Shown in pieces: positions 1 through 44,177 of a stretch of 44,177 nucleotides of DNA. Made by a program: the position numbers and the translations under genes. The notes below the pieces were generated by a model that was not told where the DNA came from, searched no databases, and saw only the letters and a program-made list of their open reading frames with translations. Each line of letters starts with the position of its first letter. The first letter of the stretch is position 1. Origin of the DNA: an uncultured Cryomorphaceae bacterium (lineage in GTDB: Bacteria; Bacteroidota; Bacteroidia; Flavobacteriales; UBA7430); contig CACDER010000005.1 in assembly GCA_902551855.1 (NCBI GenBank), positions 1 through 44,177 on the forward strand, given 5' to 3'.

Positions 1-39
1 AAATTAAAATTATATCTTTCAAGATAATTAATTAGGTTT

Positions 40-1884
40 ATGTGCGGAATTGTTGGATATATTGGCTCAAAAAATATTTATAAATACTTAATAAATGGTC
101 TAAAGAGATTAGAGTACAGAGGATACGATAGCTCAGGGATTGCTGTATTAAAAGATTCTAAAATTGAGATTTTTAAGAAAAAAGGAAAAGTTTCAGAGCT
201 TGAAGAGTTAATCACGGGAGATATTAATTCCTTTAAAATTGGAATTGGGCACACAAGGTGGGCAACGCACGGAATACCAAATGATATAAATTCACATCCA
301 CATTATTCCCAATCAAAAAAATTAGCTATAATTCATAATGGTATTATTGAAAATGCAACAGTAATTAAAAAAGGTTTAAAAAAAAGAGGTTTTAGTTTTA
401 CTAGCGATACGGATACAGAGGTTCTAATCAATCTTATAGAATTTATTAAAGACTCTGAAAAGGTGTCATTAGAAAAAGCTGTCAAAATTGCTTTAAATCA
501 AGTTGTAGGGGCATATGCAATAGTTATTATAGATCAAGATAATGAAGATCAAGTTATAGTTGCAAAAAAAGGAAGCCCATTAGTTTTTGGTCTTGGAGAA
601 AAAGAATATTTCATAGCATCTGACCCTTCTCCATTTATAGAGTTTACAAACAAGGCAATATATCTTGGAGATGAAGAGGTTGCAAAAATTTCTTTAGAAA
701 AAGGAATTAATATAACCTCAATTTCTAACCAAGTTAAAAGACCAAAAGTTCTTGAATTAGCTATGGAACTTGAAGATATTGAAAAGGGAGGTTATGATTA
801 TTTTATGCTTAAGGAAATAAATGAACAACCAAAATCAATTTTTGATACTTTAAGAGGGAGGTTAAAACCAAAGACAGGAATAATTACTTTGGGTGGGTTT
901 ATAGAATACGAGAAAAAATTTTTGAATGCAAAGAGAATAATTATTCTAGGGTGCGGCACTTCCTGGCATGCTGGATTAGTTGGGGAGTATTTAATTGAAG
1001 ATTTTGCTAGAATCCCAGTTGAAGTTGAGTATGCTTCTGAATTTAGATATAGAAATCCAATAATTACAGAACAAGATATAGTTATTGCTGTTTCTCAATC
1101 AGGAGAGACAGCTGACACATTATCTGCAATAAGTCTTGCTAAAAGAAAGGGAGCTACCATTTTTGGGATTTGTAATGTCGTAGGCTCTAGCATTGCCAGA
1201 GAATCTCATGCGGGAGCTTATACCCATGCTGGTCCAGAAATTGGAGTGGCATCAACTAAAGCATTTACTGCACAAGTAACAGTTTTCATATTGATAGCAC
1301 TAATTTTATCAAATAAAAAGGGAATAATTTCAAGTGCAGATTATCAATCTCTAATAAATGAATTAAATCATTTACCAAATAAAGTTGACGATGTGCTTAA
1401 AAATGTTAATTCAAAAGCCAAGTATATTGCCAGTATTTATAAAGATGCATCAAATTGTTTATTTTTAGGAAGAGGAATTAATTTCCCAGTTGCACTCGAA
1501 GGTGCTCTAAAACTTAAGGAAATTTCTTACATACACGCTGAGGGTTATCCTGCTGCAGAAATGAAACATGGGCCAATTGCATTAATTGATGAAGATATGC
1601 CAACAGTAGTTATTGCGTCTCAGACGGAAAATTATGAAAAAGTTGTTAGTAATATACAAGAAGTTAAAGCTAGAAATGGAAAAGTAATTGCAATAATTAA
1701 TGAGGGGGATAATGAGGTTAGAAATCTTGCAGACCATGTCATAGAAGTCCCACATACAGATGAAAGATATAGTCCATTAATAAATACCATTCCTCTTCAA
1801 TTGTTATCATATCATATTGCAGTCATGCGGGGATGTAATGTTGATCAACCACGAAATTTAGCAAAGTCGGTGACCGTAGAGTAA
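40..1884 (+). CDS. glmS: glutamine--fructose-6-phosphate aminotransferase (isomerizing)
   Basis: MCGIVGYIG N-terminal Ntn glutaminase motif; two SIS domains (GCGTSWHAGL, SQSGETADT); ends NLAKSVTVE. Confidence 0.98.
   Translation: MCGIVGYIGSKNIYKYLINGLKRLEYRGYDSSGIAVLKDSKIEIFKKKGKVSELEELITGDINSFKIGIGHTRWATHGIPNDINSHPHYSQSKKLAIIHNGIIENATVIKKGLKKRGFSFTSDTDTEVLINLIEFIKDSEKVSLEKAVKIALNQVVGAYAIVIIDQDNEDQVIVAKKGSPLVFGLGEKEYFIASDPSPFIEFTNKAIYLGDEEVAKISLEKGINITSISNQVKRPKVLELAMELEDIEKGGYDYFMLKEINEQPKSIFDTLRGRLKPKTGIITLGGFIEYEKKFLNAKRIIILGCGTSWHAGLVGEYLIEDFARIPVEVEYASEFRYRNPIITEQDIVIAVSQSGETADTLSAISLAKRKGATIFGICNVVGSSIARESHAGAYTHAGPEIGVASTKAFTAQVTVFILIALILSNKKGIISSADYQSLINELNHLPNKVDDVLKNVNSKAKYIASIYKDASNCLFLGRGINFPVALEGALKLKEISYIHAEGYPAAEMKHGPIALIDEDMPTVVIASQTENYEKVVSNIQEVKARNGKVIAIINEGDNEVRNLADHVIEVPHTDERYSPLINTIPLQLLSYHIAVMRGCNVDQPRNLAKSVTVE
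1846..1884 (+). other. attTn7-like sequence in the glmS 3' end
   Basis: Codes for the conserved QPRNLAKSVTVE* C-terminus, the segment bound by TnsD-type target selectors; followed at once by accessory-type sequence. Confidence 0.5.
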
Positions 1885-1886
1885 CT

Positions 1887-2209
1887 GCAAGGAACCACTA
1901 TTCTTACCCCTACTCATTCAACGTAAAGTTCACAATATCAGTAACTACCACCAAATTGTGGGAGTCTAATTATAGTGAATATCAACAATTTTTATTTGAT
2001 AAAATAAAGGGTTTTAAGGAGTGTATCCTTACCCCCTTAGGGTACGGATTTCTAAGATATTGAACGATGAGGGACTTCTAACACCCCGTAAAACACCATT
2101 TACCAATACAAAAGTGTTCTCAATCTATCAAAAAGGACTAAAAAGAGAGGAAAGAATGAATAGAAAAGATATTGTAGAGGTATCACCAGTTGAAATTGAA
2201 CCATTTTAA
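1887..2209 (+). pseudogene. frameshifted recombinase-like ORF remnant
   Basis: One frame reads ...NHYSYPYSFNVKFTISVTTTKLWESNYSEYQQFLFDKIKGFKE...LGY then stops; the adjacent frame (listed ORF 2021-2209) continues RISKILNDEGLLTPRKTPFTNTKVFSIYQKGLKREERMNRK, resembling the ISxxLNexGxxTPRGxxFtxxxV region of recombinase proteins. Confidence 0.4.
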
Positions 2210-2354
2210 ATTCCCATTAATAGTAAACTCACCTCATCACTACCCTATCTCCATAATTTACCATAAAATCTAACACCCTTTAACACCTTTTCTGTCAAAT
2301 AAAAAAATCCCTGAGAAATTAGTGTTATTAATTGTGGAATCATATTTATATATG

Positions 2355-2750
2355 AATGAAAGTGGTAAGCAGTTACCACAGACTCAGGTGTCCAACAAAG
2401 GGTAAAACACCTGTCACCCAGTATCGAAGAGGTTCAAATCCTTAAACGATATCTCGTAATGTTAATGGGTCAGACGTCGGTTAGTAATCTATAGGATTGA
2501 AATAATATCTAAACATAATGGATGAGGTTCACCGATAGGGTCGAAAGATTTGTAGTATAAATCAGATATGGGTGACAACGAACTGGTCTGAGGAAATCTA
2601 CATTGTGAATTGAGACTTAAAGTTCTCTGAGGGAGTAAAAATCCTTTAAGGGGATTGGTGTATTAGGTTATCAACCTATACAATGTTTCAGTTAACAAGT
2701 AAACTGAAACGATGAGATGATTCTGAGAATCAGAAACACTCATCAAAGGT
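2355..2750 (+). ncRNA. candidate large structured RNA, family unknown
   Basis: Dense perfect stems: 2362-2368/2373-2379, 2385-2391/2407-2413, 2422-2426/2447-2451, 2640-2646/2650-2656 (two GU), 2664-2669/2673-2678, 2685-2693/2702-2710, 2711-2716/2739-2744 enclosing 2718-2723/2727-2732; long-range 2413-2419 (GTCACCC)/2570-2576 (GGGTGAC). No long ORF. Confidence 0.6.
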
Positions 2751-2779
2751 TAATTATTAAATAATAAGGAGATACAATT

Positions 2780-3040
2780 ATGAAGAAAGATTCAGGTCAA
2801 CTACATGGTGAGTTAACGAGTAGTTTATATCAATTTACAAAGGATATAGGCTATCATTTACCACCAGATAAAATATTTGATACTACTACATCCTTAATTG
2901 ATGTATTTGAGAGTTATGAAAGGTATAGAGAATCCATTATTTCAGAAACATCAAAACAATTAGAAGATAGGTTTGGAGAATTACCTATTGAGAAACAAAA
3001 AAGATTAAAAGAAATATTTCAGAATGGAGTAAAAAAATGA
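2780..3040 (+). CDS. small hypothetical protein (86 aa) of an accessory element
   Basis: ORF preceded by AAGGAGA Shine-Dalgarno-like sequence; stop overlaps next start (ATGA). Confidence 0.65.
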   Translation: MKKDSGQLHGELTSSLYQFTKDIGYHLPPDKIFDTTTSLIDVFESYERYRESIISETSKQLEDRFGELPIEKQKRLKEIFQNGVKK

Positions 3041-3279
3041 ACGATAGATTACTAACTAAATATGAGGTTATGGAAACCTTAAAAATCAGTAGAAAATACT
3101 TTGAGAAATTGGTAAAAGAAAAAGAACTACCAATGATTCAAATAACTCCATATAAGAGATATGTAAGAAGTTATCACCTCAATCGATACATTGATGAACG
3201 AACCATCAATAAACCTCAGGAGATAACCCAAGAATCAGAAACTGATAATTTTAAATGGAAGAATATATGGAGAAAGTGA
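3037..3279 (+). CDS. helix-turn-helix / excisionase-like DNA-binding protein
   Basis: LLTKYEVMETLKISRKYFEKLVKEKELPMIQI...RSYHLNRYID resembles MerR/Xis-type HTH_17 proteins; ATGA overlap with upstream ORF. Confidence 0.65.
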   Translation: MNDRLLTKYEVMETLKISRKYFEKLVKEKELPMIQITPYKRYVRSYHLNRYIDERTINKPQEITQESETDNFKWKNIWRK

Positions 3280-3444
3280 TGATATTAAATCACTATCCAA
3301 TCACCCCTATCTATTTTAATTAACTCAATAGAATTTTAAATTATGTATATTTGAAAATACATAGAGAGAATAAACATAATACGTTTATCCCTACGTTGTG
3401 GTGCATTAAAAACGAAACTTGAAAAATCAGAATATGGAATTACA

Positions 3445-3753
3445 ATGATTTTAGCAGCTATAATATTTATCATACTCGGAATTTTAATAAAATACGGAAA
3501 AATGTATTGGCTAATTGCTGGCTATAATACTATGCCGAAAGAAGAAAAAGAGAAATACAACATTGCAGGAATAGCAAATGTATTCCGGAACGTGATGTTC
3601 GGTATGGCTTTAATCGTCATTTCTGGATATTTAATAACTGAATTAACTGAAAATCCCAATATTCAAAATTATGCTTTTTGGACTTCAATGATTATCGGAA
3701 TACCATACTTGTTGATTAAATCAAACTCGAAGAAATATAAAATCAAAAATTAA
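3445..3753 (+). CDS. small membrane protein, DUF3784-like
   Basis: ORF with about three hydrophobic segments; YNTMPKEEKEKYNIAGIANVFRNVMFGMALIVI pattern typical of DUF3784 proteins. Confidence 0.6.
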   Translation: MILAAIIFIILGILIKYGKMYWLIAGYNTMPKEEKEKYNIAGIANVFRNVMFGMALIVISGYLITELTENPNIQNYAFWTSMIIGIPYLLIKSNSKKYKIKN

Positions 3754-3755
3754 AA

Positions 3756-4109
3756 ATGAATTTGCCCTTTGATAACCTTTTATTCTTAATTCCATCATCA
3801 TCTGGAATAATTTTTATGCTGGCAGGATTTATAATGCTAAAATTTCCACCGAAAAAAATAAATGGACTCTATGGATATAGAACTTCAAGCTCAATGAGAA
3901 ATCAAGAAAGATGGGATTTTTCACAAAGATACTCCTCTATTGAAATGATTAAACTTGGAGCACTTTTGACTTTAAGCTCAATTTTTGGATTAATATTTAA
4001 GCCTGATGGTATAATCGGAATGTTTTTAGGATTGACATTAATGATAATAATGGTCGTATTTTTATCAATACGAGTTGAAAGAGCAATTAAGAATAAATTT
4101 ACGAACTAA
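3756..4109 (+). CDS. SdpI family membrane protein
   Basis: LKFPPKKINGLYGYRTSSSMRNQERWDFSQRYSS motif typical of the SdpI C-terminal domain; hydrophobic helices. Confidence 0.7.
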   Translation: MNLPFDNLLFLIPSSSGIIFMLAGFIMLKFPPKKINGLYGYRTSSSMRNQERWDFSQRYSSIEMIKLGALLTLSSIFGLIFKPDGIIGMFLGLTLMIIMVVFLSIRVERAIKNKFTN

Positions 4110-4118
4110 TAATAACGA

Positions 4119-4186
4119 CACCACAACAACGGCTATAATTAATTGCTTCCTAACGTCAGCAACTACTCATAGCCAAACCGTTAGCG
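4119..4186 (+). repeat. attC-like imperfect palindrome
   Basis: AACGG 4128-4132 / CCGTT 4178-4182; GGCTAT 4131-4136 / ATAGCC 4169-4174; TTGC 4143-4146 / GCAA 4159-4162; asymmetric AAA 4175-4177 resembling extrahelical bases. Confidence 0.5.
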
Positions 4187-4335
4187 GCAATGAAAAAAAG
4201 AAAGACCTACTATTAGTGTGATAGTTGTTCAATTCACCTTAAAATATGTTCACTTCACTTTATTTCAACTAATAAGAAAATCAAAATCGTATTCCTTTGC
4301 ATTGGATTTAACCATAAAATTTAAAACAATAAAAA

Positions 4336-4491
4336 ATGAATAAAATCATTTTTAAATTTTCTTTAGCAACATTGATTAGTGCAGTTTTACTACTAACCTT
4401 CTTTAGTAAAATGGATTTACCTGAGAACTATTATGAAAGTCCGATACCAAATGACAAACAAACTCAACGAATGTTGATGGGGTTCTTTTAA
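4336..4491 (+). CDS. short ORF (51 aa), possible truncated cassette gene
   Basis: MNKIIFKFSLATLISAVLLLTFFSKMDLPENYYESPIPNDKQTQRMLMGFF*; N-terminal hydrophobic segment. Confidence 0.3.
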   Translation: MNKIIFKFSLATLISAVLLLTFFSKMDLPENYYESPIPNDKQTQRMLMGFF

Positions 4492-4511
4492 ATTTTAACT
4501 CTTTTGTGGGT

Positions 4512-7091
4512 TTATGCAGAATTTCTACTCGCATTTATATTTCCAAACAAAGAACGTGTCACCATTTTTTCATAAATACTGATTTTTTTTGATGATGGGG
4601 CTTGATTTTTAAGTTCTTGAATTTGTTTTAATGCATACTGTTGAATGGTTAAAAGAGGTAGAACAATTTGTTCTCTAATTTCTATAGAGGCTTTGCCTTC
4701 AGGATAGTTGTCCATAAGTTCTTTTTGACCTGATATTTTCAATAGTAATCGTTTAGTTGTTTTATATTCGTTATAAATTAATTTCCAAAAGTCTCCATAA
4801 ACTGGGTCACTTGACATGTAACTGGTTAATTTGAAAAATGATTTTGTTAAACTCATCATACTATTTTCCAGTAAGGTTTTAAAGAAATCAGATTCATTAT
4901 AAAATGAAATGATTTCGTCAAGTCTGCCAGAATCTTCATATGTTTTTAATGCAGAACCAAGGCCGTAAAATCCTGGAACATTTTGTTTTAATTGACTCCA
5001 ACTACCAACAAAAGGAATTGCTCTCAGAGCAGAAAAATCTAATTTAGATGAAGAAGTTCTTTTAGAAGGTCTACTTCCAATGTTTGTTTTTGAATAGTAT
5101 TTTAGGGTACTCATTTCTTCCAAATATGGGAGGAATTTTGGGTGGTTTTTAAAATCTTTATATTTATTATAACTCGTCTTGGCTAAATCTTCAATAAGAA
5201 CTCTATGTTTATTGTTTAATTGATTTTTAGTAAAAACTTCGTTCTTTATACCAGAGCTCAGTAATTGCTCTAAGTTAAATTGAGATGAACTTAGCGTTCC
5301 AAAATTTGAACTTATTGTTTGTCCTTGAACGGTCAATTGAATTTGCTTGTGTTCTACAGATGGTCCTAGTGAGGCATAAAATTGATGTGTTTTACCACCT
5401 CCTCTTGCAGGAGGGCCTCCACGACCATCAAAAAATATAACTTCAATCTCGTATTCTCTCGATGCTTTTGTTAAAGCTTCTTTAGCTTTGAAAATTCCCC
5501 AGTTGGCCATCAAATAACCACCATCTTTAGTTCCGTCAGAAAAACCTAGCATAATCGTTTGCTTATTATTCCTTTGCTTAAGATGTGCTCTGTAGTTTTT
5601 GTTTTTGTAAACAGTTCGCATTACTTTCTCTGCATTTTTTAGATCCTCTACAGTTTCAAATAATGGGATTATATCGACAGGGATACTGTCTTTAAACCCA
5701 GATAAATTAAGCATGGCAAAAATTTCCAGTATATTTAATGCACTTTGGTTATTACTAATAATATATCTGTTGGCACCACGTTCGCCATTTCTTTCTTGAA
5801 TAGTTTTTAATGCAAAAATAGATTCCATAGTTTTAATAGATAGTTCATTTTTTAATGTATCTATGTCAACGCTACCTTTTACTTGTGATAAGATATTAAT
5901 TTGGTCTTTTTTAGAAAGTGTTAAATAGTTTTTTGGAAAAGTAGGGTCCCCTATTTCAATTAGGTTTTTAACCATATTTGTAAAAGCATCATGATGAATT
6001 CTACTGTCTTGTCTTATGTCAAGACTCGCAAAATGAAAACCAAAAATTCGAATTTTATTTATGATATCATTTAATTCATCAATAAATAAAGATTGGTGTT
6101 GTTCAATGACTATTTTTTTTGCTTTTTCTAATTCTTTTAAAACTAGTTCTTGAGATAAGTCAATTGTTTTACAGCTTCGTACGACGTGTTTGCAAATTTT
6201 TGCTTCTAAAGAAGATAGAATTTCCTGAACTCCACTAAAAGTCAATCGTCTTTTCAATCTTTTTATGTCTTTATGATAATTTTTTAATATAGTTTGACGT
6301 AATTTTTCTGCGACATCAAGGGTGATTTGTGTTGTAACAAAAGGATTTCCATCTCTGTCTCCACCTGGCCAAAATCCTAGATCAATTATTTGATTATCTA
6401 ATTTTTTGCCTTCAAATATATTTGCTTCTATATAGTTGTAAATTTTGCTAACAGAATGGTAAAATACATTTTCTAAATACCAAATTAGATTAACTGCTTC
6501 ATCATAAGGTGATGGTTTTACTTTTTTAAAAAATCTTGTTTTACCTAATTGAGATAGTAGATTTTTAATTAGAACTAGATTATTATTCTGTATGGCTTTA
6601 TCTAGATCAGTAATAATACCTAGTACTTCACCAGGATAAAATTGAGTAGGATGAGCTGTTAATACAATTCGAACCCTAAACTCCTCTAAGTATTTTTTTA
6701 GTTCTTCTTTTTTGTTTTTAGAATAAGCAATCTCTTTTAAACTCCTTAGTGTACCAATTCCATTCATATTGTTTACAATAGGAAATGAGGCATCTTCAAT
6801 TGCATCAAACAAAACAACTTGACGTTCGATGAATTGAATAAATCTAAAAAGAAGATTAATTTTTTCTTCTTCAGAAAAATTTTCTTGTTGTTTTTTGAAA
6901 AAATTATCTACAATTTCTGTAGGGTTTTTACTCATAGAGAATCCCTTATTGCAAACATCATGAAATAATGGAAGTAACAAGCCCGTATTACTTATAGAGT
7001 CAAAGGGTAGGGTCATGAAAAGGCTGTTGTAAATCTGGTATTTTGACACAACATTTTCATTAAAACGAGTTAATTTCGTTTGTGCAGTCAT
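4512..7091 (-). CDS. ppc: phosphoenolpyruvate carboxylase
   Basis: VLTAHPTQ, GFWPGGDRDGNPFVT, MLGFSDGTKDGGYLMANW, FFDGRGGPPARGGGKTH motifs. Confidence 0.95.
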   Translation of the reverse strand: MTAQTKLTRFNENVVSKYQIYNSLFMTLPFDSISNTGLLLPLFHDVCNKGFSMSKNPTEIVDNFFKKQQENFSEEEKINLLFRFIQFIERQVVLFDAIEDASFPIVNNMNGIGTLRSLKEIAYSKNKKEELKKYLEEFRVRIVLTAHPTQFYPGEVLGIITDLDKAIQNNNLVLIKNLLSQLGKTRFFKKVKPSPYDEAVNLIWYLENVFYHSVSKIYNYIEANIFEGKKLDNQIIDLGFWPGGDRDGNPFVTTQITLDVAEKLRQTILKNYHKDIKRLKRRLTFSGVQEILSSLEAKICKHVVRSCKTIDLSQELVLKELEKAKKIVIEQHQSLFIDELNDIINKIRIFGFHFASLDIRQDSRIHHDAFTNMVKNLIEIGDPTFPKNYLTLSKKDQINILSQVKGSVDIDTLKNELSIKTMESIFALKTIQERNGERGANRYIISNNQSALNILEIFAMLNLSGFKDSIPVDIIPLFETVEDLKNAEKVMRTVYKNKNYRAHLKQRNNKQTIMLGFSDGTKDGGYLMANWGIFKAKEALTKASREYEIEVIFFDGRGGPPARGGGKTHQFYASLGPSVEHKQIQLTVQGQTISSNFGTLSSSQFNLEQLLSSGIKNEVFTKNQLNNKHRVLIEDLAKTSYNKYKDFKNHPKFLPYLEEMSTLKYYSKTNIGSRPSKRTSSSKLDFSALRAIPFVGSWSQLKQNVPGFYGLGSALKTYEDSGRLDEIISFYNESDFFKTLLENSMMSLTKSFFKLTSYMSSDPVYGDFWKLIYNEYKTTKRLLLKISGQKELMDNYPEGKASIEIREQIVLPLLTIQQYALKQIQELKNQAPSSKKISIYEKMVTRSLFGNINASRNSA

Positions 7092-7094
7092 TAT

Positions 7095-7409
7095 TTAAAA
7101 TACATTTTTACTATTTGTGAATGCAACTTCCAACGTCGATTTAAATGTTATTTTTGTAACTGTCTCCCCCGACTCAGATTCTAGAGTAGAGATAGTGCAT
7201 GGGTTCTCATTTTCATAATAAATTACATCTCTCTTGTCAACAAGCAATGTGAGATTATTTACAAACCAAGCATAAGAACCATTTGCCTCATTATTGTTGC
7301 CTTCTTGAGGTCTAAGAACCAATGATTCGTCACATTGAGCATTAATCAAAAAGCTCATAGTAAATACAAGAGTGAACAATCTAATAAATTTTTGTGTCAG
7401 GTTTTTCAT
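7095..7409 (-). CDS. small secreted hypothetical protein
   Basis: ORF 7095-7499; internal Met at 7409 gives signal peptide MKNLTQKFIRLFTLVFTMSFLINAQ. Confidence 0.5.
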   Translation of the reverse strand: MKNLTQKFIRLFTLVFTMSFLINAQCDESLVLRPQEGNNNEANGSYAWFVNNLTLLVDKRDVIYYENENPCTISTLESESGETVTKITFKSTLEVAFTNSKNVF

Positions 7410-7629
7410 TTTTAAAAGAGGCAATTTATAATTACAACAAATATAATTATAAAATATAACAAAATGTATTTTCAATTTTGGACCCAAACTCTCTATCATA
7501 TCCTTTTCTCTAATTTTTCCTTTCTTGTAACTCGAGTATCGTAATTTGGTTTGAGAATACTATTTATTCTTGAATTTCTATAACCTTTCTGAGCAAGAAT
7601 ATGAGAAATACGCCCCAACACTCCTATTT

Positions 7630-8220
7630 TTAAAAAATAAATCCTAATTTCATACCTCCTGAAGGTCTAATACCATCTGGAGCTGGGACTAAAACAGTAG
7701 ACTCATAGTATGGTTGTGGATAATTATCATCTGCTAGCGTACAACCAAAAAAAATATCTAGTGCTATTCTTTTTAATATTAGTATTTGATAGCCTAAAGA
7801 TAGAGACGCACCTATAGATGACCAATCATCGTTTTCAATATATCCTGAACTATCATATGGTTTATATTCAGCATATCCAAAAATACCAGAAAAAGAAGTA
7901 TAAAATCCTTCTAACTCATCAGATTTTAAATAAAATCTTAATTGAGGTTCAATAACAAAACCTTTTTTCGTAGCCATTAATAGAGGGTACAAGAATGGAT
8001 GGTTCGATTCTAAAGTTTTATTTTGTTTTATAAAATCTAAATCTATTGCTAGAGCAAAAGAATTAGCTATATTTCTCTCAAATCCCATTGAATACCGACT
8101 TAGTAAAAAATCAGTACAATTTAGTTTAATAATATTCTTACCTTGAGCAAAAACATTATTGTGTACAAAAAGAAAAAATATAACTGAAGTTAAATTCCTA
8201 AAAATTTTATTTGTATACAT
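7630..8220 (-). CDS. secreted outer-membrane beta-barrel-like protein
   Basis: Signal peptide ending VFAQG; alternating hydrophobic strands; C-terminal GMKLGFIF. Confidence 0.5.
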   Translation of the reverse strand: MYTNKIFRNLTSVIFFLFVHNNVFAQGKNIIKLNCTDFLLSRYSMGFERNIANSFALAIDLDFIKQNKTLESNHPFLYPLLMATKKGFVIEPQLRFYLKSDELEGFYTSFSGIFGYAEYKPYDSSGYIENDDWSSIGASLSLGYQILILKRIALDIFFGCTLADDNYPQPYYESTVLVPAPDGIRPSGGMKLGFIF

Positions 8221-8401
8221 TATAACTATAAATCTAAAAAAAAGTTGTTAAGTTAAAAATTTAAGGTATTTTAAAAGTCTATATAATTTCAGTTATTTAG
8301 AGTTACAATATTATGTTTTCTTAGTTTTGAATAAGCAATAATTAAATCAAAACCTACATTAATTCAGACCATAATCTTGGTTTTTAAAGAATTAGTATAA
8401 T

Positions 8402-8998
8402 CTATTCTGTTGGAATAGGAAGTTCTTCAACTCTAAGAAGATTTGTGGTTATATTAGTTGATATTATTTGGTATTCATTACTCGAAATACTTATTGAGTC
8501 ACGGATTTCATTTAATAATTTCATTCTTGTTTCTGACATACTAGAAATTTGTTGACTAGATGTAACTCCAGTAAAGTCTGAATGATTAATAATATCTCCA
8601 TTGATTGAATAATTTTGAGGACCAAAAAACGAACCATCTAGAAACCATCCTTCATCCCCACTATCTTCATTTATATAATACCCTCTCATCTCGTATAAAT
8701 TGTCATATTGATATGTGTAATAAATGTCACATAATGTGGGTGAATCAGGTTGCATTAAAATTGGGTAATTAATAGTTGTATCCCAATTCAAGATAATTTC
8801 TGAAGTTGTCGATCCAAAAACAGGATCCATCAAATAATTAGTAATGATTGAATCAACTTGGGTTTGATCTAATTTCCAGTGCCCTAAAATACCTTCAGAA
8901 TATTCATTTATTTGGTAATCTGTTGGACTTATTGATTCATCTTTTTTACACCCTATATAAATGATTATTATTGATAATAATATAAGTAGTTTTTTCAT
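8402..8998 (-). CDS. putative lipoprotein, unknown function
   Basis: Lipobox-like IIIIYIGCKKDE. Confidence 0.55.
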   Translation of the reverse strand: MKKLLILLSIIIIYIGCKKDESISPTDYQINEYSEGILGHWKLDQTQVDSIITNYLMDPVFGSTTSEIILNWDTTINYPILMQPDSPTLCDIYYTYQYDNLYEMRGYYINEDSGDEGWFLDGSFFGPQNYSINGDIINHSDFTGVTSSQQISSMSETRMKLLNEIRDSISISSNEYQIISTNITTNLLRVEELPIPTE

Positions 8999-9020
8999 GT
9001 TAATTAAAGTACTAAATTAA

Positions 9021-9710
9021 TTAAATATCATTGTTAATCTTTTCGAATATATAAAAATCTGCGAATGATGTTGATTTAGGTTTCTTTTTATCAAATGGAT
9101 ATTTATTAGGTATATGTTTTATTAATTTAAATTCCAACCTATTTACATCTATCCAACTTGTAAATTTTCTTGGTTTTACATGTGCTTCATAATTGTCTGA
9201 ATCATTACTATTTATAGCATAAATAATTACATATCTATTGGATAAATCAAATAAATTGCACATGTAACTGTTATAAACGTCATCCTCTATAAGGTGATAA
9301 ATTACATCAAGACTCATTACCATCTCAGCTTTTTGATTGGTAATCGCGTCCATGTGCATAAAATTCTTACTAGTATCATTTTTGAATTTTTCCCTGCATT
9401 TTTTAATTACATCGTTGCTTATGTCAAATCCAGTATATGATTTGAATTGAAAATATTCTAATTGATTACCATCACCACAACCAAGCTCAATTACCGTTTC
9501 TATATTAGTTTTTGATACAAATTTATTGATTATTTCACTTTTAAATTCTGCTAAATTGTTGTATGAACCAGCTCCAGAATTCCCTCCTTTTTCATAACGT
9601 TTTATCCAGTAATCTCGTGAATTAGTAAATTTTTTTTTGAGAAATATTTTATTTTTTAAAAACATTAATAAAGGGTTTAAGACATCGATTTTTCTAATTA
9701 AATTCTTCAT
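9021..9710 (-). CDS. class I SAM-dependent methyltransferase
   Basis: VIELGCGDGNQLEYF motif I; MSLDVIYHLIED. Confidence 0.75.
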   Translation of the reverse strand: MKNLIRKIDVLNPLLMFLKNKIFLKKKFTNSRDYWIKRYEKGGNSGAGSYNNLAEFKSEIINKFVSKTNIETVIELGCGDGNQLEYFQFKSYTGFDISNDVIKKCREKFKNDTSKNFMHMDAITNQKAEMVMSLDVIYHLIEDDVYNSYMCNLFDLSNRYVIIYAINSNDSDNYEAHVKPRKFTSWIDVNRLEFKLIKHIPNKYPFDKKKPKSTSFADFYIFEKINNDI

Positions 9711-10503
9711 GACTTTGTCATTTATAGTTATACTTTTATGTCATTTATTAAGAGAGAGTTACTTATAATATATCTCTTTAATAAATTTTCCATTCTTATA
9801 ATTTTGTCAAAATTCCTCTAGGAATTTGGGTATTCATCATATACATATGATACTAATGTCATATCATTTTTTAAATAACATAATATATAAGTTGGATTTG
9901 TAATTTCACTTAGTTGGTATCTATTTTCAGGAGTAAAACTAATCAATACATATAAAATTTATAATGATAATATCTTTTTTAATAATCATTAGTCATTTAT
10001 GATAATCAAATATAGATAAATCAAACCAATTCAGACCACAAAAAAACATTGTGTTTTAAATATTGTATTAATGATTAGACATTGGAAGTATTAATTCAAT
10101 GCTAATCTATGCGATTAAATAATTTTCTTATGTAGTTGTAAAATAAATAGTATAAAAATTAAACTGATACAGATACCATTTAGAATATCTAGTAGAAAAT
10201 GATTAATAAAAATTTGAAGAAACACATTATTTAAAAAGAGATAAAATTATACAAAAAGTCATGATCTTTCCAATTCCTTTTGGTTCACTATCAAGTCATA
10301 ATAATTTTGAGTATTTATATTTTTTCAAAATTTAATTTTTAAATCAATATTCAATTATAAACATTATTCTAGTTTAATAAATTTCTTACTTTTTAAGGAT
10401 TAAATTAAATGATATAATTTAATTTACATTTAAAAATAAAAAACTTATTGGATTGTAATTTATCAATCATTTATTCTATGTAATTTCACCATAAAAATAG
10501 AAT

Positions 10504-12267
10504 ATGATATCTATACGAAATATTGCTATTATTGCCCATGTTGATCACGGTAAAACTACTCTTGTGGATAGAATAATTCATGAGTGTAAGATGATGGACT
10601 CAAGAAAAAAAACAGGAGAGTTGATTCTTGACAATAATGATTTAGAGCGAGAAAGAGGTATAACGATTCTTTCAAAAAATGTTGCAGCAAGTTATAAAGG
10701 AGTAAAAATAAATATACTCGATACACCTGGTCATGCTGATTTTGGGGGAGAAGTTGAGCGAGTATTAAAAATGGCAGATGGAGTTTTACTTCTAGTAGAT
10801 GCTTTTGAGGGACCTATGCCTCAGACAAGATTTGTTTTAAGCAAAGCTATTTCTTTGGGTCTTAAACCAATTGTTGTTGTAAATAAAGTAGATAAGGAAA
10901 ATTGTACACCTGAGATAGTACAGGAGCAAGTTTTTGATCTTATGTTTAATTTAGATGCAACTGAAGATCAGCTTGATTTTATTACGATTTATGGTTCTTC
11001 TAAGCTTGGTTGGATGAGTAAGCATTGGGAAACTCCAACTCATAATATAACTCCATTATTGGATGCAGTAATTGAAAACATACCAGAGGCACCGTATCTT
11101 GAGGGTCCCCCTCAGATGCAGATAACTTCTTTAGATTTCTCTAGTTTTAAGGGAAGAATAGCTATTGGCAGAGTCTTTCGTGGGGATTTGATCAAAGGAA
11201 AGGATTATATTCTTTGTAAAGATGGGATAAATAAAAAAGTTCGAATTAAAGAGTTATTTGTTTTTGAGGGTCTCGAAAGAGTAAAAGTTGATTCAGTTAG
11301 AGGTGGAGATTTATGCGCAGTTATAGGTTTAGATGATTTTGACATTGGAGATACTCTTACAGATTTAGAATATCCGGAACCATTACCAAGAATTTCTGTA
11401 GATGAACCAACAATGAGTATGCTTTTTACAATCAATAATTCTCCTTTTTTTGGCAAGGAAGGAAAGTATGTTACATCTAGAAATATTCGAGAGCGACTTT
11501 TAAAAGAAACAGAAAAAAATCTTGCTTTACAAGTTGAAATGACTGATTCTGAGGATAAGTTTAATGTTTTTGGGAGAGGAGTTCTACATTTATCTATCCT
11601 TGTTGAGACAATGAGAAGAGAGGGTTATGAGTTCCAAGTTGGAAAACCGCAATTTATTGAAAAACAAATAGATGGGGTTAAAAGTGAACCTTTTGAAACT
11701 CTGGTTATTGATGTTCCGTCAGAGTTTTCTGGCAAAGTAATCGAATTAGTTACTCAAAGAAAAGGGGATCTAATTGTTATGGAACCTAAAGGGGATTTAA
11801 AACATTTAGAGTTTTATATTCCTTCCAGAGGATTAATTGGATTGAGAAATAATATGCTAACAGCAACTTCAGGGCAAGCTATTATGACCCATAGGTTCAG
11901 AGAGTTTTCTCAACACAAAGGAGAAATACCTACGAGAATTAAAGGATCTTTAATTTCAATGGGACAAGGTTCTACAAAGAGTTTTGCTCTTAATAGGCTT
12001 CAAGATCGAGGAAGGTTTTTTGTTGAGGCAACAGATATGATTTATAAGGGTCAGGTAGTGGGAGAACATTCTAAAGACAATGACTTAGAGGTAAATCTAA
12101 TAAAAGGAAAGCAATTAACAAATATGAGAAAATCTGGTTCAGATGATGCAATGAAAATATCACCTAAAGTTATTTTTTCACTTGAGGAATCGATGGAGTA
12201 TATTAAAGAAGACGAGTATTTAGAGATTACACCATTAAGTTTAAGAATGAGAAAGATCAAATATTAA
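10504..12267 (+). CDS. typA: ribosome-associated GTPase TypA/BipA
   Basis: NIAIIAHVDHGKTTLVDRI, ERGITI, DTPGHADFGGEVERVL, NKVDKE; BipA C-terminus GLRNNMLTATSGQAIMTHRF. Confidence 0.97.
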   Translation: MISIRNIAIIAHVDHGKTTLVDRIIHECKMMDSRKKTGELILDNNDLERERGITILSKNVAASYKGVKINILDTPGHADFGGEVERVLKMADGVLLLVDAFEGPMPQTRFVLSKAISLGLKPIVVVNKVDKENCTPEIVQEQVFDLMFNLDATEDQLDFITIYGSSKLGWMSKHWETPTHNITPLLDAVIENIPEAPYLEGPPQMQITSLDFSSFKGRIAIGRVFRGDLIKGKDYILCKDGINKKVRIKELFVFEGLERVKVDSVRGGDLCAVIGLDDFDIGDTLTDLEYPEPLPRISVDEPTMSMLFTINNSPFFGKEGKYVTSRNIRERLLKETEKNLALQVEMTDSEDKFNVFGRGVLHLSILVETMRREGYEFQVGKPQFIEKQIDGVKSEPFETLVIDVPSEFSGKVIELVTQRKGDLIVMEPKGDLKHLEFYIPSRGLIGLRNNMLTATSGQAIMTHRFREFSQHKGEIPTRIKGSLISMGQGSTKSFALNRLQDRGRFFVEATDMIYKGQVVGEHSKDNDLEVNLIKGKQLTNMRKSGSDDAMKISPKVIFSLEESMEYIKEDEYLEITPLSLRMRKIKY

Positions 12268-12362
12268 ATAATATTAGAAAAAAATGACAATAACAATTGG
12301 GTTTTTACTAAAGTTTTCATGAGAAAGAATTGATTTAAATTTATATTATTTCAATTATGAAT

Positions 12363-14051
12363 TTATTTTTTTTTATTTCTTTTATGTTTTCTACTTTTTA
12401 ATTTAGTTCTTTCTTTTGTATTTGAGTGAGCAGATCGCGCTTTTTTAATTTTTATAGAATTTTTTTCTTTAGATTTTTTGCTAATTTCTATAACTACATC
12501 TCTACCCCCAAGTGAAAAACCTTTTAAAGATTTAAATACTCCTTTTATTTTTTCTTTAGATACATTGAAAAATGAAAATGATCTTTTGACATCAACCCCA
12601 CCCAAATCTTCATCATTTAGTGAAGTCTTATTAATTAGTAAATCTTTTAATGTAGCCCAATTTAATCCATCTTTTTCTCCTATATTTATAAATACCCTCT
12701 CTGAGCGTACTAATTGCTTTTTATTTAAAGAATTTAAATCTTCTGAATCCTCATATAAATCTATCATTTTAGATAATGAATGTGAAATAAATTTTTCTAG
12801 TATTTCTTTTGAGGTAATTTTTTCTGATATATCACAAATTATTTTTTTTAAAGGTTTCAAAGATTTTTCATTAATTTTAGAATTTAGTAAATCATCTATC
12901 GATTTTGTTACAAGAGCTTTAATTACTTCACTATTGGATGGAATATTTTTTTTTTCTATTTTAAAGTTAAGTGTCTTTTCAATCTTCTTGAGTTTATGCA
13001 TATCTTTAGCTCCTATTAAAGATATTGACTTACCAAGGTTTCCTGCCCGCCCAGTTCTCCCACTTCTGTGAGTATAAACTTCTACATCATCGGGAAGTTG
13101 ATAGTGTACTACGTGGCTTATATTATCTACATCAATTCCTCTTGAAGCTACATCTGTTGCAACAAGAATAGTGATTTTTTTCTTTTTAAATTTTTTCATG
13201 ACTGCATCTCTTTGCATTTGAGACATATCTCCATGTAAACCATCAGTGTTGAAACCATCAGTTTGAAGTCGATCAGTAATATTTTGAGTTTCTGCTCTTG
13301 TTCTGCAGAATATGATTGCATAAAAAAAAGGGTTGTAATCTATTACTCTTCTTAACGCTTTGTAACGAGTTTTATGATTAATTAAATAATAGTAATGATT
13401 AACTGTTGATGCTGATTGATTTTTTATTCCACAAGTAACCTCTATTGGGTCATTCATGTATTGGTATATTATTTTAGAAACAGAATTTGGCATTGTGGCA
13501 GAAAACAACCATGTATTTCTCTTTTTTGATACTGTTTCCAATATTTTGTCAATAGCCTCTTGGAATCCCATGTTTAACATTTCATCTGCTTCGTCAATAA
13601 TCAAATAATTAACATTTGATAAAATGACTAAACGTCTATTAATGATATCTTGAAGTCTTCCTGGTGTTGCAACAATAATTTGCACTCCTTTTTTTAAATT
13701 TCTTACTTGATCTGAAATACTTGCACCCCCATATAGTGCTAAAATCTTTGTTTTTTTAACTCGTGCAAAATTTTTTAAATCTTCTGTGATCTGAATACAC
13801 AATTCTCTTGTTGGAGCTAGAATTAATGCTTGAATATTATTACTGTGAGTAGTTATTTTTTGAATTAGAGGTAATCCAAAAGCAGCTGTTTTCCCTGTTC
13901 CAGTTTGAGCCAAAGCAACTAAGTCAGTTTTTTTATTTAAAACAATTGGAATACATTTCTTTTGGATTGAGGTAGGTTTCTCAAAACCTAAATAATTTAC
14001 CGCTTGAAGGATATCTTTCTCAAGTCCTAGGGTAATAAAATCTTCATTCAT
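12363..14051 (-). CDS. DEAD-box ATP-dependent RNA helicase (DeaD/CsdA-like)
   Basis: AQTGTGKTAAFGLP, PTRELCIQI, DEADEMLNMGF, SATMP, HRSGRTGRAG; C-terminal DbpA-like RNA-binding region. Confidence 0.93.
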   Translation of the reverse strand: MNEDFITLGLEKDILQAVNYLGFEKPTSIQKKCIPIVLNKKTDLVALAQTGTGKTAAFGLPLIQKITTHSNNIQALILAPTRELCIQITEDLKNFARVKKTKILALYGGASISDQVRNLKKGVQIIVATPGRLQDIINRRLVILSNVNYLIIDEADEMLNMGFQEAIDKILETVSKKRNTWLFSATMPNSVSKIIYQYMNDPIEVTCGIKNQSASTVNHYYYLINHKTRYKALRRVIDYNPFFYAIIFCRTRAETQNITDRLQTDGFNTDGLHGDMSQMQRDAVMKKFKKKKITILVATDVASRGIDVDNISHVVHYQLPDDVEVYTHRSGRTGRAGNLGKSISLIGAKDMHKLKKIEKTLNFKIEKKNIPSNSEVIKALVTKSIDDLLNSKINEKSLKPLKKIICDISEKITSKEILEKFISHSLSKMIDLYEDSEDLNSLNKKQLVRSERVFINIGEKDGLNWATLKDLLINKTSLNDEDLGGVDVKRSFSFFNVSKEKIKGVFKSLKGFSLGGRDVVIEISKKSKEKNSIKIKKARSAHSNTKERTKLKSRKHKRNKKK

Positions 14052-14257
14052 AATCTAAGATTAAGTTTCAATGGAATTCCAACACTCAAAAACTTAATAT
14101 TCATTATCAACTAATTAATTAAAGCGTCAGAAGATCGCGAAACTACAACAAATTTATTTAGTAAAATAATATCTACCTGAGATAAAGTCTAAGTTCATGG
14201 AAGAGAATTTATTTTGTAGTGTAGAATTTTGAAATTTTTCCTTTTATTAGAATATTT

Positions 14258-15862
14258 CTATGTTGTTTTTAAAAGCTGGATACTAACCGTTGTTTGTTCG
14301 TTATTAGGGAATCTAAATGTAAATTTTGGGACGGGTGAAAGCCCAGCTTGTTTTGCAGCATTTATGAAACTTTCGTATTCAATAATATACTGATCCGTAT
14401 ATCCATGAGTTGCGTCATAGGGAGTAGCTAGTGTTCCTCCAATATTAGATGCAGCAATTTTTGAGTTAATGGTATGTAATTCTACTATTAATAAACCAAA
14501 TTTTCTAATGAAAGGGGCCCAAGATAATAGGTGATTATTCAAATTTTGAAATAATTCGTTATTTGGAATTCTTCTACCTCGAAATGCAAAAGCTCCCTCT
14601 GAATTAGTTTTTAATAATGTCTTTAAAGGCCTTTTATATATACGATTATGATCTAAAAAGGTTCTGGTGTTTAACAAATCAACTAATTTTATTTGATATT
14701 TTTCAAAAAGCATTCTATTAAGTTTATTTGGGTCACTAATATCTCCAAAAACTATTTTTGCTTTTATTTTTTCTAAATTCATTTTATTTATTGAAGTTAA
14801 CCTTGCTTTTTTATTGAAGTCAACTCCAACTATCAGGATTGGATATTTTGATAAAAATGTTCCCCTCAAAGTTTTTTCTTTAATTACATTGTAAATGTGT
14901 TTTATAAAAGTGCCGTCACCACAACCAATGTCAATAAATCCTTTTGGTTGTTCATTTATAGGTTTATTAAATATTTCAATAATTATTTCATCTACTTTTT
15001 TAAAGTAGGTATTATGAGCTCCACCACTACCCCATACATTCATATATCTATAAACATGACTCTCATCACCTTTTTCAGTTTTTTCCCAAATTAAATTTGG
15101 ATCTCCAGTTAATAGTGTATTAAGTTTTGCAAATGTTGGAAGATATGATACAGTTACACCATAAGCACTTGCTTTTTTTAAATAGAATGCTCCTTTCTCA
15201 TTAATTAGAACTTTTGAATTTTGTTTAGATATAAATTTCAAATTTTGAAATATTTCAATCATCAATTCATAAGTTTTTTTATGGATATCCAAACTTTTTT
15301 GGGATAAGAGAGAATTAATTTCTATTTTTTTTAATTTATTATTCATTCCTAGTCCAACCATTAATGGTCCTAAAATTATTCCTTCCATGTGGTTTATCAT
15401 TCTTCTAATTAATAAATTATTTTCATTAACATTTAGATATTTTATTTCGTTATAAGCCTTTTTAAGATGTTCAATATTTAATTTATTAGAAATTATATTC
15501 TTAGGTCGAACTATGAATTTTTTTATTAGATTAAAAAATGTTTTGTAATAATGAACTCGACGAAATGCCTTGTCTCCTAAATTTGTTATTTTTATGTATA
15601 TTCGGTCTAAGTTATTGTCTATTTCTCTTTCTAGATATCCCTGAGATGAAAGTACACGAAAAGCAATATTTAAATAACCTGAATTTGTTTTTAACATCGA
15701 ATTGATCTCATTAAACTCCAACTCACGTTTATCAAGTAATATTTTGAGAGCACCCAATTCATGTAAGACATACATTGTAGGAATAACAGCCCATCCATCA
15801 AGATGTAAGAATATTTTTTTTCTAATTTTTATCTGTTCCTCTTTGTTTAGACTCTTTTCCAT
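14258..15862 (-). CDS. large two-domain SAM-dependent methyltransferase
   Basis: GFIDIGCGDGTFIKHIYN motif I; N-terminal helical/winged-helix-like region. Confidence 0.65.
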   Translation of the reverse strand: MEKSLNKEEQIKIRKKIFLHLDGWAVIPTMYVLHELGALKILLDKRELEFNEINSMLKTNSGYLNIAFRVLSSQGYLEREIDNNLDRIYIKITNLGDKAFRRVHYYKTFFNLIKKFIVRPKNIISNKLNIEHLKKAYNEIKYLNVNENNLLIRRMINHMEGIILGPLMVGLGMNNKLKKIEINSLLSQKSLDIHKKTYELMIEIFQNLKFISKQNSKVLINEKGAFYLKKASAYGVTVSYLPTFAKLNTLLTGDPNLIWEKTEKGDESHVYRYMNVWGSGGAHNTYFKKVDEIIIEIFNKPINEQPKGFIDIGCGDGTFIKHIYNVIKEKTLRGTFLSKYPILIVGVDFNKKARLTSINKMNLEKIKAKIVFGDISDPNKLNRMLFEKYQIKLVDLLNTRTFLDHNRIYKRPLKTLLKTNSEGAFAFRGRRIPNNELFQNLNNHLLSWAPFIRKFGLLIVELHTINSKIAASNIGGTLATPYDATHGYTDQYIIEYESFINAAKQAGLSPVPKFTFRFPNNEQTTVSIQLLKTT

Positions 15863-15869
15863 AACTAAT

Positions 15870-17036
15870 CTAGAAATTTTTAACTATTTTTTTATAACTA
15901 TGTAATAACTTTTTTGACTGATTTTCTTCTGAAAACCTTAATTCACAATCCTCTATGATTTTCTTTTTATTATAATTTTGATAATTTTCATAGATAAAAA
16001 ACATTCCTTTGGACATTGCAAATGGATTACTCTTTTGAATTATTAATCCATTTTCGTTATTGATAATATCCTCGACACCATCACATGCAGAAGACAATAT
16101 TGGTAATCCCTGAGCAAGTGCTTCGATAAATACAACTCCAAATGTTTCGTAGATACTTCCTAACACAAATGCATGAGAAAGTCTAAGTTGAGAAACTACT
16201 TTCATTCTAGAAAGTTCTCCTAAAAACTCAACATTTTTATTTATTTTTAGTTTAAAACTCTCATTTTTAAGAAAATTCATCTCTGGGCCAATCCCTATAA
16301 TCTTTAGAACAGAATTAGGGTATTTATTATTAAATATTTTAAAAGATTTTAATATCAAATCAAAGTTTTTATGTTTTATTAATCTTCCAATTGAGATAAA
16401 AACAAAAGAGTTTTTATTTTTTAACTCAGAATTATTTTTAAAAAAAATCTTATTAACTATGTTATGATGTATATCCCATTTTGGAGAGTCAGGTATTTTA
16501 TTACCTAGTAACTTAGAGAATTTTGAAGATACAGCCAAACATAAACTTGATTTCTTAGCTATTCTTGCTATGGCACTTAAATTAAATACTGAATCATTAG
16601 TAAAAAATCTTGAATCATGTTCAGTAATTACAAATGGTATTTTATATTTATCAAAAATTCCTTCTGCAATATATCCAGCATAGTTAAAATTATGACAATG
16701 AATAATATCAGGTTTGGCGTTAGTTTTAATATATTTTTTAAAATAAATTAATCCTAAATATTTAATTAATTTAATTTTAAAAAATTCAGAAAAAACAATC
16801 CACTTAGTGTATATTATTCGATAAGTACTAATCCCATGATCATCTTCATAAGTAATCTTTGGGAATAATTTTATATCAAAAATTTTTAAAAGTGAAATAA
16901 GTTTAATGTGTATGATGCCAACCTTCAAATTTTGATGAGTTAGAGCAATTGCTTGTTCTCTAAAAAAACTCACTGAAATATCATTTTGAGATCTAGGGTA
17001 ATTTGAAGGTAAAATTAAGACATGAATTTGTGACAT
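15870..17036 (-). CDS. glycosyltransferase family 4
   Basis: ISIGRLIKHKNFDLILKSF; ETFGVVFIEALAQGLPILSSACDGVEDII. Confidence 0.88.
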   Translation of the reverse strand: MSQIHVLILPSNYPRSQNDISVSFFREQAIALTHQNLKVGIIHIKLISLLKIFDIKLFPKITYEDDHGISTYRIIYTKWIVFSEFFKIKLIKYLGLIYFKKYIKTNAKPDIIHCHNFNYAGYIAEGIFDKYKIPFVITEHDSRFFTNDSVFNLSAIARIAKKSSLCLAVSSKFSKLLGNKIPDSPKWDIHHNIVNKIFFKNNSELKNKNSFVFISIGRLIKHKNFDLILKSFKIFNNKYPNSVLKIIGIGPEMNFLKNESFKLKINKNVEFLGELSRMKVVSQLRLSHAFVLGSIYETFGVVFIEALAQGLPILSSACDGVEDIINNENGLIIQKSNPFAMSKGMFFIYENYQNYNKKKIIEDCELRFSEENQSKKLLHSYKKIVKNF

Positions 17037-17145
17037 TTATCTTTAAGATATATATATTGCCATAATAAAATTGTTAGATTTTTTAAATCTAGACTTTCAA
17101 AATTAAATTTAAATATTTTTTGTAATTATTATGATATTTTTGAAA

Positions 17146-18015
17146 TTAAATTTTGGGACAACGAAACCTTTTTACAATTTTGCTGTAACGATATTGACGT
17201 ATGTAACGACCTAAATTTTTATCCACTATTTTTTTTTCTCTGGTTAATAAGGCATATAAGTAACCTAAAAAAATTACCCCCCCCTGAATTATATAAGGTT
17301 TCCAAAATGATCTTTTAATAACATTAGTCATTAGTAATGGTATATCAAAACGAATAGTGTAGAGCATTACCCCATTTTTAAAACTCGCTCTAATGTGACC
17401 AGTTTTGACATTAGTTTCTTTTAGGTGATGAACAATTAAGTCTTTTATAACACTGACTTCCCAATTATAAAATCTTGCTTTATATTCATCTATTGAGTCC
17501 CACCCCATCTTATTAATTAAACCTCCAATTTGAATAAAACACTCTTTACGGTATGCTTTAAGAGCACCCCTTACATGATCAAGATTTGATTTATATTCAA
17601 TTTTAAATTTATTATTATTTTTAACGAAACAAATCCCTCCACATATTCCAATTGAGGGGTGATTAATAAATTCATCACAAATTTTTTTTATATAGTTTTT
17701 TGGTAAGATCAAGTCAGCATCTAACTTCATAATTATATCATAATTATCAATTGAAATCACCTTTAGTCCTGCATTAAATGCGTTAATAATTTTTCCACCA
17801 ATATTACGTTCTTCTTTTTTGGTATCAAGATTTACTAATGTAATCCAATTTAGGTTAGAACTAATTTTTTTTATAATGTTTTCAGAATTATCTGTAGATC
17901 CATCGTTAACTAAAATCCACTTATTAGGCTTTAGATTTTGAGATATCATAGATTTCATTAAGTCTCCAAGCACTTTTTCTTCATTTAGAAATGGAGTTAT
18001 TACAACTACTTTCAT
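17146..18015 (-). CDS. glycosyltransferase family 2
   Basis: VVITPFLNEEKVLGDLMKSMISQ...LVNDGSTDNSENII...KLDADLILP. Confidence 0.88.
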   Translation of the reverse strand: MKVVVITPFLNEEKVLGDLMKSMISQNLKPNKWILVNDGSTDNSENIIKKISSNLNWITLVNLDTKKEERNIGGKIINAFNAGLKVISIDNYDIIMKLDADLILPKNYIKKICDEFINHPSIGICGGICFVKNNNKFKIEYKSNLDHVRGALKAYRKECFIQIGGLINKMGWDSIDEYKARFYNWEVSVIKDLIVHHLKETNVKTGHIRASFKNGVMLYTIRFDIPLLMTNVIKRSFWKPYIIQGGVIFLGYLYALLTREKKIVDKNLGRYIRQYRYSKIVKRFRCPKI

Positions 18016-18249
18016 GAAATAATTTTTATGTTAGTTTTATTAAATAATTTCATTTAATTATGATTTGGTTTTTAAATGACATACCATCGTCATAAAAAAT
18101 TTTAATTTAAATTTTTATTAGATCCAAAAACTATTATTTATATTCCTATTTTCCTAATCTAACAATAAAAAATTTTTTACACTGATTAAAATTTTAAGAG
18201 TTTTAAATTGGATAGTTAAATTATGTTTAATTAAAATATCAACAAATTT

Positions 18250-18978
18250 TTATTTTTCAGCAATATATATGGAAGCTACACCAAATGATAAAGTATAATT
18301 CTTAATTTTAATATAATTAGCATTCTGAATAATTTTAATTAGTTTAAACCCATAAGGGAATTTATCAACAGATTCGTGAAGGTAATTATATGCATGACTA
18401 TCCTTTGAAAAAATCTTCCCTAACATAGGCACAACATATTTAAAGTAAAATTGATAAATTTTACTAAATATAAATATTTTAGGTTTAGAGAATTCTAAAA
18501 TATACAACTTTCCTTTTGGTTTAAGAACTCTATAAATTTCAGACAGACCTTTTTCTAAACTTTCAAGGTTTCTCAGGCCAAAACTTACAGTAACTGCATC
18601 AAATTCGTCTTTTCTAAATGGAAGTTTTTCTGAGTCCCCTAATTGAAGCTTGATTATATGATTTAATGATTTTTTAATTAATTTTTCACTACCAATTTCT
18701 AGCATTTTTTTTGAAATGTCTAGACCAATAATTTGATTAGGTTTTACTTTTATTAACGCAATTGCAAGATCACAGGTTCCAGTTGCAACGTCTAAGATAT
18801 TTTTTGGTTGTTGCTTCTTAACATGGTAAACAAGTTGTTTACGCCAATAAATATCTAAGCCCAAAGAAAGAAAGTGATTTAAAAAATCATATTTTTTGGA
18901 AATTTTATCAAACATTTTAACAATTTGTTCTTTCTTTGATAAACAAGAATTTTTATAAGGCGTTACAATTTTTTTCAA
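18250..18978 (-). CDS. ubiE: demethylmenaquinone methyltransferase
   Basis: MFDKISKKYDFLNHFLSLGLDIYWRKQLV; ILDVATGTCDLAIAL; VSFGLRNLESLEKGLSEIYRVLKPKGKLYILEFSKP. Confidence 0.95.
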   Translation of the reverse strand: MKKIVTPYKNSCLSKKEQIVKMFDKISKKYDFLNHFLSLGLDIYWRKQLVYHVKKQQPKNILDVATGTCDLAIALIKVKPNQIIGLDISKKMLEIGSEKLIKKSLNHIIKLQLGDSEKLPFRKDEFDAVTVSFGLRNLESLEKGLSEIYRVLKPKGKLYILEFSKPKIFIFSKIYQFYFKYVVPMLGKIFSKDSHAYNYLHESVDKFPYGFKLIKIIQNANYIKIKNYTLSFGVASIYIAEK

Positions 18979-19204
18979 ATTAAAATTTTTTTAATTTACA
19001 GGTTTGAATTAGCTAAGGTAAATTCTCTTATTTGTTAATACACTTTATAAATTCAAATGTAAAGTTTATAGATTAATTAATATCCTATTTTAAGTATCTA
19101 TTATATTCACTTTTTCCGTCCATAGTCTCATTCAAAAATATATTTTTACTAATACTATTGTCTAAGTTAAATAGAGTCATAGTAATAGATGAATCAGAAT
19201 TCAT

Positions 19205-19513
19205 TTAGTATTTTGCTTTATCAAATATATCTTCTTCAACAAAGCCTCCGATAAAGCTAATTATAGAATTATTCCCTTGACAATTTATTTTTACGGTGTA
19301 AACATTTTTATTTAAATTCCAAAAATCTAACCCATTCGAAACAGATACTTGTTTGTCAAATATTGAATCAGATTTTTCATTAAAAAGAGAGTCAATTTGA
19401 ATATCAATAGTTATTTCATTTGAACGGTTAGATGGTTTATTTTTGTTTTGGCATGAAACTAGAATTAAGGAAAAAAAAATTAAAAATTGCTTCATAAATA
19501 TTTTATCTTGCAA
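19205..19513 (-). CDS. small putative lipoprotein
   Basis: MKQFLIFFSLILVSCQNKN lipobox from the internal Met. Confidence 0.45.
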   Translation of the reverse strand: MQDKIFMKQFLIFFSLILVSCQNKNKPSNRSNEITIDIQIDSLFNEKSDSIFDKQVSVSNGLDFWNLNKNVYTVKINCQGNNSIISFIGGFVEEDIFDKAKY

Positions 19514-19569
19514 TCTAGTATTTATATTGTGTCTTACAATAATTACTTTAAAATTAAATCCAAAAAAAT

Positions 19570-19755
19570 TTGAAATATTTAAAGGAAAGTAAGGGAGCAG
19601 GACTAGTCTTTTTAATTACAATTATTTTAATTTTTTTTCAAAATCTAATTGCTAAATATTATGGAGAAATAAATAGTCTTGTGTGTGTTATCATATTAAT
19701 GATAGGATTAATTTTTACTGTAATAATTTACAAAGTTAAGAGGGATAAAAAATAA
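19570..19755 (+). CDS. small membrane protein
   Basis: Two hydrophobic helices, but TTG start and only 61 aa. Confidence 0.3.
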   Translation: MKYLKESKGAGLVFLITIILIFFQNLIAKYYGEINSLVCVIILMIGLIFTVIIYKVKRDKK

Positions 19756-19796
19756 AGTCATTTTATCTGTAAATATAAAACAGTTAAAGAATCAAT

Positions 19797-22757
19797 TTAA
19801 AGTAAAATTTGAACTCCTAAGTTGAATTGAGGGGCATAATTAAAGTTTCTAAAATTATATTCTTTATCATTGAATGGATAGTACCATCTGTTTTTAGCAC
19901 TTAAGAGGTTTCTCGCACTTAACGAAATATTACTTTTATCACTGATCTTTCTATTTATTTTAAGGTTTAAAAAAGGTTGAGGAGCTTGGTAAACGTCAAC
20001 AGCTCCTTTTTGAACAATAACAATATTTTTTCCAGAAATATTAAAATTTGCACTAGATGTCCATTTATTAAATTGATACTGGGAATAAAAATTAATTATA
20101 TAAGGAGATTGGCCAAACATTGGTCTGGTGTCGGAATGATTGGGATCCAATGCTTGAATAAGCTCAAGCTCTTGTGAATCAATTTTTGTTTGAGATTTAA
20201 TATACGAAGCATTAAACCCTAAGTATAGAATTCTTTCTTTTTTTAAGAGAATTTTTTTTTTGAATTCAAATTCAAATCCAAATAATAACGCTTGATCAAC
20301 ATTTCTCCAGGATAATTCTATATTTTGAGCTTGAGGATTCATTACTTGTTCAATCGGATTTGTAAATTTTTTATAAAATCCTGAAATACTAGCTATCCCA
20401 GCCCCTAAAAGATATCGCTCTAATCTTAAATCTAAATTATTAATTAGAGTTCGTTTTAAATTAGGATTTCCAATAAATTGAAAAGTCGTTTCAAAATCAT
20501 ACCAAGAAATAGGCGCAATTTCTCTAAAACTTGGTCTTGCTAAAGTTTTAGTAAATGAAATACGCAGAAATGAATTTTCATCTAAATTATATTTAGCATT
20601 CAATGCTGGAAGAATATCACTATTATTTAATCTCCCAATATCTTGTTCCGCATCTGAACTCATTGCAAGAATTTTAGAATTTTCAAATCTTGCCCCAAAG
20701 GTAATCTCTAAAATATCAGTTGGGTTTAATTTGCTCATTATATAGGAACTTAAAATTTTTTGTTCTGCATTATATTGATTCTTTATTTCTGTATTGTCTA
20801 TTACATTAATGAATTCCCCTTGCCCTCCCAGGCCTGTATTTGACTGTCCAACAATCATATTTTCAGAGTTAAAATACTCTTCTAAATTATCATTATAGTT
20901 AATTCCATTTGCAATAAAAGTATAACGATATTCAATATTGTCTCTTTTTTTATCTAAATAGTAAAATCCTAATTTTATAAATTCAGAATCATTCAGGTTA
21001 AATTTATAATCTGATTTAAAATTAAGATTGTCTTCATTTAAATAACGGTAATATCTAGTTGGGGCAGGATATAGATTTGCTTGGATTGAATATGTAGGTA
21101 ATGTATCTAAATAAATATCTCCAGTTTCGTCATCTTCAATGTTTATGTACTCATAAGAATTTGTGAATACTCTTAAATCAGGTGTATTTTGATAGGATTT
21201 GGTCAAACCTAAATTCCAATTTAATTCTGAATTTTTATTTCTAGAAAATTTATGGTTACCAGATAATTGTGAGGTTTTCATTTGTCTTTCAAGATATCTT
21301 TGAGTCCTTTGTTCTTCGTATAATCCAAAGGCATCAGACATATTTTCACCATCAAAGTATCTTGCAGAGCTTTGTCCACTTTGGTTAATCATTCCCATCA
21401 AAGCTAATTTGTGGTTATCATTAAATTTTATTGAAGTAGTCGTGAAAATTGAGCCAAAAATATTTTCATCCCCTCTAGATTCCAAACCAACTTTATTAGG
21501 ATTAAGAGTTTGAGATTCACTACCTGTTTGTTTATACCTTCCAAATTCAGCATTTTCATAATATAAATATTTTTTTGAATAATTTACACCAGAATAGAAT
21601 CCAAGTTCTTTTTCCTTTAAAATATATTTATTACCTATGCTAAAGTTAAATGATCTATTTAATCCAGATCTATATCTTTCAGGGTCCCAATTTTTGGAAA
21701 ATGAATTTGTAGCTATTGAAAGAGAGTCGTTAGTTTTAATCCTATGTTGTTCTATCCAAAACCACCTTTCAGACCAACTATTAAAATTACCATTATCATC
21801 TTGAACTTCATTTAATGTCATATTTGCATAACTAGGATCTTGGGATTGAGCATAGTAAAAAGCTTGTTCAAATGAAGATGGATCGTAGTTATTAATTCCA
21901 TTTTGTAAAACAAAATCTGGAATATCTCTTGATCCGTCGTCATATCCAATCCAGTCAGTGCTACTTGGGGCTTGTCTTAAAAAATTATTATTAATATTTG
22001 ATAAGTTTGAATAACCAGTACTATAATTAAAAAATACTTCCAGAGAATCGGGGAAGTCACTAGTATATACATCAACTAATCCTCCAGTAAAATTTCCAGG
22101 AAGATCAGGAGTAAAAGTTTTAAATACTAATATATTATCAATAACATTTGAAGGGATTAAGTCCATTTGAACAGAGTTTTTATTGGGATCTAAGCTAGGA
22201 ATTGCAACTCCATTTAATGTTGCTAAACTATAACGATCACTTAATCCTCTTACAAAAACATACTTGCCACTTTGAATATTTACTCCGCTAACATTTTTAA
22301 CAGCGTCAGCAGCATTTGAACTACCACTTATTCTCATTTGTTTTTTTGAAAGAGTATTTATTAATCCTATAGATTTTTTTTGAACATTTACTACATATGA
22401 CTCATCTTTTCTATTAACTTTAGTAACTAAGTTAACATCATCAATAGTATAACTATCTGAAATAAGTTCAAAGTTAACGGTTAAGTTGTTATCCAAATTT
22501 ATTTCTATGGTATCATTTAGATATGAAATGTATTGGCAAATAATTTTCACTATTCCGCTTTCAATATTTAAAATTTCGTAATTACCTTCAAAATCTGAGA
22601 TTGTCCCATTATTTCCTCCATCTAAATAAACAGATGCTCCAATTAATCCTTCTCCAGTTGATTTATCAGAAACTTTTCCAGAAATCTTAAAATTATTTTG
22701 GCTAAAGACAATATTAGATACAAAAAATATGATGGCTAAGTAATGTTTCATTTTCAA
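19797..22757 (-). CDS. TonB-dependent outer membrane receptor with CarboxypepD_reg-like domain
   Basis: Signal peptide; ISGKVSDKSTGEGLIGASVYLDG; plug ADAVKNVSGVNIQSGKYVFVRGLSDRYSLATLNGVAIPS; C-terminal beta-barrel FNLGVQILL. Confidence 0.92.
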   Translation of the reverse strand: MKMKHYLAIIFFVSNIVFSQNNFKISGKVSDKSTGEGLIGASVYLDGGNNGTISDFEGNYEILNIESGIVKIICQYISYLNDTIEINLDNNLTVNFELISDSYTIDDVNLVTKVNRKDESYVVNVQKKSIGLINTLSKKQMRISGSSNAADAVKNVSGVNIQSGKYVFVRGLSDRYSLATLNGVAIPSLDPNKNSVQMDLIPSNVIDNILVFKTFTPDLPGNFTGGLVDVYTSDFPDSLEVFFNYSTGYSNLSNINNNFLRQAPSSTDWIGYDDGSRDIPDFVLQNGINNYDPSSFEQAFYYAQSQDPSYANMTLNEVQDDNGNFNSWSERWFWIEQHRIKTNDSLSIATNSFSKNWDPERYRSGLNRSFNFSIGNKYILKEKELGFYSGVNYSKKYLYYENAEFGRYKQTGSESQTLNPNKVGLESRGDENIFGSIFTTTSIKFNDNHKLALMGMINQSGQSSARYFDGENMSDAFGLYEEQRTQRYLERQMKTSQLSGNHKFSRNKNSELNWNLGLTKSYQNTPDLRVFTNSYEYINIEDDETGDIYLDTLPTYSIQANLYPAPTRYYRYLNEDNLNFKSDYKFNLNDSEFIKLGFYYLDKKRDNIEYRYTFIANGINYNDNLEEYFNSENMIVGQSNTGLGGQGEFINVIDNTEIKNQYNAEQKILSSYIMSKLNPTDILEITFGARFENSKILAMSSDAEQDIGRLNNSDILPALNAKYNLDENSFLRISFTKTLARPSFREIAPISWYDFETTFQFIGNPNLKRTLINNLDLRLERYLLGAGIASISGFYKKFTNPIEQVMNPQAQNIELSWRNVDQALLFGFEFEFKKKILLKKERILYLGFNASYIKSQTKIDSQELELIQALDPNHSDTRPMFGQSPYIINFYSQYQFNKWTSSANFNISGKNIVIVQKGAVDVYQAPQPFLNLKINRKISDKSNISLSARNLLSAKNRWYYPFNDKEYNFRNFNYAPQFNLGVQILL

Positions 22758-22953
22758 AATATTATTTATACAAATGAAATGCTCTTATGTTAACATACTA
22801 TGACATCAATATTAATTTAATATAAACTTCTATGAATTAACAACAAAAACTTAATCAAAGTTAAAGAATTAAATAATAATACATTATCAATTTTATGTTC
22901 GGTTTTCTATAATTTTTTTTGTTCTTTTACAATGCTATTTTTTAAAAAACTTC

Positions 22954-24099
22954 ATGCTAAAAATATTAAAGAGATTTAGTTATCCAATTAATTTGTGGGT
23001 TCAAAAAGGTGAAAGATCTTTCCTTACATTTATAATTATTGCATTGTTATTAGCAATGTTTAGTGTGCCAAATCCTAATATTGCAATGTGGGTTGGGTTT
23101 CTATTTGCAGCATATGCAGCAGTTGCTAATGATAGTATACAAACATTAGGAACTTTCATTGCTTCAAATCAAGACAAGAAATGGTGGGTCCTTTGGATTT
23201 TCATAGGTAGTATTTTTTTACTCACTGTTGGTTATAGTTGGGTTTTTTATAATGGAGATGTGTCTCATGGACGATTATTATCTAAAGGATTTGATATTGC
23301 CCCAAAAAAATTTCATTTTTTACAGATTGCTGCACCTATCTTTTTATTGATTCTTACTCGATTAAGAATGCCTGTATCAACAACATTCATTCTTTTAACA
23401 TCTTTTGCAACTGCGCCTGCTGCTATAGGTAAAGTTTTAGTTAAAAGTTTGAGTGGCTATATATTAGCATTTTTTCTTGGATTATCAGTCTTTTTATTAA
23501 TTTCTAAACTTTCGAAAAAATACTTTATAGGCAAGCCTAAATTTATATGGACTATAATTCAATGGATAACTTCAGGGACTTTATGGTCAGTATGGTTAAT
23601 GCAGGATGCAGCAAATATCGCAGTATATCTTCCAAGGGATATGAATTTTTTAGAATTTTTGGGATTTGCAGCTACAATATTTTGTGGCTTAGGAATGTTA
23701 CTTTATTTCAAAGGAGGTAGAATTCAAAAAATAGTTACTGAAAAATCTGTAGTTCATGATGTTCGTTTTGCCACGATCATAGATTTTATTTATTGTTTAA
23801 TATTATTTTATTTTAAACTCTATTCTCAAATTCCTATGAGTACAACATGGGTATTTATTGGGTTACTAGGAGGAAGAGAAATAGCAATGTCATTGAGAAA
23901 TACAGGATCTCATGGTCTTTTATTTTCCGTAAAATTATTGTTAAAAGATTTTACACTTGCTTTTATTGGTCTAATTATATCAATTATTATTGCAATTCAA
24001 GTTAACCAAGAATTAACATTTACTAAAATGATACAGTCAGTTCCCAATGAATTTATTTCAAGTATTAAAGAGTTTTTTTTAAATTTAATGATAAAATGA
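22954..24099 (+). CDS. inorganic phosphate transporter, PiT family
   Basis: GFLFAAYAAVANDSIQTLGTFIAS, MPVSTTFILLTSFATAP, MQDAANIAVYLPR, STTWVFIGLLGGREIAM. Confidence 0.88.
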   Translation: MLKILKRFSYPINLWVQKGERSFLTFIIIALLLAMFSVPNPNIAMWVGFLFAAYAAVANDSIQTLGTFIASNQDKKWWVLWIFIGSIFLLTVGYSWVFYNGDVSHGRLLSKGFDIAPKKFHFLQIAAPIFLLILTRLRMPVSTTFILLTSFATAPAAIGKVLVKSLSGYILAFFLGLSVFLLISKLSKKYFIGKPKFIWTIIQWITSGTLWSVWLMQDAANIAVYLPRDMNFLEFLGFAATIFCGLGMLLYFKGGRIQKIVTEKSVVHDVRFATIIDFIYCLILFYFKLYSQIPMSTTWVFIGLLGGREIAMSLRNTGSHGLLFSVKLLLKDFTLAFIGLIISIIIAIQVNQELTFTKMIQSVPNEFISSIKEFFLNLMIK

Positions 24100-24126
24100 A
24101 TATAATTTTATTCCCATTAACAACAC

Positions 24127-24153
24127 TTTTGTTACTTTTAAATAATAACAAAA
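24127..24153. promoter_or_regulatory. inverted repeat between transporter and response regulator genes
   Basis: TTTTGTTA (24127-24134) / TAACAAAA (24146-24153), 11-nt spacer. Confidence 0.3.
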
Positions 24154-24175
24154 AAATTATTTCAAAATATAACTT

Positions 24176-24874
24176 ATGAACACATCCAAAAGAGTTTTAT
24201 TAGTAGATGATGAAAAATACATTTTAGAGTTTTTAAGTTATAATTTAACCAAGGAGGGATTTGAAGTTATGACATGCAATGATAGTATGTCTGTATTAAA
24301 TTTAATCGAAGAGTTCCAACCTAGTTTAATATTAATAGATATAATGATGCCAAATAGAGATGGAATTGAAACTTGTGAGGTTATCAGATCTAATCCTAAA
24401 TATAATCATATTATTATTGCTTTTTTGACAGCTAGAGCTGAGGATTATTCTCAGATTGCTGGATTAGAAGCCGGAGCTGATGATTATATAAAGAAACCTA
24501 TCAAACCAAAGGTTTTAGTTAGTAGAGTAAAAGCTTTATTAAGACGAAAGAGCAGTGAAAATTCATATCATAAAAGTTCTAATGAATTGATAGAAATTTA
24601 TGACTTAAGAATTGATAGAGAAACTTATTCTGTAAATGTTCAAAATCAAAATATATTTTTACCCAGAAAAGAGTTTGAATTACTCTATCTTTTAGCATCT
24701 AAACCAGGAAAAGTTTTTAAAAGAGAAGAAATATTTACTAAAATATGGGGAGATGATGTTTTAGTTGGTGGGAGAACAATAGATGTTCATGTTAGAAAAA
24801 TTCGACAAAAATTAACAAATCAATATATAACTACAGTTAAAGGTGTAGGGTATAAATTTAATACCAATATGTAA
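24176..24874 (+). CDS. OmpR/PhoB-family response regulator
   Basis: Receiver LLVDDEKYI, LIDIMMPNRDG, DDYIKKP; winged helix GRTIDVHVRKIRQKL...TVKGVGYKF. Confidence 0.92.
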   Translation: MNTSKRVLLVDDEKYILEFLSYNLTKEGFEVMTCNDSMSVLNLIEEFQPSLILIDIMMPNRDGIETCEVIRSNPKYNHIIIAFLTARAEDYSQIAGLEAGADDYIKKPIKPKVLVSRVKALLRRKSSENSYHKSSNELIEIYDLRIDRETYSVNVQNQNIFLPRKEFELLYLLASKPGKVFKREEIFTKIWGDDVLVGGRTIDVHVRKIRQKLTNQYITTVKGVGYKFNTNM

Positions 24875-25031
24875 TTATCTTTTTCTAATTTAAATCTAGG
24901 AATAAATATTTTTACTCATCCAAATTAATAATTAAATATCCATTTAATTATTTTAAATATTTCAAATGGTATTATCTTGTATTAAAATAAATTCATAAAA
25001 TTTTAATCAATTTATTAATATATTTACCAAA

Positions 25032-27374
25032 ATGATTAATTCTAAAATGAGGGGTATTTTACTTTTTTACTGTTTGTTTTTCATTTCAGCTTATGCTCAG
25101 GAAGTTAAACCTCCTTATTTGGATAGTACTTTGTCTGTTGATAAAAGAATAGATGACTTAATGGGGAGAATGACTCTTTATGAAAAAGCTTGTCAAATGA
25201 ATCAATTTGTTGGACTAGAACACATGAAGAAAGCGGAAGAAGATTTGTCTCCTGAGGATATGAAAAAAAGTGATGCACAGGGGTTTTATAAGGGGGTATT
25301 TTCTTATGAGGTTGAACAAATGATTGTTAATGGACAAATTGGTTCTTTTCTTCATGTAGTTTCAGCAGAGGAAGCTAATTATTTACAAGAATTAGCATTT
25401 AAATCTAAATTAAAAATCCCACTACTTATTGGAATTGATGCAATACATGGAAATGCATTATATAAGGGAGCAACTGTTTATCCCTCTCCAATAACAATTG
25501 CTTCTTCATGGGATCAAACTAATTCATATAGTGTGGGTGTGCAAACTGCTTTTGAGATGAGAGCGACAGGGTCTCATTGGGCATTTACTCCAAATGTAGA
25601 TGTAATGAGAGATGCCAGATGGGGAAGGGTAGGCGAAACTTTTGGTGAAGACCCATATTTAGTTGCTCAAATGGGTAAGGCTATGATAAATGGATTTCAG
25701 CAAGATGATTTTACAGGAATAGATAAAGTTATAGCGTGTGCAAAGCACTTTATAGCTGGAAGTGAACCAATCAATGGATTGAATTTTTCTCCTATGGATA
25801 TTTCAGAAAGAACATTAAATGAAATTTATTTACCACCATACAAGAGTGCTGTTGATGCAGGTGTTTTTTCAATTATGGCAGCTCATAATGAAGTTAATGG
25901 AATACCATGCCATGCAAATAAAAAACTTTTGACTGATTTAATCAGAAATAAATGGGGTTTTAAAGGGTTTTATGTTAGCGACTGGTTAGATATTGAAAGG
26001 TTGGAAACTCTTCATAGAGTTGCTAGGAATTTCAAAGAAGCTATTTATATTGCTGTTGATGCAGGAATTGATATGCATATGCATGGTCCTAACTTTCCTG
26101 AATTATTAGTCGAATTAGTAGCTGAAGGAAAATTATCAGAAAATAGAGTAAATTATGCGTGTTCAAAAATATTAGAAGCAAAATTCAAGTTAGGGCTATT
26201 TGAAAATCGGTATGTAGATGAAAATAATATTTCAAAAAAAATATTTAATCAATCCCATACAAAAACAGCTTTAAAATTAGCAAGGGAAGGTATAGTTTTA
26301 TTAAAAAATAATGATATTCTCCCTCTAAGAAATCCTCAAAATAAAAAAAATAAAATATTAGTTACAGGTCCAAATTCAGATAATCAATCAATATTAGGTG
26401 ATTGGCATAGCCCTCAGCCCAAAGAAAATGTATATACTATATTCAAAGGTATTGAAAAAATCGCTACAGATATGGGATATATAGTTGATCATCATGATAG
26501 TAATCAAAACATAATGAATATTTCAGAAAATGATATCAATAAAACGATTGAAATTGCAAATAAATATGATATTGTAATTGTAGTAGTTGGAGATAATTCA
26601 ATGAGGTATAATTCGAAACAAAAAACAGCAGGAGAAAATAGAGCAAGGATGGAACTTAATTTAGCTGGAAATCAATTAAATTTAGTCAAGAAATTAAAAG
26701 AAACTGGTAAAAATGTTATTGTTGTTTATGTAAATGGAAGACCAATTTCAGAACCTTGGATTTCTGAAAATATAAATGCAATTATAGAAGCTTGGGAGCC
26801 AGGCAGTTTTGGTGGATTAGCAGTTGCTGAAATTATTTTTGGAAAGATAAACCCTAGTGGTAAACTACCCTTAACTATTGCAAGATCAGTAGGTCAATTA
26901 AAAATGTTTTATAATCATAAGAACTCTATGTATTATAAAGATTATACTATGAATACTAATAAATCACTATATTCTTTTGGGTTTGGTTTAAGTTATACAA
27001 AATTTCAAATTAGTGAACCAAAATTTAATAGTTTAAAATTCAAAAAAGGAATTTTAAGTGTTTCAGTTGACATCAAAAATATTGGTCAAATTTCTGGTGA
27101 TGAAATAGTTCAGCTATATATTTCTGATAAGTATAGTAGAATTACCCGACCTGTTATAGAACTTAAAGGTTTTAAAAGAGTTAATTTAAAACCAGGTGAA
27201 TTAAAAAAGGTTACATTTGATATAGATAAATCTGCATTTGCATATTATGATATAGAGATGAAAAAAGTTGTTGAAGCAGGTGAATTTAATATTCTAATAG
27301 GTAATTCATCAAGAGTTGAGGACTTAAAGAGTAAAAGCTTCATTATTGACGAAACATTTTATATAGGAGACTAA
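25032..27374 (+). CDS. glycoside hydrolase family 3 (BglX-like beta-glucosidase)
   Basis: Signal peptide; GATVYPSPITIASSWD, RWGRVGETFGEDP, KHFIAGSEP, GFKGFYVSDW; C-terminal Fn3-like domain. Confidence 0.93.
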   Translation: MINSKMRGILLFYCLFFISAYAQEVKPPYLDSTLSVDKRIDDLMGRMTLYEKACQMNQFVGLEHMKKAEEDLSPEDMKKSDAQGFYKGVFSYEVEQMIVNGQIGSFLHVVSAEEANYLQELAFKSKLKIPLLIGIDAIHGNALYKGATVYPSPITIASSWDQTNSYSVGVQTAFEMRATGSHWAFTPNVDVMRDARWGRVGETFGEDPYLVAQMGKAMINGFQQDDFTGIDKVIACAKHFIAGSEPINGLNFSPMDISERTLNEIYLPPYKSAVDAGVFSIMAAHNEVNGIPCHANKKLLTDLIRNKWGFKGFYVSDWLDIERLETLHRVARNFKEAIYIAVDAGIDMHMHGPNFPELLVELVAEGKLSENRVNYACSKILEAKFKLGLFENRYVDENNISKKIFNQSHTKTALKLAREGIVLLKNNDILPLRNPQNKKNKILVTGPNSDNQSILGDWHSPQPKENVYTIFKGIEKIATDMGYIVDHHDSNQNIMNISENDINKTIEIANKYDIVIVVVGDNSMRYNSKQKTAGENRARMELNLAGNQLNLVKKLKETGKNVIVVYVNGRPISEPWISENINAIIEAWEPGSFGGLAVAEIIFGKINPSGKLPLTIARSVGQLKMFYNHKNSMYYKDYTMNTNKSLYSFGFGLSYTKFQISEPKFNSLKFKKGILSVSVDIKNIGQISGDEIVQLYISDKYSRITRPVIELKGFKRVNLKPGELKKVTFDIDKSAFAYYDIEMKKVVEAGEFNILIGNSSRVEDLKSKSFIIDETFYIGD

Positions 27375-27403
27375 TCTAACTTTATTATTGAATCAAATTA
27401 CTA

Positions 27404-29023
27404 ATGTTTAACAAAAAAAATTATTTTCAATCAAAAACAAATCTATTTACACTATATTTCTATGTTTTTGAAAACATAGTAAATGTCCAATTATTTGTTG
27501 TATTGTTTTGTCTATTCAGTTGTTCTGAAAGTCAAAAAAATAATAAAATAGAACCTGAGTTAATTTCTCATACAAGAGAAAAAATGAATGTTTTATTTAT
27601 TATTGCAGATGACCTAAATTGTGATCTCGGCTCTTACGGAAATTCAGTTGTAAAAACCCCTAATATTGATCGTCTTGCTGAAATGGGAGTACTGTTTGAA
27701 AACGCTCATAATCAATATCCATTATGTGGTCCATCACGAGCCTCATTTATGACGGGCATGTATACCAATCAAACTAAGATAACCGAGAACAATATGAATC
27801 TTAGGAATTCCGTTCCTGATGTTATTACCTTGGGTCAACGTTTCAGACAACAAGGTTATCAATCCGTTCGAATTGGTAAAGTTTTTCACTATGACAACCC
27901 AAGTGCAATAGGAACATCAGGGAATGATGACATTTATTCTTGGGACCAAACCGTCAATCCATATGGTAGAGATAAAATTGAAGAGTATAAAATTAACACC
28001 CTAAAACCAAGAAGGTATGGTGGAACTTTAAGTTGGTTAGCTGCTGATGGTAAAGATGAAGAGCAAACAGATGGTATTGGAGCAAGTGAGGCTATCAAAA
28101 AGCTTGATGATTTTGCTATGAATAACACACCATTTTTTTTAACTGTAGGATTTTTTAGACCTCATACCCCATTTGTAGCTCCTAAAAAATATTTTGATCT
28201 TTATGATCGAGAAAAAATTGAAATTCCAAAAATCTCTAGTGACTATTTAGCAACTCTTCCAGAGCCTGCTGTACAATCAATTAGAGCAAAAAAAAATCAG
28301 CTAAATCTCGAAAAAGAACTTGCTCAAGAAATTAAAGAGGCGTATTATTCAACCATTTCATTTGTGGATGCTCAGGTTGGTAGACTTCTTGATCATCTTA
28401 AATCATCTGGATTAGACAAAAATACAATTATAGTGTTTACATCTGATCATGGCTATCATATGGGAGAACATGGTCACTGGCAAAAACAAACACTTTTTGA
28501 TAATGCAACCCGAATTCCATTAATAATTTCTTTTCCAAACATGAAAAATAAAGGAGGTATATCTAAGAGTCCAGTTGAATTAATTGATCTTTATCCTACC
28601 TTAATGGATTTGACTGGTATAAATATACCTGAACATGTTGTTGGAAAAAGTCTAGAACCATTAATGAAAAACTTGAAAGCTTCAGTTCGAGGAAGTGCAC
28701 TTACCAGATGGCGAAAAGGATATTCAATCAAAACTAAACGCTTCAGGCTCACAAAGTGGGGAAGTAATGGAGAGTTAGGTTATGAGCTCTACGACCATAA
28801 GAACGATAAGAAAGAGCTAATTAATCTTGCTAGAAACCAAGATTACAATGAAATAATGGATTCTTTAAAATTAGTAATCGAACAAAGAATTATTGAAGCC
28901 TCAATTAAACCTAAAGGTTTAGGCAGACAATTTGAAGATGCCAAACCCACCCCAAAAGCAAAAAATATTACTTTTGGGGACATCCACGCTGTAAATGGAG
29001 AAATATTGTATTTAAAGAAATAA
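27404..29023 (+). CDS. S1-family sulfatase (iduronate-2-sulfatase-like), lipoprotein
   Basis: NVLFIIADDLNCDLGSYG; LCGPSRASFMTGMY; HGYHMGEHGHWQKQTLFD; LFSCSE lipobox. Confidence 0.92.
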   Translation: MFNKKNYFQSKTNLFTLYFYVFENIVNVQLFVVLFCLFSCSESQKNNKIEPELISHTREKMNVLFIIADDLNCDLGSYGNSVVKTPNIDRLAEMGVLFENAHNQYPLCGPSRASFMTGMYTNQTKITENNMNLRNSVPDVITLGQRFRQQGYQSVRIGKVFHYDNPSAIGTSGNDDIYSWDQTVNPYGRDKIEEYKINTLKPRRYGGTLSWLAADGKDEEQTDGIGASEAIKKLDDFAMNNTPFFLTVGFFRPHTPFVAPKKYFDLYDREKIEIPKISSDYLATLPEPAVQSIRAKKNQLNLEKELAQEIKEAYYSTISFVDAQVGRLLDHLKSSGLDKNTIIVFTSDHGYHMGEHGHWQKQTLFDNATRIPLIISFPNMKNKGGISKSPVELIDLYPTLMDLTGINIPEHVVGKSLEPLMKNLKASVRGSALTRWRKGYSIKTKRFRLTKWGSNGELGYELYDHKNDKKELINLARNQDYNEIMDSLKLVIEQRIIEASIKPKGLGRQFEDAKPTPKAKNITFGDIHAVNGEILYLKK

Positions 29024-29063
29024 TGGATTCATTTTAAACATTAAAATTATAAAATTTGATATT

Positions 29064-30533
29064 ATGATATTACAAGAAGCATTAAACAAAATACCATTTA
29101 GCGTTAATAAAAAAGTATTTTTCCTAGTTGGGATTTTGTTACTTTTTTTTTCATGTAATTTTAATGATGTTTCTAAAGAAAAAAATTTTTATACATCCTC
29201 TCCTAATTTCATACTTATTTTAGCTGATGATCAGGGTTGGAACGGTACCTCAGTTAAAATGATGGATAACGAGCCTCGATCAAAAAGTGATTACTTTGAA
29301 ACACCAAACTTAGAGATTCTCGCTAAAAGAGGTATTCGGTTTTCTAATGCTTATGCAAGTGCTCCTGTTTGTGCTCCTTCAAGGTATAGTATTCAATTTG
29401 GAAAAACACCAGCTCGGCTATCATTGATTCGTGTTGGAATGAATACAGATCATATTGATCATGAAGGATTTATAAGTATACCTAAGGCGCTTAAAAAAAT
29501 AAATAGACAATATAAAGCAGCACATTTTGGAAAATGGGGAATGGGTAGTAATCCTGATGTTTTAGGTTATGATTTAAGCGATGGGACCACTAAAAATAAG
29601 GATGGGGGGCATATTAATAATAAAAGTCAATGGGAAAATACATTTAAAAAGGATCCGAAAAAAATTTTCTCTATAACTGACAGAGCAATAAATTTCATGA
29701 AATCTTGTAAAGCAGAAAAAACCCCTTTTTATCTTCAAATTTCTCATTATGCTGTTCATGCCAACATTGAATCCAAAGAAATAAGCTATTCTCGGTTAAA
29801 AGATAAGCCAAAGGGGGAACAACAAAAAAATCTAGGATTTGCTGCAATGACTTTTGATTTAGATGAAGGGCTTGGTATACTTTTAAATAATATAAAAGAA
29901 CTTGGCATCGAAGACAACACTTATATCATATACATGTCTGATAATGGTTCAGTGCCTAATATCCCTGCAGCCAGGAAGTATCAAAAAAGTTATAACTACC
30001 CTTTGAGTAGAGGTAAATGGGATGCACTAGAAGGAGGAGTTCGTGTTCCACTAATTATTTCTGGACCAGGAATTAAAAATGGTTCAGAGTCTTCCATACC
30101 TGTTTCTGGGAGTGACCTCTTACCTACTATATTAGAATTAGCTGGCAATAAAACAATCACATTGAATGAGATTGATGGAGGGAGTTTTGCGCCAATACTT
30201 TTGAATAAAAATAATGACCAAATTAAAAGAGCGGTTGATGGTATTTTCTTTCATGTTCCCTATAAAAATGGTATTGCTTTAAAAAGACCACATTCTGCAG
30301 TAAGAAAAGGAGATTATAAGCTAGTTAAATTTCAAGATGATAAATCAATCTTTTTGTATAATTTAGTAGAAGACAAAATGGAACAAATAAATTTAGCCCC
30401 TCAAAATCCAAAGAAAGCAAAAGAATTGGAAAAAATGTTAGATAATTATCTAATTGAGGTCCATGCCCCAAAATGGCAAGATGGAATTACTTGGAAAAAG
30501 ACACCTTTAAGTGAAATTAACTCAAACTACTAA
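29064..30533 (+). CDS. S1-family sulfatase (arylsulfatase-like), lipoprotein
   Basis: NFILILADDQGWNG; VCAPSRYSIQFGKTPARLS; SDNGSV; LLLFFSCNF lipobox. Confidence 0.9.
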   Translation: MILQEALNKIPFSVNKKVFFLVGILLLFFSCNFNDVSKEKNFYTSSPNFILILADDQGWNGTSVKMMDNEPRSKSDYFETPNLEILAKRGIRFSNAYASAPVCAPSRYSIQFGKTPARLSLIRVGMNTDHIDHEGFISIPKALKKINRQYKAAHFGKWGMGSNPDVLGYDLSDGTTKNKDGGHINNKSQWENTFKKDPKKIFSITDRAINFMKSCKAEKTPFYLQISHYAVHANIESKEISYSRLKDKPKGEQQKNLGFAAMTFDLDEGLGILLNNIKELGIEDNTYIIYMSDNGSVPNIPAARKYQKSYNYPLSRGKWDALEGGVRVPLIISGPGIKNGSESSIPVSGSDLLPTILELAGNKTITLNEIDGGSFAPILLNKNNDQIKRAVDGIFFHVPYKNGIALKRPHSAVRKGDYKLVKFQDDKSIFLYNLVEDKMEQINLAPQNPKKAKELEKMLDNYLIEVHAPKWQDGITWKKTPLSEINSNY

Positions 30534-30536
30534 TTC

Positions 30537-31706
30537 TTGATAAGTAACAAAAAATATATATTGTTTGGGACTCTGATGTTTCTTCTAACTTCATGTAAGA
30601 TTAGAGATAAAAATTCAAATACAAATGAAGAAATCAAAAATAACAATTGCCAAAAGACATGCCTTGAAAATTCAAGAACAAAGAGTCTCCTTAAGGAAAT
30701 AGACCATACAAATGTTGTTAACAAAATAAATGATTCATTATATTGTTTAACCCCAGACTCCAATGAGAGTATGGCTTATATTCCAGGGGGTATATATAGT
30801 ATGGGTTCAAGTAACATAGACATGGCTCTAAAAAGGGAGCTCCCTCAACATCAAGTTAAAGTAAACGCCTTTTACATGGATATTCACGAGGTAACAAATT
30901 CTCAGTTTTCTGCTTTTGTCAGGGAAACTAATTATAAAACTGTTGCAGAGCGTCAAATTGATTGGGATATAATTAAAAAACAACTTCCAAAAAATACTCC
31001 CAAACCTAATTCTGATCTTCTACAACCCGGATCAATGGTATTTGTCTCGAGTAAAGATATCTATAATTTGATTGATATCTCTCAATGGTGGAGATGGATT
31101 AAAGGAGCTGATTGGCAGCATCCTTATGGTCCAGAAAGTAATATTAAGGGTAAAGGACAAGAACCTGTTGTTCATATTTGTTACCATGATGCTTTAGCAT
31201 ATGCAAAATGGTGTGGAAAGCGCTTACCTACTGAAGCAGAATGGGAGTGGGCAGCTAGAGGGGGGTTAAAAGATAAAGTTTATCCCTGGGGGAATTTATC
31301 TGTGGAAAAAGGAACCCCCAAATGTAATTATTGGACTGGAGTTTTCCCAACTAAAAATACTAAAGAAGATGGTTTTGAAGGGGTTGCACCAGTGATGCAA
31401 TATGAACCAAATGGCTATGGTCTTTATGATATGGCAGGGAATGTTTGGGAAATTTGTGAAGATTGGTATGATGAAAATTATTATTCATCTTTAAATCTAA
31501 CGGAAATTCAAGATAATCCAAAGGGACCAAAGACATGGAATTATCCCATGGAACCAATGGATCCAAAACGTGTTATTCGTGGAGGATCATTTTTATGTAA
31601 TGATAGTTATTGCTCAAGCTATAGGGTTTCAGCTAGAATGCCTTATTCTCAAGATACAGGTATGAGTCACACTGGATTCAGATGTGTAAAAGATGTCACT
31701 CCATAA
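30537..31706 (+). CDS. formylglycine-generating enzyme-like (SUMF1) lipoprotein
   Basis: AYIPGGIYSMGS, EVTNSQF, RLPTEAEWEWAARGG, GLYDMAGNVWEICEDW, RVIRGGSFLCNDSYCSSYR with the Cys pair, GFRC; TTG start gives LLTSC lipobox. Confidence 0.88.
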   Translation: MISNKKYILFGTLMFLLTSCKIRDKNSNTNEEIKNNNCQKTCLENSRTKSLLKEIDHTNVVNKINDSLYCLTPDSNESMAYIPGGIYSMGSSNIDMALKRELPQHQVKVNAFYMDIHEVTNSQFSAFVRETNYKTVAERQIDWDIIKKQLPKNTPKPNSDLLQPGSMVFVSSKDIYNLIDISQWWRWIKGADWQHPYGPESNIKGKGQEPVVHICYHDALAYAKWCGKRLPTEAEWEWAARGGLKDKVYPWGNLSVEKGTPKCNYWTGVFPTKNTKEDGFEGVAPVMQYEPNGYGLYDMAGNVWEICEDWYDENYYSSLNLTEIQDNPKGPKTWNYPMEPMDPKRVIRGGSFLCNDSYCSSYRVSARMPYSQDTGMSHTGFRCVKDVTP

Positions 31707-31864
31707 TTAACTTTATATTGTTATTCTCAATTTAATTATAAATACATATCACAATTATTGATTCCAATAAAATTTTGTTAAAGTGTTTATTACATTAAGT
31801 ATAAAAAGTCTTGTCTTACAATTTTAATTTACTATTTTTGCCATGTTTACACATCTTGTATGTT

Positions 31865-33760
31865 ATGAGGAGATCATTTTGGTTCATTCTTTTTATGTGG
31901 TGGGGGTCTTCTTTTTCTCAAGATACAATTATCCAGCAAAAACCTTTTAGCAGTAATATTTTGAGTTTTAAGAACCCTTCAACTTCAATAGCATTTTCAG
32001 GTTATTACAGGTTTTTGGGGTTTGTGCGAAATCAAAAAGAGACATTTCCAAATAACGCCGGCAAAACAGTAGCAATTAGCTCAGGAGACGCATTTAGAGA
32101 GCCTATGCTTTTATTCAAGTTAAATGGAAAAACGAAAGACAACATTACATTTGGCGCTGATTTAATGATCAATAGTTTATATAAAGGCCCTTCATCTATT
32201 TATACTCGAGCTTTGACCTTAGAGCTTGGACTTAATCTAACAACATCATTTGCTACGAAATATGGAACTTTTAATTTTAAATCAGGGGGCGTTTCATGGT
32301 ATAGACAAAGTCGACTCACTGTCTGGGGAAATAGATCCTTTAATAGGACCAGTATCTTTGAAAGAAGACCTCAAACTTTATTGAATAAATTACCTATTAA
32401 TCGTTATTCAAATTATTACAATAGTGGATTGGTAGATCAAGGAATTAGATATGGGAATCGAGCCTTTCAAGGTATTTTTCTTCAAGGATCTAAGCTTCCA
32501 TTAAATTTTTCTGTAAAAGGAGTTATTGGGAAAACTAATTTCAACCGATCTTTACTTGAAACTAGTGATAATTTCACAGGGTGCTTTCAACTTAAAAATA
32601 TGCTCAGTCCCAATTTAAAAGTTGCGTACAATTACCTTTCTTCATGGGCAGATACAGACTCTTTGAGTGATGATAAAAGAAACTATTTTATTCATTCTTT
32701 TGAATTGGTAAAGAAGTGGAATAAAATACAATTCGAAATGGAGATAGGACTAGGGAAGTATAGTGATCCTAATCAGAATTTGGGCTATGGAGAAGCTATC
32801 CTTTTAAATATTAAAACAGCAAAATCAACTAAAATCCCCTTAAATGTTCAGTTTTATAGAATTTCACCACAATTTGTAAACGTTACAGGAAACTTTTTAA
32901 ACACCTCAGTTCTCGAGGTCTTCCCAAATGTTGAAGGTATAGGAACTACAGTGAGAACACCTTTTCAAAGTCCAATTGTAGGGCTTGGAAGACCAGTAAA
33001 TAATAGGCAAGGTTTGTCTATTAATGCAGATGCTAGTCTTGGTAGGTTGAAACTAAACGGAGGTGTTGGAATATATGCTGAGATTGATACTTCATATGCT
33101 GCATTGTCTTATATCCACAATGTTAATAGCCAGACACTATCCAGGCTAAATATATTTGCACAAAACTGGGGACCTTATAATGCCCTAAATTCTACTTACA
33201 GAGGAGTCTTTGAAAATGTAAATATTAGTGATAGCACTGCAAGTGGATTTGCAAATTTTAAAAAGTTTTACAACACTATTGAATTCCAAGCTAAATACAA
33301 TAATAAGATTTTTGGAAAGAACTACTATATATTTTCTCTAACACGACTTAATTCTTGTCAAAAAAATTTAAAGACTCTTCCACAGGTTAGTAGCCAAGCG
33401 CTTATTAGTCAACTTAGCGAAGAAATAGATTTTAGTATTGAATTGACAAAGAAATCAACATTTGTTTTAAGTTATGGTGTAGAAAAAATATTAGGTAATA
33501 ATTCTACAGATATAGGGGACAGCCCAGAACCTTCTGCAACAAGTGCTTTCTTTGAGAGGTTGGGTCTTAAAAAGCTTTTCAGATATACGAATGCAAGAAA
33601 TCAAAAAAACACACTTTTTGGCTTTGGTTTTGATTACATGATAGGTCCAAATGCAATGATTTTTTTTCGTCACAACCGGTACAGATATTTTGACCCCAAT
33701 TTTATAGAAAATTATTTAAAAGGCTGGGAAACAATGCTTGAATTAAAAATAAAATTTTAA
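31865..33760 (+). CDS. outer-membrane beta-barrel-like protein, unknown function
   Basis: Signal peptide MRRSFWFILFMWWGSSFSQ (preferred start within ORF 31811-33760); amphipathic strands; C-terminal LELKIKF; no TonB plug motif seen. Confidence 0.6.
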   Translation: MRRSFWFILFMWWGSSFSQDTIIQQKPFSSNILSFKNPSTSIAFSGYYRFLGFVRNQKETFPNNAGKTVAISSGDAFREPMLLFKLNGKTKDNITFGADLMINSLYKGPSSIYTRALTLELGLNLTTSFATKYGTFNFKSGGVSWYRQSRLTVWGNRSFNRTSIFERRPQTLLNKLPINRYSNYYNSGLVDQGIRYGNRAFQGIFLQGSKLPLNFSVKGVIGKTNFNRSLLETSDNFTGCFQLKNMLSPNLKVAYNYLSSWADTDSLSDDKRNYFIHSFELVKKWNKIQFEMEIGLGKYSDPNQNLGYGEAILLNIKTAKSTKIPLNVQFYRISPQFVNVTGNFLNTSVLEVFPNVEGIGTTVRTPFQSPIVGLGRPVNNRQGLSINADASLGRLKLNGGVGIYAEIDTSYAALSYIHNVNSQTLSRLNIFAQNWGPYNALNSTYRGVFENVNISDSTASGFANFKKFYNTIEFQAKYNNKIFGKNYYIFSLTRLNSCQKNLKTLPQVSSQALISQLSEEIDFSIELTKKSTFVLSYGVEKILGNNSTDIGDSPEPSATSAFFERLGLKKLFRYTNARNQKNTLFGFGFDYMIGPNAMIFFRHNRYRYFDPNFIENYLKGWETMLELKIKF

Positions 33761-33763
33761 CCT

Positions 33764-35527
33764 ATGAAAAGAAGGATACAACTTTTACTTGTTTTTTTTG
33801 CAATCCTTTCATCTGAATATAATCTTCAAGCTCAGATGAATGATAATATTTGGTTTGATGGACTTTATCGTTCCTATTTTACAAGAGATGCTCTGAACAA
33901 CAGTACAACAGATGATACATTATCTCCTAGAAATACTTCAAATGGCTATAATTTATTAGATCTTAATACTCATATAAATCCAATTAAGGATATTGAAATT
34001 TTTGCACAGCTTCGAATTAGAAATTCTTTTGGAAGCTTTTTTGGATCAGCGTCAGGAACGCAAATAAATGTCCGGCAACTTAAGGCCAGAGGAGTCATAA
34101 ATAACAAGTTTCGGTTTAGTGTTGGTGATCTTTTTTTAAAGCAATCTAAATTTACTCTTTACAACTATGATGAAGAACTTTCGGGTTTTGAAAATGATAT
34201 GTTTAAGCCTTATCGTGATATAATTCACTATGAAAACTTTTACATAGAAAATAGATGGCGATTACAGGGTATTCAAACTGACTTCTCTTATGAATTTGAT
34301 AGATTTATAAGGAGCTTAAGTTTTGATTTATTTGTCACTCGTCCTAGTGGATCTACACAAATAAATGAAACCACATATTCAAGTGATCTTTTACTTTCAG
34401 GAGGTTCTATGGTTTCTGAAATTAATAAAAGACTAATAGTATCACTAAACTACGTTAACTTATTTGAAGTACCATCTAGCGGCACGAACAATATTTCTGT
34501 TCGAAACCCAGTTTATGATCTGTCAATTTTACACCATCTCAGCAAAGATAAGTATCGGATTGAAAATAAGATCCAAACTGGTTTCTCTAAAAGGTTTTGG
34601 CTTCATTCAGAGCTTGCTAATGGAGAATTAGACACAATATCAAATCACACGAAAGGGCTGTTTTTTGAATTAGATAATAAATTTATTAAAGGAGACTCAT
34701 CACTATTGTTAACTTTTGGTTATCGCTATGTGGATCCAAATTTTAGAAGTGCTGGAGCCCAAACTCGCCGGTTAGATTATGCCTCCGGAAATATCAACAC
34801 AACTTATCCGATATACACTAATATGTCTTTAATTAGACCACCTTCTGCTTTTGACCTTGTATCTGATGACCAACTGTATAACCAAGACCTATCTAGTGTC
34901 TTAATGGTCTTCAATCCTATTTATTCAAATATATTGCCTTTTGGAGACGCCACCCCTAATAGAACTGGGATTTATCTTAAGGCTAAAATAAATAATGAAA
35001 AAAATTTATTTATTTCTAAAATTAATTCAGGATTTTTTAAAGAAGTAATAGGTCAAGGTGCTTCAGAAAAAAGAAATTTTGTCTTAATTAAAGGTTTTTT
35101 CAAAATTAATTTTCATTCATGGTTAAATTGGAAAAAAGAATTAAGTGTTTCTACTTCATCTGAAAGTGAATTTACTAAAAGAGATGGTGAAGCTGTTTCT
35201 TCATTAAACTTATTTAGTCACCAAATGAATACATCAGTAAATGCAGAGTTGACTAAAAATCTTTTCATTCAAGCATCCTACAAGCTTTTTAATGCAAATG
35301 GTAATGAATTTTTAACTCAGCGAGATGATTATGGGAATATTACTTATTTTGCATCAACAGAGATAGACCAAAAAGATCATATTCTATCATTAGGAATGTT
35401 GTATAAATTTAGAAAAAATGCCTATGCGACGCTAAATTACAATTGGTGGGGTACTGAATTTACTAATCAACCGAATTTAGATTACAAATATAATAGACTA
35501 ATATTAATTTTATCTGTGGAGTTATGA
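33764..35527 (+). CDS. outer-membrane beta-barrel-like protein, unknown function
   Basis: Signal peptide ...YNLQAQ; strand-rich; C-terminal RLILILSVEL; 3-nt gap from upstream gene. Confidence 0.6.
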   Translation: MKRRIQLLLVFFAILSSEYNLQAQMNDNIWFDGLYRSYFTRDALNNSTTDDTLSPRNTSNGYNLLDLNTHINPIKDIEIFAQLRIRNSFGSFFGSASGTQINVRQLKARGVINNKFRFSVGDLFLKQSKFTLYNYDEELSGFENDMFKPYRDIIHYENFYIENRWRLQGIQTDFSYEFDRFIRSLSFDLFVTRPSGSTQINETTYSSDLLLSGGSMVSEINKRLIVSLNYVNLFEVPSSGTNNISVRNPVYDLSILHHLSKDKYRIENKIQTGFSKRFWLHSELANGELDTISNHTKGLFFELDNKFIKGDSSLLLTFGYRYVDPNFRSAGAQTRRLDYASGNINTTYPIYTNMSLIRPPSAFDLVSDDQLYNQDLSSVLMVFNPIYSNILPFGDATPNRTGIYLKAKINNEKNLFISKINSGFFKEVIGQGASEKRNFVLIKGFFKINFHSWLNWKKELSVSTSSESEFTKRDGEAVSSLNLFSHQMNTSVNAELTKNLFIQASYKLFNANGNEFLTQRDDYGNITYFASTEIDQKDHILSLGMLYKFRKNAYATLNYNWWGTEFTNQPNLDYKYNRLILILSVEL

Positions 35528-36573
35528 AAATTAAAATAAAACTTATTACTTTTTACAGCTTACTATTCTTTCTAAATAGTTGTACAAAAACAGAATTTGA
35601 AGGACCATCAATTGCAAATTTGTATGGGGACTTTGAGTTAATTGAACCACTTATACTTACAAATAAAAATCCAAGTTTTGCAATCAATGAACAAGTTGGT
35701 TTTCAATGTGAGTTTAATAAACCAGTTCAATGGAAAATTGCTATCTTGGGTTTAAGTTCTTCTGCTTATAAGGAAATTTCAGGTTTTTCTAATCTTATTG
35801 ACTCAAATAATGTTTTTTGGAATGGCGGGCCATCACAACTTCCTTTTTTTTCAGAAGAAGTTTGTTCTGTCGAATTGACTATTGAAAATGAAATTGACAC
35901 CCTAAGAGATAATATCACTATTGTTTCAACTAAAACTTATGAAAATGGTATCTGGCTTGAAGATTTTGAAGACGGTCTTCCAGAAGGCAGCCTTATTCAC
36001 TATAACTCTGATGGTGGAGGCATGACTTTTTTTGTAGCAAGTGATGACCCATTACTTGGGAATAGTTATTTTAAGATGGGTGGTAGAGTTAATTGGGACT
36101 GGCCTTTGGGGAATCTTGACATACCTATTAATAACGCTAATGTTAGCCAAAGTTCAAACGATTTTTATATAAATATTGGCATACTGTCAGATATCCAAGA
36201 CTTACATAGTGGTCAATTTATAAATATTTTAATTTCTGAGGAAAAAGACACTCCATTTAATGATAATCTAAATAATAATGCTTCAGACTTATTTGAATCA
36301 TCAATGGAGGTTTATAAAATGAGGGTCCCTGTAGATTGGGATGGTTGGCAAATTAAATCATTTAGGTATTCAGACTTTGAACCTGTATCACCAAATAATA
36401 CAAATATTAATTTTAATATGAATCCAAATGACATTAGGGCAATTAGAATTTCTTGTCAAGCATGCCCCTCATCTGTCGGAAATCCAATTTGTCCTGAAAA
36501 TTTTGGAAAAGATGTAAGAACAGATATAGATCATATTATTTTCACTACAAATTCTAGCTTATTAGACCAATAA
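35524..36573 (+). CDS. putative surface lipoprotein with glycan-binding-like beta-sandwich
   Basis: LNSCTKTEFEG lipobox; NGIWLEDFEDGLPEGSLIHYNSDGGG...; 4-nt overlap with upstream gene. Confidence 0.5.
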   Translation: MKIKIKLITFYSLLFFLNSCTKTEFEGPSIANLYGDFELIEPLILTNKNPSFAINEQVGFQCEFNKPVQWKIAILGLSSSAYKEISGFSNLIDSNNVFWNGGPSQLPFFSEEVCSVELTIENEIDTLRDNITIVSTKTYENGIWLEDFEDGLPEGSLIHYNSDGGGMTFFVASDDPLLGNSYFKMGGRVNWDWPLGNLDIPINNANVSQSSNDFYINIGILSDIQDLHSGQFINILISEEKDTPFNDNLNNNASDLFESSMEVYKMRVPVDWDGWQIKSFRYSDFEPVSPNNTNINFNMNPNDIRAIRISCQACPSSVGNPICPENFGKDVRTDIDHIIFTTNSSLLDQ

Positions 36574-37748
36574 TGAAATTGAATATACAAATAATTATAG
36601 GATTTTTTATTTTTTGCAGTCTCTCATGCGGTTCTATGCGTGAGGTTAGTATTTATGAACCTTCTAAATCTATTTCAGCATTTGATCAATTTCCTTATAA
36701 AACACTCTTTACAAATTCTAGTGAAAATGGATTATGGGGCGTAAAAAATAATAATTGTAAGGAAGTATATTTTGATACTAAAAATAGCTTCATTGGAAAA
36801 GACCATCTTCATATAAAGTGGGATGCATCAAAATGTAATTATATTGGAATGGGTCTGAAATGGAGTAATTACAAACCTAAAAATCTGATACCTATTATAG
36901 AATCGACCGCAATAGAACTTCGTGTTCGTATTGATTCGGGTTCTATTTCAAATACACCTATGTTTTTTATATTATTAGATTACGGAGGCAATCAATGTAG
37001 GGCAAATATTAACTATTTAGATCTTGAAGGAGGAAAAATTGATACACAATGGAGACGTATACGCATTCCTCTTCAGGCATTTAATTATGAAAAACGAGGC
37101 GTTAATATGAGTAATATAAAAGAGCTTCGTCTTGAATTTCAAAGAAAGGGAGATCTTCATATAGATAATATTTTAATTGTACCTCATGATCATAATTACC
37201 ATAAGGCAAAGGCTACATTTAAAAAAGTATTTAAGTCAAATCCTATTCAGCTAGGAGTTGGCAAAGAATATTGGTGGGGGATTAATACAAAATATTCATC
37301 TAGTCTGCAATTTGGGACCTCCTTTAAAAACGAAAGTATAGTTGTTGATCTTCCCCAATCTAAAGAATCATCTTGGAATATCTTTGGTTTTTCTCCCTAT
37401 CAATGGTTGCGTATTGATATATCCAATATTTATAGTACATCAGCTCTTAAGTTTAAGATAAAAGCAACTCAAATTCCAAAGCTTCAAGCTAATTTTTTTG
37501 CCTATACAGGAAAAAAAAGAAGGTTATTTAAAATATTAAATCAAAGTCATTTTATTGATAAAGGGGATGGTATATATGAAGCCTATCTTCCTTTAAAAGC
37601 AATAAAAGGCCATGGAGAATTTAGATGGGATGAACTTAAAGAAATCAGATTTAAAATATTAGGCGGGGGGCAATTTGAATTAGGGGACTTTCAACTAATT
37701 GAATTTCGTGGAAATCCGAAAAAACCTACACAATGGAAAGGAATATAA
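36573..37748 (+). CDS. putative lipoprotein with two CIA30/CBM-like beta-sandwich segments
   Basis: LSCGS lipobox; two segments each ending IKELRLEFQRKGDLHIDNILIV / LKEIRFKILGGGQFELGDFQLIEF; overlaps neighbours. Confidence 0.5.
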   Translation: MKLNIQIIIGFFIFCSLSCGSMREVSIYEPSKSISAFDQFPYKTLFTNSSENGLWGVKNNNCKEVYFDTKNSFIGKDHLHIKWDASKCNYIGMGLKWSNYKPKNLIPIIESTAIELRVRIDSGSISNTPMFFILLDYGGNQCRANINYLDLEGGKIDTQWRRIRIPLQAFNYEKRGVNMSNIKELRLEFQRKGDLHIDNILIVPHDHNYHKAKATFKKVFKSNPIQLGVGKEYWWGINTKYSSSLQFGTSFKNESIVVDLPQSKESSWNIFGFSPYQWLRIDISNIYSTSALKFKIKATQIPKLQANFFAYTGKKRRLFKILNQSHFIDKGDGIYEAYLPLKAIKGHGEFRWDELKEIRFKILGGGQFELGDFQLIEFRGNPKKPTQWKGI

Positions 37749-39010
37749 ATATATTTATTTGCCTAGTATTTGTTATGGCATACTCTTTTAACACCTATTC
37801 ACAGGTAAATAAAGTTCAAGTGATTAAGAATGCTTTAGGTAATTTTGAATTACAAAGAAATGGAAAGCCATACTACATTAAAGGTGCAGGTGCTAAAGCT
37901 CATTTTGATCTATTAGCCCAGTCAGGAGCTAACTCAATTAGAGTTTGGAGTACTAATAATAATGCATTATTAGATTCTGCTTATAATCACAACCTTTCCG
38001 TCTCACTAGGTTTATATGTAAGACCTGAAAGAAGCGGTATGGATTATAATGATGAATATGCAGTTAAAGGTCAAATCGAATATCTTAAAAATGAAGTCTT
38101 GAGATATAAAGATCACCCAGCTCTATTGGTCTGGGGTATTGGTAATGAGGTTGATTTGAGATATAGTAATTTTAAAGTTTGGGAAACCATTGAGATCATA
38201 GCAAAATTCATAAAGGAGGTAGACCCTTATCATCCCACTATGACAGTAATTGCTGGGGTAGATCCGTCTAAGGCATTTTATATAAAAAAAAATTGCCCAA
38301 GTATTGATATATTGGGGCTTAATGTCTATGGTTCAATTGAAAATGCAGGAGCTAATTTAAGAAAGTTTAATTGGGAAAAACCTTATATAGTTTCTGAATG
38401 GGGAGTAAATGGGCCTTTTGAGGCTCGAAAAACATCTTGGAATGCGAAGATTGAACCACCAAATGGAGTAAAAGCTGACCAGCGAAAGCGAAGATATCTT
38501 GAGATAATTGAAAAAGATAAGGAACTTTGCCTTGGGAGTTATTGTTTTCTTTGGGGACAAAAACAAGAATCAACAGCTACTTGGCATGGAATGTTTCTAA
38601 GTAACGGAAATCCAACAGAGGCAGTTGATGTAATGCAATATTGTTGGACTGGAGAATGGCCAAAATCAAGGGCACCTTCTATTAAAAATATATCATTAGA
38701 AAATATAGGATGGAGAAAAGATCACGTCCTATCTCCATCTAAACAAGCGACTTTGAGGATAGATTATTTTAAATACAACAATGAACAAGTAACGCTTGAA
38801 TACATATTATATCCTGAAGCCTTTAGCAATAAAATTGGTGGTGATATTCAGTTATCGCCAGATCCCATAAATTTTGAAATTATACAGAAAATTGGTTCGG
38901 AGTTAACCTTTATAACTCCAAGTAAAAAAGGAGCTTATCGAATTTTTGCTTATGTAAAAAATAATAAAAGACAAAGCTCTGTTGCTAACATTCCATTCCT
39001 AGTAGAATAG
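37733..39010 (+). CDS. glycoside hydrolase, GH2 TIM-barrel / GH5-like
   Basis: YYIKGAGA...GANSIRVW; WGIGNEVD (candidate acid/base); KPYIVSEWGVNGPFE (candidate nucleophile); signal peptide. Confidence 0.72.
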   Translation: MERNINIFICLVFVMAYSFNTYSQVNKVQVIKNALGNFELQRNGKPYYIKGAGAKAHFDLLAQSGANSIRVWSTNNNALLDSAYNHNLSVSLGLYVRPERSGMDYNDEYAVKGQIEYLKNEVLRYKDHPALLVWGIGNEVDLRYSNFKVWETIEIIAKFIKEVDPYHPTMTVIAGVDPSKAFYIKKNCPSIDILGLNVYGSIENAGANLRKFNWEKPYIVSEWGVNGPFEARKTSWNAKIEPPNGVKADQRKRRYLEIIEKDKELCLGSYCFLWGQKQESTATWHGMFLSNGNPTEAVDVMQYCWTGEWPKSRAPSIKNISLENIGWRKDHVLSPSKQATLRIDYFKYNNEQVTLEYILYPEAFSNKIGGDIQLSPDPINFEIIQKIGSELTFITPSKKGAYRIFAYVKNNKRQSSVANIPFLVE

Positions 39011-39014
39011 TTAG

Positions 39015-40619
39015 TTAGTTGTTAAATAGTTGAATAACTGTTTTATAACCAGGTCTAAAGAGAAGCACCTCGAAATCTTTTTTAGGTTTAATTATTTCAT
39101 CTGCTTTATAAATATTCCAAACTGATTCATTCCTATTTCGCCAACCTACCGAGGTATATAGATTATTAGATTCAATTATATAACCTAAATCTTTCATAAT
39201 AAGTTTTGGTAAGTTGAGTTTTGGTATAGATATGGAACTGGTAAACATCGAATCTAGCATTGCTAATTCGCTCATGTTACCAAAATCAGAATCTTCCATC
39301 CATTTAAATAAATGATATTTTAATGTATCATAAATTTCTTCATATTTGGGATTATGGATTAGGTTGTTTAATTCAAAGAAGTCTTTTGACACTTCATAAA
39401 GCTCAAAACGATCTTTATGATTTAAGAACCAATTTGAAAAGTAAGAACTCAGTTCTTGCCTTTTCAAAAGAGAATCAAGTACTTGCATCGTTTTCATTTG
39501 TTGACGGTATATAATTGGTTTATATATGGTAGTTGAAGTATCACCATTATAAATTAGTTTAAAATTACTACCACGAATACTTCTTCGCATATCAACCTCA
39601 CTATCAAACCTATCTGTAGCCCCATAGACATATTTACGTTGGTCTTTTTTAAAGAAAGAAACACCTTCAAATGGTAATTCTCGTTCAATATTTGCTGCGT
39701 CAAGTAAAGTTGGAGCAAAATCAACAAAGCTAATCAGTTGAAAATTCTTTCCTCTATTAGTCTCATCAATCCATTTAACTATCATTGGAACATTAAGACC
39801 AGTTTCATAAATTGATCGTTTGTATCTGGGGAAGGGGCCACCGTGGTCGCTAAAGAAAAATATAATAGTGTTTTTATACAAGTTGTCTGCTTTTAGCTGG
39901 TTTAAAATTGCACCAATTTTTTCATCCAGTTTTTCTATATTTTTATAGTTAGTTAGTATATCCCTTTTAATTTCATCGTCATCAGGAAAAATTTTTGGAG
40001 TTAGAATATTTTCTAATTCTTTTTTTGAATATGAAGTTTTATTCCTCCAGATATTAGACTCATGCGTTACATTGAAATTAAAGACCGAAAAAAAAGGTTG
40101 ACCTTCTTGTTTATTTCTCCAATGTGCTTCTTGACTACTTTCGTCCCAGGCTAACGGAGATGCTTTCATATTATAATCTTCTTTTGAATTATTAGTACAA
40201 TAATAGCCTTTTGCTCTAAGATCTTCTGTGAAGAAACGAATTGGTTTTTTTGGTTTAGCATTATAATATGGTAGAGAGTTATGAGGATTAATTGTACTAT
40301 TTTCTTTCGATTTTTTATAAGCTCGCATATGTTGTGTACCAATTGATGTAGGATACATTCCTGTAATTAGACAACTTCGACTTGGGGCACAGACAGGAGA
40401 AGGTGTGTAACAATTTTGATACACCAATCCATCTTTAGCCAGCTGATTTATATTTGGAGTATTTGCACTTGAATCACCATACATTGGAAAAAATAAGGAT
40501 TGATCTTCACAAACTAGCCATAAAAAATTTGGTGATCCTTGTCCAAAAGAAAAAGTGGATATACTCATAAATAGATAAAATAGACTCGTTTTCAAGTTGT
40601 GTAGTTTATAAATAGTCAA
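39015..40619 (-). CDS. S1-family sulfatase (heparan N-sulfatase-like)
   Basis: NFLWLVCEDQSLFFPMYGD; VCAPSRSCLITGMYPTSIGTQHMR; FFFSDHGGPFPRYK. Confidence 0.9.
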   Translation of the reverse strand: MTIYKLHNLKTSLFYLFMSISTFSFGQGSPNFLWLVCEDQSLFFPMYGDSSANTPNINQLAKDGLVYQNCYTPSPVCAPSRSCLITGMYPTSIGTQHMRAYKKSKENSTINPHNSLPYYNAKPKKPIRFFTEDLRAKGYYCTNNSKEDYNMKASPLAWDESSQEAHWRNKQEGQPFFSVFNFNVTHESNIWRNKTSYSKKELENILTPKIFPDDDEIKRDILTNYKNIEKLDEKIGAILNQLKADNLYKNTIIFFFSDHGGPFPRYKRSIYETGLNVPMIVKWIDETNRGKNFQLISFVDFAPTLLDAANIERELPFEGVSFFKKDQRKYVYGATDRFDSEVDMRRSIRGSNFKLIYNGDTSTTIYKPIIYRQQMKTMQVLDSLLKRQELSSYFSNWFLNHKDRFELYEVSKDFFELNNLIHNPKYEEIYDTLKYHLFKWMEDSDFGNMSELAMLDSMFTSSISIPKLNLPKLIMKDLGYIIESNNLYTSVGWRNRNESVWNIYKADEIIKPKKDFEVLLFRPGYKTVIQLFNN

Positions 40620-40744
40620 ATTTAATTAAATTAATTATTTTAGTATCTTTAAAAACTTAAGATAATAAATCAGGGCTGAAAGTTATCTAGTTTATGCTTT
40701 TTTATTCAGCCCTAAGAAGTATTTATCTGATTAATAATTTTAAT

Positions 40745-42346
40745 ATGAAGTCTAACAATTTTTTCAGTTTGTTCAACATTATTAGTCTTTTTCTAATCTC
40801 GCTTTGTGCATGCAATTCAACTAAAGAAAAATTTCAAGAAAATAAACCGCTAAATATCATTTATATTATGGCTGATGACCATGCTTATCAAGCTATTAGT
40901 GCATACGACTCTAAAATTAGTAAACTTGCGCCAACTCCTAATATAGATCGTATCGCAAAGGAAGGAGCTCGAATGGACGCTGTTTACTGTACAAATTCTA
41001 TATGTGGACCCAGTAGATCCTCCATATTAACTGGTAAATTTTCACATGTCAATGGATTTTATAAAAACGTTGATGGAGGAGACTTCAATGGTGAGCAGCT
41101 AACATTTCCAAAAATTTTTCAAAAAAACGGCTATCAAACTGCAGTAATTGGGAAATGGCATTTAGGAACTAAGCCTACTGGGTTTGACTATTCCAAAGTT
41201 CTAATAAATCAAGGTGGACAAGGAACTTATTTTAATCCTCAATTTTGTATAAATGGAAAAGATACTGTGACAGAAACAAAACTGCATTTAACAAAAATAA
41301 TAGAAAATGATTGTTTAGATTGGTTATCAAATAGAGATACTACTAAGCCTTTTATGCTGTTGTATCAATTTAAAGCTCCTCACAGAGATTGGAGGCCAGA
41401 CTCAATGTATCATGATTTGTTTAATAATTTTGATTTTCCACTTCCAGAGACCTTTAACGATAATTATGAGGGAAGAATTGCGGCTAGTGAAAATATGATG
41501 GAAATTGGAAGGCACCTTAACAGAAGAGATATGAAGCAAATACCCCCTAAGGGATTGTCAAGAAGAGACTCATTACGTTGGCTTGCCTATGGAGATAAGG
41601 GGCAATATTGGTCACCAAATGATACATTAAAAGGAGATGATTTAAAATACTGGAAATTTCAAACTTATATAAAGGATTATCTAAGATGTGTTGCTGGAGT
41701 TGATCGGGCAGTTGGAAGTGTTTTAGATTATTTAGATGAAAATGGATTAAGTGAAAACACGATTGTAGTTTATACCTCCGACCAAGGGTTTTATCTTGGC
41801 GAGCATGGATGGTTTGATAAAAGATGGATGTATGAAGAATCTTTTAAGATGCCTTTCTTGATTAAAAATCCAAGAGTTATTAAAGCTGGAACTACCTCAG
41901 ATGCAATGTTAATGAATGTTGATTTTGCACCCACACTCCTTGATATGGCCGGTATAGAAATTCCTGGGGAAATGCAGGGAAAAAGCTTCAAAGAGGTGTT
42001 TGGTGGTAATCAAAAAAATAAAAGAAAATCAGTATATTATCATTATTACGAGTATCCAATTTGGCATAAAGTACAACCACATTATGGGGTAAAAACTAAT
42101 AGATACAAATTAATGCATTTTTATTATACAATGGATGAATGGGAATTATATGACTTAAAAACAGACCCAAATGAAATGAATAATATATATTCTGATGCAC
42201 CACAAGATTTGATTGATAGCCTGAAAAAAGAACTTGAAGCACTCAGAAAAGAATACAAAGACGATGATTCACTTGAACAAATGAGAAGGATGACAGATAC
42301 TGTTATCAAAAGAGTTTATAATGAGCCAAATAAGATTATGAAATAA
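40745..42346 (+). CDS. S1-family sulfatase, lipoprotein
   Basis: NIIYIMADDHAYQAISAYD; ICGPSRSSILTGKFSHVNGF; SDQGFYLGEHGWFDKRWMYEES; LCACNST lipobox. Listed ORF starts 40694. Confidence 0.92.
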   Translation: MKSNNFFSLFNIISLFLISLCACNSTKEKFQENKPLNIIYIMADDHAYQAISAYDSKISKLAPTPNIDRIAKEGARMDAVYCTNSICGPSRSSILTGKFSHVNGFYKNVDGGDFNGEQLTFPKIFQKNGYQTAVIGKWHLGTKPTGFDYSKVLINQGGQGTYFNPQFCINGKDTVTETKLHLTKIIENDCLDWLSNRDTTKPFMLLYQFKAPHRDWRPDSMYHDLFNNFDFPLPETFNDNYEGRIAASENMMEIGRHLNRRDMKQIPPKGLSRRDSLRWLAYGDKGQYWSPNDTLKGDDLKYWKFQTYIKDYLRCVAGVDRAVGSVLDYLDENGLSENTIVVYTSDQGFYLGEHGWFDKRWMYEESFKMPFLIKNPRVIKAGTTSDAMLMNVDFAPTLLDMAGIEIPGEMQGKSFKEVFGGNQKNKRKSVYYHYYEYPIWHKVQPHYGVKTNRYKLMHFYYTMDEWELYDLKTDPNEMNNIYSDAPQDLIDSLKKELEALRKEYKDDDSLEQMRRMTDTVIKRVYNEPNKIMK

Positions 42347-42386
42347 TTTCACAAATTTTAAAAATCAGATATTTAAATATTATATT

Positions 42387-43877
42387 ATGAAATTTTTTTT
42401 ATTAACATTATTAAGTATAGCTATTATGAGTTTAATCTATATTGATAAATATTCTTTATCAGAACTTCGAAAAAAAATAAAAATATTTCTATTATTAGCT
42501 GTATTTGCAGTTAATTCTTTTAACACATTTGCTCAAACTACATCCTTAATAAGTGATTGTGGGGACTTTATTTCAGGACCTAATGCTTCTTGGCCTCATG
42601 TTCTTGTTGCAACAACTATTGCAGATGGTCCAGCTAGTCAAGCTTCACAAACATTTACCATGAATGTAACTTCTTTGCCAGCAGATGGAGCTAACTTTAG
42701 AGTTTATAAAACTGTTGCGAATGGAAATGACTATTTTGGAAATCCAATAGCATTAACACTGGGTTCAAATAGTATTACAGTAACTGCTGTTGCTTTTGAT
42801 AGAGCAGTGAAATTCCAATTCTCAAGTGGAGATGTAGAATTTGGTGCTTTAAGTCTAAATGGAGATGATTCTGATTGTGTTGATGCTCTTCCACCACCAC
42901 CATTATCATTAATAAGTGATTGTGGTGATTTTGTTTCAGGCCCTAGTGATTCTTGGCCTCATGTTCTTGTTGCAACAACTATTGCAAATGGTCCAGCTAG
43001 TCAAGCATCGCAAACATTTACTATGAATGTTACTTCTTTACCAGCAGATGGAGCTAACTTTAGAGTTTATAAAACTACAGCGAATGGAAATGATTATTTT
43101 GGAAATCCAATCGCATTAACCCTAGGTTCAAATAGTATTACAGTAAGTGCTGTTGATTTTGATAGAGCAGTGAAATTCCAATTCTCAAGTGGAGATGTAG
43201 AATTTGATGCTTTAAGTCTAAATGGAGAAGATTCTGATTGTGTTGTTACTCTTCCACCATCATCATTATCATTAATAAGTAATTGTGGTGATTTTGTTTC
43301 AGGCCCCAGTGCTTGGCCTCATGTTCTTGTGGCAACAACTATTGATGATGGTTTAGCTAGTCAAGCATCACAAACATTTACCATGAATGTAACTTCTTTG
43401 CCAGCAGATGGAGCTAACTTTAGAGTTTATAAAACTACAGCGAATGGAAATGACTATTTTGGAAATCCAATTGCATTGACTCTAGGCTCAAATAGTATTA
43501 CAGTAAGTGCTGTTGATTTTGATAGAGCAGTGAAATTCCAATTCTCAAGTGGAGATGTAGAATTTGATGCTCTAAGCCTTAATGGGAAAGATTCCGATTG
43601 TATTGTAACTACAGATAATCTTGGGGAATATGTTTTTGATAAGAAGTATGGAATTAAACTTTTTCCTAATCCCATAAGAAATTATTTTACTATTTCATTA
43701 GAAGGTATTGATTTTGTAGACATTAGTATTTTAGATATTAAAGGAAAACTTTTATTACACAAGTCACAGTTATTTAACCAAGAACGTATAGATATATCTA
43801 ATTATACACCAGGAATTTATTTTGTAAAAATTATTACTTCCGATGGGACTAGAGACATTAAAATTTTAAAACATTAG
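42387..43877 (+). CDS. secreted three-repeat protein with T9SS type A sorting domain
   Basis: Three repeats LISDCGDFVSGPS...SGDVEFDALSLNG.DSDC; C-terminal IKLFPNPIRNYFTIS...GIYFVKIITSDGTRDIKILKH. Confidence 0.85.
   Translation: MKFFLLTLLSIAIMSLIYIDKYSLSELRKKIKIFLLLAVFAVNSFNTFAQTTSLISDCGDFISGPNASWPHVLVATTIADGPASQASQTFTMNVTSLPADGANFRVYKTVANGNDYFGNPIALTLGSNSITVTAVAFDRAVKFQFSSGDVEFGALSLNGDDSDCVDALPPPPLSLISDCGDFVSGPSDSWPHVLVATTIANGPASQASQTFTMNVTSLPADGANFRVYKTTANGNDYFGNPIALTLGSNSITVSAVDFDRAVKFQFSSGDVEFDALSLNGEDSDCVVTLPPSSLSLISNCGDFVSGPSAWPHVLVATTIDDGLASQASQTFTMNVTSLPADGANFRVYKTTANGNDYFGNPIALTLGSNSITVSAVDFDRAVKFQFSSGDVEFDALSLNGKDSDCIVTTDNLGEYVFDKKYGIKLFPNPIRNYFTISLEGIDFVDISILDIKGKLLLHKSQLFNQERIDISNYTPGIYFVKIITSDGTRDIKILKH
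42546..43610 (+). repeat. three in-frame tandem repeats, ~363 bp (121 aa) period
   Basis: Copies start 42546, 42909, 43272; highly similar at DNA level; third lacks one codon (GPSAWPHV vs GPSDSWPHV). Confidence 0.9.
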
Positions 43878-43985
43878 TATTATATTAACAATGTTAATTT
43901 TGATATTTTATTAAAAACATAAAGCAAGTTTTTTCAATAAATAATTAAAGCAATAATTATTGATTTAATTTTATTGATTTAAGGA

Positions 43986-44177
43986 TTATAGCTTCATAAC
44001 TTTTAGAGTTTTACTTTTACCTTCATAGAAAATCACACAGAAATAAACTCCAGAATTAAACTTTCTAAATGATAGCTTACTACCCTTTTGAACAGCCATG
44101 AAATCTCCATTGAGTCCGTAAATTTCTGTATGTATAGTCCCTGAAAATTTCTCTATAGATATATTCACATAGTTATC
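43986..44177 (-). CDS. C-terminal part of T9SS-sorted secreted protein (runs off window)
   Basis: ...IHTEIYGLNGDFMAVQKGSKLSFRKFNSGVYFCVIFYEGKSKTLKVMKL matches a type A sorting domain; start beyond window edge. Confidence 0.6.
   Translation of the reverse strand, partial: DNYVNISIEKFSGTIHTEIYGLNGDFMAVQKGSKLSFRKFNSGVYFCVIFYEGKSKTLKVMKL

Follow-up and report, generated by a model that had tools for sequence, protein, structure and literature searches.

Only a few large structured RNAs are known from phages and mobile elements, most of them of unknown function. GOLLD, a large structured RNA found in phages and prophages, is often located near tRNA genes, and ROOL is a phage and prophage RNA with a complex fold that is often located near tRNA islands; the function of both is unknown (PMC12286853). 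OLE RNA, a large, conserved RNA of about 600 nt from Bacillota (PMC12054373), resembles the RNA considered here in being large and conserved and differs from it in length and host phylum and in that no Rfam match connects the two.

The window, by which we mean the whole 44,177-nt stretch of contig CACDER010000005.1 from an uncultured Cryomorphaceae bacterium, contains an RNA that, as judged from its relatives, represents a new, previously uncatalogued family of structured non-coding RNA of Bacteroidota phages and integrative islands. The novelty proposed in the earlier note was borne out by Rfam 15, of which no family reached its gathering score anywhere in the window and no relevant family matched positions 1885-3450 at E values up to 5. 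Scanned relatives searched at E up to 1 likewise gave no relevant family and nothing near the gathering score over the RNA, and the GOLLD, ROOL and intron covariance models (E up to 1-5) matched neither the window RNA nor the scanned relatives. A search of the open literature, with subscription literature outside its scope, found no paper with the motif or the RNA family.

GOLLD RNAs are often longer than 800 nt, whereas members of the window family span 230-390 nt and all copies found here came from hosts or phages of Bacteroidota type; the two are alike in being carried by phages or prophages, often near tRNA genes. A further hallmark of GOLLD is an RNA-only nanocage, formed as a homo-oligomer. 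ROOL shares the phage setting, but the window RNA is about half its size and has no Rfam match. HEARO and omega RNAs are also structured RNAs tied to mobile DNA, again differing in that no Rfam match was obtained, and none of TnpB, IscB or IsrB was identified in the flanking ORFs read, part of which were covered by profile scans. GOLLD and ROOL are the nearest systems in biology, but membership in either fails on the test with their models. The earlier note had likened the segment to the RNAs of phages and integrative elements; the association itself was found in the related loci, but a function like that of GOLLD, ROOL or HEARO is suggested by analogy only.

Relatives of the RNA

About 19 distinct relatives were found, all in Bacteroidota or linked to Bacteroidota, and they formed three subtypes: copies in genomic islands, phage copies, and a short version located next to a tmRNA or tRNA gene. 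A blastn search of 396 genomes of the window's order gave a single clear homolog (L009; E 9e-9), on a contig that also encodes a GIY-YIG endonuclease and a phage-type protein resembling Sak4; the weak blastn matches L010-L027 were assessed by blast comparison only. The 19-mer GATTGAAATAATATCTAAA, common to the window and L009, was present in five IMG/VR phage contigs (four distinct), and a variant of the pattern in three further phage contigs that were near-identical. With a 22-letter version of the motif, eight loci were found in 84,980 genomes, the L009 contig among them, and the RNA was present in all eight. When a covariance model (R1) was trained on the 133-nt core of seven island copies and on no phage copy, it recovered the phage copies with E values of 1e-11 to 1e-13. 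Further copies identified by covariance model were L069, L070, L077 and L078, together with the divergent subtype L079-L081.

The distribution of the RNA is low and patchy. Among 395 genomes of the class, three had the RNA, a further match (L071) being false and corresponding to a pyrG-like coding region. The window's order had two carriers in 396 genomes and one order had five in 108, and of 395 genomes of the phylum only the window's own carried it. Searches of phage and plasmid records with the RNA by blastn, and of viral contigs and phages with the ORF1 and HTH proteins, gave no matches. A first pattern scan of IMG/VR returned eight loci, each of which was chance or coding sequence, and L037-L040, L042-L044, L049, L051-L055, L073 and L075 were set aside as chance matches.

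Secondary structure and conservation

The features of the locus are collected in Table 1. No long ORF is present across 2210-2779, as the earlier note had observed, and the structured RNA occupies 2382-2667, or extends to 2745 if both 3' hairpins are counted (~290-390 letters).

Table 1. Features of the window locus containing the RNA.
Feature	Positions	Strand	Basis or remarks
glmS	40..1884	+	ORF list; RNA of relatives lies just after glmS
Decayed gene tail, like C-terminal part of a serine recombinase	1885..2209	+	Frames broken
Promoter-like CATATTTATATATG	2341..2354	+	By eye only; directly precedes RNA in island copies
5' hairpin GTGGTAA-GCAG-TTACCAC	2362..2379	+	Only in closest relatives L058, L069
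Conserved RNA, P1 through 3' AAGGGG motif	2382..2667	+	Alignments
Helix P1	2385-2391 with 2407-2413	+	Covariation
Helix P2	2416-2420 with 2466-2470	+	Partner-swap test; variable hairpin inside
Helix P3	2476-2481 with 2531-2536	+	Covariation; also in subtype 3
Helix P3b	2487-2492 with 2518-2523	+	Unguided RNAalifold prediction and covariation tests
P3c stem	2494-2497/2507-2510	+	Invariant loop UGAAAUAAU at 2498-2506
Conserved stretch (A/G)AACAUA	2511-2517	+	Follows P3c; AAAAAUA in few relatives
Helix P4	2551-2555 with 2598-2602	+	Covariation; P5 lies within
Helix P5	2562-2567 with 2586-2591	+	Covariation
Helix P6	2629-2634 with 2642-2647	+	Loop GUAAAAA; partner-swap test
Conserved 3' motif AAGGGGAUUNNURUGU	2648..2663	+	Alignments and sequences of relatives
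Two 3' hairpins	2685-2710, 2711-2744	+	Both kept, with changed sequence, in L070, L077
ORF1, 86 aa	2780..3040	+	ORF list
HTH_17 protein, 80 aa, excisionase-like	3037..3279	+	Profile matches

Compensatory changes were found in seven helices (P1, P2, P3, P3b, P4, P5 and P6). In each, strands paired better with their own partners than with partners swapped within the subtype (p<0.01 each; P1 0.0001, P2 0.001, P3 0.0004, P3b 0.003, P4 5e-5, P5 0.0002, P6 0.0096), in a test that included the phage copies, used strand windows hand-set from conserved neighbors and controlled in part for shared ancestry. RNAalifold, run unguided on ten island copies, predicted P1, P3, P3b, P3c, P4 and P5, with double changes in 19 of 43 pairs. 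A 36-pair structure, derived from this prediction and our own reading, had both-sided changes in 19 pairs versus 10.5 in shuffles. Its covariation score was 0.44, compared with 0.20 for shuffles and <=0.13 for slid strands, the slid control favoring this structure because it was derived from the same sequences. The pairs of P4, for example, read UUCUA/UAGAA, UUUUA/UAAAA, CCUUAA/UUAAGG or CCUUGU/ACAAGG in different copies. A 19-nt motif within the P3c region (2494..2517) was the same in most island and phage copies; subtype 3 kept P3 and P5, and the invariant loop motif was absent from it. Together, the aligned sequences prove that the fold of the RNA is upheld by matching mutations. A hairpin within P2 (2429-2443; GAGG-TTCAAAT-CCTT), present in the window's closest relatives only, resembles a tRNA T-arm. 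An ACAUA/UAUGU contact from the conserved stretch to the 3' end and a pairing of AAGGGG with the anti-Shine-Dalgarno, both proposed by eye, were rejected, not being upheld in every member.

The stems listed in the earlier note were all present, displaced by at most 1-2 bases, and its interpretation of the segment as a new structured RNA gained support from homologs that keep stems by compensatory changes. Its CAGGTGT/ACACCTG pairing is P1, which covaries in the relatives, and its two 3' hairpins (GTTTCAGTT and GATGAG/TGATTC) were retained in the nearest relatives; the GTGGTAA hairpin is in the sequence but is limited to the two closest relatives. Neither of the two long-range helices that it had proposed was supported by covariation. 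Of the seven possible pairs between GTCACCC (2413-2419) and GGGTGAC (2570-2576), all form in the window and in L061 but 5-6 in the other copies, G2413 reads A in both closest relatives, and P2 explains these letters better. For the other, CAGAC (2379-2383) with GTCTG (2586-2590), GTCTG instead pairs with 2562-2567 in P5, which has strong covariation. P2, P3, P3b, P4, P5 and P6 were absent from its list.

Folding energy was dropped as evidence as it was not specific to the conserved part. A 406-nt segment folded more stably than its 100 dinucleotide-shuffled versions (z -4.36), but the conserved 286-nt part alone had a z of about -1 and the relatives ranged from -1.4 to +1.2. Most of the energy excess came from simple flanking hairpins, and the evidence for the RNA is therefore its covariation and not its energy.

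Within the locus, the RNA of the window was 98.3% identical to that of L058 and 99.3% to that of L069, versus 67% for the adjacent recombinase-like pseudogene and 83-86% for the spacer. Against L058, identity was 98.2% over 2668-2779, 93.5% for ORF1, 91.2% for HTH and 64.6% for glmS; ORF1 and HTH were 91-94% identical in close relatives. ORF1 carries a stop codon in L058, and both ORF1 and HTH are lost from L069, yet the RNA is retained in each. Based on the near-identity of the RNA next to a diverged pseudogene, and on its outlasting ORF1 and HTH, these comparisons point to a recent transfer of the element and to selection on the RNA itself.

Mobile elements and attachment-type sites

Mobile elements of different kinds carry the RNA, which tends to lie near an attachment-type site, having been found repeatedly beside the 3' end of glmS, tRNA-Phe or tmRNA. 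With the window, four genomes have a copy directly 3' of glmS (also L058, L069 and L077), and the window element appears to use the 3' end of this gene for attachment. The intact counterpart of the recombinase-like tail in L077 had a weak PF07508 match that was below the cut-off (E 0.0098). ORF1 had no family match by profile comparison, and variants of it lie 3' of the RNA in L057, L061, L062, L063, L070 and L078; the HTH_17 protein matched PF12728 just below the cut-off (E 4.6e-5) and the phrog_66 excisionase (E 5e-5). The best explanation of the window copy is that it is the remnant of an element at the glmS 3' end that retains the RNA, ORF1 and the excisionase-like HTH gene. DUF3784 and SdpI-family genes (3445-4109), 3' of the HTH gene, adjoin this remnant. 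In L058, the remains of a possible second element (2988-3530) lie between glmS and the RNA-bearing element, with a repeat similar to the 3' end of glmS separating the two elements.

The L062 copy is in an 8-kb island that has tRNA-Phe at one border and a duplicate of the 3' end of this tRNA gene at the other. Besides the RNA, the island encodes ORF1, an excisionase-like HTH protein, a 515-aa tyrosine integrase, a ParB-N/N6-methylase and a regulator, with a cargo of mercury-resistance-type genes (named by eye). L063, from a MAG of another family label, was 95% identical to L062 over 834 bp, and in its genome, too, this integrase adjoins tRNA-Phe, a comparison in which MAG binning errors are possible. 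An integrase is upstream of the RNA in L046, and the L070 copy is directly after a superoxide-dismutase-like gene. Of the short forms, L080 is ~650 bp from a tRNA-Asp gene and L079 is at tmRNA, with a copy of the tmRNA 3' end preceding L081. The latter two (L079:896-1264 and L081:1247-1273) are in one genome, where each comes after the 3' end of tmRNA, present in one case only as a short duplicate; they have little in common except the 235-nt RNA and the tmRNA end, a pattern as expected of islands inserted in ssrA.

Several further neighbors were observed. GIY-YIG endonuclease genes adjoin the RNA in L009 and L074 and are near it in L045 and L070, these being unrelated elements. A RAGATH-1 hammerhead ribozyme above the cut-off (58.4 bits; L041:11409-11472, + strand) lies ~700 nt from the RNA of that phage contig and on the other strand. 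In L059 (5947-6138), a copy without the 3' half is just upstream of a type II CRISPR cas9-cas1-cas2 locus, identified by eye.

Possible functions of the RNA

We favor, as reasonably probable, a stand-alone RNA of mobile elements that would act in trans, based on the varied or missing downstream genes, the opposite-strand neighbors in L056 and L059, and the isolated units L079-L081. The genes 3' of the RNA include those for a helicase, a GIY-YIG endonuclease and a PAPS reductase and a gene preceding an endolysin; in L056 and L059 the gene that follows is on the opposite strand. Transcription would start from a promoter of its own just upstream of P1: a promoter-like CATATTTATA was seen by eye 5' of P1 in most island copies, as were Bacteroidota-type TAnnTTTG boxes upstream of three phage copies. 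The transcript would be released as a separate RNA of ~230-390 nt with the predicted ends and would act in trans for the element. Its active form would most likely be a particle of RNA and protein, or an oligomer of the RNA, with the P3 arm and its invariant UGAAAUAAU loop at the center. Such a particle or oligomer would support establishment or propagation of the element.

An alternative that we regard as possible but rather unlikely is that the RNA is a cis-acting leader, the 5' UTR of an ORF1-HTH messenger, which senses the state of the element or a ligand and controls excisionase output. The order RNA-ORF1-HTH on one strand in the window, L057, L061, L062, L070 and L078, and RNA-ORF1 in L063, where the contig then ends, is consistent with a leader, as is the distance of 100-180 nt between the RNA and these same-strand genes in most intact island copies. 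By eye, GGGGAUU, which follows P6, is in some members a second possible partner of the 3' strand of that helix, as in an expression switch, and a hairpin then a T run is ahead of ORF1 in L062 and L063. However, the phage copies are 40-330 nt before unrelated genes, an opposite-strand gene faces the RNA in two loci, the 99% identical RNA of L069 is without ORF1 or HTH, and these genes are also absent from the subtype-3 copies. If, instead, the RNA were the antitoxin of a type III toxin-antitoxin system, ORF1, a small ORF directly after the RNA and separated from it in some copies by a terminator-like hairpin, would be the toxin. Antitoxin RNAs of this type characteristically have tandem repeats and an adjacent ToxN-like gene. 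No tandem repeats were seen by eye in the RNA sequences here, and ORF1 is poorly conserved, matches no toxin family, is interrupted by a stop in L058 and is missing from phages, so that we consider this assignment highly improbable.

That the RNA is a self-splicing or self-cleaving ribozyme, perhaps spread with GIY-YIG homing endonucleases, appears improbable to us, if less so than an antitoxin. Its numerous invariant unpaired letters and its GIY-YIG neighbors would be in keeping with catalysis, and group I introns with GIY-YIG genes share both the phage setting and such neighbors; they differ in that no intron model matched and that the RNA is intergenic, interrupting no gene, in all loci read. 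Group I, group II and ribozyme families were unmatched over the RNA at lax thresholds, and a group I core (P7, G-binding site) was not recognized by eye. The decayed recombinase tail beside the RNA might suggest a decayed coding region or chance structure, the case that the earlier note had named as contrary to its proposal. Covariation in the homologs far above the shuffled and slid controls, and the RNA being the best-conserved part of the locus, refute that reading.

Beyond the stand-alone, trans-acting RNA that we favor, we raise tentatively the more specific possibility of a new trans-acting class common to Bacteroidota phages and small integrative islands, the islands perhaps competing with or exploiting the phages, with an active or binding site unlike those of known RNAs. 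The UGAAAUAAU loop and (A/G)AACAUA would form that site, and such an RNA might be a ribozyme, a scaffold of an RNP or a small RNA-only assembly.

The family adds a secondary structure that is open to testing in an RNA of compact size, and the L056 copy is in a named, sequenced strain, Belliella buryatensis 5C, which together make probing, deletion and cryo-EM practical. The presence of one RNA in both phages and integrase-bearing islands, near an attachment-type site, raises the question of what such RNAs do for mobile DNA.
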